Part shown: piece after piece, positions 1 to 64,000 of the stretch
Position numbering within the stretch: position 1 is the stretch's first letter
How the letters are laid out: every line of letters begins with the position of its first letter
From: Terriglobus roseus
GTDB lineage: Bacteria > Acidobacteriota > Terriglobia > Terriglobales > Acidobacteriaceae
DNA: 64,000 nucleotides
Direction of reading: 5' to 3'
NCBI RefSeq assembly: GCF_900102185.1
Contig: NZ_LT629690.1
Location: 1,736,001-1,800,000, forward strand
The notes under the pieces: model-generated
The model's database searches: none
What the model was told of the DNA's origin: nothing
The model's input: only the letters and a program-made list of their open reading frames with translations
Program-made: the position numbers and the translations under genes

Positions 1-28
1 CCGAACGGGTCCGGTGAACGTCTTCCTT

Positions 29-43
29 AGGAAAGACTTTCCT
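29..43. promoter_or_regulatory. Palindrome upstream of the TolC-like gene
   Basis: AGGAAAG and CTTTCCT form a perfect 7-bp inverted repeat around a single A, shortly before the TolC-like gene. It could be an operator or a small hairpin. The frame that ends in TAG at 28-30 may be the tail of an upstream gene cut by the window edge, in which case this palindrome lies in a short intercistronic gap. Function is inferred only. Confidence 0.3.
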
Positions 44-66
44 CACAGTTGTTGGAGAACACAGGC

Positions 67-2223
67 GTGAAAGCAGGAACATTGCAGGGAGCGGCCGGAA
101 TTGCGCTGCTTTTCATGGGAACACTTGGCCAGGAAGTGGCGTTGGCGCAGGCTGGGCAACAGCAGGCTCCTCCGGCTGGCACGCAGACAAACCCCACGGC
201 ACCTGCCCCTCCACAGGCGCAGCAGATCACTACGACCGGCGCGCCAGGTATCCCACAGGCTCCTGAACCGGCGCATCCGGGACCGCTGTTTCTGCGTGAA
301 ACGGGCAAAGATTACAGCAATCTGAAGAGCCATTGGAAGAACCCGATTGCTCCGTATACGCCCACGGATTACAACTCGCCGCGCCTGAGCAATACGCCTC
401 GGCTGGGTGATCTGCTGAAGGACGGCAAGATCTACCTGAGCCTGTCCGATTCCGTGCTGCTGGCGCTGGAAAACAACTTCGATATTGAGATTGCCCGTAT
501 CAACCTGGACATTGCAGATACTGACATTCTGCGCGCCAAGGCTGGCAGCACGCTGCGCGGTGTTTCCACCGGTATCGTGGCGAACACGCTGGGCGGTACC
601 TCAACGACTGTGACCGGTGGTGGTGGTCCTGGCGGTACGACGACTTCTTCGGGTGGTTCGGGTACGGGTGCTTCGGGACTCGTGCTGTCGACCAACGGTG
701 GAGGTCCTACGCCGTTGAACCGCGACCCGCTCGTTACGGGCACGTTGCAGTATGAGAGCGCGATTTCGCCTGGTGGTACGAGCATCTTCAACCCGAACTC
801 CACGACGACCGATACGGCGACGTACAACTTCGGCTACCAGCAGGGATTCCTGACCGGTACGCAGTTGAATGTGACCTTCAGCAACTCGCGTGTGACTTCG
901 ACTTCGTTTCTGAGCGCGTACACACCACAGTTCAACTCGTCGTTCAAGGCGACGGTTACGCAGAACCTGTTGCAGGGCTTTGGCCCGTGGATTCAGGGAC
1001 GCTTCGTGGTGCAGGCGAAGATCAATCGCCGTATTACGGATTCAGCCTTCCGTCAGCAGTTGATCTACACCGTGACGCAGGTTGAGAGCATCTACTGGAA
1101 CCTGGTGAGTGCGTACGAAGACGTTCAGGCGAAGACACGCGCACTGGAACAGTCCACGAAGCTGGCACAAGATAACCGTCGTCAGCTTGAGATTGGAACG
1201 CTGGCACCGCTGGATATCATCAACAGCGATCAGGCTGTAAGCACCGATCGCCAGGCGCTGGTGACCTCGCAATCAAACCTGGAGTATCAGCAGTTGCTGA
1301 TGAAGCAGGCGATTGTGCGCGATCTGAATGATCCGCAGCTTGCGACGGCTCCGGTTATTCCGACGGACCGCGTGAGCCTGGAGCGTTTGCCGGAAGAAGA
1401 TACGCCTATCGAAGACCTGGTGAAGCAGGCTTACGTGAACAATCCTTCGATTGAGCAGGCAGTGCTCAATATGGAGACCAACAAGATCACGATTCGTGCG
1501 GAAAAGAATGGTCTGCTGCCGACGCTGAATGCCTATGCGTTCTACGGTGGTACAGGTATTGCCGGTACGGCGAACCCTGCCAGCTCGGCATGTACGAACA
1601 ATCCGACGCTGCCGAATTGCGGTCTGGGTAACTTTGGAGCGTATGGCACGGCGTTCTCCGGCGCATTCAACAACAGCGCCCCGGATCGCGGTGTAGGTGC
1701 GACGCTGAGCATTCCGATTCGCAACCGTCCGGCGCAGGCTGACCAGGCCCGTTCGCAGATGGAATATCGCCAGGCGCAGATGCGTTTGCAGCAGCTGTAC
1801 ACACAGACGCGGATTCAGGTGATCAACGGGCAGTATGCGTTGACGAATGACCGTGCGAGTGTGGTGTCTGCACAGGCTACGCGTGACTATCAGGCACAGG
1901 CTCTGGATGCGGAACAGAAGAAGTTCCGGTTGGGGTCGTCGACCACGGCACTTGTGCTAGCACAGGAACGTGCGTTGGCTCTTGCTGACAACACCCTGAT
2001 TACAGCGACTGCTGTGTATGCACGTGATCGTGCTTCGCTGCAGCAGTTGCTGGCGAACACGCTGGAGCGCTACAACATCAACATCGAGCAGGCAGCTTCA
2101 GGCACGATGAGCGCAGCGCCGGTGATTCCGGGATTGACGGCTCCGAAGGATCCGGCTCCACCGGCTCCGCTGACGAATACGCCTCCGCCGTTGCCGCCGT
2201 TCCAGATGCCGCAGCAGAAGTAG
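67..2223 (+). CDS. TolC family outer membrane efflux protein
   Basis: Outer membrane channel of the TolC family, expected to form a trimeric beta-barrel and periplasmic alpha-barrel duct for an efflux pump or type I exporter. The GTG at 67 gives a good signal peptide (MKAGTLQ, hydrophobic core, cut after VALAQA) and has GGAG at 53-56, ten bases upstream; an in-frame TTG at 49 is the alternative. The first 110 residues after the signal are Pro/Gln-rich, and a Gly/Ser/Thr-rich insert lies near residues 175-215. The long coiled-coil halves follow, with a proline-rich tail. At 718 residues it is much longer than E. coli TolC (about 490). No pump partner is visible downstream, so any partner must lie to the left of the window. 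Confidence 0.85.
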   Translation: MKAGTLQGAAGIALLFMGTLGQEVALAQAGQQQAPPAGTQTNPTAPAPPQAQQITTTGAPGIPQAPEPAHPGPLFLRETGKDYSNLKSHWKNPIAPYTPTDYNSPRLSNTPRLGDLLKDGKIYLSLSDSVLLALENNFDIEIARINLDIADTDILRAKAGSTLRGVSTGIVANTLGGTSTTVTGGGGPGGTTTSSGGSGTGASGLVLSTNGGGPTPLNRDPLVTGTLQYESAISPGGTSIFNPNSTTTDTATYNFGYQQGFLTGTQLNVTFSNSRVTSTSFLSAYTPQFNSSFKATVTQNLLQGFGPWIQGRFVVQAKINRRITDSAFRQQLIYTVTQVESIYWNLVSAYEDVQAKTRALEQSTKLAQDNRRQLEIGTLAPLDIINSDQAVSTDRQALVTSQSNLEYQQLLMKQAIVRDLNDPQLATAPVIPTDRVSLERLPEEDTPIEDLVKQAYVNNPSIEQAVLNMETNKITIRAEKNGLLPTLNAYAFYGGTGIAGTANPASSACTNNPTLPNCGLGNFGAYGTAFSGAFNNSAPDRGVGATLSIPIRNRPAQADQARSQMEYRQAQMRLQQLYTQTRIQVINGQYALTNDRASVVSAQATRDYQAQALDAEQKKFRLGSSTTALVLAQERALALADNTLITATAVYARDRASLQQLLANTLERYNINIEQAASGTMSAAPVIPGLTAPKDPAPPAPLTNTPPPLPPFQMPQQK

Positions 2224-2240
2224 GTTTCACAAAACCAGAA

Positions 2241-2279
2241 CAGAAGAGGCAGAGGGCATTACGCTCTCTGCCTCTTCTG
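2241..2279. terminator. Rho-independent terminator hairpin
   Basis: Fourteen-base perfect arms (2241-2254 and 2266-2279) around an 11-base loop, 18 bases after the TolC-like stop codon. Only a short GTTT follows, so the U-tract is weak. Confidence 0.7.
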
Positions 2280-2294
2280 CGTTTGCGCGCAAAG

Positions 2295-2300
2295 TACACT
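2295..2300 (+). promoter_or_regulatory. -10 element TACACT, leaderless-type start
   Basis: TACACT ends seven bases before the ATG of the DUF255 gene. A transcript from this -10 would begin at or next to the start codon. The same arrangement precedes nadK and ccmA. No convincing -35 box is visible. Confidence 0.45.
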
Positions 2301-2307
2301 GGAAGAA

Positions 2308-4428
2308 ATGTCTGAAATCGTTGCAAACGCGCTTTCCTCCTCGTCTTCTTCGTATCTGCGCTCGGCTATGCACCAGCCTGTGCAATGGCTGCCGTGGGGG
2401 CCTGAGGCCTTTGAACGTGCACTGGCGGAGGACAAGCCTGTGCTGCTGGATGTGGGCGCAGTGTGGTGCCACTGGTGCCATGTGATGGACCGCGAATCGT
2501 ATGAGAATACGGAGACAGCGGCGCTGATCAATGAACACTTCATTGCGGTGAAGGTGGATCGTGATGAGCGACCGGATGTGGATACGCGTTATCAGGCGGC
2601 AGTGGCCGCGATCAGTGGACAGGGTGGGTGGCCTCTGACGGCGTTTCTTACGCCTGATGGGCGGCCTTACTTTGGCGGCACATACTTTCCGCCGGAAGAG
2701 CGTTATGGGCGTCCGTCGTTCCGACGTGTGTTGATGACGATGGCTGCTTCTTACCAGAATCAGCGTGAGGATGTTTTTGAGTCTGCTTCGAGCGTGATGG
2801 AGGCAATTGAGCAGGGCGAAACGTTCTCAGGCGCGATGAGTGATCTGGAGCGTGATGGCGCTGGGATTGCTTTGCTGCATCGCATGATGGATTCGGCTTT
2901 GAAGCAGTTCGATCCGGTGCATGGCGGCTTTGGGTCGGAGCCGAAGTTCCTTCATCCCGGAGCGATCACGATGCTGACCGATGCGGCTTCGCGCGGTGAA
3001 GCGAACGCGGCGCAGTGTGCGGAAGCTGTATTGACGACTCTGAAGAAGATGGCGCGCGGTGGTATCTACGATCAGCTTGGCGGCGGGTTCCATCGCTATT
3101 CAGTGGATGAGCGATGGATTGTGCCGCACTTCGAGAAGATGAGCTATGACAACTCCGAAATGCTTAGGAGTTACTGCCATGCGTTTCAGACTTTCGCGGA
3201 TGCGGAGTGCGCGGCGGCGGCGCGGGGCATTATCCAGTGGATGGACGAGTGGTTGTGTGATCGCGAGCGTGGCGGATTCTTCGCTTCGCAGGACGCGGAT
3301 CAGTCGCTGGATGACGATGGCAATTACTTCACATGGACGCGCGCGGAGGCTGCGGAAGTTCTCACTCCGGAAGAGTTAAAGTTTGCCGAGGTGTATTACG
3401 ACATTGGCGCGGTGGGTGACATGCATCACGATACTTCGCGCAATGTGTTGTTCCGTCCCATGACCTTGGAGAAAGCTGCGGAACATGCCGGAGTGGATGC
3501 GACGCTGGCACCGATGATGCTGAAGATGGTGCGTGCGAAGTTGTACCAGGCTCGGTTGAAACGGCCTACGCCATTGATTGATCGCACGCTGTACATCGGC
3601 TGGAATGCGATGTGTATTTCTGCGTTTGTGACTGCGGGTCGCGCGTTGCAGATGCCGAAGGCGATTGCGTTTGCGAAGAAGTCGCTCGACCGCGTGTTGG
3701 CTGCTGCGCTGCAGGATGGCGTGGTGTCGCACGTGGTGGCTTATGCCGAAAACGTGAATGCGGCTGCGAACGTGCCGGGTGTGCTGGATGATTCTGTCTT
3801 TCTTGCTCATGCCTGCCTGGATGTTTGGGAGACGTGTGGTGAGCAGGCGTATTACCTTGCTGCGGAGCAGATTGCGGAGACGCTGTTACGCCGTTTCTAT
3901 GATGGTCGTGGTGGTGGGTTCTATGACACGCCTTCGGATGCTGCAGAGTTGATTGGTGCTTTGATCACGCGGCGTAAGCCGATTCAGGATGCCCCTACGC
4001 CTGCTGGTAATCCTGCTGCGGCGATGTTGTTGCTTCGTCTGCATGAGTTGAGTGGCAAGCAGGTGTATCGCGATAACGCGCAGGAGACTCTGGAGACGTT
4101 CGCGGGCATTGTGGAGCACTTTGGTTTGTATGCGGCGACGTTTGCGTTGGCGTTGGGACAGTTTTCTCGTCCGCCGGTGCAGGTGGTGATTGTGGGCGAT
4201 GGTGAGGAAGCTGCACGGTTGGAGTTGATTGCGTTGACGCCGTTTGCGGTGAACCGCACCGTGATTCGCGTGAAGGCGGAGCAGATGGATGCGTTGCCAC
4301 CCGCGTTGATGGAGACTGTGGCGAAGATGCCTCGTGAGGAAGGCGTGTATGCGTTGGTGTGCAGTGGCATGACGTGCCATCCGCCGATACGCGATGTGGA
4401 GGAGTTGATTACTGCATTGCAGGCGTAA
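2308..4428 (+). CDS. DUF255 thioredoxin-domain protein (YyaL/SPATA20 family)
   Basis: Member of the YyaL/SPATA20 family, which joins an N-terminal thioredoxin-like fold to a C-terminal (alpha/alpha)6 barrel resembling N-acylglucosamine epimerase-type enzymes. The thioredoxin part is clear: WCHWCH motif near residue 52, followed by the family-typical KVDRDERPDVD, GGWPL and FGGTYFPP blocks. The barrel half holds the GGIYDQLGGGFHRYSVD and WIVPHFEKMSYDN blocks. The length of 706 residues is normal. The biochemical role of the family is poorly known; a redox or sugar-linked function is only suggested by the folds. The gene is transcribed alone, between two terminators. Confidence 0.93.
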   Translation: MSEIVANALSSSSSSYLRSAMHQPVQWLPWGPEAFERALAEDKPVLLDVGAVWCHWCHVMDRESYENTETAALINEHFIAVKVDRDERPDVDTRYQAAVAAISGQGGWPLTAFLTPDGRPYFGGTYFPPEERYGRPSFRRVLMTMAASYQNQREDVFESASSVMEAIEQGETFSGAMSDLERDGAGIALLHRMMDSALKQFDPVHGGFGSEPKFLHPGAITMLTDAASRGEANAAQCAEAVLTTLKKMARGGIYDQLGGGFHRYSVDERWIVPHFEKMSYDNSEMLRSYCHAFQTFADAECAAAARGIIQWMDEWLCDRERGGFFASQDADQSLDDDGNYFTWTRAEAAEVLTPEELKFAEVYYDIGAVGDMHHDTSRNVLFRPMTLEKAAEHAGVDATLAPMMLKMVRAKLYQARLKRPTPLIDRTLYIGWNAMCISAFVTAGRALQMPKAIAFAKKSLDRVLAAALQDGVVSHVVAYAENVNAAANVPGVLDDSVFLAHACLDVWETCGEQAYYLAAEQIAETLLRRFYDGRGGGFYDTPSDAAELIGALITRRKPIQDAPTPAGNPAAAMLLLRLHELSGKQVYRDNAQETLETFAGIVEHFGLYAATFALALGQFSRPPVQVVIVGDGEEAARLELIALTPFAVNRTVIRVKAEQMDALPPALMETVAKMPREEGVYALVCSGMTCHPPIRDVEELITALQA

Positions 4429-4440
4429 TGATATTCAAGA

Positions 4441-4479
4441 AACGAAGAGGCCAGGTGATGATCACCCGGCCTCTTCGTT
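4441..4479. terminator. Bidirectional terminator
   Basis: Arms AACGAAGAGGCC (4441-4452) and its complement (4468-4479) enclose a second inverted repeat, GGTGAT/ATCACC. It lies between convergent genes, with TTTT on the plus side, and can serve both the DUF255 gene and the efflux operon. Confidence 0.8.
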
Positions 4480-4496
4480 TTGTCTAGTTGCGAGTG

Positions 4497-5900
4497 TTAC
4501 TGCCAGCCGCCACCGAGTGCCTGGTAGAGCTGCACCAAGGAAACTGCTTCGCCCTGTTGCGCGCTGATGAGGTTCAACTGCGCATTGAAGAGTGAGGAGT
4601 CACTGACGAGAACTTCCAGATAGGTTGCGGCGCCCGCCTGATAACGAACGCGTGCGAGACGTGTTGCGTCCTGCGCGGCTGCGACAAGCTTCTGCTGTTC
4701 TTCACGTGCGGAACGTTGTTTGTTTACCGCGATGAGGGCATTCGATACATCGCGGAAGGCACCGAGAATGGTCTTCTGATAGGTGAGGACCATCTCTTCC
4801 TTCTGTTGTTTCGAAAGCGCATACTGCCCGCTCAGTTTGCCACCTGCGAAGATCGGCTGCGCGAGCGAACCGATGCCGTAGATGGTGCGACCGGATGGGT
4901 CAAAGAGGTTGGAGAAGCTGTCTCCGCCGAGACCTGCGGAGAAGCTGATGGAGAGCTGGGGGAAGAACTGCGCCTTCGCCACGCCGACGTTTGCGTTAGC
5001 TGCCTTCAGCTGTGCTTCCGCCTGCTGGATGTCCGGGCGACGCTCCAACAATTGCGAAGGAACACCTACAGGGAGATCCCGCGGCACAGGCGCGAGTGCA
5101 GATGGATCTGTATGCGCGACTGTACCCGGAGTCTGGCCCAGCAGGAGACGCATTGCGTTTTCCTGCTGCTCACGCTGCTGTTCCAGCGTAGGGATAGCGG
5201 AAGTAGCACCGTAAAGAAGCTGTTCTGCCTGACGAAGATCCGAGAGCGGAGCGCGGCCGCCATCGGTCAGCGCACGAGTGAGACGAACAGAATCCTGCCT
5301 GGCCTTCAGCGTGTCTTGCGCGACGGCAATCTGCTGGTCGAGCGAACGCAGCGTGAAGTAGGTGGTGGCTACCTGGCTGACAAGGGACATGCGCACCGCG
5401 GAGCGTGCCCAGTCCTGCGCGATGAGTTGATCGCGTGCGGCTTCTGTCTGTTTGCGATAGAGGCCCCAGAAGTCGGGTATCCACGCAGCGGAGAGATTGA
5501 GGCTGCCTGCGGTAATTGGCGAGCTAATCGTATTGCTGAGAGAATCCGGCAACTCCGCACCGATGCCCGAACCGCCAGCGTTGAACGTAGGGAATTGATT
5601 GGCGCGTGTGATCTTCACCTGCGACTGCGCTTCCAATACTTTCTGCGCTGCGATGCGCAGATCGTAGTTGGCTGCAAGCGCCTGCTGGATGTCCTGCTGC
5701 AGTTCGGGTTCGTGGAAGATTTCGCTCCACTTGCGATCGCCGATGGATTGCGTGGGATCGCTGGAGACGACTGCTTCATCCGCGCCGCGGAATGCCGGTG
5801 GTGCCGGCACCTGCGGGCGCGTGTACTTGGGACCAACGTTGCAGCCAGTGGTGGCAATCAACGCAAGAGATAGAACAGATGTGATTGCTGGGTGTCGCAT
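4497..5900 (-). CDS. NodT/OprM-type efflux outer membrane lipoprotein
   Basis: Outer membrane factor of an RND tripartite pump. A lipoprotein signal peptide ends in the lipobox ATTGC (Cys20), followed by the NVGPKYTRP block typical of NodT/OprM proteins. Two outer membrane efflux domains follow (about residues 60-250 and 270-460), including LLGQTPG and LERRPDIQQAEAQL, the usual family landmarks. Length (467) is normal. It is the last gene of the leftward adaptor-pump-channel operon, and its ATG shares one base with the TAA of the pump gene, which suggests coupled translation. Confidence 0.95.
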   Translation of the reverse strand: MRHPAITSVLSLALIATTGCNVGPKYTRPQVPAPPAFRGADEAVVSSDPTQSIGDRKWSEIFHEPELQQDIQQALAANYDLRIAAQKVLEAQSQVKITRANQFPTFNAGGSGIGAELPDSLSNTISSPITAGSLNLSAAWIPDFWGLYRKQTEAARDQLIAQDWARSAVRMSLVSQVATTYFTLRSLDQQIAVAQDTLKARQDSVRLTRALTDGGRAPLSDLRQAEQLLYGATSAIPTLEQQREQQENAMRLLLGQTPGTVAHTDPSALAPVPRDLPVGVPSQLLERRPDIQQAEAQLKAANANVGVAKAQFFPQLSISFSAGLGGDSFSNLFDPSGRTIYGIGSLAQPIFAGGKLSGQYALSKQQKEEMVLTYQKTILGAFRDVSNALIAVNKQRSAREEQQKLVAAAQDATRLARVRYQAGAATYLEVLVSDSSLFNAQLNLISAQQGEAVSLVQLYQALGGGWQ

Positions 5901-8900
5901 TAGTGGTGACCTCCATCTGCGGCAGCCGCGGCTACGGGATCAAAATCCGGCTTGGAATCCATCGTTGTACCCTTGCCACCCCTGCCGAAGCGATGTGAGA
6001 GGTATTCCACGACGGAGAAGGTGACCGGCACCATGAGTACACCGATGATGGACGACAGCAACATGCCGCCGATCACCACGGTTCCCAGGATGCGTCGTGA
6101 CACTGCGCCCGAGCCAGTTGCTGTCCACAGGGGAAGGCAACCGAAGACGAAGGCGAAGCTGGTCATGAGGATGGGACGGAAGCGAAGTCTTGCAGCTTCC
6201 AGTGCGGACTCTGCGATGGACTTGCCTTCCTTGTAGCTGATGACTGCGAACTCCACGATCAGGATGGCGTTTTTTGCCGAGAGACCGATCAACATGATGA
6301 GACCGATGGTGGCAAAGATGTCGTTTTCCATGGAGCGCATGCTGAGCGCAAGATACGCACCCAGGATGGCGACCGGTGTGGAGAGCAGAACGCTGAAGGG
6401 AAGTGTCCAGCTTTCATAGAGCGCCGCGAGAATGAGGAAGACGAAGAGCAGAGACAGACCGAAGACAACCCATGTGGGTACGCCCTGTGCGGCTTTCTGT
6501 TCCTGGTAGCTCATGCCGGTGTAGTCATAGCCCATGCCTGCTGGCATAGATTGCTGGAAGGTTTCTTCCAGTGCTTTACGCACCTGTCCTGAGCTGTAGC
6601 CCGGAGCGCCTGTAACGTTGAGCTGCGCGCCATTGTGTTCGTTGAATCGAAGGACGAACTCTGGTCCATTGATCTTCTTGACGTGAACGAGAGAGGCAAG
6701 AGGCACCTGACTGCCGTTCGCGCTGCGCACGTAAAACTGATCGATGTTGTCGATCTTCGTACGTGAGCTTCCTTCAGCCTCGACATAGGTCTGCCACTGG
6801 CGACCGAAGCGGTTGAAGTAGTTGACCAGGTAGCCACCCATGAAGGTGGACATGGTGTTGTAAACGCTGGACAGATCCACCTGCTGCTGGATTGCCTTTT
6901 CGCGATCGACTTCGGCATACAACTGCGGTACTGCCGGTAGGTAGGACGGGATGGCCGCGGCGATTTCGGGACGCTTCTTGAGCGCGCCGAGATAGGCGAA
7001 GAGGTTTTGCGTTAGGAAGTTGGGATCATCGTTACCGGATTGATCCTCAACCACCATGGTGACACCACCCGAAGTACCGATACCGGGAATTGCGGGGGGC
7101 GGGAAGCTGAACGCCAAGCCTGCAGGATTGCCCATCAGCTTTTGTCCGACGGAAGCCTGGATGGCTTCAATCTGTTCTTCCTTCGTCTTTCGGTCATCCC
7201 AGGGTTTGAGCGAGACGAAGAAGAAGGCGCTGTTGGTGCTTTGTACCTGTGTGAGCAAGCTGAAGCCGTTGACGGCAACTACACCGCCGATACCAGGCGT
7301 TGCAAGCAGAGCCTTGGTGACTTCCTGTGCTGCTTTATCGGTCTGCTGCAGGCTCGAAGCATCAGGCAATTGCAGTGCTGCGAAGAGGTATCCCTGATCT
7401 TCCTGCGGGATAAATCCTGTTGGAAGTCGCGAGCCCATAAAGACAGCCACCACTGCGATGATCGCGAGCGCCACCATCGTGAGGGCGGACTTGTGGATGA
7501 GTACGCGCGATGTGCCGACGTAGGCTTCCGTGGTTCGACCGAAGACACGGTTGAACCAAGCAAAGAAGCGACCAAGCAGACCGGGCTTCTTCTCCTTGTT
7601 CTTCGGCTTCAGCAAGAGTGCCGCGAGAGCCGGTGAGAGCGTGAGAGCGTTGAATGCCGAGATCAACACCGAGATAGCGATGGTCACAGCAAACTGCTGA
7701 TACAGACGTCCCGTAATGCCGGGGATGGCTGCCGTTGGGATGAACACCGCAGCAAGGATGAGAGCGATGGCGACGACGGGGCCGCCTACCTCTTCCATAG
7801 CTTTGATGGTCGCGTCTGTGGGCGACATGCCCTCTTCGATGTGATGTTCTACGGCTTCCACCACGATGATGGCGTCGTCAACGACGAGACCGATGGCGAG
7901 TACGAGGCCGAAGAGCGACAGCGTGTTGATACTGAAGCCCAGCAAGGGGAAGAGGACGAATGTACCGATCAGTGAGACAGGCACGGCCAGCAAAGGAATG
8001 AGCGTTGCGCGCCAGCCCTGCAGGAAGATGAACACCACGATGATGACGAGTGCCAGAGCGATGGACAGCGTCAGGATGATCTCGTGGATACCGGCGCTAA
8101 CGGCCTTGGTGGTGTCCAGCGGTACGTCGTACTTGATGCCCGGAGGGAAGGTCTTCTGCAGTTCGTCCAGCCGCTTACGAACCTGTTCTGCCACCTGCAC
8201 GGCGTTGGAGCCGGGCAGCTGGTAGATACCCATCATGCCGGCGGGTGCGCCGTTGTAGCGTGCCGAAAGGCTGTAGAGCTGTTGTCCGAGTTCAACGCGT
8301 GCTACGTCGCGCAGATGCAATACCGATCCATCGGGATTGGCACGCACGACGATGTTTTCGAACTCTTTCTCATCAACGAGACGGCCCTGAGTGCGCACCG
8401 TGTAGGTGAACTGCTGTCCCGCGGGTGTGGGTTCGCCACCGATCTGTCCGGCAGGGTTCACGGTGTTCTGTGTGCCCAAGGCAGTAATGACGTCGGTTGC
8501 GGTGACACCGAGATTGGCCAGCTTGGCTGGATCAACCCAGATACGCATGGCGTACTGACCACCGAAGACCTGCACACGGCTGACACCGGGTACACGTGCA
8601 ATTTCGTCCTGCACGTTAATGATGGCGTAGTTGGTGAGGAACTCTTGATCGTACTTCTTGTCGTTGGAGTTGATACCAACGAGCATCAGAGGCGAGGTGA
8701 GCGCCTTCTGTACGGTAAGGCCCGCAGTGTTTACCTGTGCGGGAAGCTGAGCCTGAGCCTGCGATACACGGAGCTGTGACAGGATCTGGTCGGTGTCCGC
8801 ATTCGTCTTAACGTCGAAGTCAACGAAGACCTGTGTCTGGCCGTTGTTGGCATTCACCGAGTACATGTACAGCATGTTGTCCACGCCGTTCATCTGCTGT

Positions 8901-9097
8901 TCGAGCGGTGTGGCAACGGCCTGTGACAGGGTTCTGGCATCGGCACCGGGATAGGTGGCCTGCACCAGGATTTCCGGCGGCACGATATCAGGGTATTGCG
9001 ACGTGGGCAGCGTGAGCATGGAGACCATGCCGACGATGACCGTGATGATGGCGATAACGATGGCGACAATGGGTCGCCGAATAAAGAACTTTGACAC
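5900..9097 (-). CDS. RND efflux transporter, HAE1/AcrB family
   Basis: Inner membrane proton-driven pump of the hydrophobe/amphiphile efflux family. The N-terminus (FFIRRPIVAIVIAI) is the usual TM1. TM4 carries VDDAIIVVE, whose two aspartates are the proton-relay pair, and TM10 carries SAKNAILIVEF with the matching lysine. Two large periplasmic loops and twelve expected TM segments fit the 1065-residue length. The start is GTG; its Shine-Dalgarno GAGG overlaps the stop of the adaptor gene, which lies three bases upstream. The C-terminus ends in a short basic and then Ala/His-rich tail. Substrates cannot be told from sequence, though the divergent TetR gene suggests drug- or solvent-responsive expression. 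Confidence 0.97.
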   Translation of the reverse strand: MSKFFIRRPIVAIVIAIITVIVGMVSMLTLPTSQYPDIVPPEILVQATYPGADARTLSQAVATPLEQQMNGVDNMLYMYSVNANNGQTQVFVDFDVKTNADTDQILSQLRVSQAQAQLPAQVNTAGLTVQKALTSPLMLVGINSNDKKYDQEFLTNYAIINVQDEIARVPGVSRVQVFGGQYAMRIWVDPAKLANLGVTATDVITALGTQNTVNPAGQIGGEPTPAGQQFTYTVRTQGRLVDEKEFENIVVRANPDGSVLHLRDVARVELGQQLYSLSARYNGAPAGMMGIYQLPGSNAVQVAEQVRKRLDELQKTFPPGIKYDVPLDTTKAVSAGIHEIILTLSIALALVIIVVFIFLQGWRATLIPLLAVPVSLIGTFVLFPLLGFSINTLSLFGLVLAIGLVVDDAIIVVEAVEHHIEEGMSPTDATIKAMEEVGGPVVAIALILAAVFIPTAAIPGITGRLYQQFAVTIAISVLISAFNALTLSPALAALLLKPKNKEKKPGLLGRFFAWFNRVFGRTTEAYVGTSRVLIHKSALTMVALAIIAVVAVFMGSRLPTGFIPQEDQGYLFAALQLPDASSLQQTDKAAQEVTKALLATPGIGGVVAVNGFSLLTQVQSTNSAFFFVSLKPWDDRKTKEEQIEAIQASVGQKLMGNPAGLAFSFPPPAIPGIGTSGGVTMVVEDQSGNDDPNFLTQNLFAYLGALKKRPEIAAAIPSYLPAVPQLYAEVDREKAIQQQVDLSSVYNTMSTFMGGYLVNYFNRFGRQWQTYVEAEGSSRTKIDNIDQFYVRSANGSQVPLASLVHVKKINGPEFVLRFNEHNGAQLNVTGAPGYSSGQVRKALEETFQQSMPAGMGYDYTGMSYQEQKAAQGVPTWVVFGLSLLFVFLILAALYESWTLPFSVLLSTPVAILGAYLALSMRSMENDIFATIGLIMLIGLSAKNAILIVEFAVISYKEGKSIAESALEAARLRFRPILMTSFAFVFGCLPLWTATGSGAVSRRILGTVVIGGMLLSSIIGVLMVPVTFSVVEYLSHRFGRGGKGTTMDSKPDFDPVAAAAADGGHH

Positions 9098-9100
9098 GGA

Positions 9101-10348
9101 CTACCTCGCTTCCGCGGGTGTTGCGCTGGCAGGAGCCGGTGCGTGCGGTGCAACAGGCACGCCTTCCTTCAGCTTCTGCAGGTTGTCCACGACGACACGA
9201 GAACCGGAGGCAAGGCCAGAGGTGATGATGAAGTCTTTACCCGACTCCGCACCGACCTGCACCGTAACAACGTGAACTTTGTTGTTTGCGTCGACGGTGA
9301 AGACCTGCTTCATGCCCTGAGTGTCGGTGACTGCGACCTGCGGTACGGTGATCGCGTTGCGACGGATCTCAGTGTTCGCGGAGACGCGGCCGAACTGACC
9401 GGGACGTAGCAAGTTGTTTGGGTTCGGGAAGACTGCAGCGATACGAATGGCGCCTGTCTGCTGATTCATCTGACGATCGATGAAAGCAATCTTGCCCTTG
9501 TGCGGGTAAGTATCGCCATTCGCCAGAGTCAGCGTCAGCGGCACCTTGCCAGCATTCTTCAGCAGATCCGCGTCGGTGCCGCCATTGCGTCCCATCAGAG
9601 CGAGATATTCGCTATCGCTGATGGAGAAGAACACCTTGACCGGATCAAGCTGCGAGACCGAAGTGAGTGCAGTCTGCGGCGAGACGAGGTTGCCGATCTG
9701 CGTGACGGCCTGACCGGCAACGCCAGAGATGAGGGAACGCACCTTGGTGAAGCCGAGGTTGATCGTCGCTGTTTCTTCCGCAGCGCGTGCTGCTGCGATC
9801 TGCGCCTTCGCCTGCTGCACATTGGCTTCGTTTTGCGCCTTGGTCTGGACTTCCTGATCCAACTGGCTCTGTGCGATTGCCTTTTGTTCTGCAAGAGGGG
9901 TGTCACGTGTGACGTTAATCTCGGCCAGCTTCAGTGCTGCCTGAGCCTGACCCAGCGCGGCTTCTGCAGATGCAACCTGGCCCTTGGCCTGATCGAGTGT
10001 TGCCTGGAATGGGCGAGGATCAATCTCAAACAAGACCTGGCCCTTGCTGACGACAGAGCCTTCGCGGTAGTCCTGACGGATGAGGTAACCCGTCACCTGC
10101 GGCTGGATCTGCGCGTTCACGAAGCCATCCAGTGTGCCCACCCACTGGTTGTTCAGGGCAACATCCGACGGCTGTACCGTGACAACGGAAACAGGAAGTG
10201 GCCCCATCTGTGGCGGTGCGGCTGGCTTGCTTTCGCAGCCTGTTGCCAGCAGCACAATGCTTGCTCCGGCAAGAATGAAAGCCGCACGGGAAGCGCTCTG
10301 TGCGAGGGGAGTGCGTTGGTTCACGCGGCTGACGGCCGGCATGGTCAT
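9101..10348 (-). CDS. RND efflux periplasmic adaptor (membrane fusion protein)
   Basis: AcrA/MexA-type adaptor lipoprotein that links the pump to the outer membrane channel. I chose the ATG at 10348 because AAGGAG lies five bases upstream (10354-10359); an ATG two codons later is possible and a longer in-frame extension to 10399 lacks this support. The signal peptide ends in LLATGC (lipobox Cys38 from this start). The order is then lipoyl half (QPQVTGYL), a long Ala/Gln-rich coiled coil (about 110-205), second lipoyl half, beta-barrel, and a proline/alanine-rich tail. It is the first gene of the operon. Confidence 0.95.
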   Translation of the reverse strand: MTMPAVSRVNQRTPLAQSASRAAFILAGASIVLLATGCESKPAAPPQMGPLPVSVVTVQPSDVALNNQWVGTLDGFVNAQIQPQVTGYLIRQDYREGSVVSKGQVLFEIDPRPFQATLDQAKGQVASAEAALGQAQAALKLAEINVTRDTPLAEQKAIAQSQLDQEVQTKAQNEANVQQAKAQIAAARAAEETATINLGFTKVRSLISGVAGQAVTQIGNLVSPQTALTSVSQLDPVKVFFSISDSEYLALMGRNGGTDADLLKNAGKVPLTLTLANGDTYPHKGKIAFIDRQMNQQTGAIRIAAVFPNPNNLLRPGQFGRVSANTEIRRNAITVPQVAVTDTQGMKQVFTVDANNKVHVVTVQVGAESGKDFIITSGLASGSRVVVDNLQKLKEGVPVAPHAPAPASATPAEAR

Positions 10349-10395
10349 GAATGCTCCTTGGCGAAAGATCCTGCGGCTGGACGTTCTCACAGAAA

Positions 10396-10423
10396 ACATA
10401 CGCGCATGTATCTTTCACATACG
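10396..10423. promoter_or_regulatory. Candidate TetR operator: two ACATACG repeats
   Basis: In the divergent gap between the efflux adaptor and the TetR gene, ACATACG occurs at 10396-10402 and again at 10417-10423. The start-to-start distance is 21 bp, two helical turns. The first copy also starts an imperfect palindrome ATAC-N6-GTAT (10398-10411), and GATGCATC (10426-10433) is an 8-bp palindrome. A dimeric repressor could bind here to control both genes. Inferred from position and symmetry only. Confidence 0.4.
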
Positions 10424-10454
10424 ATGATGCATCGAATAGCGGGGATTCAATAAG

Positions 10455-11072
10455 TTGCCTGTGAGAAAAGTCACTCCCGAACATCGTACGCAAGAACGAG
10501 CCATCCGAACACGGGAAGATTTGATGGCTGCGGCTCGGCGCGTCTTTGCGCGAGATGGGTTTGAAGTGGCTCGCCTGCAGGATATTGCGCAGGAAGCAGG
10601 AAAGACGCGTGGCGCGCTTTATGACCACTTTAAAGACAAAGAAGATCTCTTTTTCGCGTTAATCGAAGAGAACATGGAAGCGGACGGAGAATTCTACCGC
10701 ACGCGCCTTACACCAGAATCATCGCGAGAAGAGCGTGTGGCCGCGCTTGTGGATCACATGGAAGCGATGTTGTGCGATCGCAAACGTGTGATGCTTTACC
10801 TGGAATTCAAAATGTACGCCATTCGGCATCCGCATAAGCAGAAGCGTTTGGCGGAGCTTCACCAAGCACTGTGCGTGAAGGGAATGGATTCCAAGTTGCA
10901 CCTCGTGCCAGAGCTGCATGAAGACAACTCGCAAAAGCGTCGAGCGATCTTTGCTGCGTTTGGCGCTGTATTGGATGGCCTTGCATTGAATCTGTATTTC
11001 GATCCCGGAGCGCTGTCTCAGGAAGAAGTGCGTTCGCGCATTGAGCAGATGGTGCGCGAACGCGTTGTTTAG
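10455..11072 (+). CDS. TetR/AcrR family transcriptional regulator
   Basis: Local repressor, presumably of the divergent RND operon. Residues about 15-60 form the TetR helix-turn-helix (TREDLMAAARRVFARDGF, then LQDIAQEAGKTRGALYDHFKDKEDLF). The C-terminal helical ligand-binding half is of the AcrR/TtgR kind by length (205 residues). The start is uncertain: TTG at 10455 or GTG at 10461, neither with a strong Shine-Dalgarno. The 3' end overlaps the convergent beta-propeller gene by four bases. Confidence 0.92.
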   Translation: MPVRKVTPEHRTQERAIRTREDLMAAARRVFARDGFEVARLQDIAQEAGKTRGALYDHFKDKEDLFFALIEENMEADGEFYRTRLTPESSREERVAALVDHMEAMLCDRKRVMLYLEFKMYAIRHPHKQKRLAELHQALCVKGMDSKLHLVPELHEDNSQKRRAIFAAFGAVLDGLALNLYFDPGALSQEEVRSRIEQMVRERVV

Positions 11073-12250
11073 CGCGCCTTGTATGCCTTGATGGCGATGG
11101 CAACAGGATGTGGTCCCGCAGGCAACATAGTGAACAACTCAGGACCACGTGTCGCACGTGTGCGAATGACTGCTACGTCCGCACCGCGTGAGTCTGCAAC
11201 CAGCAAGACAGGTTGTCCGGGAGACATGGCCATGGCATCCGGGCCGGGGCCGGTATGGATGCTGTTGGACATTCGGCCATCATCAATGGAGTAGAGATTC
11301 ACGGAATCCGATCCATTGGCCGCGACCCATAGCGATGTATTGTCTGCAGCGACCATGCCATGCGTAGGCTGCGTGCCGATGAGATATGTGCCGCCTACTT
11401 CGTTCGTATACGTCGAGATTTCGCTGATGCTGTCAGAGCCGTAGTTGCTGACGAAGATCTCGCCGCTGTCGGGTTTCAGCGCAATGTGTCCGGGCTGTTT
11501 GCCAACGCGCAGCCGCGCTAACAAGTGGTCCTGCATGGATGCGGGGTCCTGCTTGGCTTCCCATGAACCGGGTGCAGAAGAGAGATTGACGGCCATGACT
11601 TCATCATTGCCGGGGCAGGTGATGAATGCCTTGGAAGAGTCGCTGAGGATGGCAATATCTGATGCGCCGGAGCACTTGTCGTAAGTGGAACGAAGCTTCA
11701 ACGGGTTGTCTTCACTGATGGCGTAGACAGAGACGGAACCCGCTCCACGATTGGCTACAACAAGCGAACGGTTGTCAGGCGATACTCGCACCACTGCAGG
11801 CTGAACGCCAGCGGCTGCGGTTGCAATGCTGCGATGTGTTGCGAGATCGATGACACTTACGGAGTTGGAATCTGCGTTGGCAACGTAAGCGCGCTTGCCT
11901 GTGGGGTCAACGTCAATGCCAGTGGGGCCGCGTTGCACACCGATGGTGGCGGCAATGGAATTGTTGTCCGCGTTGATAGCGGTGACGGTGCTGCTGCCAG
12001 AGTTGGTGACGTAGACTTCGTTGCGCGTGGGATTCACGGCGATGGCACTCGGTGATGCGCCAACCTGCAATGTGCGGTCGGCACGGAAGTTCACCAAATC
12101 GAGTACCGTCACGGTGCCGACAGCGTTGTTCGCGACGTATGCGTATTCGCGGTAGTTGTCTGCGAGCTGAGGGAAACGCATGCGGCGACATCCGGTTGCG
12201 AGAAGCAACAGCGGCAGGGAAGCAAGAGCGATGGAGCGGCTTACGTTCAC
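11069..12250 (-). CDS. YVTN-type beta-propeller lipoprotein at the end of the ccm operon
   Basis: Predicted lipoprotein: the signal peptide ends in LLATGC (Cys21). The rest is a repeated blade pattern with YVANNAVGTVTVLDL, VYVTNSGSSTVTAI and AYVANADSNSVSVIDL, the YVTN/YncE seven-blade propeller signature. The start is GTG at 12250, one base after the ccmD stop and with GGAAG ten bases upstream, so it is probably co-transcribed with the ccm genes. No catalytic residues can be named; such propellers often bind proteins or ligands in the periplasm. A link to cytochrome assembly is an inference from position. Confidence 0.85.
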   Translation of the reverse strand: MNVSRSIALASLPLLLLATGCRRMRFPQLADNYREYAYVANNAVGTVTVLDLVNFRADRTLQVGASPSAIAVNPTRNEVYVTNSGSSTVTAINADNNSIAATIGVQRGPTGIDVDPTGKRAYVANADSNSVSVIDLATHRSIATAAAGVQPAVVRVSPDNRSLVVANRGAGSVSVYAISEDNPLKLRSTYDKCSGASDIAILSDSSKAFITCPGNDEVMAVNLSSAPGSWEAKQDPASMQDHLLARLRVGKQPGHIALKPDSGEIFVSNYGSDSISEISTYTNEVGGTYLIGTQPTHGMVAADNTSLWVAANGSDSVNLYSIDDGRMSNSIHTGPGPDAMAMSPGQPVLLVADSRGADVAVIRTRATRGPELFTMLPAGPHPVAIAIKAYKAR

Positions 12251-12251
12251 G

Positions 12252-12377
12252 TTACGATTGCTTCCGATTCACTGCGGACCAGCGTGCTGCAAGCCAGATG
12301 ACTAAGGCAATGTTCGCAACGGCAACGAGGATGTAGGCGGCCCAGAGGAAGTGCATGCTGTTAACGGTGGGTTCCAT
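12252..12377 (-). CDS. ccmD: CcmD family protein (41 residues)
   Basis: A very short gene between ccmC and the propeller gene. It encodes 41 residues: a short N-terminal segment (MEPTVNSMHF), one TM helix rich in Ala, Ile, Leu and Val (about residues 11-31), and a basic tail (RWSAVNRKQS). Topology, size and position two bases after ccmC match CcmD, which stabilises the CcmABC complex and helps release haem-loaded CcmE. Such genes are easily missed because of size. Confidence 0.85.
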   Translation of the reverse strand: MEPTVNSMHFLWAAYILVAVANIALVIWLAARWSAVNRKQS

Positions 12378-12379
12378 GC

Positions 12380-13072
12380 TTATGCCTCCAGTGCTTCCAT
12401 GGCTGCGCGTTCTGCGATCTGCTGTTCACGACGAACGATGGCGTAACGCGCCCAGATGAGGGTGCATCCCCAGAAGAACCAAGCCGCAAGATTCCAAAGG
12501 AAGGCGGGCCACATGCTTGGGTCCAGCGAGCCTTCGCCGGTTAGTACCGGAGCTGGATGCTGCGTGCGCCACCAACGGATGCTCATGAATACGATGGGAA
12601 CATCAATGCCAGCGAAGACGCTGAGAACTGCTGCGATGACTGGGCCCTGGCCGCTGGATGAAAAGCTGCGAACAAGCAGATAGCTGACGTAGAGCAGGAA
12701 GAGCATGAGTGCGCTGGTGAGGCGAGCATCCCATGCCCACCAAATACCCCATACCGGGCGTCCCCACAACATGCCGGTTGCAAGCCCGAGGCCAACATAG
12801 AGCACGGTGATTTCGGCTGTGGCGATTGCCAACGCATCCAGCTTCAGAGCGAGGGAATGATTCTTACGGCGCGCCCACAGGTAGCCGATCGACGCGATCA
12901 TGTTGACGTACGGGAATATCTCAGCAGAGATATTGATGGGTACGTGCCAGTAAAAAATCCGGTAGATCGACCCCATGGTTGCTTCTACAGGGGCAACGAA
13001 CACCGCTTCGTAGAAACCCCACGCGAGCAGGGCCACGCTCAGACCGCACAACATCCAGAAGAGACGCTTCAT
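12380..13072 (-). CDS. ccmC: Cytochrome c maturation protein CcmC (haem handling)
   Basis: Membrane protein of the haem-handling family that loads haem onto the chaperone CcmE at the periplasmic face. The tryptophan-rich WGxWWAWD motif is at about residues 108-115. The flanking histidines expected to be axial haem ligands are present (FYWHVP near residue 43 and WWRTQHP near 182). Six TM helices are expected and the 230-residue length fits. It lies in the leftward operon ccmA-ybaK-ccmB-ccmC-ccmD. Confidence 0.96.
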   Translation of the reverse strand: MKRLFWMLCGLSVALLAWGFYEAVFVAPVEATMGSIYRIFYWHVPINISAEIFPYVNMIASIGYLWARRKNHSLALKLDALAIATAEITVLYVGLGLATGMLWGRPVWGIWWAWDARLTSALMLFLLYVSYLLVRSFSSSGQGPVIAAVLSVFAGIDVPIVFMSIRWWRTQHPAPVLTGEGSLDPSMWPAFLWNLAAWFFWGCTLIWARYAIVRREQQIAERAAMEALEA

Positions 13073-13113
13073 GATCGTCTTCCAGTCTACCGTCTTCGCA
13101 GATTTGCGGGGCG

Positions 13114-13794
13114 TTATTCGGCGTGAAGGACGGTTTCGAAGAGCAGGATGCAGGCGGTGGTGAAGATGACGTCAAACCCGAAGATGAGTCGCACCCACAT
13201 GCCGGGTTCGAAATCGCCGGTGATGACGGCGCTAGTGGCCTGCGTAACGCCAAGCAGAGCAGGGATGGAAATGGGAAAGAGTATCGCCGGTAGCATCAGT
13301 GCGCGGTTGCGGCTGCGCAGTCCAAGTGCGGCAAAGAATGTGCCGTTCGCGACAATCGCCCATGTCCCCAGTGGCAGGATCAGCCAGAGCCACTTGAGTT
13401 CGCCGAGCGGGTGCAGGTTGTAAAAAACGATAAAGACCGGCGCCAGGACGGCCTCGATGGATGCCACGAAGAGGAAGTTGGCCAGAGCCTTGCCGAGGAA
13501 GAGCGCGGACGGTGGTGCGGCGCTCATGCGGTGCGCGTCCATGACCTGATTGCGGCGTTCGCGTTCCCAAGAGATGTTGAGCGAAGTGGTTGCTGCGAAG
13601 AGTAAGCCTACCCACAGCAGGCCACCGCTCATCTGTCGAGCCATGGCGGGATAGCCGGTGGGGTCGAAGGCCATGGCGAAGGCCACGGCGATGAGCAGCG
13701 TGAAGAAGAGCATACCTGCGACGGCTTCGCGACTGCGCCATTCAAGCTGCAGGTCTTTCTTGAGGTGGAGCCAGACGGTGCGGAGATAGATCAC
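13114..13794 (-). CDS. ccmB: Haem exporter permease CcmB
   Basis: Permease subunit of the CcmAB ABC complex, which uses ATP hydrolysis to release holo-CcmE from CcmC/D. Residues 1-25 carry the typical cytosolic start (LKKDLQLEWRSRE), followed by about six TM helices; the NISWERERRNQVMDAHRMS loop is characteristic of CcmB. The length of 226 residues is normal. It overlaps the ybaK gene by four bases (ATGA), and 41 bases separate it from ccmC. Confidence 0.95.
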   Translation of the reverse strand: MIYLRTVWLHLKKDLQLEWRSREAVAGMLFFTLLIAVAFAMAFDPTGYPAMARQMSGGLLWVGLLFAATTSLNISWERERRNQVMDAHRMSAAPPSALFLGKALANFLFVASIEAVLAPVFIVFYNLHPLGELKWLWLILPLGTWAIVANGTFFAALGLRSRNRALMLPAILFPISIPALLGVTQATSAVITGDFEPGMWVRLIFGFDVIFTTACILLFETVLHAE

Positions 13795-14276
13795 TCGACA
13801 GTCACCCCATCTTTGGTCAGGTCGGCGACAGCGGCTTCGGCGGCGCGGATGTAGTCAGCGGGTGCGAGCAGGAGTTGCAGACCGCGCGTACCTGCGGAGA
13901 CGCTGATGGTGTCGAAGAGTTCCAGCGTTTCATCGGCGAATGCTCGGTACGCCTTCTTCGCGCCCATAACGGTGACACCACCGCGGATATAGCCGGTGAG
14001 TGGTTCGACGTCTTTCAACGATGCGAGTTCGGCTTTCTTGGCTTCTGCTGCTACGGCGAGCTTTTTCAGATCGAGTTCGCTGTTGCCGGGAACGACACCG
14101 AAGACATATTCACCATCGTTGAGTCGGCAGAGGAGTGTTTTGAATACCTGCTCGACGGGCATGTTGATCTTGCGTGCAACTGTGCCTGCGGTGAGATCGT
14201 CGGGGTTGACTTCGTACTCGCGGGTTTCGTACTTGATATTCAGTTTGTCCAGCAGGCGCGCGGCGTTTGTCTTCAT
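13791..14276 (-). CDS. ybaK: Cys-tRNA(Pro)/Cys-tRNA(Cys) deacylase YbaK/EbsC
   Basis: Free-standing editing enzyme of the YbaK family, which hydrolyses mis-charged Cys-tRNA(Pro). Landmarks include KTNAARLLDKLNIKYE at the start, EQVFKTLLCR, the lysine-rich KLAVAAEAKKAE helix, and GYIRGGVTVMGAKK, the family's active-site loop. The length (161) is typical. The gene sits between ccmA and ccmB with ATGA overlaps on both sides, so it is translated as part of the ccm operon. That placement is unusual, and any link between cysteine editing and cytochrome c assembly is speculation. Confidence 0.94.
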   Translation of the reverse strand: MKTNAARLLDKLNIKYETREYEVNPDDLTAGTVARKINMPVEQVFKTLLCRLNDGEYVFGVVPGNSELDLKKLAVAAEAKKAELASLKDVEPLTGYIRGGVTVMGAKKAYRAFADETLELFDTISVSAGTRGLQLLLAPADYIRAAEAAVADLTKDGVTVE

Positions 14277-14962
14277 GCCGCAGCCTCAGCCTCTGGCGTA
14301 ACGATGCTGCCATGGCGCATGTGGATGACGGAATCAGCGGCGTGCTGGACGAGTTCGAACTGATGCGTTGTGACGATGACAGTGCGCTTGCGTCCGCCTG
14401 CGAGTGGCCATGTGCGGAAGTCGAGGAGAAGCGTGACGAGTTCCTTTGCGCCAGTGACGTCCATGTTGCTGAAGGGCTCGTCGAGTAGCAGAAGTTCGGG
14501 ATCGCTGACCAACGCGCGCGCCATTGAGACGCGCTGGCGCATGCCCTGCGAGAACTGCGATACGGGACGCGTCAAGAAAGGATCGATGCCGACTGCACGC
14601 AATGCCATTTCTGGTGAACCAACGCAGTCGCACGTTGCGCCGGGATTCTGAAGGCGCAAGAAGTAGCGCAGGTTTTCCATCGCGGTCAGCTCTTCGTAGA
14701 GCATGGGCGCGTGGCTCATGTAGGCCATGCGATGACGCTCGTTGAAAGGCGTTCCGCCCAGTGTTTTCACCGTTCCTGATGTTGGGGTGATGAGTCCGGC
14801 AAGCGTGCGGAGGAGCGTGGATTTGCCTGCGCCATTGGGGCCGAGAAGGACATGGAATCCACCCGATTCAAAGGTGCAGGAGACACGCTTGAGCGCGGCA
14901 AAGCTGCCGTAGAGCCGGGAGAGGTTTGTGACCTCTGCTGCCAAATTGGGAATGGACTGCAT
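14273..14962 (-). CDS. ccmA: Haem exporter ATP-binding protein CcmA
   Basis: ATPase of the CcmAB complex. Walker A is GPNGAGKST (41-49), the signature is FSQGMRQR, Walker B is ELLLLDEP, and the H-loop histidine lies in VTTHQ. The order and size (229 residues) match CcmA. It is the promoter-proximal gene of the operon. The ATG is eight bases after a TATACT -10 element, and no Shine-Dalgarno sequence fits between them, which suggests a leaderless mRNA. Confidence 0.93.
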   Translation of the reverse strand: MQSIPNLAAEVTNLSRLYGSFAALKRVSCTFESGGFHVLLGPNGAGKSTLLRTLAGLITPTSGTVKTLGGTPFNERHRMAYMSHAPMLYEELTAMENLRYFLRLQNPGATCDCVGSPEMALRAVGIDPFLTRPVSQFSQGMRQRVSMARALVSDPELLLLDEPFSNMDVTGAKELVTLLLDFRTWPLAGGRKRTVIVTTHQFELVQHAADSVIHMRHGSIVTPEAEAAA

Positions 14963-14970
14963 CGGCTTTC

Positions 14971-14976
14971 AGTATA
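14971..14976 (-). promoter_or_regulatory. -10 element TATACT for the ccm operon
   Basis: Read on the minus strand, TATACT ends eight bases before the ccmA ATG, so transcription would begin close to the start codon. The -35 region is weak. Confidence 0.5.
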
Positions 14977-15028
14977 AAGTGCGGAATCTGCTTGAGCTTG
15001 GGTTGAAAGCGTCGTTAGAGTGTTGGCC

Positions 15029-15559
15029 ATGCCAGAATTGAAGTCTTCCCACGATCCTCGGATCGTTCTTCCGCCTCCACGTCTGCATTGGGGTTGGGTA
15101 TTGGCCCTATCCGTCCTTACACGCAGCTACTTTAATTCGATCTGGATGATTGTGCTGGCCAATTGGGTACGCAAGGTAACGGGTCGCAAAGACGCGTTGA
15201 TCTGGACCATTGTGAATGTGGCCGTTATACCCGCGGTGTTCCTCATCGCGGTGATGGTGGGAGCCACAATTGGACTCATGTCGCGCGGGCAAGGTATTGG
15301 CGACACTCGCGTGCTCTATTACTCGCTGATAGCTTTTGGGATGATCGCTGTCTTAGGCAGTTACACCACCGCAGCGTTCAAGTTGAGGAGTGCGCTGGAA
15401 GAAGCGACCGTTGGCCTGGCATTTGGCGGCGTGATGACATTTCTGTTCAGCGGCACGTACTTTCAGTACTTCCTGCACGACTACGTCGTTCCGGATGCCG
15501 AAGAACTGTACGGAGCTCTTCCGACGCCACCAGCTTACGTGCCGCCGCCTACGGTCTAA
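15029..15559 (+). CDS. Four-TM membrane protein of unknown function
   Basis: I do not recognise this family. The protein has a charged N-terminus, a Trp-rich amphipathic stretch (HWGWVLAL), and about four predicted TM helices, including IWTIVNVAVIPAVFLIAVMVG and YYSLIAFGMIAVLGSY. It ends in a short acidic and proline-rich tail (PTPPAYVPPPTV). The ATG at 15029 is preferred; an in-frame GTG lies three codons upstream, and neither has a strong Shine-Dalgarno. It lies between the divergent ccmA and the convergent ccmE, which could mean a role in the same membrane process, but nothing in the sequence shows it. Confidence 0.7.
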   Translation: MPELKSSHDPRIVLPPPRLHWGWVLALSVLTRSYFNSIWMIVLANWVRKVTGRKDALIWTIVNVAVIPAVFLIAVMVGATIGLMSRGQGIGDTRVLYYSLIAFGMIAVLGSYTTAAFKLRSALEEATVGLAFGGVMTFLFSGTYFQYFLHDYVVPDAEELYGALPTPPAYVPPPTV

Positions 15560-15561
15560 AG

Positions 15562-16047
15562 CTACTTCAGAGGCGCAACAAGGGTAGCTGTTGGAGCGGC
15601 GCTCGGAGTTCCGGCGGGTTGGGTGCCGGGCTTGGCTCCGTTGGGGGCGGGGGCGTACTTGCTGGCGCACTTGGCCTGGAGTTCGGTGGCCTGGAAGACG
15701 CCGTCGCGGCCGAGGTGGCCCATGGCTAGTGCCTGGGCATCGTCCTTAAAGGTGTCTGGCGGCGGTTCCGTGCCCTGGTAGTTCACGGAGAGTTCCTTGC
15801 CTTGTTCCAGCAGCACGAACTGGGCGTGCGTGCCTGTGCGCTGGATGGAGCCGGGCTTCACGTTGCCGGCTACGCGCAGGTTGCGCTTGTAGGCCTTCTG
15901 GCCCATGGTCTGGAGTTCGCCGATGGTGCAGTAGTAGCTGGTGGCCTTGCTGTCACGCGCGCCCGCAATGGCGAGGAACAGCACAGCACCGACGATGACG
16001 ACGGTGGCGACGATGACCTTGACGGAGGAACGGCCTGACTGGGACAT
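15562..16047 (-). CDS. ccmE: Haem chaperone CcmE, cysteine (CxxxY) variant
   Basis: Periplasmic haem chaperone anchored by one N-terminal TM helix (about residues 10-28), followed by the OB-fold domain (LRVAGNVKPGSI, ELSVNYQG, HLGRDGVFQATELQAK). Classical CcmE binds haem through the histidine of an HxxxY motif; here the position is Cys127, giving CASKY (Cys127-Tyr131). Cysteine-type CcmE proteins are known from archaea and some bacteria such as Desulfovibrio, in the variant called System I*. The C-terminal 30 residues are Pro/Ala/Thr-rich. It is separate from the ccmABCD operon. No ccmF, ccmH or ccmI occurs in this window. Confidence 0.92.
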   Translation of the reverse strand: MSQSGRSSVKVIVATVVIVGAVLFLAIAGARDSKATSYYCTIGELQTMGQKAYKRNLRVAGNVKPGSIQRTGTHAQFVLLEQGKELSVNYQGTEPPPDTFKDDAQALAMGHLGRDGVFQATELQAKCASKYAPAPNGAKPGTQPAGTPSAAPTATLVAPLK

Positions 16048-16129
16048 AAGCTACCTGCGATTCTACTCCTGCACCTGTGGCGATGCTACGGTTACCGGAC
16101 TGGCGGAGGCGATGTTTGGCCTACATTGA

Positions 16130-17662
<1,533 letters not shown>

Positions 17663-17665
17663 TCA

Positions 17666-17697
17666 GGGAGAGGGGTACCCCCCTCCCCCCTGTTTTT
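17666..17697 (+). terminator. thiC terminator
   Basis: GGGAGAGGGG (17666-17675) pairs with CCCCCCTCCC (17678-17687) with one A-C mismatch across a two-base loop, and a TTTTT run follows at 17693-17697. It starts four bases after the thiC stop. Confidence 0.7.
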
Positions 17698-17699
17698 CT

Positions 17700-17795
17700 A
17701 AAATCGTCTTTCTATTGGGTTTACGGTTTGAGTAGTTGTAAAATCGTCTGCCCATTGGAGTTAGAGGCAAAATCGTCTTTCTAAAAGAGTTAGGG
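17700..17795. repeat. Three 27-nt imperfect repeats (AAAATCGTCT units)
   Basis: AAAATCGTCT begins copies at 17700, 17740 and 17769. Each continues as an aligned block of about 27 bases, with ATTGG(G/A) in the first two copies and (G/A)GTTAG in the last two. Start-to-start spacings are 40 and 29. The set lies exactly between the thiC terminator and the next terminator. It is AT-richer than its surroundings and has no coding frame. Confidence 0.65.
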
Positions 17796-17817
17796 CCGCG
17801 CTTAGCGCGGCCCTTTT
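17793..17817 (+). terminator. Strong hairpin with T-run
   Basis: GGGCCGCGC (17793-17801) and GCGCGGCCC (17805-17813) form a perfect 9-bp stem with a TTA loop, followed by TTTT. No annotated gene precedes it apart from thiC and the repeat block, so it is either a second thiC terminator or the end of a small RNA that contains the repeats. Confidence 0.75.
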
Positions 17818-18186
17818 GCTGTCTGGTTCTATTTTAGTGGTTTCGCGGAAATAACCTGCCAACTCTATTTCTTTTGGTTTGTTGGAGTTGAGTGGCTTAG
17901 GGGCTTGACAGGGCACTTCGTGCGGTTCTCGACGCCTTCGGCGTGGCGTTGGCTGTCATTCATCGCGGTGCGGGTGGCGTAGTTCCAGGAGCAGCACCGG
18001 GAGGAAGCAATGCGGAACCGGACGGCCGCGGATGGTGAGGTTTTTGCGGGCTGCATGAACGCTTCCGCGTTCGTTCATCCAGTGCATCTTGAAACTACGG
18101 AGCCGAAGATGGCTCTGAGTTTTCCATCGGTGTTCACTCTCGGACAGTCCTGATTATCGTTTGCAATTATTTTCTGCGATCGTCGT

Positions 18187-18248
18187 CCCATAGAACATCG
18201 AGTGGAGTACGCACATTCCCATAGAAGTTCTAGTGGAAAAGCCGATGG
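18187..18248. repeat. 31-bp tandem direct repeat upstream of the serine hydrolase gene
   Basis: CCCATAGAA begins both units (18187 and 18218). The next part is similar too (ATCGAGTGGA versus TTCTAGTGGA). The period is exactly 31 bp, close to three helical turns. It may be a regulator binding array or a dispersed-repeat remnant. Confidence 0.5.
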
Positions 18249-18330
18249 ACAAAGCCAATTCAACATCAACCGAAGTAATAATCGTGACCCTTGGCAGATC
18301 CCGGGTCTCTTTGCAACGCTCTTCGAACGC

Positions 18331-18355
18331 ACTAGAAGATCTAGTCCTCGCGAGG
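18331..18355. promoter_or_regulatory. Two palindromes overlapping the Shine-Dalgarno of the serine hydrolase gene
   Basis: ACTAG-N5-CTAGT (18331-18345) is followed at once by the perfect 10-bp palindrome CCTCGCGAGG (18346-18355). The GAGG of the second one is the only Shine-Dalgarno candidate for the ATG at 18360, so folding or protein binding here could block initiation. Confidence 0.4.
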
Positions 18356-18359
18356 CTCT

Positions 18360-19889
18360 ATGCGCAGAATTGAGTGGTCTCAACGTACCTGCTTGCTCGT
18401 CATCGCATCCGTAGCAATGTCGCTGCTGTATCGGGCGCAAGCACAACAGCCCGCACCCAGTGCTGGCACACAGACTGAGATTTCTCATATTGAGAATGGG
18501 TTACTGCCTTCTGTGATTATCAAAGGCCAGCCTGTGGCCGGAATGCTCCTGACCGACAGGATGCGCTACTACCATGTGCCGGGTATCAGCATTGCCTACT
18601 TCGATCATGGAAAGATCCAATGGACAAAGGCTTATGGTGTTGCCGACGTACAAACAGGCCGTTTGGTAACCCCGGAGACACTCTTTCAGGCGGGCTCCAT
18701 CAGCAAACCGATTGCCGCGCTCGGCGCGCTTAGCCTGGTACGAAGTGGCAAGCTCAAGCTTGATGAGAATGTAAATGACGAACTTCGCTTATGGCACGTT
18801 CCTGAGAATGAGTTCACGACAAACCAGAAGGTGACGCTTCGCAGACTCCTTAGCCATAGTGCAGGCGTGGGTGTTCATGGATTTAGCGGCTACGAAGTGG
18901 GGCAGCCGCTACCCACGGTGGTTCAGATACTGGATGGCTTGAAACCAGCAGCCTCACCACCGGTGCGCGTTGAGGCCGTGCCTGGGTCGGTATATAGCTA
19001 TTCAGGCGGCGGCATGATGATCGTCCAGTTGCTGATGATGGAGAAGACGGGGAAGAGCTTTCCAGCAGTTATGCGCAGTCAGGTGCTTGGCCCCATTGGC
19101 ATGACTCACAGCACGTATGAACAGCCACTGCCGTCCAATCTCGTCAGTAGCGCAGCACTGGGATACGGATCACATGGTTCGCCTCTCCCCGGTGGTTTCC
19201 ACGTCATCCCCGAGATGGCTGCTGGAGGCTTATGGTCGACGCCCTCCGACCTTGCGCGCGCAGCAATTGAAATGCAAAAGGAATATGCCGGAACATCCGA
19301 TAGGATTCTGACGCAAGCTTTGGCGAAGGATATGCTGACTCGCCAGAAGGACAATTGGGGTTTAGGTTTCGAAGTTGAGAAGCCGGGTGCAACGCCTCGT
19401 TTTGATCATTTCGGTGTGAATACAGGCTTCGTCTCCGTGCTGGAAGCGTATCGCGACCAAGGACAAGGAGTCGTGATTATGACCAATGGACAACAGGGAG
19501 AAAAGCTTATTACAGAGCTTCTTCGTGCGATTGCCCATGAGTATGCCTGGCCGGATTTTCAACCTGCCGAGCATACGTTGATCAAACTTGATCCGGCTTT
19601 GCTGGAAGGGCTGCAGGGAACTTATGATCAAGCCGATAAGGATGGGCAAGACAAACTAACGGTCACAATCCGAGACGGGAAACCCTACATGTCTGGCTCC
19701 TACAGTGTGGGGTCGACCTATCATTTTGGATTTTCGGAGCCATTTGAGCTACTGCCCGAAACGCGCGACCAGTACTTCACCTTGCAGACAGGTGCTGCCA
19801 GCTTTCGCTTTGAAAGGACCAGCGAAGGTCGAGTGGATCGTTGCATCGTGATTTCAGGAACGAATCAGCGTGACGCCAAGAAACTATGA
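18360..19889 (+). CDS. Serine beta-lactamase-like hydrolase (class C/PBP4* fold)
   Basis: Secreted serine hydrolase of the beta-lactamase/AmpC-like family. A signal peptide ends near AQAQQ. The nucleophile motif SISK is at 113-116; the second motif appears as YSYSGGG near residue 216, a common variant of YxN in this family; HFGVNTG near residue 346 is in the place of the KTG/HxG box. A C-terminal domain of about 120 residues resembles the lipocalin-like DUF found in esterase or peptidase members. Substrate unknown: esterase, D-aminopeptidase or transpeptidase-like activity are all possible. It is followed by 61 bases and the YncE/phosphoesterase gene. Confidence 0.88.
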   Translation: MRRIEWSQRTCLLVIASVAMSLLYRAQAQQPAPSAGTQTEISHIENGLLPSVIIKGQPVAGMLLTDRMRYYHVPGISIAYFDHGKIQWTKAYGVADVQTGRLVTPETLFQAGSISKPIAALGALSLVRSGKLKLDENVNDELRLWHVPENEFTTNQKVTLRRLLSHSAGVGVHGFSGYEVGQPLPTVVQILDGLKPAASPPVRVEAVPGSVYSYSGGGMMIVQLLMMEKTGKSFPAVMRSQVLGPIGMTHSTYEQPLPSNLVSSAALGYGSHGSPLPGGFHVIPEMAAGGLWSTPSDLARAAIEMQKEYAGTSDRILTQALAKDMLTRQKDNWGLGFEVEKPGATPRFDHFGVNTGFVSVLEAYRDQGQGVVIMTNGQQGEKLITELLRAIAHEYAWPDFQPAEHTLIKLDPALLEGLQGTYDQADKDGQDKLTVTIRDGKPYMSGSYSVGSTYHFGFSEPFELLPETRDQYFTLQTGAASFRFERTSEGRVDRCIVISGTNQRDAKKL

Positions 19890-19950
19890 GTGACAATTGC
19901 CATTCATGATCTGTTCATGGTTGCTTCGTACACAGGAGAAAGGAGTAGCT

Positions 19951-22836
19951 ATGCGTCTGAGGTCTTCCTTCACAGGTTCTACGGTTCGTTTGTTTTCAGC
20001 CTGTCTGCTGATTGGTTCTGGTTTGGCCTGGGGGCAGGCGAAGCCTGCTCCCGCCAAAGGCAGGGATTTCGATACGGCTGCCCCGAAAGAAGAAATCATG
20101 GGGACGGGGAAGGCTGCAGCGGGTGCAAACTCTGAGGTAGGCAGCCCGAATCGCACGGTGGGACCGCAGCGGGATGGTTCGATTGTTGTTTCCGACAACC
20201 AGGTGCTGACGCCCGCGGGCAAGATTGTTGAGATGGGCACGCCGGTACGCGTGAAGGCAATCGCGCTCAATCCCAATCGCATGGTTCATAGTGCGGCTGT
20301 GCTGCTGATGGGGTCGCCGCAGCCGATCATCGTATTCGATACGGTGGCGGGAAAAGTGTTGCAGCGCTTTACGCCTGAAGACGCTGGGGCAACTGCGAAG
20401 GACACGACCACCGGATCCTTTACGGGCATTACGTATTCAGCGGATGGATCGAAGCTGCTTTTCAGCCAGGACAACAACCACGTTGTGATTACGAAGGTGG
20501 ACAAGAAGACAGGTCTGCTTAGCAGCGAGCAGCGAGTGAAACTGCCTGAGCCGCCTGCGGATGGGCGCACGTATCACAATGCGAAGTCGATCAATCCGGG
20601 GGGCATTGCATTCTCAGCGGATGGTAAGCGCGCTTATGTTGCGCTGAATGTTGCGAACACGCTCGGCGTGATTGACCTTACATCGTCTCCTGCAAAATTG
20701 ATTGCGCAGATTCCTGTTGGCAATGTGCCGAACAGCGTTGTGGTGAGCGGTAATTATGCCTATGTGACGAACGAAGGTGGGCGTCCCGCTACCGGTGAGG
20801 ACTTCACCAACGATTCTGACGGTACAGCGATCGTAGTGGACCGGAAGGATGCTTTTGCGATCACTGGTACGGTGTCTGTTGTTGACCTGACAGCGGGCAA
20901 GGAAGTGAAGACCATCCCTGTTGGTTTGCATCCGGTGGGCATGGCGATCGCTGGCTCCAAGCTTTATGTCGCGAATGCTTATAGCGATAGTCTTTCGATC
21001 GTTGACCTTCAGACCGATAAGGTGATGCGCACGATTAGCCTTAGCGTGCCGATTGGAAGTGGTGCGTTTGGCGCCGGTCCCAATGGCGTTGCCGTTACGG
21101 ATGATGGCAAGGCTTACGTAACGCTGGGGCAGGCGAATGCTGTTGCGGTTGTGAACCTGCAGGGGCGCGAACCGAATCCGGTTGTTGGTTATATTCCGAC
21201 GGCTTACTTTCCAACTTCCATCACGTATGACAAGGCACGGAAACAGATTCTGGTGGCCGATGACAAGGGGCTGGGATCACGCGGTAATACGACGATCAAA
21301 GAAAATGTGGTCGGCTACAACACGCATGGCGATATGGGTGTCGCAAATCTGATTGCGGAACCAAACTCTGTGGAGTTGGCGAAGTTCAGCAAGCAGGTGT
21401 TCGATAACAATCACTGGAACCTGACGACGAACATTGAAGTTGGGAAAGAGTTCATTGATCCGCGGGCTGTGGCGGTCGCGGTGCCAAAGCATATTGGTGA
21501 ACCTTCGCTGATCAAGCATGTGTTTTTGATCATTAAAGAGAACCGCACGTACGACCAGATGCTGGGTGATGTGAAGTGGGGCAATGGATCGCCTGAGTTG
21601 GCGATGTTTGCTTCTGCTGTGCCGAATCAGCATGCGATGGTGAAGCGGTTCCCGCTGTTGGACAACGTGTATGCGCCGAGCCGTCAGTCGGCAGATGGTC
21701 ATCCGTGGATTGGTATGTCGGGCTCGTTTTATTCCAACGACATTCTGTCGCCGGATTGGATTCGTTCGTATCCGGGTGGTGGTGCAGAGGATCCATTAAC
21801 GTATACGCCCATGGGATTTTTGTGGACGGGGCTCGAGGCTAAGGGACTAACCGCGAAGCTGTATGGCGAATGGAGCAGCGGCGCTACGATTGCGCATAAG
21901 TCCGATGGCTCAGCGTATACGTGGACGGATTTCTATAACACTTCGCTATGCAAGGAAGGGAAGGCTCCGGCTTCCAGTTGCGTTGTTCCGGATGATGCTA
22001 TTCATGTGAGTTCGGTGATTCCGTCTGCGGCAAAGATCATGGACCCGCACTATCCGCCGTTCAACCTGAATATTCCCGACCAATATCGCGTGGATTACTG
22101 GATCAAAGATTTTCAGGCGATGGATTCCGCGGGAAAGGTACCTAACTTAACCATTCTTTGGCTTCCGAATGACCACACGGCGGGTGCTTCGAAGGGAATG
22201 CCTGATCCGATGAGTTATCAGGCGGACAATGATCTGGCGCTTGGCCGCATGGTTGAAGCGATTAGTCACAGCAAGGTGTGGGGAGATTCGGCCATCTTTG
22301 TTGAGGAAGATGATTCGCAGGGTGGCGCGGATCACGTGGATGGACATCGTCAACCGGTCTTTATCATCAGCCCCTACACGGTTGCGTCGCAGACGCCTGG
22401 TGAGGGCAAGGCGATTCACACGACGTATACCGCAGAGAACATCAACCGGACGATTGAAAACATTCTTGGCACGCAGCCGTTGACGCAGTTTGATCTGGTT
22501 GCTTCGCCGATGTTTGACGCGTTCCAGAACACGCCTGATCTGACCCCGTATGACGTTGTGCCTGCAGTTCTGCCGCTGGATCATGGGCCTGGGTTGAAGG
22601 GGGCTCAGGCTGTTTCATCGAACCCGATGGAGAAGGCCTGGTTCAAGGCTACGGCGACGGTGATGAAGGGTAAGTACGACAAGGCCGATGCGGTTGAGCC
22701 GAACTTCCTGAATCATTCCACGTGGTATGTGGTGACGGGATGGGCGCGTCCCTATCCCGGGGAAGATAAGGTGATGTTGCCCGGGCCGTTGGTGAAGGTT
22801 GCGAAGAAGTACAACGGCGATGGGGACGACGACTAA
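19951..22836 (+). CDS. Fusion of YncE-like beta-propeller and alkaline phosphatase/phosphoesterase domain
   Basis: Secreted bifunctional protein. I chose the ATG at 19951 because AAGGAG lies five bases upstream and it starts a clear signal peptide (MRLRSSFTGS, cut after GLAWGQ). Residues about 80-510 form a YVTN/YncE propeller (AYVALNVANTLGVIDL, LYVANAYSDSLSIVDL). The second half carries a metal-dependent phosphoesterase fold of the alkaline phosphatase/phospholipase C superfamily: IIKENRTYDQMLGD, SADGHPWIGMSGSFYSND, LPNDHTAG and IFVEEDDSQGGADHVDGHR supply the expected metal ligands. Total 961 residues. Substrate not predictable; scavenging of organic phosphate is one option. Confidence 0.92.
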   Translation: MRLRSSFTGSTVRLFSACLLIGSGLAWGQAKPAPAKGRDFDTAAPKEEIMGTGKAAAGANSEVGSPNRTVGPQRDGSIVVSDNQVLTPAGKIVEMGTPVRVKAIALNPNRMVHSAAVLLMGSPQPIIVFDTVAGKVLQRFTPEDAGATAKDTTTGSFTGITYSADGSKLLFSQDNNHVVITKVDKKTGLLSSEQRVKLPEPPADGRTYHNAKSINPGGIAFSADGKRAYVALNVANTLGVIDLTSSPAKLIAQIPVGNVPNSVVVSGNYAYVTNEGGRPATGEDFTNDSDGTAIVVDRKDAFAITGTVSVVDLTAGKEVKTIPVGLHPVGMAIAGSKLYVANAYSDSLSIVDLQTDKVMRTISLSVPIGSGAFGAGPNGVAVTDDGKAYVTLGQANAVAVVNLQGREPNPVVGYIPTAYFPTSITYDKARKQILVADDKGLGSRGNTTIKENVVGYNTHGDMGVANLIAEPNSVELAKFSKQVFDNNHWNLTTNIEVGKEFIDPRAVAVAVPKHIGEPSLIKHVFLIIKENRTYDQMLGDVKWGNGSPELAMFASAVPNQHAMVKRFPLLDNVYAPSRQSADGHPWIGMSGSFYSNDILSPDWIRSYPGGGAEDPLTYTPMGFLWTGLEAKGLTAKLYGEWSSGATIAHKSDGSAYTWTDFYNTSLCKEGKAPASSCVVPDDAIHVSSVIPSAAKIMDPHYPPFNLNIPDQYRVDYWIKDFQAMDSAGKVPNLTILWLPNDHTAGASKGMPDPMSYQADNDLALGRMVEAISHSKVWGDSAIFVEEDDSQGGADHVDGHRQPVFIISPYTVASQTPGEGKAIHTTYTAENINRTIENILGTQPLTQFDLVASPMFDAFQNTPDLTPYDVVPAVLPLDHGPGLKGAQAVSSNPMEKAWFKATATVMKGKYDKADAVEPNFLNHSTWYVVTGWARPYPGEDKVMLPGPLVKVAKKYNGDGDDD

Positions 22837-22863
22837 GTCGGATCTACAGTAAGTAACTACTTG

Positions 22864-22898
22864 AAGGACAGCCCGCATATAGTCTGCGGGCTGTCCTT
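22864..22898. terminator. Bidirectional terminator
   Basis: Perfect 14-bp stem (22864-22877 with 22885-22898) and a 7-base loop between convergent genes; it ends two bases before the rarA stop codon on the other strand. Confidence 0.8.
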
Positions 22899-22900
22899 TG

Positions 22901-24256
22901 TTACTTACGCTTGTTGTTTTGATTTGCAGCTTCGGCTTTGGCGCGGGCGATTTCTTCCATGCGTTGCGATAGCTGGCGTTCGCGGCCTTGATCGGTGGGG
23001 CGATAGTAACGGCGATCTTCGAGGCCTTCGGGTAGGCATTGCATGTCGGCGACTTTGCCGGGGAGATCGTGCGCGTACTGGTAGTCCTTGCCGTAGTTGA
23101 GGTTCTTCAGCAGGCGTGTGGGGGCGTTGCGCAGATGCAACGGGACGGGTTGTGCGCCGGTGGCGTTCACGTCTGCTGCAGTCTCGTTGAAGGCGACGTA
23201 GACGGCGTTGGATTTGGGTGCGAGCGCGAGATAGACGACGGCCTGTGCGAGTGCGAGTTCGCCTTCGGGTGAGCCGAGAAGATGCATTGCCTGTTGAGCT
23301 GAGAGCGTGAGATTGAGCGCTTCTGGTGCGGCTAATCCGATGTCCTCTACTGCCATGCGGACGACTCTTCTGGCAACGTACATGGGGTCTTCGCCTGCGG
23401 CTAACATGCGGCGGAGCCAGTAGAGCGAGGCGTCGACGTCGGAGTTGCGCACGCTTTTGTGGAGCGCGCTGATGAGGTCGTAGTGCTGCTCGCCGTTCTT
23501 GTCGTAGAGGAGCGTGCGTTGCTGGAGGGCGTCGCCTACGGCTTCGCGCGTGAGCGTGGTTTCGCCGCGTCCGATGAGCAGCGATGCGGCGGTTTCGAGG
23601 GCGTTGAGAGCGTAGCGGGCGTCGCCGTTGGAGAACGATGCGATGGCTTCGAGAGCGCCTTCGGCTGCGGTGAGTTGAAGGCTGCCTAGGCCGCGGTCTT
23701 CGTCGGTGAGGGCTCGTTGGAGGAGCGCTACGATCTCTGCGTCGGGGATGGATTGCAGGACGTAGACGCGGCAACGGGAGAGCAGTGCGGCGTTGACTTC
23801 GAAGGATGGGTTCTCTGTCGTGGCGCCGATGAGACGGATGGCGCCGCGTTCGACGAAGGGCAGGAAGGCGTCCTGCTGGGCCTTGTTGAAGCGATGAATT
23901 TCGTCGACGAAGAGGATGGTGCGGGAGCCGGAGGCGGCGGCGCGTTCCGCATCGGACATGACCTGCTTGATTTCTTTTATGCCGGATGTGACGGCGGAGA
24001 ACTCGATGAAGGTGGCGGAGGTGGTGCGCGCGATGATTTTTGCCAGCGTGGTTTTGCCCGTGCCGGGAGGGCCCCAGAAGATCATGGAGCCGGGTTCGCC
24101 GCGGTCGATGGCGAGGCGCAGGGGTTTGCCGGGGCCGATGAGGTGTTTCTGTCCGGCGAATTCGTCGAGCGTGGTGGGGCGCATGCGCTCGGGTAGCGGG
24201 ATGTCGCGGCGGTTCAGCGGTGTGGCGGGTTCGAGATGGGCGAAGAGGCTGCTCAT
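22901..24256 (-). CDS. rarA: Replication-associated recombination protein RarA (MgsA)
   Basis: AAA+ ATPase related to clamp-loader subunits, acting at stalled replication forks. Walker [10 protein letters not shown] (62-70), Walker [12 protein letters not shown], sensor 1 [12 protein letters not shown] and arginine-finger-bearing LLSRCRVY are all visible. The C-terminal tetramerisation half ([23 protein letters not shown], then [22 protein letters not shown]) is also standard. 451 residues is normal. The ATG overlaps the stop of the upstream SpoU methyltransferase gene by four bases. Confidence 0.97.
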
Positions 24257-25020
24257 TTGAAGTTCCTCTGTTGGGATGCTTCGTAGAGCAGAAGGGAGCC
24301 AGCTACGGCGGCGTTGAGGCTTTCTGTGGGGCCGGTGGTGGCTAAGGTGATTTGCTTGTCGCAGATGGTGAGCATTTTCTCGGAGACGCCTGCGCCTTCA
24401 TTGCCGATGATGAGGGCGATGGTGCCGCGGAGGTCGGTGGCGTGGGCGGCTTCGCCGTCTTTGGCTACTGCGGCCAAGAGTTGGGTGTCTACGGCTTTGA
24501 GGGCTGCGAGGAAGTCGGCATCGCAGCGCGGAAGCGGGACGCGGAAGGCTGCTCCGGCGGCGGCGCGGAGGCATTTGCCGTTCCAGGGATCGACGGTGCC
24601 GGGTGTGAGGGCGACGGCGGAGGCTCCAAAGGCTTCGGCGGAGCGGATGAGGGTGCCGAGATTGCCGGGGTCCTGCAGGCCGTCGGCGATGAGGATGAGG
24701 TCGCCGGTGCGCGGGGCGTAGGGGAGTTCGGGGCGTTCGAGGAGAGCGGCGGCGCCTTGGGCGTTTTCGGTTTCGGTGGCGGCCTGGAAGGCGTCGGGGC
24801 TGAGCAGCAGGACTTCGCGGGCGGCGTCTTCCGGGAGGTCGCGCAGGAGGTGCGCGTGGTCTTCGCGGAGGTAGAGGGTGTCGAGTTGCAGGCCGCTGGC
24901 GATGGCCTCGCGGATGAGATGGAAGCCTTCGATGCCGATGCGGTCGGACTTGCGTGTGGTCAGCGCAGCGCGAAGCGCTTTGACGCGGGCGTTGGTGCGG
25001 CTTGTGATTCGTTCGGGCAT
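24253..25020 (-). CDS. SpoU/TrmH family RNA 2'-O-methyltransferase
   Basis: SAM-dependent RNA ribose methyltransferase with the trefoil-knot (SPOUT) fold. An N-terminal substrate-binding domain (ITSRTNARVKALRAALTTRK, EGFHLIREAI) precedes the catalytic domain with the three usual blocks: DGLQDPGNLGTLIRSAEAFG, IALIIGNEGAGVS and ESLNAAVAGSLLLYE. I start it at the ATG of MPERITS (25020), giving 255 residues. The reading frame stays open much further upstream, but that part is antisense to the neighbouring gene and has no family resemblance. The exact target, 23S rRNA or tRNA, cannot be told. Confidence 0.92.
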   Translation of the reverse strand: MPERITSRTNARVKALRAALTTRKSDRIGIEGFHLIREAIASGLQLDTLYLREDHAHLLRDLPEDAAREVLLLSPDAFQAATETENAQGAAALLERPELPYAPRTGDLILIADGLQDPGNLGTLIRSAEAFGASAVALTPGTVDPWNGKCLRAAAGAAFRVPLPRCDADFLAALKAVDTQLLAAVAKDGEAAHATDLRGTIALIIGNEGAGVSEKMLTICDKQITLATTGPTESLNAAVAGSLLLYEASQQRNFK

Positions 25021-25217
25021 TGCTTCTGGTAAGTGTATCGAGGCTTTCGCTTTGGCATTTGCGGTGATGGATGGGAAGGCGGCTTCGGCTCGTTCCGGAT
25101 GACGGCTTTCGGTGGTTTGAGCCTTGATACGGATTAAGTTATTGTGGCTGCTTGCGTTCCCGTGTGGTTTGGGCGATGCTGCGGGTTGAGGCTCTTCGCG
25201 GAGCTTCGGGAGTGTGC

Positions 25218-25862
25218 ATGTCGGCAGAAGTGTTGCGGATTCATCCGGATGAACCGGAAGCGGAGCTGGTGGGCTATGTGTCGCAGTGTGTGGAGCGTGG
25301 CCAGGTGGTGGCGCTGCCCACGGACACGTTCTACGGTTTGGCCGTAGACCCGGTGAATCTGCGTGCGGTAGAGCAGATTTACGAGTTGAAGAGCCGCGCA
25401 AAGCATAAGCCGTTGTCGCTCCTGGTGGGCAGTACTGCACAGGGATACGAACTGGCCCGGGGACTGGATAGCGCCTTTGACAAGCTTGCGGAACGATTCT
25501 GGCCGGGGCCGCTGACGATCATTGTGAAGGCTGGTTCGAAGCTGCCTTTGAGGGTGACGGCGTATACCGGCAATGTGGCGATCCGTGTCCCGGAGGCTCC
25601 CATTGCACGGGCCGTGGTGGATCGTTTGGGACTGCCGATTACGGCGACTTCCGCGAACCTGGCCGGGCATCCTGAATGCTCCAATGCGCGGTGCGTGCGG
25701 GAGCAGTTGGGCGATAAGATTCCGCTGATTGTGGATGGTGGACCGACGGCGCGGACAGTGCCGACGACGATTGTAGATCTGAGTGGCGGCGGCAACTCGT
25801 GGATGATTTTGCGTGAGGGTGCGATTCCCACGCATGAGATTGCGCTGGCACTGCAGCACTAA
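25218..25862 (+). CDS. L-threonylcarbamoyladenylate synthase (Sua5/YrdC/TsaC family)
   Basis: Makes threonylcarbamoyl-AMP from threonine, bicarbonate and ATP for the t6A modification of tRNA. The YrdC fold is seen from VVALPTDTFYGLAVD through KHKPLSLLV, FWPGPLTIIVKA, VAIRVPEAP and LPITATSANLAG, which are the nucleotide and substrate loops. Start ATG 25218 is supported by GGGAG five bases upstream. With 214 residues it is the short TsaC-like form without the Sua5 C-terminal domain. It is followed by the DUF218 gene after ten bases. Confidence 0.94.
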   Translation: MSAEVLRIHPDEPEAELVGYVSQCVERGQVVALPTDTFYGLAVDPVNLRAVEQIYELKSRAKHKPLSLLVGSTAQGYELARGLDSAFDKLAERFWPGPLTIIVKAGSKLPLRVTAYTGNVAIRVPEAPIARAVVDRLGLPITATSANLAGHPECSNARCVREQLGDKIPLIVDGGPTARTVPTTIVDLSGGGNSWMILREGAIPTHEIALALQH

Positions 25863-25872
25863 CGAAAGGCAC

Positions 25873-26538
25873 ATGGCACGACGACACGGAAGACGGCAAA
25901 ATGGCGGCGGACATCCATTCCGAACGCTGCTGGTGGTGATCGCGCTGATTGCCGCAGTGTGGTTTGCCAGTTTGTATGTGCGCATTGACCGTGTGGCACA
26001 AGAGGATCAGGCAGCGCCTTCCGATGCGATTGCAGTGTTTGGTGCGGCGCAGTATGTGGGGCGTCCTTCGCCGGTGTATCACGCTCGGCTGGACCATGTG
26101 GTGAGCCTCTATAACCACGGAATGGCGCCTTACATTGTGACGCTGGGCGGCTCAGGGGATAAGAAGAACGGCCTCAGTGAAGGCGACGTTGGGCGGAACT
26201 ATCTGCTGGCGAACGGCGTGCCATATGACCACATCATTGCCGAGACGGTGTCCCTGGATACGGGACAGCAGGCGGATCAACTGGCGCGCATTGCCCGCGA
26301 GAACCAATGGAAGCGCGTGATTGTGGTCAGCGATGGAACGCATCTGTTTCGGATACGGGCGTTGTGCGAACGTGAGGGGCTGGATGTGTTGACTTCGCCG
26401 CGCGCGCCTTACGGAAACTTGTCGACCTGGGGTCATGTGACACGGGTTGCGCATGAAATGTTGAGCTACACCTTCCTTCGTCTTCACGTGGAAGCTGGAT
26501 GGGCGAAACGGTGGATGGAAGGGAAGGAAGAGGCATAA
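25873..26538 (+). CDS. DUF218/YdcF-SanA-like membrane protein
   Basis: Single N-terminal TM helix (about residues 17-36) after a basic, Arg-rich start, then a periplasmic DUF218 domain: DAIAVFGAAQ, LGGSGDKKNGLSEGDVG, and VVSDGTHLFRIRALCEREGL are the family blocks. Proteins of this family (SanA, ElyC, YdcF) affect envelope integrity and peptidoglycan or lipid-carrier use in E. coli; the reaction is not known. Start ATG 25873 follows GAAAGG by three bases. Likely co-transcribed with the YrdC gene. Confidence 0.88.
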   Translation: MARRHGRRQNGGGHPFRTLLVVIALIAAVWFASLYVRIDRVAQEDQAAPSDAIAVFGAAQYVGRPSPVYHARLDHVVSLYNHGMAPYIVTLGGSGDKKNGLSEGDVGRNYLLANGVPYDHIIAETVSLDTGQQADQLARIARENQWKRVIVVSDGTHLFRIRALCEREGLDVLTSPRAPYGNLSTWGHVTRVAHEMLSYTFLRLHVEAGWAKRWMEGKEEA

Positions 26539-26703
26539 AACATGGTTCGTTCTGTCGTTGCATCGATGACGATTTGAGAACAACTTCGTCTCTTGGTTGA
26601 GGAATGCATTACGGGCATCTGGAAAGGTGCCGGGGTTGCGCCCTTATATCCGTTACAATCTGAAGATGGCGGGGCCGCAGTGCTCCCGAAGCAGGAGCAG
26701 CGT

Positions 26704-27993
26704 TTGGTTTCACTTCCACGTCAGGTATTTCGCGTAAGCGCGGCCAGTTTGAGCGCAATTGCGGTGTTGGCCCTTGCCGGTTGCGGCAATAACTATCGGC
26801 CAGTTGTCAGCGCGATCAATCCGGTTGGGCCTTCGACCCAGCCGCAGGTCTATGCCACAGCGATTGCCGATCCAGGCAATGGCAATGATGGTTTGGCCAC
26901 TGTAATCAATGTTTTCGGCGAAACCGTGGCCGCCACGGCTTCTGTTGCTCCGAGTCCGTTGTACTTCACGGTGGACTCTGGCGGGCAGGCGTACGTCATC
27001 CATAGTGGCAATTCTGTTATCGACTCATTCAGCGCTGCCGAAGGTCTGATGACCACGACCGTGAAGCATTCGTCGCTGGCGCAGAATGTAAATCCGACGC
27101 AGATTACGACGAACGGCACGGCTGGACCGGTGTTCATCATCGAACCTTCGACCAGCAAGGTTGCCGTACTGTCGGCAGGAACCCCGCCGACGATCCGTCA
27201 GGAGCTTCCGGTACCGGCGAATCCCGTGTACACGATTGCTAACCCTTCCGCGACGCGCGTGTACACGCTGAGCCAGGGCACTACGCCGGGTACCAGCACG
27301 GGTACGGCGACAGCGATTGAGGCCGGTACGGGAACCGCGAACAATGCGATCTCCGCAAGCATTCCTGTGGGTATTAGCCCCATCTACGGTGTGATGACGC
27401 CGGATGCGCGTCGCGCGTTTGTGTTGAATCAGGGTAGCGGCACCGTTACCGTGATCAACACTGTGGGCAATAACCTGGATAAGACCATCACCGTTGGATC
27501 GAACCCGATCTGGGCGGATGTGGCTCCTGCGGTGAATGAGATTGCCGTGCTGAACAAGGGCACTGGAACGTCTGCTGGTTCGCTGAGCATCATCAACGTG
27601 GCGCTCTGCAACCAGGTTGCGCTGCCGGGCAATGCAGCCTGCGACCCGAACAATCCGGCGGATGCCGCGAATTTCGGCACCGTACTTTCAACGGTTCCGG
27701 TGGGCGTGAATCCTGTCCAGGTTGCGATTCTGTCTGACCTGAGCAAGGCTTACGTTGCGAATGCCGATGGTACGGTCACAGTTGTGGACATGAACACCAT
27801 GGTGGCTACCAAGACCATTACCGTGGGCGGTTCGCTGAACTGGATTCAGGCTGTTGCGGGCAATCCTACCGGCAAGATTCTGGTGACTGCAGCGGATACA
27901 CAGACGCTGACGATGATCCGTACGGATACAGACGTTGTGACGTCGACCATCCAATTGCAGGGTAAGGGTATTGGAATCCGCGTCTCGCAGTAA
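26704..27993 (+). CDS. YVTN beta-propeller lipoprotein
   Basis: Predicted lipoprotein with a propeller of repeated strands (RAFVLNQGSGTVTVINTV, KAYVANADGTVTVVDM, ITVGSNPIW). I chose TTG at 26704 because AGGAG (26693-26697) is six bases upstream and the resulting signal peptide is compact, ending in the lipobox LALAGC (Cys27); longer in-frame starts would give an implausible leader. It is rich in Thr, Val, Gly and Asn, with few charged residues. Such proteins are abundant in acidobacteria; the function is unknown. A TACAAT hexamer at 26654-26659 may be its -10. Confidence 0.8.
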   Translation: MVSLPRQVFRVSAASLSAIAVLALAGCGNNYRPVVSAINPVGPSTQPQVYATAIADPGNGNDGLATVINVFGETVAATASVAPSPLYFTVDSGGQAYVIHSGNSVIDSFSAAEGLMTTTVKHSSLAQNVNPTQITTNGTAGPVFIIEPSTSKVAVLSAGTPPTIRQELPVPANPVYTIANPSATRVYTLSQGTTPGTSTGTATAIEAGTGTANNAISASIPVGISPIYGVMTPDARRAFVLNQGSGTVTVINTVGNNLDKTITVGSNPIWADVAPAVNEIAVLNKGTGTSAGSLSIINVALCNQVALPGNAACDPNNPADAANFGTVLSTVPVGVNPVQVAILSDLSKAYVANADGTVTVVDMNTMVATKTITVGGSLNWIQAVAGNPTGKILVTAADTQTLTMIRTDTDVVTSTIQLQGKGIGIRVSQ

Positions 27994-28007
27994 TTCCTAG
28001 ACCGCTA

Positions 28008-28037
28008 AAAAGGGGGACCCTTCGGGGTCCCCCTTTT
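28008..28037. terminator. Strong bidirectional terminator with TTCG tetraloop
   Basis: GGGGGACCC (28012-28020) pairs with GGGTCCCCC (28025-28033) around a TTCG loop, flanked by AAAA and TTTT, so it works for both the propeller gene and the convergent anti-sigma gene. Confidence 0.9.
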
Positions 28038-28062
28038 ACTTTGTGCTGATTGTGTTTTTGGC

Positions 28063-29001
28063 TTATGCGCCGATCATGAGAATTGGCAGCGTAGGATTCT
28101 TCGCTCCACCTTCTTCTTCCATGGTGACGCCAAACGTACCCGCAACGACGCCCTTGGGAATGTCAGGCAGAACGATGCTGGCGTAGCCGCGTTCGTCAGG
28201 ACGGAAGGTGCCTGCGGGGATGGGCGTGCGCCCTTCGCCCACGGGAATGAGCCAGAGTTCGTAGACCTTGCCTGCGGGCACCTGGTCGAGGTTTGCGCCC
28301 TGGAAGATGAGCGAGCCCGTTTCTGACACGTACGTGACGCGTGCGTTGGGAATGGGCTGGGAGCTCTGCTTGGTGAGCTGGAAACGCTGTGCTGCGCTGT
28401 TGCGAAGTACGTCGAGAACGCGCAGGGAGTTGTCCGACTCGGAAGCGATGCGTGTTGCCTTCGCGTTTGCAGCGGTGGTTGTCTCTTGAAGCGATTCGGA
28501 CTTGTGCCACATGGTGAAGGTGCTTACAGCGAGACCCGCAGCCAAGGCCCATCCTGCCCATGGCAGAAGCCTGGAAAGCAGGCCGCTCTGCGGCTCATCT
28601 TCCTGGAAGGAGCGGAAGGGCAGCGAGGCCTCTGGAGACGGCGTATAGCTGTCATCACGGATGGCGCTGAGGCGATCAGGCACGGGTTCCGGCGCAAGAA
28701 TTGGATCGGTTGCGATGGTGTGCTGCGCGGTGGCGCGATCTGCGACTGAGTGAACAGCGGAGGCGGACTTCTTGCCGCGTGCAATCTGTTTCAGCAATCG
28801 TTGACGGCAGAGTGCGGGCGGCGTGTGCTGTTCCGGCGTGAGTGACAGAAGAATCATGTCGCCACGAACGTTGGCGAGTTCTTTGCGAGCTTCCGGGGAG
28901 TGCTGCAGAAAATCCTGAAGACGCGTTTGCTCTTCCGGGGCCAGCAATTGCAGGGCGAACAGGTAAAGGTCTTCAGCGGTGACGGGTTGCTGCCGGATCA
29001 T
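28063..29001 (-). CDS. Anti-sigma factor, RskA family
   Basis: Membrane-bound anti-sigma factor paired with the ECF sigma gene just upstream. The N-terminal cytoplasmic zinc-finger-like helical region (about 1-75: AEDLYLFALQLLAPEEQTRLQDFL) should bind the sigma factor; it lacks a clear HxxxCxxC. A single TM helix sits near residues 145-165 (LLPWAGWALAAGLAVSTF), and the periplasmic RskA domain follows (residues about 205-312, AGKVYELWLIPVGEGRTPIPAGTF). The ATG overlaps the sigma stop (ATGA), a sign of stoichiometric translation. Confidence 0.92.
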   Translation of the reverse strand: MIRQQPVTAEDLYLFALQLLAPEEQTRLQDFLQHSPEARKELANVRGDMILLSLTPEQHTPPALCRQRLLKQIARGKKSASAVHSVADRATAQHTIATDPILAPEPVPDRLSAIRDDSYTPSPEASLPFRSFQEDEPQSGLLSRLLPWAGWALAAGLAVSTFTMWHKSESLQETTTAANAKATRIASESDNSLRVLDVLRNSAAQRFQLTKQSSQPIPNARVTYVSETGSLIFQGANLDQVPAGKVYELWLIPVGEGRTPIPAGTFRPDERGYASIVLPDIPKGVVAGTFGVTMEEEGGAKNPTLPILMIGA

Positions 29002-29621
29002 AGCTGCATCGCCTTTCTGAGCTGAAGGAAGCCGGTGCGGATCCGTGTTTTCACGGTGGCAGCAGGTTCGCTTGTGAGCTCGGCGATTTCTGTGTGGGTG
29101 AGGCCGTCGAAGTAAGCCATGTCAAGCGCCTTGCGCTGCTCGGCGGGCAGACGTAGCAAAGCTGCACGGGTGCGTTCAAGTGTCGCGGTGCGATCCGCTT
29201 CTTCTGCGAGCCGGACTGCTGCAGGCAGTTGGAACTCTTCGACCTTTGCGTCTGTTTTCTTGCGGCGCAGCGTGTCCAATGAACGATTGCGAGCAGACAC
29301 GGCAAGCCATCCGCCAAGCGATGTGGTTGCGTCGTTGTACGACTCTGACTGGCTCCAGAGGTTCAGGAAGGTCTCATGCAGGACGTCTTCCGCAGCGGAC
29401 GGATCACGCAGAACGCGGAGAGCTACGGAGTAGACGAGCTTGGAATAGCGGTCGAAGAGTTGTGCGATGGCCGCTTCGTCGCCACGTTGAACGCCGCGCA
29501 GGAGGAAGTTGTCATCGCTGGCCGGAAGCACTTCGCTTTCGCGGGCGAAGGAGCGCGCGAAAGGTTCCGCAGGATTAGGGCGCGGTGTGATGTTGCCGAA
29601 AGAAAATTCTGATGATGCCAT
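28998..29621 (-). CDS. ECF RNA polymerase sigma factor (SigK-like)
   Basis: Extracytoplasmic-function sigma factor. Region 2 (LFDRYSKLVYSVALRVLRDPSAAEDVLHETFLNLW) and region 4 (LLRLPAEQRKALDMAYFDGLTHTEIAEL) are intact, with a linker of about 50 residues. The start is not certain: the ATG at 29621 gives 207 residues, the usual ECF length, but has no Shine-Dalgarno; the frame stays open further upstream. Activity is presumably held down by the adjacent RskA-like protein and released by an envelope signal. Its targets are unknown. Confidence 0.92.
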   Translation of the reverse strand: MASSEFSFGNITPRPNPAEPFARSFARESEVLPASDDNFLLRGVQRGDEAAIAQLFDRYSKLVYSVALRVLRDPSAAEDVLHETFLNLWSQSESYNDATTSLGGWLAVSARNRSLDTLRRKKTDAKVEEFQLPAAVRLAEEADRTATLERTRAALLRLPAEQRKALDMAYFDGLTHTEIAELTSEPAATVKTRIRTGFLQLRKAMQL

Positions 29622-29770
29622 GGGCGTGGAAGAAGTCAGCGCATCCTCAGTCGGTGTGCGTTTCCAGAACTGGATGCGAATCCGCAAAGGCGACCTGACC
29701 TCCCGTTGAGTGTAACCCGCAGGTGTGGGCTTTGCGCAATCTCTGCGAGGATGGAAAAGGAGGCAGAAGC

Positions 29771-30547
29771 ATGGCAAAGGTTCGTTTGGATAAGGCATTG
29801 GTAGAGCGAGGGCTGGTTCCTTCGCGAGAACGTGCCGCGAGTCTTATCCTGGCTGGCCGTGTGCTGGTGGACGAACAGAAGCAGACCAAGGCTGGCTTTG
29901 CGATGGCTGAAGATGCAGCGATTCGCATTCTGGGTGAGGACATGCCGTATGTCAGTCGCGGTGGATTGAAGCTGCGCGGCGCGTTGGATCACTGGAAGAT
30001 TGATCTTGCTGGACGGCTGTGTGTCGACATTGGAGCTTCTACCGGCGGCTTTACGGATTGCATGTTGCAGGCTGGTGCAGTGGCTGTTCTGGCGGTGGAT
30101 ACAGGCTATGGACAGCTTGCGATGTCGTTGCGGAATGATGCGCGTGTGAAGTTGTTGGAGCGCACGAATGCTCGGCTGCTGGAGCCTGGTGCTCTGTTGC
30201 AGGAGGCGTCGTCGTTGGCTGGTGATATCGTGCCGAATTTCTTTTCCATGGATGTTTCGTTTATCTCTGCGTCGCTGGTGATTGCGGCTGTAGTGGCTGC
30301 TTTGACGAAGCCGGAGTCGAAGTGGGTGGGCGAGTGTGTGGTGCTGGTGAAGCCACAGTTTGAGGCTGGCCGTGAATGGGTGGGTAAGGGCGGTATTGTG
30401 CGTGATCCAGAGGCCTATCGCATTGCGACAGAGCGCGTGAAAGAGGCGATCCGTGTGGCTGGCGGTGAGACGGTAGAGGTGATTGATTCGCCGATCACGG
30501 GGATGGAGGGGAATCGGGAATTCCTGTTGTACGCGCGATTTGGATGA
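29771..30547 (+). CDS. tlyA: TlyA family rRNA 2'-O-methyltransferase
   Basis: TlyA-type enzyme: an N-terminal S4 RNA-binding domain (about 1-60: RLDKALVERGLVPSRERAASLI) and a Rossmann FtsJ-like methyltransferase domain with SAM loop DIGASTGGF and catalytic-region VDTGYGQL and FSMDVSFIS. Mycobacterial TlyA methylates 16S and 23S rRNA ribose and affects capreomycin sensitivity; many homologues are labelled haemolysin A. Start at ATG 29771 is set by AAGGAGG (29757-29763). The gene is divergent from the sigma factor gene and 88 bases upstream of nadK. Confidence 0.94.
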   Translation: MAKVRLDKALVERGLVPSRERAASLILAGRVLVDEQKQTKAGFAMAEDAAIRILGEDMPYVSRGGLKLRGALDHWKIDLAGRLCVDIGASTGGFTDCMLQAGAVAVLAVDTGYGQLAMSLRNDARVKLLERTNARLLEPGALLQEASSLAGDIVPNFFSMDVSFISASLVIAAVVAALTKPESKWVGECVVLVKPQFEAGREWVGKGGIVRDPEAYRIATERVKEAIRVAGGETVEVIDSPITGMEGNREFLLYARFG

Positions 30548-30621
30548 GCGATCGGGCACATGGCTTGTCTTTCGAACGATGATGAACTTGGTTCGTAAAC
30601 GCGCTGCTGGTTGGGGCCAAG

Positions 30622-30627
30622 TACACT
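30622..30627 (+). promoter_or_regulatory. -10 element TACACT before nadK
   Basis: TACACT ends eight bases before the nadK ATG, predicting a leaderless or near-leaderless mRNA. No good -35 and no Shine-Dalgarno are visible. Confidence 0.45.
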
Positions 30628-30635
30628 AAACAGGC

Positions 30636-31490
30636 ATGCAGCACGTTGCCATTATTTCGAAACCGCAGAAGCCGGAACTCTTCACACTGTTGCCGGAGCT
30701 CATCTACTTTCTGAAAGAGCGCGGGTTTGAGGCGCATCTGGATGAGACAAGCGCGGCGTATGTGAAGGAACACGGCATGGTGCGTGACACCATGGCTGGT
30801 TGTTGTCCTTCCTTGGTGATTGTGTTGGGTGGCGATGGCACGCTGCTTTCCGCGGCGCGTGCGTTTGCCAAGACGGACACGCCGATTCTGAGCGCGAATC
30901 TTGGTTCGTTAGGATTCCTAACGGAAGTGCCGCTGTCGGAAATCTATAAGACATTCGATGCCTGGCAGGAGGGTTCCTGCTCCGTGGATCAGCGCAGCAT
31001 GATGCATGCGGAGCTGTGGCGCGATGGTAAGGTGTACCAGGCCTGGGATGCTCTGAATGATGTGGTGATCAGCAAGGGCGCGATTGCGCGTATGGGCGAT
31101 TACTCCATTCAGATCGGCGGCCAGAGTGTGGCTCGGTTCCGTGCGGACGGTGTGATTGTTGCCACACCTACGGGATCGACGGCGTACAGCCTTGCGGCGA
31201 ATGGGCCGATTGTGATGGGCAGCGTGGATGCGATGGTGGTGACGCCGATCTGTCCGCATCTGCTGACGCTTCGCCCGATTGTGACGCCGGCGGATACGGA
31301 GATTTGCATCTCGGTGGTGGGAATTGCGGACCAGACTTTCCTGACTGTGGATGGGCAGGAAGCCGTGGAATTGAAGCTGTCAGATGAGTTACATGTCCGT
31401 CGCTCGCAGTATTCCGTGCGGCTGATTCGGTTGGGCGAGCATGGTTTGTTTAATGTGCTGCGGTCGAAGCTGAAGTGGGGCGAGCGGTAG
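30636..31490 (+). CDS. nadK: NAD kinase
   Basis: Phosphorylates NAD to NADP with ATP or polyphosphate. The glycine-rich GGDGT loop lies at 65-69, and the NLGSLGFLTE, NDVVISKGAIARM, DGVIVATPTGSTAYSLAANGPIV and LTLRPIV blocks are the family's conserved NAD- and ATP-binding segments. 284 residues is normal. The N-terminal Rossmann-like half begins directly with strand 1 (HVAIISKP), so the ATG at 30636 is the natural start despite having no Shine-Dalgarno. Confidence 0.96.
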   Translation: MQHVAIISKPQKPELFTLLPELIYFLKERGFEAHLDETSAAYVKEHGMVRDTMAGCCPSLVIVLGGDGTLLSAARAFAKTDTPILSANLGSLGFLTEVPLSEIYKTFDAWQEGSCSVDQRSMMHAELWRDGKVYQAWDALNDVVISKGAIARMGDYSIQIGGQSVARFRADGVIVATPTGSTAYSLAANGPIVMGSVDAMVVTPICPHLLTLRPIVTPADTEICISVVGIADQTFLTVDGQEAVELKLSDELHVRRSQYSVRLIRLGEHGLFNVLRSKLKWGER

Positions 31491-31623
31491 GCCGGTTTTT
31501 CGCGTGAATTGGAATGACCGGCGTTGGCGTGGCTGCAGCTGTCATTACAGGATGTAGCATCAATGCAGACGCGATTCCTTCTGAGTTCTTCCTCGCGTAT
31601 TTTCTTTTCGAGTTTTGCCTTTC

Positions 31624-33552
31624 ATGTTGAAACAGTCCCGCAGTCTTGTTGCCGCCGCAGTGCTTGCGTGCGGCATGTCTCTTCATGCGCAGAAGACGCC
31701 GATTCAGATCACGGCTGATCTGACCGAGGGCGTTCGCCACCTGTATCACGCGGAGATTGATATTCCGGTGAAGCCGGATTCGACTGCGGACCTGATCACG
31801 CCGAAGTGGATTCCGGGAACACATGCTCCGGGTGGTCCGATTGGCGCGATTACGGGCATGGTGTTTACGGGTAATGGCGAGACGCTGAAGTGGCGTCGTG
31901 ATGACGTGGAGCTGGCCGAGTTCCACGTGACGGTGCCGAAGGGTGTGACGAGCATCCATGCGCACCTGGACTGCATTGTTCCAGGACGTGTGACGTCGAA
32001 GATGAGCGTGCTGGAGTGGGAGCACCTGATGCTGTATCCCGCGCATGTACCGGTGAAGGAGATTGCGATTCAGCCTTCTGTGACGGTGCCTGCGGGATGG
32101 GGTACGGGCACCGCGCTGAAGCCGGTGGGTACGGTTCCGACGCCCAAGACGACGGGCGTGCTGGAAGGCGCGCATACGCCTCCTGCTGATGCAGTGACGA
32201 CGAAGTATGACGTGACGACGGTGGAGCAGTTGGAAGATTCGCCGGTGATCACGGGCAAGTATTTCCATGAATTCGCGCTGGCTCCGGAGATCACGCCGAA
32301 GCATTTTCTTGACGTTGTAGCGGATGAGCCGGATGACGCGAAGATGCGTCCGGAGACGCTCGCTGAAATTGGAAACCTGGTGCGCGAGGCCGATGCGAAC
32401 TATGGCTCGCATCATTACAACGAGTACCACTTCCTGCTGACGCTCTCAGATCGCGCAGGCGGCGAGGGGCTGGAGCATGGCCAGTCTTCTGACAACGGCA
32501 CGGGCGAAAAGGGCTTTGCGGACGATGTGCACCAGTTGGCTGAAGCTGACTTGCTGGCGCATGAATTCACGCACTCGTGGAACGGCAAGTATCGTCGTCC
32601 GGCGCGGTTGTACCAACCGGATTTTGCGACTCCGCAGCAGGGCGACCTGATGTGGGTGTACGAAGGCATGACGCAGTACTGGGGCAACGTGCTTGCAGCG
32701 CGTGCGGGCCTGAAGAACGCCGAGGGATATCGTGATCTGCTGGCGCTGTCTGCGGCGCAGTTGGATTACAAGCGTGGCCGCAACTGGCGTTCGACGGAAG
32801 ACACGGGCATTGCAGGAAGTTTGATTCGCGGCGGCAATCCGCAGTGGATGAACTGGCGTCGTGGACAGGATTACTACCAGGAAGGCGAACTGGTCTGGCT
32901 GGATGCGGATACGTTGATCCGCAAGCTGACGGACAACAAGAAGTCGTTGACGGACTTCGCGAAGATCTTCCTGGGCAAGGGCGGCAACACTGGTCCGTTG
33001 ATTGTTGGTTATGAGTTCCCGGAGATTGTTGCCGACCTGAACGAGGTGGTGAAGTACGACTGGGACAAGTTCCTGCGCGACCGCATCAATGGCGTCGATC
33101 CGCAGGTGGATCTGGATGGTATTGAGCGCGGCGGTTACAAGCTGGTTTACCAGGATCACCCGAGCAAGAGCGAACGGATGCTGGCAGGAAGCCGTCGCGG
33201 TGGTTTGAATGTCTGGTACTCGCTGGGGATTCGCGTGACTGGCGAGGGCGTGATTGGTGACGTGCTGTGGGACGGCCCCTCGGACCGCGCAAAGCTGGCG
33301 CCGGGAGAGAAGATTGTCAGCGTGAATGGGCAGGCTTTCTCTGCCGATGCTCTGAAGGCTGCGATCGTGAAGGCGAAGGCTGATCCTGCGCCGATCCATC
33401 TGCTGGTGCAGCAGGAGGACGCGATTCTGCCGGTGGACGTGAACTATCACGATGGCGAGCGTTATGCCGTGCTCGTACGGCAGGAAGGCACGCCGGCCTA
33501 TCTGGATGACATCATCAAGCCGCTGACGAAGCCTCAGACAGCGACGAAGTAG
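31624..33552 (+). CDS. M61 family metallopeptidase (glycyl aminopeptidase) with PDZ domain
   Basis: Secreted zinc peptidase. A signal peptide ends at SLHAQ. An N-terminal beta-sandwich domain (about 25-190) is followed by the catalytic domain with HEFTH (313-317) and the downstream WVYEGMTQYWG carrying the third zinc ligand glutamate. A C-terminal PDZ domain (about 505-620: LGIRVTGEGVIGDVLWDGPSDRAKLAPGEKI) probably binds substrate tails. 642 residues from the ATG at 31624. M61 enzymes cleave N-terminal glycine, and to a lesser extent alanine. A hairpin terminator follows. Confidence 0.94.
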   Translation: MLKQSRSLVAAAVLACGMSLHAQKTPIQITADLTEGVRHLYHAEIDIPVKPDSTADLITPKWIPGTHAPGGPIGAITGMVFTGNGETLKWRRDDVELAEFHVTVPKGVTSIHAHLDCIVPGRVTSKMSVLEWEHLMLYPAHVPVKEIAIQPSVTVPAGWGTGTALKPVGTVPTPKTTGVLEGAHTPPADAVTTKYDVTTVEQLEDSPVITGKYFHEFALAPEITPKHFLDVVADEPDDAKMRPETLAEIGNLVREADANYGSHHYNEYHFLLTLSDRAGGEGLEHGQSSDNGTGEKGFADDVHQLAEADLLAHEFTHSWNGKYRRPARLYQPDFATPQQGDLMWVYEGMTQYWGNVLAARAGLKNAEGYRDLLALSAAQLDYKRGRNWRSTEDTGIAGSLIRGGNPQWMNWRRGQDYYQEGELVWLDADTLIRKLTDNKKSLTDFAKIFLGKGGNTGPLIVGYEFPEIVADLNEVVKYDWDKFLRDRINGVDPQVDLDGIERGGYKLVYQDHPSKSERMLAGSRRGGLNVWYSLGIRVTGEGVIGDVLWDGPSDRAKLAPGEKIVSVNGQAFSADALKAAIVKAKADPAPIHLLVQQEDAILPVDVNYHDGERYAVLVRQEGTPAYLDDIIKPLTKPQTATK

Positions 33553-33568
33553 AACATCAACAAACAAA

Positions 33569-33605
33569 AGAAAGCCCGTCTGCTAGATTTGCGGACGGGC
33601 TTTCT
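33569..33605 (+). terminator. Terminator after the M61 peptidase gene
   Basis: AGAAAGCCCGTC (33569-33580) pairs perfectly with 33594-33605; the stem can be extended by three more pairs into the loop, including one G-T. TTTCT lies within the 3' arm. Confidence 0.75.
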
Positions 33606-33752
33606 GCTTGTTGAAAGGCCGAAGTTTGCGCTTGTTGGCCGGTGTTCGTTTGGCAACGAGAGATTACCGCAACTTCTTACTAGAAAGTGCGTTCTAACTG
33701 ATACGGGCAGGCTGCGACGATCGAGCGGCCACAAGCCCGGCGGAGTTGAGTT

Positions 33753-35144
33753 ATGCAGTGGAACCTTGCCGCACGTACTTTGGGATCGCTCGCGTTTGCG
33801 GCGGTCCTTGCCGCGCCTGTCGCGGGATTTGCCCAGTCTCAACCCGCTTCGACTGCTACGCAGAGCGGAAAGCTAAGCGATGCGCAGGTGGAAGCGGATG
33901 TTCTGAAGGCGTTTGCCGCGGATAATCGCCTGGCAAACCAGTCGATTAACTCATCCACAGTATTTGGAACCGTGACGCTGACCGGTTCGGTGACGGATGA
34001 GGCCTCGCGCACGGCTGCTGAACAGGTGGCGTCGCATGTGCAAGGCGTACAGAAGGTTGTCAGCCAGTTGACCGTGGGTGCTCCGGCGACTGCAACGGCT
34101 GATCCTGCCGATGCGAATATGTTGCCGTCCGACGGTTCGTCGCTGCCTGCAGCGCAGGGGCAGATTATTGCCGCGCAGCATCCACAGACCGATCCGGCGA
34201 ATGGAAACCAGCAGGGCTATGCCCAGCCGCAGGATGGACAGCAGGCTGCTTCGCAGATGCCGGATGGCGACCCGAACAGCTATCCGTTGCCGGGACAGGA
34301 GAACGCTCCGCAGCAGGGAGCGCAGCGTCGTTTGTACTATCGCGACTATCAGCGCCAGATGGCGCAACAGCAGCAGGGTGGCTATCCGCCGCAGCAACAG
34401 CAGGGCTATGCCCAGCAGCCGCAGGGCCAGCCTGGTGGCGTGCAGGTGACGGTGCCCGATGGAACGGTGTTGCCGGTGCGCATCAATCACTGGATCTCCA
34501 GCGGCAATGCGCAGCCGGGATCGACGTTTGACGCATTTGTAACCAACGACATTTTGGCTGGTGGTCAGATTGCGATTCCTCGTGGTGCGACGGTTGAAGG
34601 AACAGTTGTAGATGCAAAGGGTGCAGGCGTTCTGAAGGGTCGTGGCGAATTGACGCTGCAACTGACGGCGCTGAACCTGGGTGGACAACGGATTCCGTTG
34701 CAGAGCCAGCCGTTTGTAATCAACGGACATGACAAGAGCCTGCAGTCAGTGAACTCGACGCTCATTGGCGGTGCGGTTGGTGCGCTATTTGGTGCGGCGA
34801 TCGGTGGCGGAACGGGCGCGGCGATTGGCGCGGGTGTTGGTGGTGCGGCTGGTCTGGGCACGTCGGCGGCTTCTGGCGGCGGTAATGCCAATGTTCCAGC
34901 GGAGGCGATGCTTCAGTTCCGTCTGGTAGCGCCGGTGCAGTTAGTGACCGTGTCCGAGGCTGAGATGCAGCGGTTGGGCGGCTATGCAGGACCGGCGGGC
35001 GCGTATCCGCAGGGTGGCCCGGGACCGTACGGACGGCCGTATCCGGCTGTGGGTGTCGGGGTTTATGCAGCGCCGTATCCCTATCCGTATCGGTACTATC
35101 GGCGCGGATACTATTACGGGCCTGGCCCGTATTACCGGTACTAA
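33753..35144 (+). CDS. BON-domain envelope protein with glycine-zipper region
   Basis: Secreted or periplasmic protein. Signal peptide to GFAQS; one BON domain (about residues 42-108: LSDAQVEADVLKAFAADNRL, VTLTGSVTDEASR), a fold thought to bind phospholipid or other envelope components. Then comes a Gln/Pro-rich low-complexity linker (about 115-230). The second half has a beta-rich domain resembling pilus or conjugal-transfer proteins with a secretin-like PRGATVEGTV, a glycine-zipper stretch (about 330-375), and a Tyr/Pro/Gly-rich tail. GGAG lies seven bases before the ATG. The combination suggests an envelope-stability protein, but no function is proven. Confidence 0.85.
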   Translation: MQWNLAARTLGSLAFAAVLAAPVAGFAQSQPASTATQSGKLSDAQVEADVLKAFAADNRLANQSINSSTVFGTVTLTGSVTDEASRTAAEQVASHVQGVQKVVSQLTVGAPATATADPADANMLPSDGSSLPAAQGQIIAAQHPQTDPANGNQQGYAQPQDGQQAASQMPDGDPNSYPLPGQENAPQQGAQRRLYYRDYQRQMAQQQQGGYPPQQQQGYAQQPQGQPGGVQVTVPDGTVLPVRINHWISSGNAQPGSTFDAFVTNDILAGGQIAIPRGATVEGTVVDAKGAGVLKGRGELTLQLTALNLGGQRIPLQSQPFVINGHDKSLQSVNSTLIGGAVGALFGAAIGGGTGAAIGAGVGGAAGLGTSAASGGGNANVPAEAMLQFRLVAPVQLVTVSEAEMQRLGGYAGPAGAYPQGGPGPYGRPYPAVGVGVYAAPYPYPYRYYRRGYYYGPGPYYRY

Positions 35145-35159
35145 TTTGAACCAGATAAG

Positions 35160-35189
35160 GGCCGCAGCAGAAGATGCTGCGGCCTTTTT
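35160..35189 (+). terminator. Rho-independent terminator
   Basis: GGCCGCAGCA (35160-35169) and its complement (35175-35184) with a GAAGA loop and a TTTTT tract. Confidence 0.9.
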
Positions 35190-35241
35190 GTGTCTTCGCT
35201 CGGCTATACTTTCGTAAGCGTTCGTCCGGGAGGACGAATGC

Positions 35242-37305
35242 ATGCGCGCGTATGTGTTTGTTCGCGCAACATATCCCGATTCACTCTTGAAGGGTTTCCG
35301 TCGAAAGCCAATGATTCGTTCTCTGCAGAAGGATAACCGTGTAACAAAGGCGATTTTCGCCGTAATCATCGGCGTCGCCACGCTTTCGATGGTGCTCTAC
35401 CTTGTCCCCGGTCTGTATGACGGTCTTTCTGGCGCGCCGCAGGGCGTGTACGCCACGGTGCGTAAGCCGGGCTTCTTTGGCCGTTTTAGCGACGCGACGG
35501 AGATCAAGTCGACCGAAGTTTCTCAGGTGGCGCAGAATCTGGCGCAGCAGCAGAACCTGCCCGCACAGTATCTGCCGTTCCTGATGCCGCGCTTTGAGGC
35601 GCAGGCACAGCAGTTGCTGATTGCACAGGCGATTGAAGATCGCGAGGCGGAGCGCCTTGGTCTGAACGCAACTGCTTCCGATGTGCAGAAGGAATTGCAG
35701 ACCGGCCAGCTTGGCCAGTTCTTCTTTCCGGATGGCAAGTTCATTGGCGACGACAAGTATCGCGAGTTTGTGACGACGCGTCTTGGCTTTGCCAGCGTTG
35801 GCGAGTTTGAAGAGAAGGTTCGCCAGGAGCTGACGGGACGCAAGCTTCAGGAGTTTGTCACGGCAGGCGCCGTGGTGAACGACAACTCTGTTCGCGAGAT
35901 GGTTCGCAAGCAGGACGCGAAGGTTAAGTTCGATTACGTGGTGGTTTCTTCCGCAGATATTGCGAAGACGGTGAACCCGATCGACAGCGACCTGGAGAAG
36001 TGGTTCAACACGAACAAGGCACGTTACGCGACCGCTGTTCCTGAGAAGCGGCAGCTTGCATACATCCCCGTGACACTGTCGAACCTACCCGGTGGCAAGC
36101 CGCAGGTAAGCGATGCCGATGTGCAGGCGTACTACAACGCGCACAAGGCTGACTATCACGTTGATCAACAGGTGAAGGTTCGTCACATCCTGATCTCTGC
36201 TCCGCAGGGCGATGCCCAGAAGGATGCAGCGGCGAAGGCCAAGGCACAGGGAATCCTGGACAAGATTCATGCCGGTGGCGACTTTGCCAAGTTGGCGCAA
36301 GAGAACTCGGACGATCCGGGATCGAAGACGCAGGGTGGCGAACTGGGTTATGTGAAGGCCAATGGCCAGATGGTGAAGCCGTTCCAGGATGCCGCGATGG
36401 CTCTGAAGGCTGGCGAGACATCGGGCCTCGTGCACACGACGTTTGGTTATCACATCATCCAAGCTGAGGCTCGCGATGAAGCTCACGACAAGTCGTTGAG
36501 CGAGGTGGCTGGCGAGATTCGTCCGATTCTGGAACAGCAGAATGGAGCGAAGGCTCTGCAGGCGCTGACTGGACAGATTGCGAATCAGGCTGCGAAAGAG
36601 GGCATGGACAAGGCCGCTGCTGCGCACAACCTGAAGGTGACGACCTCTGGATGGCTGACCAACAGCGATAGCATTCCGGGACTGCCGGATAGCGCGCAGA
36701 TGATGCAGGCCGCGTTCACAGGCAAGAAGGGCGATTCGCCGCGATTCGCTCCTGCGGGTGAAGGCACTTATGTTGTGTTCCAGACTGTCGATGTGCAGGC
36801 CGCGCATGCGCCCACGTTTGCTGAGTGGAAGGACAAGCTGCTGAACGACTATCGCAGCGAGCAGGTTCCGCAGATGTTGCAGGCGAAGCTGCAGAAGCTG
36901 AGTGATCAGGCAAAGCTGCTGGGCGATCTGCATGCGGCTGCGAAGGAAATGGGCCTGCCGGTGAAGTCGTCGGATCTGGTCGATCGCACGGGCAATGTAC
37001 CGGATGTGGGATCGATGGGCGGTGCTGCTGCTGTCGTGTTTGACCTTGCAAAGGGCGGTATCAGTGCTCCCATTGCAAACGGTGAAAACGGCGTGGTGGC
37101 GCAGGTGACGGACAAGCAGGAGCCTTCGGCTGAGGAGATTGCGAAGGCGTTCCCGGCTCAGCGTGACAAGCTGGTTGAGCAGCAGCGCGCGGAACTGTTT
37201 GGCGTTTACATGCAGACGCTGATTGACGATTACACGAAGAAGGGCGCTGTGAAGATTCATCAGAAGCCCACACCGCAACCGGCTGGTTTGCCGATTGGCC
37301 AGTAG
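35242..37305 (+). CDS. PpiD/SurA-like peptidyl-prolyl isomerase, membrane anchored
   Basis: Periplasmic folding factor. One N-terminal TM helix (KAIFAVIIGVATLSMVLYLV) anchors a SurA-type chaperone domain (about 75-260) and a parvulin domain (about 310-410: VRHILIS, GGDFAKLAQENSDDPGSKTQGGELGY, FGYHIIQAEA); a second helical chaperone segment ends the protein. GGGAGG (35228-35233) is eight bases before the ATG at 35242, so I keep this start (687 residues), although homologues usually begin at the MIRSLQKDNRV methionine encoded at 35311. A TATACT at 35205-35210 may be the -10. Confidence 0.9.
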   Translation: MRAYVFVRATYPDSLLKGFRRKPMIRSLQKDNRVTKAIFAVIIGVATLSMVLYLVPGLYDGLSGAPQGVYATVRKPGFFGRFSDATEIKSTEVSQVAQNLAQQQNLPAQYLPFLMPRFEAQAQQLLIAQAIEDREAERLGLNATASDVQKELQTGQLGQFFFPDGKFIGDDKYREFVTTRLGFASVGEFEEKVRQELTGRKLQEFVTAGAVVNDNSVREMVRKQDAKVKFDYVVVSSADIAKTVNPIDSDLEKWFNTNKARYATAVPEKRQLAYIPVTLSNLPGGKPQVSDADVQAYYNAHKADYHVDQQVKVRHILISAPQGDAQKDAAAKAKAQGILDKIHAGGDFAKLAQENSDDPGSKTQGGELGYVKANGQMVKPFQDAAMALKAGETSGLVHTTFGYHIIQAEARDEAHDKSLSEVAGEIRPILEQQNGAKALQALTGQIANQAAKEGMDKAAAAHNLKVTTSGWLTNSDSIPGLPDSAQMMQAAFTGKKGDSPRFAPAGEGTYVVFQTVDVQAAHAPTFAEWKDKLLNDYRSEQVPQMLQAKLQKLSDQAKLLGDLHAAAKEMGLPVKSSDLVDRTGNVPDVGSMGGAAAVVFDLAKGGISAPIANGENGVVAQVTDKQEPSAEEIAKAFPAQRDKLVEQQRAELFGVYMQTLIDDYTKKGAVKIHQKPTPQPAGLPIGQ

Positions 37306-37322
37306 TTCTTCGTAATGAAATG

Positions 37323-37355
37323 AAGGCCGGACTCAGATGAGTCCGGCCTTTCTTT
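37323..37355 (+). terminator. Rho-independent terminator
   Basis: AAGGCCGGACTC (37323-37334) pairs perfectly with 37339-37350 around an AGAT loop, followed by TCTTTTT. Confidence 0.92.
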
Positions 37356-37421
37356 TTGCGTTTGTAACGAAGGTGGAATGACCATTCTGGTACTGGTGGG
37401 GTAAATGACGTCACGCTGCGG

Positions 37422-37449
37422 TTGGCCTCGCGTCGTTGCACCGTAAAAT
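37422..37449 (+). promoter_or_regulatory. Probable sigma-70 promoter of malQ
   Basis: -35 TTGGCC (37422-37427) and -10 TAAAAT (37444-37449) with a 16-bp spacer, 19 bases before the malQ ATG. Confidence 0.45.
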
Positions 37450-37468
37450 CGCATCACACGATACGGAC

Positions 37469-39079
37469 ATGATTTCTGAGCGACTTTCCGGCGTTTTATT
37501 GCACGTGACATCGCTGCCTTCACAGGGCGGCATTGGTGATTTTGGCCCCGCTGCCTATGCGTTTGTTGATTTTCTTGCGGCGGCTAAACAACGGCTATGG
37601 CAGGTGCTGCCGCTGAATCCGGTGGGGTATGGCAATTCGCCGTATTCCGCCGTTTCTGCGTATGCGGGAAATCCTTTGCTGATCAGCCTGGAACATCTGC
37701 AACGCGATGGATGGCTGTATGCCGGTGAAGCCGATGGCCTTGCAGGAACATATGGGCCGGTGGACTTTGCGCGCGCACAGGCTGAAAAACTGCCATTGAT
37801 TGAACGTGCTGCGAGACGTTTCTTAAAGCGTTGCAGTACGGCTGATTGTCAGGCATTCGAAGCTTTTCGTGAGAACGGTAAGGGATGGCTCATCGACTAC
37901 GCGCGCTTTACGATTCTGCGGCGGAAGTACGATTACCGGCATTGGAATGAATGGCCCGCGGAGCTTGCTGCGCATGATGACGCTGCGCTGGAGACCTTCG
38001 ACAAAGAGAATCGCGAGGCGATGGAAATTGAGTTCGCCGTGCAGTTCCTGTTCATGCGGCAGTGGGAGACGCTGCGGGCATTCTGCACCAGCCGTGATAT
38101 TCGCGTGATGGGCGATATGGCGATCTTTGTGTCGTATGACTCGGCGGATGTCTGGGCGAACAAGGAAGTCTTCGATCTGGACGAGCATTACAAGCCGATT
38201 GCTGTGTCGGGTGTTCCGCCGGATTACTTTTCAGAGACAGGGCAGCGGTGGGGCAATCCACTGTATCGCTGGCGCTACCTGGAGCAACACGGATTTCAGT
38301 GGTGGATTGATCGCGTAAAGCGGCAGATGGAGTTGTACGACCTGCTGCGGCTGGATCACTTCCGCGGATTTGAAGCGTACTGGCGCATTCCTGCGGAAGA
38401 AGAAACAGCGATGAATGGCGAATGGATTGAAGCGCCGGGACACGCGTTGTTCGATCGTTTGAAGAGTGCGTTGGGTGGATCGCTGCCGTTCATTGCGGAA
38501 GATCTTGGCGTGATTACGGACAAGGTGGATAAGCTGCGCTGCGATTTTGACATGCCTGGCATGCGTGTCTTGCAGTTCGGATTTGCAGGCCGTGGAGCGC
38601 ATCTGCATCTGCCGCACAAGTACGACCGCAACACGGTTTGCTACACCGGGACGCATGACAACAACACCACGCTGGGCTGGTGGCTGGAAGCGCCTGAGAT
38701 GGATCGGAAGAACCTGCTGACGTACCTGGGGCCGCTGGCGCATCCGAATGATTGCGTCTGGGCCATGATTCGTTGCGCGGAGCGTTCGGTGGCGTCGATT
38801 TGCATTGTGCCGCTGCAGGATCTGCTCCATCTTGGGTCGGAAGGCCGAATGAATACTCCAGGAATTCCGGAGGCGAACTGGACGTGGCGCTATCTGCCTG
38901 AACAGCTGCATCCCGACATCAGCGTGCAGCTTCGGCACATTACGGAAGAGTGCGATCGCGACGCGTACATTCCGGAAGAAGTGCTGGAAGATGTTGATTC
39001 GCCACCGCCGCCGGAGGCCCTGCATGACCAGAGCGGCGAGCAGCAGGGAACCCAACCTGAGGCGCTGGCCAGCGCATAG
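37469..39079 (+). CDS. malQ: 4-alpha-glucanotransferase (GH77 amylomaltase)
   Basis: Transfers alpha-1,4-glucan segments between malto-oligosaccharides, in glycogen and maltodextrin metabolism. The GH77 landmarks are present: SLPSQGGIGDFG at the start, LPLNPVGYGNSPY, GDMAIFVSYDSADVW, the nucleophile block LLRLDHFRGFEAYW, acid/base FIAEDLGVIT, and GTHDNNTTLGW. From ATG 37469 it has 536 residues. The last 40 residues (acidic, Pro/Gln-rich) are not part of the usual enzyme. Stands alone after the PpiD-like gene. Confidence 0.96.
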   Translation: MISERLSGVLLHVTSLPSQGGIGDFGPAAYAFVDFLAAAKQRLWQVLPLNPVGYGNSPYSAVSAYAGNPLLISLEHLQRDGWLYAGEADGLAGTYGPVDFARAQAEKLPLIERAARRFLKRCSTADCQAFEAFRENGKGWLIDYARFTILRRKYDYRHWNEWPAELAAHDDAALETFDKENREAMEIEFAVQFLFMRQWETLRAFCTSRDIRVMGDMAIFVSYDSADVWANKEVFDLDEHYKPIAVSGVPPDYFSETGQRWGNPLYRWRYLEQHGFQWWIDRVKRQMELYDLLRLDHFRGFEAYWRIPAEEETAMNGEWIEAPGHALFDRLKSALGGSLPFIAEDLGVITDKVDKLRCDFDMPGMRVLQFGFAGRGAHLHLPHKYDRNTVCYTGTHDNNTTLGWWLEAPEMDRKNLLTYLGPLAHPNDCVWAMIRCAERSVASICIVPLQDLLHLGSEGRMNTPGIPEANWTWRYLPEQLHPDISVQLRHITEECDRDAYIPEEVLEDVDSPPPPEALHDQSGEQQGTQPEALASA

Positions 39080-39093
39080 CGTCGTAATCGAAT

Positions 39094-39114
39094 AAACTTC
39101 TTAGGAAGGAGTTT
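39094..39114 (+). promoter_or_regulatory. Hairpin that sequesters the Shine-Dalgarno
   Basis: AAACTTCTT (39094-39102) pairs with AAGGAGTTT (39106-39114) across a three-base AGG loop, with one G-T pair. The AAGGAG in the 3' arm is the ribosome site of the next small gene. The hairpin could act as a thermometer-like or helper-dependent switch. Inferred from pairing only. Confidence 0.45.
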
Positions 39115-39122
39115 CTTACACG

Positions 39123-39305
39123 ATGCCGCTGTCCGGTGAAGCGATCCGCACCATGAACTACGTTGACGATATTTCGGTAACGCTGCGCCGCATTCTGGCC
39201 GTGTTGCCTTCTCTTACCGAAGAGGAGCGCAGCCGCGTTGCAGAACACATTCAAAAGTCTGAGCCGAGCTATGCGTCGGTCGTCGCTGCGATTGAAGCGA
39301 AGTAA
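39123..39305 (+). CDS. Small conserved-looking protein of unknown function (60 residues)
   Basis: I do not recognise this 60-residue protein. It is likely all-helical and soluble: an N-terminal segment with MNYVDDISVTLRRILAVLPSL, then an EEERSRVAEHIQ helix and an alanine-rich end. AAGGAG lies nine bases before the ATG, inside a hairpin; a second in-frame ATG is at 39153. The gene is six codons-worth of bases (24 nt) from the next gene's preferred start and probably shares its transcript. There is no signal peptide or metal motif. Function unknown. Confidence 0.7.
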   Translation: MPLSGEAIRTMNYVDDISVTLRRILAVLPSLTEEERSRVAEHIQKSEPSYASVVAAIEAK

Positions 39306-39329
39306 GACGCGTTGAACACGGAACAAAAC

Positions 39330-39839
39330 ATGCACGGCCCGCTGACGCTTGCACTGATTGGTGCAGGCAAAGCGGGCCGTTCGCTTGCCGCTGCGGCGGT
39401 GAAAGCAGGGCATCGCGTGGTGCTGGAAGACGTGATGCCAGCGAAGTTGCGCGAAGCCTTGGAAGAGATTCCTACCGAAGGCATGCCGGGCACGCTGGAG
39501 ACGGTGACCACCGTGGAAGATGCCGTGCGCGAGGCCGATCTGGCAATTGATTTTGTGCCGGATGAGTTGGAGTCGAAGCTTGAGATCGTCTGCATGGTGG
39601 ACCGCATGGCTCCGCCGAAGACGATTCTCTGCATTCAGACGCGGGCTTTGAACGTGACTGATCTTGCGGCTTGTACGTATCGCGCAGATCGCTGCGTTGG
39701 ATTGGCGTTTGATGATGCTTCCGCTTTGATTACGCGAGGCGAGAAGACGTCGGACGAAACGATGCAGTTGGTAGAGGCTTTTGCGCGATCATGCCGTGAG
39801 GCAGTGGCGTTGCGCGAAGAGTCGCCGATTTTGCTTTAA
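39330..39839 (+). CDS. 3-hydroxyacyl-CoA dehydrogenase NAD-binding domain protein (short)
   Basis: Contains only the Rossmann NAD-binding domain of the 3-hydroxyacyl-CoA dehydrogenase superfamily: LIGAGKAGRSLA is the GxGxxG loop, and VVLEDVMPAKLREALEEI and AIDFVPDELESK follow as in PaaH/FadB-type proteins. The 169 residues stop before the C-terminal catalytic and dimerisation domain normal in this family (about 280 residues). No frameshifted remainder is visible downstream, where a hairpin follows. It may bind a dinucleotide without being a complete dehydrogenase. Start ATG 39330 is preferred over TTG 39312. Confidence 0.8.
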   Translation: MHGPLTLALIGAGKAGRSLAAAAVKAGHRVVLEDVMPAKLREALEEIPTEGMPGTLETVTTVEDAVREADLAIDFVPDELESKLEIVCMVDRMAPPKTILCIQTRALNVTDLAACTYRADRCVGLAFDDASALITRGEKTSDETMQLVEAFARSCREAVALREESPILL

Positions 39840-39850
39840 GCAAAAAGCAA

Positions 39851-39872
39851 GGCCCTGAACGTCTTCAGGGCC
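39851..39872. terminator. Hairpin between convergent genes
   Basis: GGCCCTGAA (39851-39859) and TTCAGGGCC (39864-39872) with a CGTC loop. No plus-strand T-tract; on the minus strand the run TTGCTTTTTG follows, so it may mainly end the small secreted-protein transcript. Confidence 0.6.
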
Positions 39873-39903
39873 ATCATGGTGGACTCGACTTCAGTCCTGA
39901 TGT

Positions 39904-40062
39904 TCAGCGATGAGCTGTCTGCTGCTGGCCCGTGGGACGCGGTGCGCTGTTGTGATAGCTGGGTGCGCTATCGTGAGTGCGCGGTGAGCGGTCGTGCTCC
40001 TGGGCGGCAATTGCAAGCGGTGTGGCGAGGGCAAGTAGAACTGCGGCGATGCGATACGTCAT
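39904..40062 (-). CDS. Small secreted protein (52 residues), unknown
   Basis: A very short gene. The 52 residues start with a clean signal peptide (MTYRIAAVLLALATPLAIAA), predicted cut before QEHDRS, leaving a mature peptide of about 32 residues rich in His, Ser, Pro, Arg and Gln. AAGGGG (40073-40078) lies ten bases upstream of the ATG. A hairpin follows the stop codon. The gene is preceded by a 180-base leader with three potential stems. I recognise no family; metal or polyanion binding by the His-rich tail is possible but unsupported. Confidence 0.55.
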   Translation of the reverse strand: MTYRIAAVLLALATPLAIAAQEHDRSPRTHDSAPSYHNSAPRPTGQQQTAHR

Positions 40063-40081
40063 GGGAAATACACCCCTTGAT

Positions 40082-40240
40082 GAGTCGGGCGCCGTCGAGC
40101 GGTCGCGGCCTTTGCCAGACTCGGCTTGGGAAGCGGGATACTACGTACCGGGTCCGTTCAAATCTCCGGTACGGCTGGCCTTATGCCAATCTTTTGAAGT
40201 CGGTGTCCCGGGTGTCGACGCCCCGGTCCTGACCAACTTC
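40082..40240 (-). ncRNA. Candidate structured leader RNA before the small secreted protein
   Basis: Three stems are seen in order on the minus strand: (1) 40240-40232 with 40204-40196, nine pairs with one G-T, enclosing CCGGG/CCCGG (40226-40222 with 40212-40208); (2) 40173-40166 with 40151-40144, eight perfect pairs with a 14-base loop; (3) 40122-40118 with 40086-40082, with inner GGC/GCC pairs. The Shine-Dalgarno comes right after stem 3. No known riboswitch motif was recognised. The stretch 40063-40363 has no gene otherwise. Confidence 0.4.
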
Positions 40241-40318
40241 GGTACACATTTCTAGACGCTCTAGATCGCTCGAGGATTCATGTTTTCGCGGCGCTGTTGC
40301 CCATGATGGCACAGCAAA

Positions 40319-40343
40319 GGGACGCAGCTTTACGCCACGTCCC
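40319..40343 (-). terminator. Terminator of the M1-like gene
   Basis: GGGACG and CGTCCC pair, and on the minus strand ACGTGGC and GCTGCGT extend the stem with G-T pairs to a GTAAA loop, followed by TTTG. It lies about 20 bases after the M1-like stop codon. Confidence 0.6.
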
Positions 40344-40363
40344 CTAATCCCAATGAAGTCAAT

Positions 40364-42352
40364 TTAGTCCGTTGCGCGTGGGCGTTCGTAGGGCTTTTGC
40401 AGCAGCGCACGCGCTTCGTTAATCGCGCCTTGCGTGTTGTCGTTGGTCTGAACGGCGAGCCGATATTCCTGTACCGCGCGGTCGCGCTGGCCGGTGATAT
40501 CAAAAATCTTGCCGAGGCCAATGTGGCTCCAGACCTGTGTCCAGCGCGGGTCGCCATCACCACGCAGAGCGTCGCGATAGCTGTTGGCTGCGGATTGGTA
40601 GTTACGCTGCGTGAAGAAGATCTCTGCGATGCGATAGGTGGCCAGCGAGGAGTTCTTGTTGGTGTCGAGAGCTTTCTGGTACTCAGCGAGAGCGCCGATG
40701 AGATCGCCCTGCGCGACAAGCTGCTGGCCCTTCAGAACAGCAACGCGGACAGCGAGGTCGGGCGTGCTCTTGAGAATCCAGTTGTCGGGATCGATGACGA
40801 TGCGGCGCGGACGACCGAAGGTTTCAATCGTGTAAGCGGAGTCGGTTCCTGAGACATCAATCTTGCGCGTTTCTGTTTTGCCATCGGTTTCGATGCGAAG
40901 GTCGACGGGCATGCGGAAGAGGTCCAGGTCTTGTGCAACAGCACCAACAGTACGGAAACCTTTGCCCCCGCCGAGACGATAGACCGTGTACTTGTTCTGG
41001 AAGGTGGGCGCTCCGGTGCCGTCCAGCCATTGCGCGAAGAACGGCGTCAGATTGGTGCTGTCGCCTGCGGTAAGCTTCGCGATGTTCTCGAGATCAGCCG
41101 TGCGCACAGGTTTGTCGCGATAGGTGGAGAGCAGGTTCTTCAGGAAGGTGAGGAACTTGTCGTCGCCGAACTGGTAGCGCAGCATGTGAAAGACCATGGC
41201 GCCCTTTTCCAGCGTCATGGATTGGAATTGTGGCGAGAAGGGATCGATGCGAGCGAGCGTGGTGAGTGGCTGCGTGTCGTATGCGAGCGCGCCTGCCTCA
41301 ATGTCGAGCATGGCGCTCTGCAATGCAGTTTTGCCGCCGTTCTCTTCCAGGTTCATCAACTCGCCGTAGCGCGCCATGCCGTTGGTGATCCATGCGTCGT
41401 TGAGCGTGGCGGGGCTGATGGCTGAACCGAACCACTGGTGCGCGATGGTGTTGGCGAGAAGGCGGTGGCTGTTCTTGTCGCCGATGCGATTGCCCGCAAT
41501 GGCGATGACTTCCGGGCCCCACGAGGCGCTCACGGAGTCGTCAGGAATTTCAACGATCTGAAGGATGCCGGATTCAGGTGCGCCGAAGCTTTGGGTGAAG
41601 AACTCCTGCTGCTGTGCTGCGGTGGCGGCGTACTCGGCGGCGTTGGCCTTGTGCTTCTCCGTTACGTAGACGGATACCTGGCGGGCGTCCGCGGTTTTGA
41701 TGGCGGGAAGGAATTTGCCGATCACCAGTGTTCCGGGAAGACCTGGTTTGTTCCAGAGGAAGTCAAACTCGGTCTTCTTGTCCGGCATTGCCTTCTTGGC
41801 AACAAAGCCACTGGAAACAGCGGTTTCGCCGTCCGGCACGGTGACCTTCAGGTCCATGGTGAAGCGGTTGGTGTACAGGCCAACCATGGGGAACCAGCGT
41901 CCGGGATAGAGCAGGATGGAGACGGGATCGGCGATGGCGGCCATCTTGATGCCTTCCACCGGACTTGTATCCTCGTCTTTCAGAATGCCAGCGTAAGCGA
42001 ATGTAAACGTGGCACTTGTGCCGCTGGCCATGGGCGCAGGAAGGGATACGGTAACTGTGGAGCGACGGGCGTCGCGATCGCTATCGAGCGGCTTGGCCGC
42101 TGGGCCGCCGGTGATTTTGGTGATCCGCAAACCGTTGTTCAGCTCAAAGGTGGCGGAGGTGATGTCCTGGTTCGCCGTGAAGGTGACCTGTGCCGTGGCG
42201 GTCAGACGCTGCGCTGTGGGGTCAACCTCGGCCGTGATGGCATAGCCGGTGACGTTGATAGGCTGTCGCGTGGAGCTCTGCGCAAAGGCAGCGGAGCCTA
42301 GCGCGAAGAGGGCGGCGCTGGCAAAGGCGAGTGTCGTGCGAATCGCAGGCAT
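40364..42352 (-). CDS. M1 aminopeptidase-like protein lacking the zinc site, with TPR tail
   Basis: The fold is M1 family: an N-terminal beta-saddle (TAEVDPTAQRLTATAQVTF, FELNNGLRI), then a thermolysin-like domain with AHQWFGSAISPATLNDAW. But HExxH reads NTIAH: the first histidine and the catalytic glutamate are gone, the third ligand (normally E in WxxEG) is N in AWITNGMARY, and GAMEN is not present. It is therefore probably not an active peptidase. Residues about 570-650 form two TPR-like repeats (AEYQKALDTNKNSS, AANSYRDAL). From ATG 42352 it has 662 residues with a signal peptide to AAFAQ. It may act as a secreted binding or scaffold protein. Confidence 0.88.
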   Translation of the reverse strand: MPAIRTTLAFASAALFALGSAAFAQSSTRQPINVTGYAITAEVDPTAQRLTATAQVTFTANQDITSATFELNNGLRITKITGGPAAKPLDSDRDARRSTVTVSLPAPMASGTSATFTFAYAGILKDEDTSPVEGIKMAAIADPVSILLYPGRWFPMVGLYTNRFTMDLKVTVPDGETAVSSGFVAKKAMPDKKTEFDFLWNKPGLPGTLVIGKFLPAIKTADARQVSVYVTEKHKANAAEYAATAAQQQEFFTQSFGAPESGILQIVEIPDDSVSASWGPEVIAIAGNRIGDKNSHRLLANTIAHQWFGSAISPATLNDAWITNGMARYGELMNLEENGGKTALQSAMLDIEAGALAYDTQPLTTLARIDPFSPQFQSMTLEKGAMVFHMLRYQFGDDKFLTFLKNLLSTYRDKPVRTADLENIAKLTAGDSTNLTPFFAQWLDGTGAPTFQNKYTVYRLGGGKGFRTVGAVAQDLDLFRMPVDLRIETDGKTETRKIDVSGTDSAYTIETFGRPRRIVIDPDNWILKSTPDLAVRVAVLKGQQLVAQGDLIGALAEYQKALDTNKNSSLATYRIAEIFFTQRNYQSAANSYRDALRGDGDPRWTQVWSHIGLGKIFDITGQRDRAVQEYRLAVQTNDNTQGAINEARALLQKPYERPRATD

Positions 42353-42447
42353 GCTGGCAGAAATCCTTTTGGTGCAGGGACAGACTAGCCCCTTCTCCAG
42401 AGCTGTCAAACGGTTAGACGCAGATCGGCGGGGTGTGTTGTGAGGGA

Positions 42448-43623
42448 TCAGGAGAGCGCCTCCAGAACGGCGTCGCGCAGACTCTCAATGGCGGTATGGT
42501 TCGTGGGGCTCAGCAGACGGCGCCGGACCTCGGCCAGCGCTTCGATCTGCTCTTCGCGTTGGGGCGTGTCAGCGAGGAGAGGCTTCAGCGCTGCGGCTAC
42601 GTTTGCGCCGGTGAACTGATCCTGCAGAAGCTCTGGAACGACGCGGCGCTTTGCGATGAGGTTGACCATGGCAATGGGGAGATTGCCGTGCTGGTCGACC
42701 TCTGCCGGGATTTCCGGCGGGTATTTGACCAGCGCTTTTGCCATGCGGAAGGTCAGGTTCGATACGCGATAGACCACCACGAAAGGCGTGCCGATGACAG
42801 CGGTCTGAACGGTTGCTGTTCCGCTGGCGACCACTGCGGCGCGGCTATGCATGAGTGCGGCTCTTGCGTCATCCACCAGATGAAATGAGCCACTCCTTGC
42901 ATGCGAACGCATCTGGTCACGGCGGTCATGATTCACAGTGGGAGCTACGGGGATGAGGTATTCGTAACCGTCGCCAAGGAGCATGGCGGCTTGAACAAGT
43001 CCAGGCAGATTGGCGTCGATTTCGCCACCACGGCTACCTGGTAGAAGCGCGACCCATGGCTTGAGAGGATTCAGAGCATAGCGTGTGGCGTACGCTTCGC
43101 GCGTGATCGTGGGCAGCGGTTGTTCAGCGAGCGGATGGCCTACAAACTCGGCTTTGACGCCGCGATTTTCATAGAAGGGCTGCTCGAAGGGAAAGATGGT
43201 GAGCATCTTTGAGACGCGTTGCTGAACCCACCGCAGACGCTTACGCTTCCATGCCCACAGTTGCGGCGACACGAACCAGATGACTGGTACACCCATTTGC
43301 TTGAGGTGTTTCGCGAGGCGGAAGTTTACGTCCGGGAAGTCGATGAGGACAGCGACGTCGGGACGCTGTTTCTTTATCGACTGCACCAGCGCGTTGTAGC
43401 TGCGCAGGATGGTGGGGATGTGACGCAGGATCTCCGTGATGCCCATGACGGCGACGTCTTCCGCGCGGATGACACGTTCCTGGCCGACGGCTTCCATGGC
43501 TGTGCCACCGAGGCCTGTGAATCGAGCTTCAGGCAGAACTTCGCGGAGGGCTGTGATCAGCTCTGCGCCGTAGTGATCGCCGGAGGCTTCGCCTGCTGAG
43601 AGAAAGATGAGGGGACTCTTCAC
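42448..43623 (-). CDS. lpxB: Lipid-A-disaccharide synthase LpxB
   Basis: GT19 glycosyltransferase that joins UDP-2,3-diacylglucosamine and lipid X in lipid A synthesis at the inner membrane. The start AGEASGDHYGAEL is the family's N-terminal motif, followed by GITEILRHIP, LIDFPDVNFRLAKHLK, VSPQLWAWKRKR, FPFEQPFY, LPGSRGGEI and ASGTATVQTA. I use GTG 43623 (391 residues), because the conserved sequence begins a few codons later and the frame upstream has no family similarity. The presence of lpxB implies a lipid A outer membrane. Confidence 0.94.
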   Translation of the reverse strand: MKSPLIFLSAGEASGDHYGAELITALREVLPEARFTGLGGTAMEAVGQERVIRAEDVAVMGITEILRHIPTILRSYNALVQSIKKQRPDVAVLIDFPDVNFRLAKHLKQMGVPVIWFVSPQLWAWKRKRLRWVQQRVSKMLTIFPFEQPFYENRGVKAEFVGHPLAEQPLPTITREAYATRYALNPLKPWVALLPGSRGGEIDANLPGLVQAAMLLGDGYEYLIPVAPTVNHDRRDQMRSHARSGSFHLVDDARAALMHSRAAVVASGTATVQTAVIGTPFVVVYRVSNLTFRMAKALVKYPPEIPAEVDQHGNLPIAMVNLIAKRRVVPELLQDQFTGANVAAALKPLLADTPQREEQIEALAEVRRRLLSPTNHTAIESLRDAVLEALS

Positions 43624-43777
43624 GCACCTACAGTCTAGTAGCTGGAGCGTGAAAGTACAGATAGCAGGAACATTTGGCCTCAACAGAAAGAAAAATTTTC
43701 TGTGCAACATCCCCGGCGCAGCCGTGTCTTCACGTTTGTCCCGCAGCCATGCTGCGAACAAAAGGGAGACGATTCTG

Positions 43778-44842
43778 ATGAAGACGTTCACACGCACTGC
43801 CACTCTTGCAGCCATAGCTGCTTTCGCTGCCGCCGTTCCATTGGCGCAGCATGCTTCCGCGCAGTCTTTTGCGATTGGGATTTCCATCCATACGGCACCG
43901 CCGGTATTGCCTGTGTACGTGCAGCCAGCCTGCCCGCAGCCGGGTTATATGTGGACGCCGGGATACTGGGCTTGGGGTCCTGAGGGCTATTACTGGGTTC
44001 CGGGTGTGTGGGTGGCTCCGCCGCGCGTGGGTGTGTTGTGGACGCCGGGCTACTGGGGTTTTGAGAGCGGCGCGTATCTGTGGCATGCAGGCTACTGGGG
44101 ACCGCATGTTGGCTTCTATGGCGGCGTGAATTACGGCTTCGGTTACGGTGGCGTTGGCTTCGGTGGCGGCATGTGGGCTGGCAACGTCTTCCGCTATAAC
44201 ACTGCTGTGGTGAACGTGAATACGACGATCATTCACAACACCTACATTGATCGCACGGTGGTTCACAACACGGTGGTCAACCGCACCAGCTTCAATGGTC
44301 CTGGAGGCATTTCCGCACGGCCCACGCCGCAACAGATGGCCTTCAATCGTGAGCAACATTTTGGTGCCACAGTGAACCAGCAACAGCACCAGAACTTTGC
44401 ATCGCAGGATCGGAATGCGTTTGCGCGGAACAATGGTGGCCGTCCACAGACCGTGGCGATGACGAACGTTGGCGGCAACCGGTTTGGTGCACAGGGACGT
44501 CCTGCCGCTGGACCGGCAATGAATCCGGGTGCGCGTCCCGCAGGACAACCGAACGGAGCTCCTGTGCAGCGCGGCTTCGCCAACAACACGGTGAACAATC
44601 GTGAGGTGAATCAGCAGCAGCGCGTTGCGAATGGCATTGATAGCGGTCGCATGTCACCGGGCGAAGCAGCGCGAGCGGAGAATCGTCAGCAATCGATTGA
44701 TCGCCAGGTGCGGCAGGATCGTGTTGCGAACGGTGGTCGGATGACGGCTCCGGAGCGGCAGCAGGTGAACCACGAACAGAATGCGGCAAGCAGGCAGATC
44801 AGCCGCGAAAACCACAACGAGGCGCATGGACCGCGTCGTTAA
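43778..44842 (+). CDS. YXWV/YXWGXW-repeat secreted protein
   Basis: Secreted protein with a signal peptide to HASAQS. Residues about 45-115 hold YMWTPGYWAWGPEGYYWVPGVWV-type repeats (three to four copies of the W-G-Y-Y-W unit), a motif of envelope or lipoprotein-like proteins of unknown role. A glycine/aromatic stretch, an Asn/Thr/Val block (NTTIIHNTYIDRTVVHNT) and a long Gln/Asn/Arg-rich disordered tail follow. Start ATG 43778 is set by AGGGAG nine bases upstream; the frame is open further back, over the lpxB start. The function is not known. Confidence 0.85.
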   Translation: MKTFTRTATLAAIAAFAAAVPLAQHASAQSFAIGISIHTAPPVLPVYVQPACPQPGYMWTPGYWAWGPEGYYWVPGVWVAPPRVGVLWTPGYWGFESGAYLWHAGYWGPHVGFYGGVNYGFGYGGVGFGGGMWAGNVFRYNTAVVNVNTTIIHNTYIDRTVVHNTVVNRTSFNGPGGISARPTPQQMAFNREQHFGATVNQQQHQNFASQDRNAFARNNGGRPQTVAMTNVGGNRFGAQGRPAAGPAMNPGARPAGQPNGAPVQRGFANNTVNNREVNQQQRVANGIDSGRMSPGEAARAENRQQSIDRQVRQDRVANGGRMTAPERQQVNHEQNAASRQISRENHNEAHGPRR

Positions 44843-44860
44843 ACAACACTGAAAGTAATA

Positions 44861-44887
44861 GGGCGCGCTTAGTGAATAAGCGCGCCC
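44861..44887. terminator. Bidirectional terminator
   Basis: GGGCGCGCTTA (44861-44871) and TAAGCGCGCCC (44877-44887) pair perfectly across five bases, between convergent genes. Confidence 0.85.
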
Positions 44888-44917
44888 TTCTTTATTGCAC
44901 GATGCCGATGCCGATGC

Positions 44918-46000
44918 TTAGTGAATGGCGACTGCGCCACCGAGCCATGCTTCCAACGTGACGTGGAGCAGGTAATAGGTGATTGCTCCGACGAGAGCCG
45001 CGCCCGGGAAAGTCAGAATCCAGCCGTAGATAATGCGTTTGGCCCAGATCCAGCGGACAGCATGAAGACCACGTGTGGCACCGACGCCCGAGATCGCGCC
45101 GCCGATGGCGTGGGTGGTGGAGATGGGAACCTTCGCAATCGTGGCGAGACCGATGGTGATGGCAGCGGCCATTTCAGCGGAGAAACCACCCATGGGGCGC
45201 AGGTGCGGTGTGATGCGCGAACCCATCGTCTTAACGATCTTCCATCCACCGATCATGGTGCCGGCGGCGATGGCGGCGTGGCAGGACAGAATGATCCAGA
45301 TGGGAATTTCATGGTGGCGGCCCAGCAGGTTGGTGTGGCCTTGTGCGTACTGACCGTAGCCGGTGGCGACGAGTGTGGCCACAATGATGCCCATGGTCTT
45401 CTGCGCGTCGTTGGTGCCGTGACCGAGCGAGTATGCACCCGCGGAGATGAGTTGCAGGCGGCGGAACCAGCGCGCGGCATCCTCACGCGGTGCCTTATGG
45501 CTGCTCCACGCCACGATGTGCATGATGATGTAGCCGAGCACCATACCGACGAGCGGAGACAGAATGAGGAAGATCAGGATGGAACCCCATCCTGAACCCC
45601 ATCCCGTAAAGAGAATTGCGCGGTAGCTGCCGAACGATGCAATGGCCGCGCCTGCCAGTGCCGAGATGATGGCGTGCGAGGAGCTGGTGGGCAGAGCAAG
45701 ATACCAGGTCAGCAAATTCCAAAGAATGGCGCCGATAAGGCCAGCGAGGACCACGTAAATGGTCATAGCTTCCGGCCGAATAAGGCCACTGCTGATGGTG
45801 TGCGCTACGCCGGTGCCGAAGACAAACGCGGCCACAAAGTTAAAGATGGCGGCCCACAAAACAGCCTGCGGCGGTGTGAGCACGCGCGTGGTGACGATGG
45901 TGGCGATGGAGTTCGCGGCATCGTGCACGCCGTTGAGGAAGTCAAACCCCAGAGCGATGACGACCGTAATGATGACCAGGAGCAGAGGTGCTGCGTGCAT
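44918..46000 (-). CDS. PiT family inorganic phosphate transporter
   Basis: Low-affinity phosphate (metal-phosphate):cation symporter. Both internal repeats carry the PiT signature: GFDFLNGVHDAANSIATIV near residue 20 and GHGTNDAQKTMGI near residue 195. TM helices fit the family (about ten), and the LPTSSSHAI and PISTTHAIGGA blocks are present. 360 residues is normal for the shorter PiT forms. It follows the DUF47 gene by three bases, the usual pairing for these transporters. Confidence 0.95.
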   Translation of the reverse strand: MHAAPLLLVIITVVIALGFDFLNGVHDAANSIATIVTTRVLTPPQAVLWAAIFNFVAAFVFGTGVAHTISSGLIRPEAMTIYVVLAGLIGAILWNLLTWYLALPTSSSHAIISALAGAAIASFGSYRAILFTGWGSGWGSILIFLILSPLVGMVLGYIIMHIVAWSSHKAPREDAARWFRRLQLISAGAYSLGHGTNDAQKTMGIIVATLVATGYGQYAQGHTNLLGRHHEIPIWIILSCHAAIAAGTMIGGWKIVKTMGSRITPHLRPMGGFSAEMAAAITIGLATIAKVPISTTHAIGGAISGVGATRGLHAVRWIWAKRIIYGWILTFPGAALVGAITYYLLHVTLEAWLGGAVAIH

Positions 46001-46003
46001 GCG

Positions 46004-46627
46004 TCAGTCGTTCTTTAGAAGAATGCGCTCAATGGTGCGGCCAAGGTTGTCGAGGAGGTAGATCGCCTCAAGCATCAGGTCGTGCACTTCGCGCTTTTTC
46101 ATGACGGAGATGGGGTCCGGCTGGCCGCTGTACAGCTCCAGAAGAAACTTGTCGCGGCTCTGACGGGCGGCCTCTTCCTGGCGACCGATTTCGTCAAGAT
46201 TGCCGCGCAGCTCGCTGAGCTTTGCCTTCTTGCGCAGGCGATTCAGCGTGGCTGAAATCTCCGATGCCATGGTGTCAATGGCTGTGGTGTGCGTGCGCAG
46301 CGAGGGGTGCATCTCCTCAAGCCGGTACAGTTCCATGCGACGGCCAGCCGTGGCGATGACGGCGATGGCTTCGTAAATGCGGCTGGTGAGTTCGAGGATG
46401 TCTTCGCGATCGAACGGGGTGATGAAGGCGGTATCGAGCCGGAGAAGCGTTTCGCGCATGACGCGGTGTGCTTCATGTCGGCTCTGCTCCATTTTGGCGA
46501 CGTGACCGTTCGTGCCGGGCCAGAGATTCATGCTTCCAGCGAGTTGGTCAGAGACCACCACCAGGCATTTGCCAAGCTGTTCAAAGTGGTCAAAAAAACT
46601 TCTGTCCTGTGGCATCACGCTGAACAT
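46004..46627 (-). CDS. DUF47/PhoU-like accessory protein of the PiT transporter
   Basis: Helical PhoU-like protein of the DUF47 family, a regulatory partner of PiT transporters. It opens with DRSFFDHFEQLGKCL and has two long three-helix halves (about 5-105, 110-205) with the ERKGD-like acidic segment DREDILELTSRIYEAI. I choose ATG 46627 (207 residues): AGGAGGAG lies 14 bases upstream and the family begins here; the open frame upstream is not similar to anything. Co-transcribed with the transporter gene. Confidence 0.9.
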   Translation of the reverse strand: MFSVMPQDRSFFDHFEQLGKCLVVVSDQLAGSMNLWPGTNGHVAKMEQSRHEAHRVMRETLLRLDTAFITPFDREDILELTSRIYEAIAVIATAGRRMELYRLEEMHPSLRTHTTAIDTMASEISATLNRLRKKAKLSELRGNLDEIGRQEEAARQSRDKFLLELYSGQPDPISVMKKREVHDLMLEAIYLLDNLGRTIERILLKND

Positions 46628-46745
46628 GCTTGCGTTCTTCTCCTCCTGCGTTGCGTTTCTGAGCGCAGGCACCCGGGCAAGAATAGCGCACCGGGAGGGG
46701 TAAATCGTAGTGTTGTGTTGGTTTTTTGCAGAACTGTAATAAATG

Positions 46746-48743
46746 TCAGTCGCCGGGCTGGAGCCGCAGTGCATCGGCAGCCAATGGGACCGCGGTGGTT
46801 TCCTGATCTTTGTACTGGAGTTGGTATAAACGCCAATACAAGCCACGGTGAGCCAGGAGCTCGTTGTGGGTACCGCTTTCGCGCAGCTTGCCTTTGTGCA
46901 TGACCAGAATTTTGTCAGCACGCTGGATGGTCGATAACCGGTGCGCGATGACGAAGGAGGTCCGGCCAACGATCATCTTTTCCAGCGCGGAACGGACACG
47001 GAGTTCGGTGTCGGTATCGACGGAGGAGGTGGCTTCGTCGAGGATCAGAATCTCAGGTCGATGCGCGAGGGCGCGTGCGAAACTGATGAGCTGCTTCTGG
47101 CCGGTGGACAGGGTGGCGCCGCGCTCCTGCATGGGCTCGTTGAAGCCCTGGGGCAGGGTGCGGATGTAGTCGCCGATATTGACCTCGTCGGCGGCGCGCT
47201 CCACTTCGGCGTCGGTGATCCATTCGGAGCCGAGGCGGATGTTGGACTTGACTGTGCCGGTGAAAAGGAAAGCGTCTTGTAAGACGACGCCGAAACGACG
47301 GCGCAGGGCATCCAGCGGCATCTGGCGGACGTCCATACCGTCGACAAGCACGCTGCCGGACTGGACATCGTAAAAACGCATCATCAGAGCAGTGATGGTG
47401 GTCTTGCCCGCGCCGGTATGTCCGACGACTGCCGCAGTTTCACCCTTGGCGACGTTGAACGAGACGCCGCGGAGAATCCATTCGATGTCAGGAATGTTGG
47501 CCAGATCTTCGTCCGTTTGCGCGAGGGTGAGGGCGGACTTCTGATCGTCAGTCAACGTCTGGTAAGTGAACCAGACATTCCGGAACTCGATGGAGCAGGG
47601 TTCGCCGTGAGGCGGCTCGACGGCGGTGGCAGGGGAGACGATCTCCGGCTCAGTATCAAGCAGCTTGAAGACGCGCTCGCTGGCGGCCATGGCGGCCTGC
47701 AGAATGTTGTACTTTTCGCTGAGATCCTGGATGGGACGGAAGAATCGCTGCGCGTATTGCATGAACGCCAGCAGTACACCCACCGTGACGGCGCGGCCAA
47801 AGAACGATGCGCCGTGCAGAACGCCGAAGCCGCCCTTCCACAGCACCATGGCAATGGCGATGGTGCTCAGCAGTTCTACGGCGGGGTAGTACAGCGAATA
47901 CGCCTGCACCTGGTCCACGTAGGCGTCGCGATGTTCCGCGTTAATGAGGGTGAAGTCATCGTAAGCACGCTGTTCGCGATTGAAGAGCTGCACCACGCTC
48001 ATGCCGCTGACGTGTTCCTGTGTGTAGGCATTGATCTTGGCAATGGCTGTGCGGATGCGGCGATAACTGCTGCGCACAGCGATGCGGAAGAGGCGCGTGG
48101 CATAGCCGATGAGCGGCAACACCGAAAGCGTGAGCAATGCCAGCGGCCAGCTGAGCCACAGCATGATGCCAACGATGAAGATCAACACGAATACGTCTTC
48201 AAAGATGGCGAGCACGCCGCTCGTGAACATTTCGTTCAACGCGTCGATATCGCTGGTGACGCGGGTGACGAGTCGGCCTACGGGGTTGCGGTCGTAAAAG
48301 CCGACGTGCATGCGCTGCAGATGGCGGAAGATCTGCGAACGCATGTCAAACATGATGCGCTGGCCAGTCCATTGCATCAGGTAGGTCTGCATGAATTCCA
48401 GCGCGTAGCTGAGCAGCAGGGCGCAGAGATAAAGCGCAGCGCATTCGGTGATGCCGACAATGGGTTGCGGGCTGAGATGCCGTGCGAACCAGCCGGGGAC
48501 AAACGTGGTGTTATGGCCGGTCATGTAGCGGTCGGTGGCCACCAGGACAAGGTATGGGCCTACGACGTCCGCGCTTGCTTTGAGCAGGATGGAAGCAAAG
48601 CTGAGGCCCGCATGGCCCGCATATGGGCGCATGTAGGTGAGCAGACGCTTCATCAGGCGGCTGTCATACGCCTTTCCAAGCACCTCTTCGTCGTGCGCGG
48701 ACTTTGCGGTGGGTTTCGGCTTCTCTTTGCTTTTCTTGGCCAT
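46746..48743 (-). CDS. ABC exporter, fused TM and ATPase domains (multidrug/lipid type)
   Basis: Half-size ABC exporter (665 residues from ATG 48743). Basic N-terminus (MAKKSKEKPK), six TM helices (about 35-330), and an ATPase domain with Walker A GHTGAGKTT, Q-loop GVVLQDAF, Walker B EILILDEATS and H-loop AHRLS. Two oddities: the signature is LSTGQ rather than LSGGQ, and about 25 acidic residues (TDDQKSALTLAQTDEDLAN) are inserted before the first ATPase strand. Changes of this kind occur in some YheH/LmrD-like exporters. It may form a heterodimer, but no partner gene is adjacent. Confidence 0.9.
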   Translation of the reverse strand: MAKKSKEKPKPTAKSAHDEEVLGKAYDSRLMKRLLTYMRPYAGHAGLSFASILLKASADVVGPYLVLVATDRYMTGHNTTFVPGWFARHLSPQPIVGITECAALYLCALLLSYALEFMQTYLMQWTGQRIMFDMRSQIFRHLQRMHVGFYDRNPVGRLVTRVTSDIDALNEMFTSGVLAIFEDVFVLIFIVGIMLWLSWPLALLTLSVLPLIGYATRLFRIAVRSSYRRIRTAIAKINAYTQEHVSGMSVVQLFNREQRAYDDFTLINAEHRDAYVDQVQAYSLYYPAVELLSTIAIAMVLWKGGFGVLHGASFFGRAVTVGVLLAFMQYAQRFFRPIQDLSEKYNILQAAMAASERVFKLLDTEPEIVSPATAVEPPHGEPCSIEFRNVWFTYQTLTDDQKSALTLAQTDEDLANIPDIEWILRGVSFNVAKGETAAVVGHTGAGKTTITALMMRFYDVQSGSVLVDGMDVRQMPLDALRRRFGVVLQDAFLFTGTVKSNIRLGSEWITDAEVERAADEVNIGDYIRTLPQGFNEPMQERGATLSTGQKQLISFARALAHRPEILILDEATSSVDTDTELRVRSALEKMIVGRTSFVIAHRLSTIQRADKILVMHKGKLRESGTHNELLAHRGLYWRLYQLQYKDQETTAVPLAADALRLQPGD

Positions 48744-48822
48744 GCCTTGTCTGATTGTAGATGTCTTTGTGGCATGCTTCGGCTCACGATTTTTACAGCG
48801 CATACATGGGAAAATAGAAACA

Positions 48823-50025
48823 ATGCACCCCCACGACGCCACGCTCGGCCTGTATATGTCTGTGCCGTTCTGTCGGCAGAAGTGTACTTTCTGCAACTTC
48901 GCGTCCGATGCGTTTCCCCCGGCGCGGATGACGGCGTATGTCGACAGGCTAGTAGCGGAAGTTGAAGCGTCGCGTGAGTTTGCCGCGCAACATCAATTAA
49001 TCGTGCCGCAACGGGTCGATTCCGTGTTTCTGGGAGGCGGAACGCCGTCATTGCTGGAACCAGAACAGATGGCGCGTGTTTTTGCGGTGCTGCGTGCGAC
49101 TTACCCCTTGGAGCAGGATGCGGAAATCACAGTGGAAGCGGCTCCGGGGCAGATTTCGGATGATTTACTCGACGTGTTGCTCCGCAGCGGCGTGAACCGC
49201 ATTTCACTTGGCGTGCAGAGTTTTGTCGATGCCGAATCGCGTGCCGTGGGCCGAGTGCACACGGGCGATGCTTGTCTCGCGGAGTTGAATCGTCTGCGTG
49301 CTGCCGGGATTAGCAACCTGAACGTCGATTTGATTGCGGGATTGCCGCATCAGACGGCTGCGTCGTGGTCACATTCCCTGCAGACTGCGATGGATGCGGG
49401 CGTGGAACATGTGTCGGTGTACATGCTTGAAGTGGACGAAGATTCGCGATTAGGGCGTGAACTGATTGGCCCTGGTGTTCGTTATGGGGCGCACGCCGCG
49501 CCGACGGATTCACTTGTAGCCGATCTGTATACCCAAGCGTGCGAGAAGTTCGATACTGCAGGGCTTGCACAGTATGAGATTTCGAACTTCGCGCGTGCGG
49601 GCTATGCGTCGCGGCACAACCTGAAGTACTGGAAGCGCGATGCGTATTTTGGTTTTGGGCTGGATGCGCATTCCATGCTGCGCGCGCAAAACGATAGCCG
49701 CGCGTCGCGCTTTGCGAATGGCGATGAACTTGATCCTTACATCGCAGGCAGCGAAGCCGTCGAAGTGGAACACATCAACATGCTGGGCGAGTGGGAAGAG
49801 AGTATCTTCCTGGGACTGCGGTTGATTGATGGCGTTTCGATTGCGGAGTTGCAACAGGCGTTTCCTGCATCGTGGGTGAATGCATTTGCTGAGCGAGTGC
49901 AGAGCTTGCAACGCGATGGGTTGATGCGGTTGGAAGATGGTCGCGCCATGCTGACGCAGCACGGACGTATCGTGTCATCGAGCATCTTTGGTGAATTGCT
50001 GGCCGATGAGCCAGCGGTGGCATGA
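48823..50025 (+). CDS. hemW: Haem chaperone HemW (radical SAM, HemN-like)
   Basis: Radical SAM protein with CxxxCxxC at Cys17, Cys21 and Cys24 ([12 protein letters not shown]), [18 protein letters not shown] and [12 protein letters not shown]. HemW is now known to bind and deliver haem; it is often mislabelled coproporphyrinogen oxidase. The 400 residues from ATG 48823 match HemW (about 380-400) and are shorter than HemN (about 457). The C-terminal HemW domain (about 310-400) is intact. The gene is divergent from the ABC exporter. Confidence 0.93.
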
Positions 50026-50054
50026 GTGCTCCCAAAGGATTAGGAGAAGTGACG

Positions 50055-51101
50055 ATGGAAGTGATTGATCTGCGCAGCGACACCGTAACCAAGCCCACGC
50101 CGGAGATGCGTGAGGCCATGTCCACCGCCGAGGTGGGCGATGACGTGTACAGCGAAGACCCGACGGTGAATCGCCTGGAAGAGCGCGCTGCGGAGGTCTT
50201 CGGCATGGAGGCGGCGATCTTTGTTCCCACAGGATCCATGGGGAACCAGATTGCATTGCGCCTGCATACAGAACCGGGTAGGGAAGTTGTCTGCGAATCG
50301 CGTGCGCATGTGCTGGATTGGGAGATGGGCATGGCCGCGATGTTTAGCGGATGCCAGCTTCGCACGGTGCAAGGGGAGCGCGGCATTCTTCGCTGGAAAG
50401 ACATTGAGCCTGCGCTTGCCACAACGGGTTTGTATTACAAGGCTCAGACTGGGCTGATTTGGGTGGAGAACACACACAACATGGCTGGCGGATCAGTTAC
50501 GCCGCTGGCAGTGATGCGCGAGCTTCGCGATGGTGCGCATGGTCGCGGATTGCCAATTCATCTGGATGGTGCGCGCGTTTTCAATGCCTCCACCGCGTTG
50601 AAAACGGATGTCGCCACACTGACTGCAGGCTATGACTCCGTGAACTTCTGCCTGTCGAAGGGACTATGCGCGCCCGTTGGATCACTGCTTGTCAGTTCCC
50701 GCAAGAACATCGACAAAGCACGGCGTATTCGCAAGGCGCTGGGCGGCGGTATGCGTCAGGCAGGCGTGCTGGCAGCGGCTGGATTAATTGCACTGGATGT
50801 GATGTCGAAGCGGCTGGATGACGATCATGCCAATGCGAAGCTGCTGGCGCAGAAGATTGCGGATGTGGACGGTATCTCCGTTGATCCTGCGGAAGTGGAG
50901 ACAAACATCGTTATCTTCCGCACGGAATTTGATGCGCCCGCCTATGTGGCTTCGCTGAAGGAGCGTGGCGTGTTGGCCAGCGCTATCAATGCAAATACGG
51001 TTCGTTTTGTTACCCATCATGATGTAAGCCAAGAACAATGCGCGTGTGCCGGTGAGATTGCTGTTGATGTTGCTGCGGAGATGCTTTTAGAAACCGCATA
51101 A
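50055..51101 (+). CDS. ltaE: Low-specificity L-threonine aldolase
   Basis: PLP enzyme that cleaves L-threonine and L-allo-threonine to glycine and acetaldehyde. Starts with [12 protein letters not shown], typical of the family. The PLP lysine is in [11 protein letters not shown]; the HLDGAR block holds the aspartate that holds the pyridine ring. Start ATG 50055 has AGGAG eight bases upstream; an in-frame ATG at 50022 that overlaps the hemW stop is possible. 348 residues. Likely in one transcript with hemW. Confidence 0.94.
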
Positions 51102-51149
51102 AACAAGGCATTTACGCTGTACACTGGCAATACACGTTTTGAGTGCAAT

Positions 51150-51418
51150 TCTGAAGAGGATTGCTTTGTTCAACACAAGCGCAGCGGAATGCATTGGGAA
51201 GCGCGGTGAGAATCCGCCACTGCCCCGCAACTGTAAGCGCGCATCTTCGACCATGTTTCGAAGACACATTCTTTTCGTGACACAGCTATCACTGCGTAAG
51301 TGGGAAGACAGCATGTGCAGGATACGAAGACTTTGTGCGATGCGCGTAAGTCAGGAGACCGATTCCGCTGCTGGTTGTAAGCCATGCTCCCGCGGGGGAA
51401 GCAGAGGAGAATTCTGAT
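51150..51418 (+). promoter_or_regulatory. Cobalamin (B12) riboswitch with Shine-Dalgarno-masking platform
   Basis: The aptamer is clear. After an upstream GGAAT at 51186 come the GGTGAGAATCC block, CACTGCCCCGCAACTGTAA, CACTGCG, GTGGGAAGAC and finally the B12 box AAGTCAGGAGACC (51348-51360). Downstream, CTGCT (51368-51372) can pair with AGCAG (51400-51404), and TCC (51364-51366) with GGA (51406-51408), which covers the Shine-Dalgarno AGGAG (51405-51409). B12 binding should thus repress translation of the TonB receptor. TACACT at 51120-51125 may be the -10. The exact 5' end of the aptamer is approximate. Confidence 0.92.
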
Positions 51419-53863
51419 ATGTATCGCATCGCTCAAAAGCGACGCGCAGCAGCGCAGTTATGTGCAGTTGCCGTGTGCGCTCTCACCGCATCGGTTGCCC
51501 ACGCAGTTGTAGTCCGCGGCATGGTCCGCGATCCGCTGGGGCGTCCTGTCTCCACCGCGCATGTCCGCCTGGTCAAGGGAACGCAGGTCGTGGCCTCCAC
51601 GGTCACATTGCCAGATGGTTCCTTTGAAATTCGTTCAACGGAAGATGGTCGTTTTCTGCTGATTGCGGATGCGCCCACGTTTTCTCCGCAGGTGAGTGAT
51701 TCATTTTACGGACGCCCGCTAGATGTGGTGCAGAAGACTCTGCAACTCACGATCAGCCCCATCAAACAGGACATCACCGTCACAGCGACAGGCGAACCCA
51801 CTCCTGTACAGCAGACCAGCGCAAGCGTGTCATTGATCGATCAGCAGGCTCTGAGTACTCGTGCCGATGTTGTGAGTGAACTTCGCCTGCAACCCGGTGT
51901 TGCGATGGTGCAGACCGGCCAGTACGGCGGTGTGACATCGATGTTTGTACGTGGTGCAAACTCTGACGCAAACAAGATCCTGATTGACGACGTGCCAGCA
52001 AACGATGTGGGTGGAGTATTCGATTACGGCACCGTATCTTCGACCGCAGTCGCTTCAATCGAGACGCATCGTGGCCCCGACAGCATCCTGTATGGAACGG
52101 ACGCGCGTGCTGGTGTGGTGCGTTTTGAAACGCCGCATGGAACCACGCTGAAGCCCGTGCTGACGTACTCCGGTGATGCAGGCAATCTGCACACGTGGCG
52201 CAATGAAGGCACGCTGTCCGGTACTTATGGCAAGGCCGATTACTTCGGTGCTTTCTCGCGCTTTGATAGTTCCAATGCGCTGCCGAATGACCGTTATCAC
52301 GTGGCAACTTCCGCGGCGAACCTGGGCTACAGCTTTACCGCAAAAACAAGCATTCGCGGAACCGTTCGCAATGCTGTCAGCGCTACTGGAATTCCCGGTG
52401 CATGGGACTTCCAGGGGCTTGCGCAGAACGGCAAACAGGGCGATCAGGACACCTACATGAGTGGCGTGTTGGACGACACACGCGGCAATGGTTGGCACAA
52501 CACCTTCCGCTACATTGGCGCGCGCAAGCGTGAGCAGTCTCGTTACTTCGCCGCTGTGGGAACGCCGGATGGCTATGGCGAATACTTTGGCAACACCGTA
52601 ACGATCCGTGGCGCCAACGGAACAAAGGCTACTGGCCAGGTCATCGTTGGATACGATCCGTTTCCCACTTACTACGAGATGGTGAACAACCGCGACGGTC
52701 TTGACTATCACACCAGCTACAGCTTCAATCGTCACCTATCTTTGGTGGGAGGTTTCCGCTTCCAGGATGAGCGTGGAGCATATCGCTATCCGTTGTATGG
52801 CGAAAACGACCAGGTGGGGCGCAGCAATTACGATTACACCCTCGCGTTCAATGGTGAAGCGTGGCATCGGATCTTCTATACCGTGGGCGGAGCGATCCAA
52901 CGCAACTCACTGTATGGAACGGAAGGACAGCCGCAGATTGGGCTTTCGTACTACCTGTTTCGCCCGGCACGCGGATGGTTCCATGGAACACATCTACGCG
53001 TCCAGTTTGCGAAAGGTGTGCAGGAACCAAGCTTGAGTGCGCAGCTTTCTTCGCTGTTCCAGAAGCTGATTGGAATTGGAGATACCGCAGATATTGCGAA
53101 CTTCCATGTAAGTCCGATTGGTGCGCAGCGCAGCCGCGTCTATGAAGGTGGACTCGATCAGAATATCTACTCTGACAGTGCCATTCTGCATTTGACTTAC
53201 TTCCACTCGACCTATGGACGGGGGACTGAGGGCGTTCCTGTAACGCTCTACAACGCTTATTTCCATCAGAACCTACCCGTGGCGTTGGGAAGCTTCTATC
53301 TGAATTCCCTTGATACGCGGTCTACAGGCGTGGAGGCATCGCTCGAATACCAGGTGCTGCATCACCTGTTCCTGCGTGCCGGATATACGTACCAGGATTC
53401 ACTGGTGAAGCAATCGTTCTCCAGCGATGCACTGGCGGCGTTAGGTGGTTCAACGACGATCAACCCGAACTATCCAGGTATTCCCATCGGGCAGTATTCG
53501 CCGCTGGTGGGGCAGCGTCCCTTCCGTCGTCCGCCGCAGACGGGATTCTTCATGGCCCAATACACCACGACGAAGTGGTCTGCAGCAGTGAAGGCCGCTG
53601 TCGCTTCACGAGCAGATGATTCCACGTTTATCGACGCTTATTCCAACTCGTCGTTCGATAACTCCATGCTGCTGCCCAACCGTAATCTCGATCCCGGATT
53701 TACCAAGCTGGATGCGAACTTCACGTATCAGGTGCGTCCGTCCGTTGCGTTGTTTTCGCAGTTAGACAACCTGCTGAACAACCAGCACATGGGTCCGATT
53801 GGTTATCCATCGTTGCCGTTTACCTTCCGTGTCGGTTTGAAGGTGCGTATCCCGCACGAGTAA
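51419..53863 (+). CDS. btuB: TonB-dependent receptor, probable cobalamin transporter
   Basis: Outer membrane receptor of 814 residues. A signal peptide to SVAHA; then a carboxypeptidase-regulatory-like domain (about 30-115: VRGMVRDPLGRPVSTAHVRLVKGTQ), a plug domain (about 120-230: SVSLIDQQ, LRLQPGVAMVQTGQYGGVTSMFVRGANS, LIDDVPANDVGG) and a 22-strand barrel ending in an aromatic-free tail. Its mRNA carries a cobalamin riboswitch, so the cargo is probably B12 or a related corrinoid; the name BtuB rests on this context. The N-terminal regulatory domain, rare in classical BtuB, is typical of acidobacterial and Bacteroidetes receptors. Confidence 0.85.
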   Translation: MYRIAQKRRAAAQLCAVAVCALTASVAHAVVVRGMVRDPLGRPVSTAHVRLVKGTQVVASTVTLPDGSFEIRSTEDGRFLLIADAPTFSPQVSDSFYGRPLDVVQKTLQLTISPIKQDITVTATGEPTPVQQTSASVSLIDQQALSTRADVVSELRLQPGVAMVQTGQYGGVTSMFVRGANSDANKILIDDVPANDVGGVFDYGTVSSTAVASIETHRGPDSILYGTDARAGVVRFETPHGTTLKPVLTYSGDAGNLHTWRNEGTLSGTYGKADYFGAFSRFDSSNALPNDRYHVATSAANLGYSFTAKTSIRGTVRNAVSATGIPGAWDFQGLAQNGKQGDQDTYMSGVLDDTRGNGWHNTFRYIGARKREQSRYFAAVGTPDGYGEYFGNTVTIRGANGTKATGQVIVGYDPFPTYYEMVNNRDGLDYHTSYSFNRHLSLVGGFRFQDERGAYRYPLYGENDQVGRSNYDYTLAFNGEAWHRIFYTVGGAIQRNSLYGTEGQPQIGLSYYLFRPARGWFHGTHLRVQFAKGVQEPSLSAQLSSLFQKLIGIGDTADIANFHVSPIGAQRSRVYEGGLDQNIYSDSAILHLTYFHSTYGRGTEGVPVTLYNAYFHQNLPVALGSFYLNSLDTRSTGVEASLEYQVLHHLFLRAGYTYQDSLVKQSFSSDALAALGGSTTINPNYPGIPIGQYSPLVGQRPFRRPPQTGFFMAQYTTTKWSAAVKAAVASRADDSTFIDAYSNSSFDNSMLLPNRNLDPGFTKLDANFTYQVRPSVALFSQLDNLLNNQHMGPIGYPSLPFTFRVGLKVRIPHE

Positions 53864-53904
53864 TCAATCGCGTTATGTGTTGAACATGCGCCATTACTGA
53901 AGCA

Positions 53905-53942
53905 AAAGGCCCACGCTGAGCGTCTCATCAGCGTGGGCCTTT
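53905..53942 (+). terminator. Terminator after the TonB receptor gene
   Basis: A perfect 15-bp stem (53905-53919 with 53928-53942) with an 8-base loop and a terminal TTT. Confidence 0.85.
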
Positions 53943-53965
53943 ATGATTTGGGCCGGAGGAATTTC

Positions 53966-54907
53966 ATGTTGGCACGTCTTCGTTTTGCAAGTACTGCTTT
54001 GGCGCTGGTTTTTGCTGCGCTACCTTCTCATGCACAGGAGGGTCCGTACAACGTTCGCGTGGTGTTGCGCGCCGAAACAAAAGGGCAGCCCTCGATTCTG
54101 CAACCGGCCGATCTCCGCGTTCAGTTCGCCGGCAAGAAGATACCCGTGCAGCGGCTGGAACCATTGATCTCCAACCACAGCGCAAAACCTGTGCAGGTAG
54201 CCATCCTGATCGACGACGGTCTGCGCGGAAGCTTTGGCAACCAGATAGGTGAGATCCGCCAGTTTGCGGCCGATCTTGCGGCGGAGCATGTCGCCGTGGG
54301 CGTTGCTTATATGCAGAATGGCCGCGCTGTATTTGGCAACGGAGGTTTTACCTCTGACCCTGAAGTGGTCGAGAAGCAGTTGCGTTTATCCATGGGTGGT
54401 GCGGGCATCAGTGCCAGCCCATATTTCTGCCTGCAGGATCTGATCAAGAATTGGCCGGGAGATAAGACAGGACCGCGTGCGGTGTTAATGATCACGAACG
54501 GTATTGATCTGTACAACGGTGCTCCCACTCCGAACAACCAATATAGCCCATACGTGCAGGCGGCAATTGTGGATGCGCAGCGCGCAGGCGTGCCGGTGTA
54601 TTCCATCTACTACGGTCGCTTTGACAATCATCCCGGCTTCGCCAGCTTCAGTGGACAAAGCTACCTGGGCGATCTGGCCGATAGCACCGGTGCAAACACC
54701 TTCAATCAGGGAAGCCTGAATCCGCCGAGCATCAGCCCGTACCTCAAGCAGTTTGAAAAGAACCTGAATGAGAGCTGGCTGCTATCGTTCCAGACGGGAA
54801 CACGCAAGTTGGAACAACTCAAAGTCGATGGAGCGAAGGGAACCAAGCTGTACGTGCAACGCCTCGCGCAGGGGACGGAAGCAACAGCGGGTGCTGTGCT
54901 TCGCTAG
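53966..54907 (+). CDS. VWFA-related secreted protein
   Basis: Secreted protein with a signal peptide to PSHAQ. The fold resembles a von Willebrand factor A domain (about 70-250: VQVAILIDDGLRGSFGNQIGEIRQFAADLA, AVLMITNGIDLYNG, VPVYSIYYG), but the metal-site DxSxS is degenerate (DDGLRGS). Acidobacteria encode many VWFA-related proteins of this sort. ATG 53966 is set by GGAGG six bases upstream. The gene starts only 24 bases after the receptor terminator. The function is not known; protein-protein binding is plausible. Confidence 0.82.
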   Translation: MLARLRFASTALALVFAALPSHAQEGPYNVRVVLRAETKGQPSILQPADLRVQFAGKKIPVQRLEPLISNHSAKPVQVAILIDDGLRGSFGNQIGEIRQFAADLAAEHVAVGVAYMQNGRAVFGNGGFTSDPEVVEKQLRLSMGGAGISASPYFCLQDLIKNWPGDKTGPRAVLMITNGIDLYNGAPTPNNQYSPYVQAAIVDAQRAGVPVYSIYYGRFDNHPGFASFSGQSYLGDLADSTGANTFNQGSLNPPSISPYLKQFEKNLNESWLLSFQTGTRKLEQLKVDGAKGTKLYVQRLAQGTEATAGAVLR

Positions 54908-54931
54908 AAGCTTTGTATGAAGTAAGCAATA

Positions 54932-54959
54932 AGAAAGCCCCGGATTGCTCCGGGGCTTT
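54932..54959. terminator. Bidirectional terminator with TTGC loop
   Basis: AAAGCCCCGGA (54933-54943) pairs perfectly with 54948-54958 across TTGC; TTTTC follows. It separates the VWFA gene from groEL, which converges on it. Confidence 0.9.
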
Positions 54960-54980
54960 TCTATTGGTCGTGCTTGAGGT

Positions 54981-56690
<1,710 letters not shown>

Positions 56691-56782
56691 TCAAAATCTG
56701 TCACTGCCGTTTGAGCAGAAGGGAAGCTGAAGTATTCATTCCAGTCAACGAAGGCGCAAAGCGCATCCGCAGCATGCAATGA

Positions 56783-57076
56783 CTACTTGAGGATTCCGAG
56801 GACTTCTTCTTCACGCATGATCAGGAAGTCTTCGCCGTCCAGCTTGATTTCAGTGCCGGAGTACTTGCCGAAGAGAACCGTGTCGCCAGCCTTAACGTCC
56901 AGCGGGAAGACCTTGCCTTCATCGTTGCTCTTGCCCTTGCCAACGCTGACGACGGTACCCTGCTGGGGCTTTTCCTTAGCGGAGTCGGGGATGATGATGC
57001 CGCCGCGAAGCGTCTCGCCCTCTTCCAGGCGGCGCACCAGAATGCGGTCATGCAGCGGTGTGAAAGTCGATGCCAT
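56783..57076 (-). CDS. groES: Co-chaperonin GroES (10 kDa)
   Basis: Lid of the GroEL chamber. The 97 residues hold [25 protein letters not shown] (N-terminal strand and mobile loop), [26 protein letters not shown] and [14 protein letters not shown], all typical. The start is set by family alignment ([11 protein letters not shown]) and an AAGGAG 11 bases upstream; the open frame further upstream crosses the CIRCE operator and cannot be coding. It is first in the operon. Confidence 0.98.
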
Positions 57077-57114
57077 GGTGTTTCGTTCTCCTTGGGTGGT
57101 GGTCGATGGCAGTG

Positions 57115-57141
57115 TTAGCACTCCATCATTCCGATTGCTAA
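57115..57141 (-). promoter_or_regulatory. CIRCE operator of groESL (HrcA site)
   Basis: TTAGCACTC (57115-57123), nine bases, then GATTGCTAA (57133-57141), matching the CIRCE consensus TTAGCACTC-N9-GAGTGCTAA in 17 of 18 positions. It overlaps the -10 box, so HrcA would block initiation. HrcA itself is not in the window. Confidence 0.9.
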
Positions 57142-57169
57142 TGTACGAACTGGCAGTCACCCGCGTCAA
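57140..57169 (-). promoter_or_regulatory. sigma-70 promoter of groESL
   Basis: On the minus strand, -35 TTGACG (57169-57164) and -10 TACATT (57145-57140) with an 18-bp spacer; the -10 overlaps CIRCE. A further half-site AAGTGCTAA (57168-57176) sits at the -35. Confidence 0.7.
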
Positions 57170-57279
57170 GTGCTAATCGATGAAATGTGAGTGAAAGGCA
57201 CTCACGTCCGAATCTGCGACAGTGGCAGCGTCAGAACACGCCACGGCTACCGCGACAGAATGTACCTCGAAACGATAGA

Positions 57280-57957
57280 ATGCAGGGCATGTTGTCCCGT
57301 CGTGCGCTCCCCGTCGTTGCCACCCTGCTGCTCTCTGCCGCACCGCTGCTTTCCGCTCAAAATGAGCGCCACGGACGTAAGTACAAGGCGCCGCCGGAGA
57401 CCAGTCATCTCGAAATCCTCGTAGTGCGCGACTTCAACGGCAAGGTGATTGAGAACGCTGGCGTCGTCTTCCACCCGACCAAGGACGGCATTGACGAGGG
57501 CAACCTGGAAGTAAAGTCCGGGCCTGACGGCAAGGCCTTCATCGACATCATCCCGACGGGATCGGATGTGCAGGTTCAGGTAATCGCAAATGGCTTTGAG
57601 ACCTATGCAGGGAACCTCAAGCTGGATGCTGCCTCGAAGCAGTTGACCGTCCGTATGAAGCGGCCGTCGTCGCAGGTATCTGCCTACGACGAGAACGAAG
57701 GTAAGGGCAATCTAAAGCGCAATGTCGGTGTGCAGGAGCCAATCCGCACTGGTACGGCACCTACGGCAGCGTCAAAGCCGTTGTCGGCCAGCGAGCCGGT
57801 GATCAAACTGCCTGCGCTGCCCAAGAACAAGCCTGCGGATGGCGATGCTACCATCCAGCCCGGAACAACGGCTGCTCCCGCGTCGAAGCAGCCCACAAAG
57901 ACGGGTAACTCTGCACCGGTTGCAGATGGCACCCCAGCTCCGCCGCAAACCAACTAA
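57280..57957 (+). CDS. Carboxypeptidase-regulatory-like secreted protein
   Basis: Secreted protein of about 225 residues. A signal peptide (SRRALPVVATLLLSAAPLLSAQ) is followed by a single carboxypeptidase-regulatory/Ig-like beta-sandwich (about 45-130: HLEILVVRDFNGKVIENAGVVFHP, GPDGKAFIDIIPTGSDVQVQVIANGFETY). The C-terminal 90 residues are Pro/Ala/Thr/Lys-rich and probably disordered. Start ATG 57280 or 57289 (in the same frame); neither has a good Shine-Dalgarno. The SDR gene begins two bases after its stop. Function unknown, probably envelope or carbohydrate contact. Confidence 0.8.
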   Translation: MQGMLSRRALPVVATLLLSAAPLLSAQNERHGRKYKAPPETSHLEILVVRDFNGKVIENAGVVFHPTKDGIDEGNLEVKSGPDGKAFIDIIPTGSDVQVQVIANGFETYAGNLKLDAASKQLTVRMKRPSSQVSAYDENEGKGNLKRNVGVQEPIRTGTAPTAASKPLSASEPVIKLPALPKNKPADGDATIQPGTTAAPASKQPTKTGNSAPVADGTPAPPQTN

Positions 57958-57959
57958 GC

Positions 57960-58691
57960 ATGACTTCTTCGCACGAGAGCCTCCGTGGGCGCCGCGTCGT
58001 GATTACAGGCGGTGTACGGAGGCTTGGTCGCGCCTTTGCCTTGGCATTGGCGAATGCCGGAGCTGACGTTGTTGTCACCACTCGCCACTCTGACGAAGAA
58101 GCAACAGAACTGCTACAGGCCATAAAGCCACTGGGTGGACGCTACGCAGCGGTGCAGAGCGATGTGACGGTCCCTGAACAAGTGAGCCGTGCCGTGGAAG
58201 AAGCCGCTGGCTTTCTAGGCGGCATCGATTTGCTCATCAACAACGCGGGAATGTTTGAATCAGCAAAGCTGGAAGACCTGACGCCGGAGCAATGGGATCG
58301 AGTCTTTGCAACAAACACGCGTGGGCCGTTCCTAATGGCTCGGGCAGCGCTTCCGCATCTTCGCAGCAGCCAGGGAAGAATCCTCAACATCGGTTCGCTC
58401 GGCGGTATCCGTCCGTGGATCACGCATGGTCACTACTGTTCCAGCAAGGCCGCGCTGCACATGCTGACGCAGACCATGGCGAAGGCCTGGGCTCCTGAAG
58501 TCAGCGTGAATGCGATCGCGCCAGGCATGATTCGGTTTCCTGATGAGCCGGAGCGCATGGCATCGAAGACACCGATGCAGCGTGATGGTTCACCAGCCGA
58601 TGTAGTGAAGGCCGTATTGTTCTTTGCGTCGGCGCCGCAGTTCATCACCGGACAGATACTGGCTGTGGATGGCGGCCTTGGGCTTGCCTGA
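57960..58691 (+). CDS. SDR family oxidoreductase
   Basis: Classical short-chain dehydrogenase/reductase. The cofactor loop reads GGVRRLG near residues 17-23 (the SDR TGxxxGxG variant seen in pteridine reductase-like members), NNAG follows near residue 95, and the catalytic Tyr-Lys pair is in YCSSK. Arg-rich early loops (RGRR, TTRHSDEE) suggest NADP preference. 243 residues is normal. Pteridine or dihydropteridine reductase-like activity is possible, but the substrate is open. Starts two bases after the upstream stop, so it is probably in one transcript with the carboxypeptidase-regulatory gene. Confidence 0.93.
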   Translation: MTSSHESLRGRRVVITGGVRRLGRAFALALANAGADVVVTTRHSDEEATELLQAIKPLGGRYAAVQSDVTVPEQVSRAVEEAAGFLGGIDLLINNAGMFESAKLEDLTPEQWDRVFATNTRGPFLMARAALPHLRSSQGRILNIGSLGGIRPWITHGHYCSSKAALHMLTQTMAKAWAPEVSVNAIAPGMIRFPDEPERMASKTPMQRDGSPADVVKAVLFFASAPQFITGQILAVDGGLGLA

Positions 58692-58726
58692 GCCTCCGCT
58701 TCGATACACTGGAAGCTGAACTGCTC

Positions 58727-59509
58727 ATGTCCTCTGAAATTGTTCTCAAACCCTCTCCGGATGCTATTTCGCTTGCAGAACGACGCGAACAGCTTGCTGC
58801 TGTGCGTACGCAACTTGCGGAGTTGGAGGCGGAGCTTGCGCAGTTTCGCGCGCAGCTGAAGGCTTTTGAAGGCCGTTATCTGCGGCAGGTGGGCGTGCTA
58901 TACGCCGAGCTGGATGAATTGGAAGCACGCATCACGGAACACGAGGCTTCGCTCTATGGATCTGATGCAGCGAAGCAACGTGCAGAAGAGGCGAAGCAGC
59001 GCGCGCAGGAAAGCCACGACGCCGCATTCGGCGAGGCTCGCGAAGCAGAAGAGTTTGATCCACCCACAAGCCTGAAAACACTCTTTCGTGAAGTAGCCAA
59101 GCGCATTCACCCGGACTTTGCACGTGACGATGCGGAGCAGCAGTACTTCACGCTGCTGATGGCGCGTGCGAATCAGGCGTACCGACGCGGCGATACAGAA
59201 ATGCTGCAGCGCATGCTCGACGATCATCTTGAAATTAATGCGGTTGTCGCGGGTGAAACCACTGCTGCGGAGTTGCTGCGTATTTCGCGACAGATGCAAC
59301 ACGCCAAGCGCGACATTGCTTCCTTGGAGATGGAGCGCTACACGCTGCAGGGCAGTGAGATTGCAATGATGTTTCACGATGCGGAGAGGGCTGCGCTTGA
59401 GCATCGCGACCTGTTGACGGAACTTGCCGTCAGCGTGCGCGAACAGATTGCAGAAGCGCAACGTCGCTTTGATTTGATTGATCGGCAGATAAACGTTCAT
59501 GGAAGATAA
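58727..59509 (+). CDS. Coiled-coil protein with J-domain-like HPD motif
   Basis: A 260-residue protein of three parts: a long coiled coil (about 15-105, with QLAAVRTQLAELEAELAQFRAQL), a J-like segment (SLKTLFREVAKRIHPDFARDDAEQQYFTLLMARANQAYRRGD, about 114-155) with HPD at 128-130, and a second coiled coil (about 175-255). The HPD motif is what J-proteins use to stimulate Hsp70 ATPase, and the helix II/III context fits. It thus resembles an unusual DnaK co-chaperone. It overlaps the Sel1-repeat gene by 11 bases. TACACT at 58705-58710 may be its -10. Confidence 0.83.
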   Translation: MSSEIVLKPSPDAISLAERREQLAAVRTQLAELEAELAQFRAQLKAFEGRYLRQVGVLYAELDELEARITEHEASLYGSDAAKQRAEEAKQRAQESHDAAFGEAREAEEFDPPTSLKTLFREVAKRIHPDFARDDAEQQYFTLLMARANQAYRRGDTEMLQRMLDDHLEINAVVAGETTAAELLRISRQMQHAKRDIASLEMERYTLQGSEIAMMFHDAERAALEHRDLLTELAVSVREQIAEAQRRFDLIDRQINVHGR

Positions 59510-60287
59510 TCCGCAATCCGGCCTGCAGCATGTCCCCGCAGGGTCAGGCTTGTCAGTGCATACGGCACGTTCCGGCATGATTGCGCGTGGTCGCCGCGAC
59601 GCCGCCAGTGCAGCGTCAAACCCGCATTACAAGCAGGCACTGGAGCAGTACAACGCAGGCGATTTTGCTGCGGCTGCTGCATCATTCAAGTTGGCTGCAG
59701 ATCAGGGACACGCCGAATCTCAGTACATCCTAAGCACGCTCTACGACGAAGGCGCAGGTGTTGCCAAAGACGATGAACAGGCTTCGTACTGGGAGCGCAA
59801 AGCAGCCGAGCAAGGCCATGCGTATGCGCAGGCCAACGTAAGTTTTCGTTATTACGCTGCGAACGATTTTGCGGAGGCATTCACCTGGTGCCAGCGTGCG
59901 GCGTACAGCAAACTTGCGTGGGCGCAGTACAACCTTGGCCTAATGCATCGCAAAGGTGAAGGCACGGAACAGAGCGACACGCAGGCTGCGTACTGGTACC
60001 GCCTTGCAGCCGCACAGAACTTTGCAGAGGCGCAGCAGAAGCTGGCAGACCTGTATTACTTTGGCCAGGGCGTGCCTCAGAATTATGTGCAAGCCGCGTC
60101 GTGGTATCGCAAAGCCGCCGACCAGGACAATGCAGAAGCGCAGTTTCAGCTAGGCCATCTGTACGCCATTGGCGAAGGCGTAGAGCACGACTACGTGCAA
60201 TCGCGTTACTGGATTCGCAAAGCTGCGCAGCAAGGCCATGAGCAGGCCGTGAAGGAACTGAAACGTCGCCAGTATCGCGACGCATAA
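59499..60287 (+). CDS. Sel1-repeat (TPR-like) protein
   Basis: Contains about six Sel1-like helical repeats (residues about 45-255), with the repeated AxYWxxKAAxQGHAxAQxxLxxxY pattern. The first 40 residues are Gly/Ser/Ala-rich without a clear signal peptide, so the protein is probably cytosolic. Sel1 repeats bind proteins, and the partner may be the overlapping J-like protein, since the two genes share 11 bases and hence one transcript. 262 residues. Confidence 0.88.
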   Translation: MEDNPQSGLQHVPAGSGLSVHTARSGMIARGRRDAASAASNPHYKQALEQYNAGDFAAAAASFKLAADQGHAESQYILSTLYDEGAGVAKDDEQASYWERKAAEQGHAYAQANVSFRYYAANDFAEAFTWCQRAAYSKLAWAQYNLGLMHRKGEGTEQSDTQAAYWYRLAAAQNFAEAQQKLADLYYFGQGVPQNYVQAASWYRKAADQDNAEAQFQLGHLYAIGEGVEHDYVQSRYWIRKAAQQGHEQAVKELKRRQYRDA

Positions 60288-60304
60288 ACGCTTCGTTCGC
60301 GAAA

Positions 60305-60739
60305 TTAACCAGTGATCTGCACCAGCTTTTGAAGCGATGGCGTCTTCGCCATCTGCGCAAGGCTGTATCGATCCAGCGCGCGAAAGAACGCTTCGTACGC
60401 TTCATCCAGTGCGCTCTTTAACAGGCAGTCTTCACGCAATGGGCACGGTTGCGTCCAGCAATCGATGAGTCCACCTTTTGGCTCGGTGATGCGTACGATC
60501 TCGCCAATGCGCAAGGATTCGGGGCGGCGGCCCAACCGTAGGCCACCACCCCGTCCCTTTGCGGTTTCCACCAGCCCTGCCAGGCCGAGCTGATATGCCA
60601 CCTTCACCATGTGCGTGTAGGGAACATGGAATAACTCAGCCGCAGCGCGTACCGTCACCACCGTCTCCAGTGGTTTGTCACGACTGGCCAGATACAGCAG
60701 AAGGCGCAGCGAAAGATCGGAAAATCGAGTCAGTTGCAT
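60305..60739 (-). CDS. Rrf2 family regulator, NsrR-like with three cysteines
   Basis: Iron-sulphur transcription regulator. Winged helix about 1-65 (LTRFSDLSLRLLLYLAS, then HVPYTHMVKVAYQLGLAGLVE), the hinge RGGGLRL, and three cysteines Cys94-x4-Cys99-x5-Cys105, the spacing of NsrR, which senses nitric oxide through its cluster. IscR has a different spacing with a histidine. 144 residues. It lies 33 bases after the globin-like gene on the same strand, consistent with nitric-oxide-linked control of that gene. Confidence 0.92.
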   Translation of the reverse strand: MQLTRFSDLSLRLLLYLASRDKPLETVVTVRAAAELFHVPYTHMVKVAYQLGLAGLVETAKGRGGGLRLGRRPESLRIGEIVRITEPKGGLIDCWTQPCPLREDCLLKSALDEAYEAFFRALDRYSLAQMAKTPSLQKLVQITG

Positions 60740-60772
60740 GGTGCGTGTTCACAGTCTACGGCGCATCATTCG

Positions 60773-61192
60773 TTACGCCAGTGCTGGCTCCTCCGCGTAA
60801 ATCTCTTTCTCTCGCGCGATCATCACATCGGCAAGCTGCTGATATGCGGCCGCCCACGCCTCCAGCACCTCAGGCGTAATGGCGTCGCCCAACACAATCT
60901 TCATAGCCTGCAGGAGATACCGGCCTACGAGCGGATACTGCTCCGGCGTGACGTGCGTCTGCACATGGCGCTGCGCGATCTTCTCCACGGCCGGCCCAAG
61001 ATTCTGCAGCCGATCCAGGTTCGCAACATAGGCAAGAATGGACTGCGCCAGGCGCTTGGACTGCGCACCCGACTGCTGATCATCCATGTTGAACTGCGAC
61101 TTCAACTCCGGATTCTCACCGATCATGTTTGCGTAGAAGACGCGCGTAATCTCCTCACCATGTTTAAGATAATGATTAAGAGGCGAAAGATT
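60773..61192 (-). pseudogene. Globin-like gene with damaged 5' end
   Basis: The frame encodes a globin of the flavohaemoglobin/single-domain type: HGEEITRVFYANMIGENPELKSQFN, HVTPEQYPLVGRYLL with the E/F histidine region, AWAAAYQQLADVMIAREKEIYAEEP. The family's C-terminal end is intact. The N-terminal A helix is shortened to LSPLNHYLKHG, and the frame back to its stop (61205-61207) has no ATG, GTG or TTG; the first ATG (61126) would remove the helix A/B region, including the B-helix tyrosine. Probably a decaying gene, or one that uses a CTG start (61195). It precedes an NsrR-like gene. Confidence 0.65.
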
Positions 61193-61231
61193 CAGTGACC
61201 TGGGTCACGCTGTTCGTTTATCGGAGCGGAG

Positions 61232-62980
61232 TTATTCTGCGACGATTTCTTCTTCGAGTTGCTGCTTCTCAAAGAGCTCTGCGTAATAGCCGCCTTCAGC
61301 AAGCAGTTCTTCGTGCGTGCCAAGCTGGGCGATACGTCCGTTGACCAGCACAGCGATGCGATCAGCGGAACGAGCTGTGGAGACACGATGTGCAATCAGG
61401 ATCGTAGTGCGATCCTGCATCACCTCGCGCAGACCTTTAAGGATCTGCTCTTCCGTGTATGTGTCCACGGAAGCAAGCGCATCATCAAGGATGAGGACGC
61501 GCGGATTGCGCAGGATGGCTCGGGCAATCGATGTCCGCTGCTTCTGACCACCGGAAAGCGTTACACCGCGTTCGCCAACAAGTGTGCCGAAGCCATGCGG
61601 GAACTCAAGAATTTCCGCGGCAATGTGCGCGCGTCGTGCTGCTTCTTCAATCTGTTCATCCGTTGCGTCAGGCACACCAAAGGCGATGTTGTCGCGGATG
61701 GACGTAGAGAACAGGAACGTCTCCTGTGGCACAAAACCAATGGCACGACGCAGCGTCGCAAGCGGCCATTCGCGGATGGGCAAGCCATCAATCAACACTT
61801 CACCTGCGGGCGCATCCAGCAAGCGCGGAATCAGGTTCACAAGCGTCGTTTTACCGCTGCCAGTAGGACCAACAATCGCAAGCGATGATCCTGCTGGAAT
61901 GGTCAGGTTCACACCATCAAGAATCTTCGGACCGCTGCCATAAGCAAACGTAAGATTACGGAACTCAATCTCGCCCTGCGGAACGGCATCAATTGCGACT
62001 GCGTTGCCGCTCTCATCCTGAATCGACGGAACAGCCTTCATCAACTCATCGATGCGCACAACCGAAGCAGTTCCACGCTGGAAGAGGTTGATGACGTAAC
62101 CAAGAGCCAGCATGGGGAAGGTTAACTGCACCATGAAGACCATGTAACTGGTGAATTGACCCGCCGTAACGCGGCCGAGAACCACCTGATGTCCACCGAC
62201 AAGCAGCGTCAGAACGATCGATAGTCCAAGAACAAACTCCAGCGTTGGCCACAACATGGCCATGATGCGTACAAGGAAAAGTGATCGACGGATGTATTCC
62301 TGATTCGCTTCTTCAAACGAACGCACCTCCGCCTCTTCCTGCGCGAAAGCGCGCACCAGTCGCACACCCGAGAAGTTCTCCTGAGCCTTTGCGCTGATCT
62401 CGGAGAACATGGCCTGAATACGCTCAAAACGCTGATGGATTCTGCGTCCCATCAACTGCACCACGACAGACGCAATCGGCAGCGGCAGGAACGCCAGCAA
62501 CGTAAGCCGAGGCGAGATGCGAATCATGAAGGGAAGCGCCGCAGCCGTAAAGACCACAGTGTTTGCCGAGTACATGATCGCCGGTCCAAGCAGTTGGCGA
62601 ACAGCATTCAGATCGTTGGTCGCACGCGCCATGATGTCGCCCGTGCGATGTTCATGAAAGAACGTGATGGATTGCTTTTCCAGCGATGCGAAGAGATCGT
62701 TGCGCAGATCGTATTCAATCTCGCGTGATGCTCCAATCAGGATCCATCGCGTGGCATACAAACAGACAGCGGCGACGCAGGCAATCGCAACCAGCAAGAT
62801 CACATTTCGTGCGACGATGCCTTGCACTCCGTGATGAACCACGTCGTCCACCGCATGGCCAATGAGCAGCGGCATCACGACCTTCGATGCGTTGTAAAAC
62901 AGAACGGCCACCGCTCCACGGACAAGATGTCCGCGATAACGGTTCAGGTAAGGGAACAGTGGCCGCAGTTTATCCAGCAT
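61232..62980 (-). CDS. ABC exporter of the MsbA/MdlB type
   Basis: Half-size ABC exporter, 582 residues: six TM helices (about 20-310) and an ATPase domain with Walker A GPTGSGKTT, Q-loop GFVPQET, signature LSGGQKQR, Walker B RVLILDDALASVD and H-loop AHRVS. Note DDALAS instead of DEATS: the glutamate expected to be the catalytic base is aspartate. This occurs in one half of some heterodimeric exporters, so it may need a partner. Its neighbours are FKBP and lptG, two and one bases apart, which makes a lipid or lipopolysaccharide role plausible but not proven. Confidence 0.9.
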   Translation of the reverse strand: MLDKLRPLFPYLNRYRGHLVRGAVAVLFYNASKVVMPLLIGHAVDDVVHHGVQGIVARNVILLVAIACVAAVCLYATRWILIGASREIEYDLRNDLFASLEKQSITFFHEHRTGDIMARATNDLNAVRQLLGPAIMYSANTVVFTAAALPFMIRISPRLTLLAFLPLPIASVVVQLMGRRIHQRFERIQAMFSEISAKAQENFSGVRLVRAFAQEEAEVRSFEEANQEYIRRSLFLVRIMAMLWPTLEFVLGLSIVLTLLVGGHQVVLGRVTAGQFTSYMVFMVQLTFPMLALGYVINLFQRGTASVVRIDELMKAVPSIQDESGNAVAIDAVPQGEIEFRNLTFAYGSGPKILDGVNLTIPAGSSLAIVGPTGSGKTTLVNLIPRLLDAPAGEVLIDGLPIREWPLATLRRAIGFVPQETFLFSTSIRDNIAFGVPDATDEQIEEAARRAHIAAEILEFPHGFGTLVGERGVTLSGGQKQRTSIARAILRNPRVLILDDALASVDTYTEEQILKGLREVMQDRTTILIAHRVSTARSADRIAVLVNGRIAQLGTHEELLAEGGYYAELFEKQQLEEEIVAE

Positions 62981-62982
62981 CG

Positions 62983-63684
62983 TTACTCGTGGCGCTCCTC
63001 AGGACGTTCGGCAGGCTTTGCAGCAGGTGTTTGGCTTGCCGCGGGTGGAATCGTGGGACCTGCAGCGGGCTCTTCAAAGTGCGTTCCCGTAACAGGCTGT
63101 GGTGTATTGCCCTGGCCCACAAGCTCAATGTCAAAGACAAGGTCAGCCTTCTCAGGAATGACCGGCGGATGGCCTGCAGCGCCGTACGCAAGCTGCCACG
63201 GAATAATCAGGCGACGCTTGCCGCCTACACGCATTCCCTCAAAACCTGTGTCCCATCCGGTGATGACACGCTTCAAACCAATCGGGAAAACGATGGGTTC
63301 ACCGCGATCAACAGAAGAATCGAACTTGGTGCCGTCAGTGGTCCAGCCGGTGTAATGCACGGTGTAGAAGACCACCTTGTCGGGTGGCATGGAGGGGCGA
63401 GCTTCTTCGCCATCACCAACCTTCAGGTCAATGAAACGCATGGAAAACAATTGAGCGGGTGTGCCGGTCGCGGCGGGCATGGTGCCCACGGCGGCGACGC
63501 CTTCGTTAGCTTTAGGATCTGCTGGCATAGGACGTGTCGGTGAAGTCGGTCTCAGTTTCTGTGGAGCCGTGGCGCTTTTCGCAGCCGTTGTTGCAGGCTT
63601 CTTTGTGGTGGTGGTTTGTGCCGCCAGCGTGGTGCTGACGATCAGTGCTGCTGCCAGTGCTCGCATCGTGTTCCTCGAATCCAT
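62983..63684 (-). CDS. FKBP-type peptidyl-prolyl isomerase, secreted
   Basis: Periplasmic FKBP. A signal peptide (MRALAAALIVSTTLAAQ) is followed by a Thr/Ala/Pro-rich linker (about 25-75) and an FKBP domain (about 95-200: VHYTGWTTDGTKFDSSVDRGEPIVFPIG, VITGWDTGFEGMRVGGKRRLIIP, LAYGAAG) with the usual active-site aromatic residues. A proline-rich tail ends it. Start is ATG 63684 or, six codons later, ATG 63666, which gives a cleaner signal peptide. It lies one base after the lptG stop. Confidence 0.93.
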   Translation of the reverse strand: MDSRNTMRALAAALIVSTTLAAQTTTTKKPATTAAKSATAPQKLRPTSPTRPMPADPKANEGVAAVGTMPAATGTPAQLFSMRFIDLKVGDGEEARPSMPPDKVVFYTVHYTGWTTDGTKFDSSVDRGEPIVFPIGLKRVITGWDTGFEGMRVGGKRRLIIPWQLAYGAAGHPPVIPEKADLVFDIELVGQGNTPQPVTGTHFEEPAAGPTIPPAASQTPAAKPAERPEERHE

Positions 63685-63685
63685 T

Positions 63686-64000
63686 CTACGTCTGCGCTTT
63701 CAGCAGCAGGTATCCACCAGCCATGCCAAAGAGCAGGTCCGGCGACCACGCGGCAATCACAGGCGGCAGCGCATTCACGTTGCCCATGGCTTCAAAGATG
63801 GACGCAACCACCTGGTACGCAATCGCCATACCGATGGCTGTTGCAAAACCTGCAAGCGAGCCACGTTTACCCATGGTGAGCGCAAACGGCACAGCAAAGA
63901 TTGCCATAACAAGCGTGATCAGCGGATACGCGAGTTTGCGATTCAACTGAACGCGCAAACGCATCGTGTCGAAACCGCTCTGCTGCAGATCGTTAATGTA
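63686..64000 (-). CDS. LptG/LptF family LPS export permease, C-terminal part
   Basis: The gene enters from the right edge, and only the last 104 codons are in the window: YINDLQQSGFDTMRLRVQLNRKLAYPLITLVMAIFAVPF, then two more TM helices and LPPVIAAWSPDLLFGMAGGYLLLKA. These match the C-terminal TM5-6 region of YjgP/YjgQ permeases. LptFG and LptB extract lipopolysaccharide from the inner membrane. The LAYPL/AAWSPDLLF blocks point to LptG rather than LptF, but the distinction is weak on a fragment. The gene is followed by FKBP with one base between. Confidence 0.85.
   Translation of the reverse strand, partial: YINDLQQSGFDTMRLRVQLNRKLAYPLITLVMAIFAVPFALTMGKRGSLAGFATAIGMAIAYQVVASIFEAMGNVNALPPVIAAWSPDLLFGMAGGYLLLKAQT

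Follow-up and report, generated by a model that had tools for sequence, protein, structure and literature searches.

A probable cysteine-type System I for cytochrome c maturation in Terriglobus roseus, with CcmF and a five-cysteine CcmH encoded away from ccmE

Introduction

The ccmE gene in a 64,000-nucleotide stretch of the Terriglobus roseus genome (C1:1736001-1800000; hereafter the window) raises the question of which form of cytochrome c maturation this acidobacterium uses. Its product carries cysteine where the textbook haem chaperone carries histidine, as does the CcmE of System I*, a form reportedly defined in papers of 2006 and 2010. A first-pass annotation of the window took CcmE of this type to go with loss of CcmH, and raised the possibilities that CcmH is missing from the whole genome and that the variant system thereby extends to acidobacteria. 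The premise had already been corrected in 2011: according to Stevens et al., about one third of the bacteria with variant CcmE contain CcmH, such that its absence is not characteristic (PMC3601427). Literature searches, one of which matched whole words and could miss the word 'Acidobacteria', found no acidobacterial treatment of the cysteine-type system.

The window encodes a cysteine-type CcmE

By profile, predicted fold and residue check the ORF in question (Table 1) is a true cysteine-type (CxxxY) variant of CcmE, as the first-pass annotation had read it. Cys127 (codon TGC, 15667-15669, minus strand) is followed four residues on by Tyr131 (C127-A-S-K-Y131) and aligns with the histidine position of 12 His-type relatives; the only histidines of the protein, at positions 74 and 111, are not close to the CASKY site. 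The predicted model has a helix at residues 6-35 followed by beta strands, corresponding to an N-terminal membrane anchor and an OB-fold beta barrel, and its nearest neighbours in the PDB are the solved CcmE structures 8ce8, 1lm0, 1sr3 and 1j6q. All 17 family members sampled have the cysteine, as do 87 of the 99 genomes of the phylum that carry CcmE, which excludes a sequencing error. Moreover, a profile search of the complete genome (1 contig, 4.85 Mb, 99.98% complete) returned one CcmE match only, and a second, His-type CcmE was rejected on these grounds. (Note that the protein has another cysteine, Cys40, within YYCTIGEL (codon 15928-15930, minus strand), which is absent from the other sequences of the CcmE alignment.)

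Table 1. Positions of the genes discussed, in window coordinates unless prefixed C1.
Feature	Position	Strand	Product	Evidence
ccmE	15562..16047	-	Cys-type haem chaperone, 161 aa; CASKY	PF03100, 91.3 bits (cut-off 24.6)
(membrane protein)	15020..15559	+	probable membrane protein, 179 aa	no profile match
ccmA	14273..14962	-	ABC ATPase, 229 aa	TIGR01189, 127.5 bits, just below cut-off of 131.6; ABC_tran match
ybaK-type	13791..14276	-	Cys-tRNA(Pro) deacylase	TIGR00011, 158.4 bits, above cut-off
ccmB	13114..13794	-	membrane subunit, 226 aa	PF03379, 99.6 bits
ccmC	12380..13072	-	haem handling protein, 230 aa	PF01578, 72.7 bits; TIGR01191, 113 bits, below cut-off of 186
ccmD candidate	12252..12377	-	41 aa, one hydrophobic helix	position directly 3' of ccmC and sequence; no profile match
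ccmF and ccmH	C1:1.948-1.950 Mb			profile searches of complete genome
ccmH	C1:1949923-1950231		five-cysteine CcmH	PF03918

The neighbourhood of ccmE

The presence of CcmA, CcmB and CcmC, which had been noted earlier, is borne out by profiles, and CcmD is a candidate assigned by its position. In a motif check, CcmC was found to carry the WGIWWAWD motif together with His43 and His172. Of the seven family genomes examined, six largely preserve the order ccmE-ccmA-(ybaK)-ccmB-ccmC, with ccmA adjoining ccmE in 6/7; in the seventh genome the corresponding stretch holds only ccmE and thiC.

Two further genes lie within this stretch. The ybaK-type deacylase gene between ccmA and ccmB is a neighbour and not a Ccm component; it overlaps at its ends with the flanking genes, and its placement is kept in 4/7 family genomes, at 63-74% identity. 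The probable membrane protein, whose gene lies between ccmE and ccmA and runs in the opposite direction, has a homologue in just one of the seven relatives.

CcmF and CcmH are encoded about 0.2 Mb from the ccmE cluster

Consistent with the first-pass annotation, neither ccmF nor ccmH was found in the window, but profile searches located both elsewhere in the same genome, about 0.2 Mb from the ccmE cluster. CcmF (689 aa) has both CcmF domains and retains the ligand-histidine and WWD motifs (HPPMLY, WGGYWGWDP, FLHS, SVHAFA and YIVHFG), including four ligand histidines. Directly after ccmF lies ccmH, whose product matches PF03918 at about 51 bits (50.6-51.1; cut-off 25), and the proposal that T. 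roseus has lost CcmH was rejected because of this match.

The location of these genes bears on whether T. roseus has System I* as first defined, that is, a cysteine-type CcmE in a genome without any CcmH. Such a reading would accommodate the cysteine in CcmE, the lack of ccmF, ccmH and ccmI in the window and the 24 other cysteine-type genomes of the phylum in which CcmH was not matched. Nevertheless, the PF03918 match of 50.6 bits (cut-off 25) immediately behind ccmF, in a genome that is complete, makes it very improbable for this organism. T. roseus very probably has instead a cysteine-type System I, of which one half, for haem loading, lies in the window and the other half, for haem ligation, with CcmF and a five-cysteine CcmH, lies at the distant locus.

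An 88-aa ORF for a single-helix membrane protein is located 3' of ccmH, is kept in relatives and forms with ccmF and ccmH one cluster that is conserved among them. Its assignment as CcmI is not supported by any profile (for the general profile scans a longer frame starting at TTG was used). In addition, no match to CcmI (TIGR03142) above cut-off was found anywhere in the genome; as judged from sequence profiles, the loss of full-length CcmI stands. What the genome holds, then, is the larger part of a conventional set in the form of CcmF and CcmH, in which CcmH is unconventional, lacking LRCxxC, and CcmI is missing. The earlier description of a variant cytochrome c maturation system stands with respect to the cysteine-type CcmE, which is the sole CcmE, and the lack of a CcmI profile match; it fails with respect to CcmH, which is retained.

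Other maturation components and substrates

We also searched the genome for the remaining maturation factors. Eleven thioredoxin-like proteins matched CcmG/DsbE (TIGR00385), all of them below cut-off (best 69.1 against 123.15 bits), and one DsbD was found. The best match to ResB/CcsB (PF05140) in the genome reached 14.4 bits, below the cut-off of 24.6, which argues that System II is absent, and System II was thus rejected as the actual cytochrome c system. (Note that a gene for a CcsA-like membrane protein at C1:1.332 Mb (L009:5958-6857) lies directly before a hemA-like gene; from this context it is probably HemX rather than a part of System II.) Cytochrome c domains were matched 32 times in the genome, and 26 of these matches are above the Pfam cut-off, indicating that the maturation system has substrates.

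CcmH carries five cysteines in place of the LRCxxC motif

Where the classical form has LRCxxC, the N-domain of the T. roseus CcmH reads MMCVCGCGQILLECNHVGC; the redox motif is absent and CxCGCx6Cx4C is found instead. The five cysteines lie at positions 41, 43, 45, 52 and 57, with spacing identical to that in a relative from Chloroflexi (L221), and none of them varies among 15 bacterial homologues. The fold was modelled on the L221 protein; the closest PDB entries to this model are N-domains of CcmH, namely 2hl7 (Foldseek probability 1.00) and 2kw0 (0.95), with a weak E of about 0.13. The model suggests that the CcmH fold is likely kept in the five-cysteine form.

In 11 other acidobacterial genomes, a single reading frame of approximately 770-950 codons encodes CcmF fused to a cysteine-rich CcmH (loci L167, L157, L148, L173, L186, L183, L180, L166, L189, L172 and L179); four of these were confirmed with Pfam, which placed a CcmF domain and a CcmH domain within a single ORF. 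Fusions of this kind tie the five-cysteine type of CcmH to haem ligation. We noticed no mention of natural CcmF-CcmH fusions in the portions of the literature that we searched.

We entertained the idea that the CxCGC protein has kept the CcmH fold but lost its thiol-redox job, its cysteines binding metal or forming structural disulfides, in which case the system would in effect have no CcmH reductase, like that of Desulfovibrio. The missing LRCxxC motif is in keeping with this idea, as are the many cysteine-type genomes without CcmH, and natural CcmH-less systems do function (PMC3601427). On the other hand, the five cysteines do not vary from phylum to phylum, and the protein either accompanies CcmF or is fused to it, which fits a redox role equally well. 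We therefore regard loss of the redox job as a possibility that deserves mention but is on balance unlikely.

A proposed pathway and its known counterparts

From gene content, residues, co-occurrence and fold we infer a cysteine-type System I with the following haem chemistry, role for the five cysteines and electron route. CcmE and CcmA-D would constitute the haem-loading half of the apparatus, in which CcmC and CcmABD would load haem onto Cys127 of CcmE. By analogy with Desulfovibrio and Methanosarcina, the bond between haem and Cys127 would most likely be a thioether or a thiolate, with Tyr131 as iron ligand. CcmE would then pass haem to the ligation half, composed of CcmF, the five-cysteine CcmH and the short membrane protein some 0.2 Mb away, and CcmF would attach it to reduced CxxCH apocytochromes. 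The five-cysteine CcmH may handle or reduce the apocytochrome thiols, presumably with electrons that reach it from DsbD via a thioredoxin-like protein. Note that the cysteine of Methanosarcina CcmE is required for haem attachment (PMC9084895), and a covalent bond or a required cysteine has been described for other cysteine-type CcmE proteins (PMC9084895 and PMC3601427). Cys127 of the Desulfovibrio vulgaris CcmE has been reported to bind haem non-covalently, and both covalent and non-covalent binding have been reported for Desulfovibrio CcmE (PMC3884852).

A cysteine-type CcmE with an altered CcmH follows known precedents and is common in the phylum. The System I* of Desulfovibrio (CxxxY CcmE, no CcmH, no CcmG) resembles that of T. 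roseus in its cysteine-type CcmE and in CcmA, B, C, D and F, but T. roseus has a CcmH homologue beside CcmF, and its CcmE reads CASKY rather than CPSKY. Bacteria with cysteine-type CcmE that retain CcmH have, like T. roseus, both proteins in one genome; the passage of PMC3601427 on this point gives delta-proteobacteria, Chloroflexi and Firmicutes as examples but no acidobacteria, and leaves the CcmH motif unmentioned. The paper on the Geoglobus genome describes, for archaea with CxxxY CcmE, a cysteine-rich CcmH without LRCXXC beside a duplicate ccmF (PMC4600277). The Ccm proteins of Geoglobus and Ferroglobus are thus similar to those of T. roseus in both respects, but they are archaeal, the CcmH motif is LX[S,N]C[E,D,H]C, and two CcmH flank the duplicate ccmF. 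The CcmABCEF system of Methanosarcina acetivorans (PMC9084895) likewise has a CxxxY CcmE but is without CcmD, H and I and has CcmF split in two. With System I of E. coli (CcmABCDEFGH), T. roseus shares the CcmABCD/E and CcmF/H architecture, the CcmE fold and the CcmF histidines and WWD motif, whereas it differs in having Cys for His in CcmE, CcmH without LRCxxC, no CcmI and two distant ccm clusters.

Distribution of the two CcmE types and their CcmH partners

To place T. roseus among its relatives we surveyed 149 genomes of the same phylum (Acidobacteriota). In keeping with this phylum, sampled genome G047 has CcmH at coordinates identical to those in a named record of Fischerbacteria, a class that belongs to Acidobacteriota. 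CcmE was found in 99 of them and is of the cysteine type in 87, which is the common form in the phylum, and of the His type in 12. Every His-type genome (12/12) has a CcmH with RCxxCQ; CcmH was found in 63 of the 87 cysteine-type genomes, with RCxxCQ in none (0/63) and with about 50 CxCG(x)C-type multi-cysteine motifs and 12 PCCW motifs. CcmH was not found in the other 24, although many of these assemblies are drafts and a strongly diverged CcmH could escape detection. Thus, some acidobacteria probably do have a system without CcmH, with T. roseus not among them; the suggestion that the variant extends to this phylum finds support in other members and not in the organism that prompted it.

The split of 12:0 against 0:63 is striking when genomes are counted as independent (Fisher test, 4e-14). 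In a tree of CcmE from which the motif was left out, all His-type sequences, together with those of E. coli and Shewanella (rows taken from the PDB alignment), are set apart from the rest by one branch, with a support of 87 (not starred). In a tree of CcmH, RCxxCQ needs one change (support 86); this tree and its alignment include a row for the CcmH of E. coli. Since each trait changes once on its own tree, the idea that the split represents many independent events was rejected, and the single change per tree argues for co-inheritance of two System I forms rather than repeated coevolution. The pairing of CcmE and CcmH types is thus probably one co-inherited split.

A profile scan of named genomes for cysteine-type CcmE, which targets that type and is uninformative on the share of His-type proteins, yielded 80 loci, which are spread over many phyla. 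Among 50 genomes, most of them from outside the acidobacteria, 36 contain CcmH. The motifs read include CxCGC...C...C in Latescibacterota, Zixibacteria, Bacillota and Chloroflexi, CLCGTCP...C in Gemmatimonadota, CYACPGEPLxIDRC in Desulfobulbaceae and Geothermobacter, SPGCxYxYTLTNC in Nitrospirae, and CPVCP, with CxxC retained, in many Chloroflexota. RCxxCQ is not among the CcmH motifs read from cysteine-type genomes outside the phylum.

These data allowed us to weigh whether the CcmE residue and the CcmH motif are mechanistically coupled, such that a CcmH with LRCxxC would be unable to serve a cysteine-type CcmE. The perfect split within the phylum sample would be expected under such coupling, as would the lack of RCxxCQ in the cysteine-type genomes of other phyla. 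However, His-type CcmE and RCxxCQ CcmH are each separated from the other sequences by a single branch and hence amount to one independent event, and in Chloroflexota a cysteine-type CcmE is accompanied by a CcmH of the CPVC type, in which CxxC is retained, an observation that led us to reject a strict coupling between cysteine-type CcmE and loss of CxxC. Mechanistic coupling is accordingly improbable, and co-inheritance is the reading that we prefer.

Extending co-inheritance to bacteria at large, we tentatively raise the possibility, which we hold to be less probable than its negation, that bacterial System I consists of two co-inherited lineages. One would be the textbook form, a single clade with His-type CcmE and RCxxCQ CcmH; the other, broader one would combine cysteine-type CcmE and CcmF with a five-cysteine (CxCGCxnCxnC) CcmH, sometimes fused, or with none. 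The five-cysteine CcmH might then represent a component in its own right, acting through thiols or a metal-thiolate site and adapted to a thioether-linked CcmE.

Our findings remove one supposed case of a bacterial System I without CcmH and sharpen the question to that of the role of five invariant cysteines in a CcmH that lacks LRCxxC and occurs beside a cysteine-type haem chaperone. Genomes with CcmH, genomes apparently without it and natural CcmF-CcmH fusions provide natural material for the study of the haem-ligation step.

Two further observations concern CcmH homologues. The CcmH-like proteins with PCCW...H form a separate clade found in 12 genomes (L059:1414-1941, minus strand; also L055, L061 and L064); at L059, the one locus examined, the gene is solitary and not beside ccmF, and the protein may not be a partner of CcmF. 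Lastly, some cysteine-type genomes have two or three CcmH homologues (G185 (L208), G198 (L221), G084, G116 and G016), and in several cases the homologues of one genome belong to differing cysteine classes.
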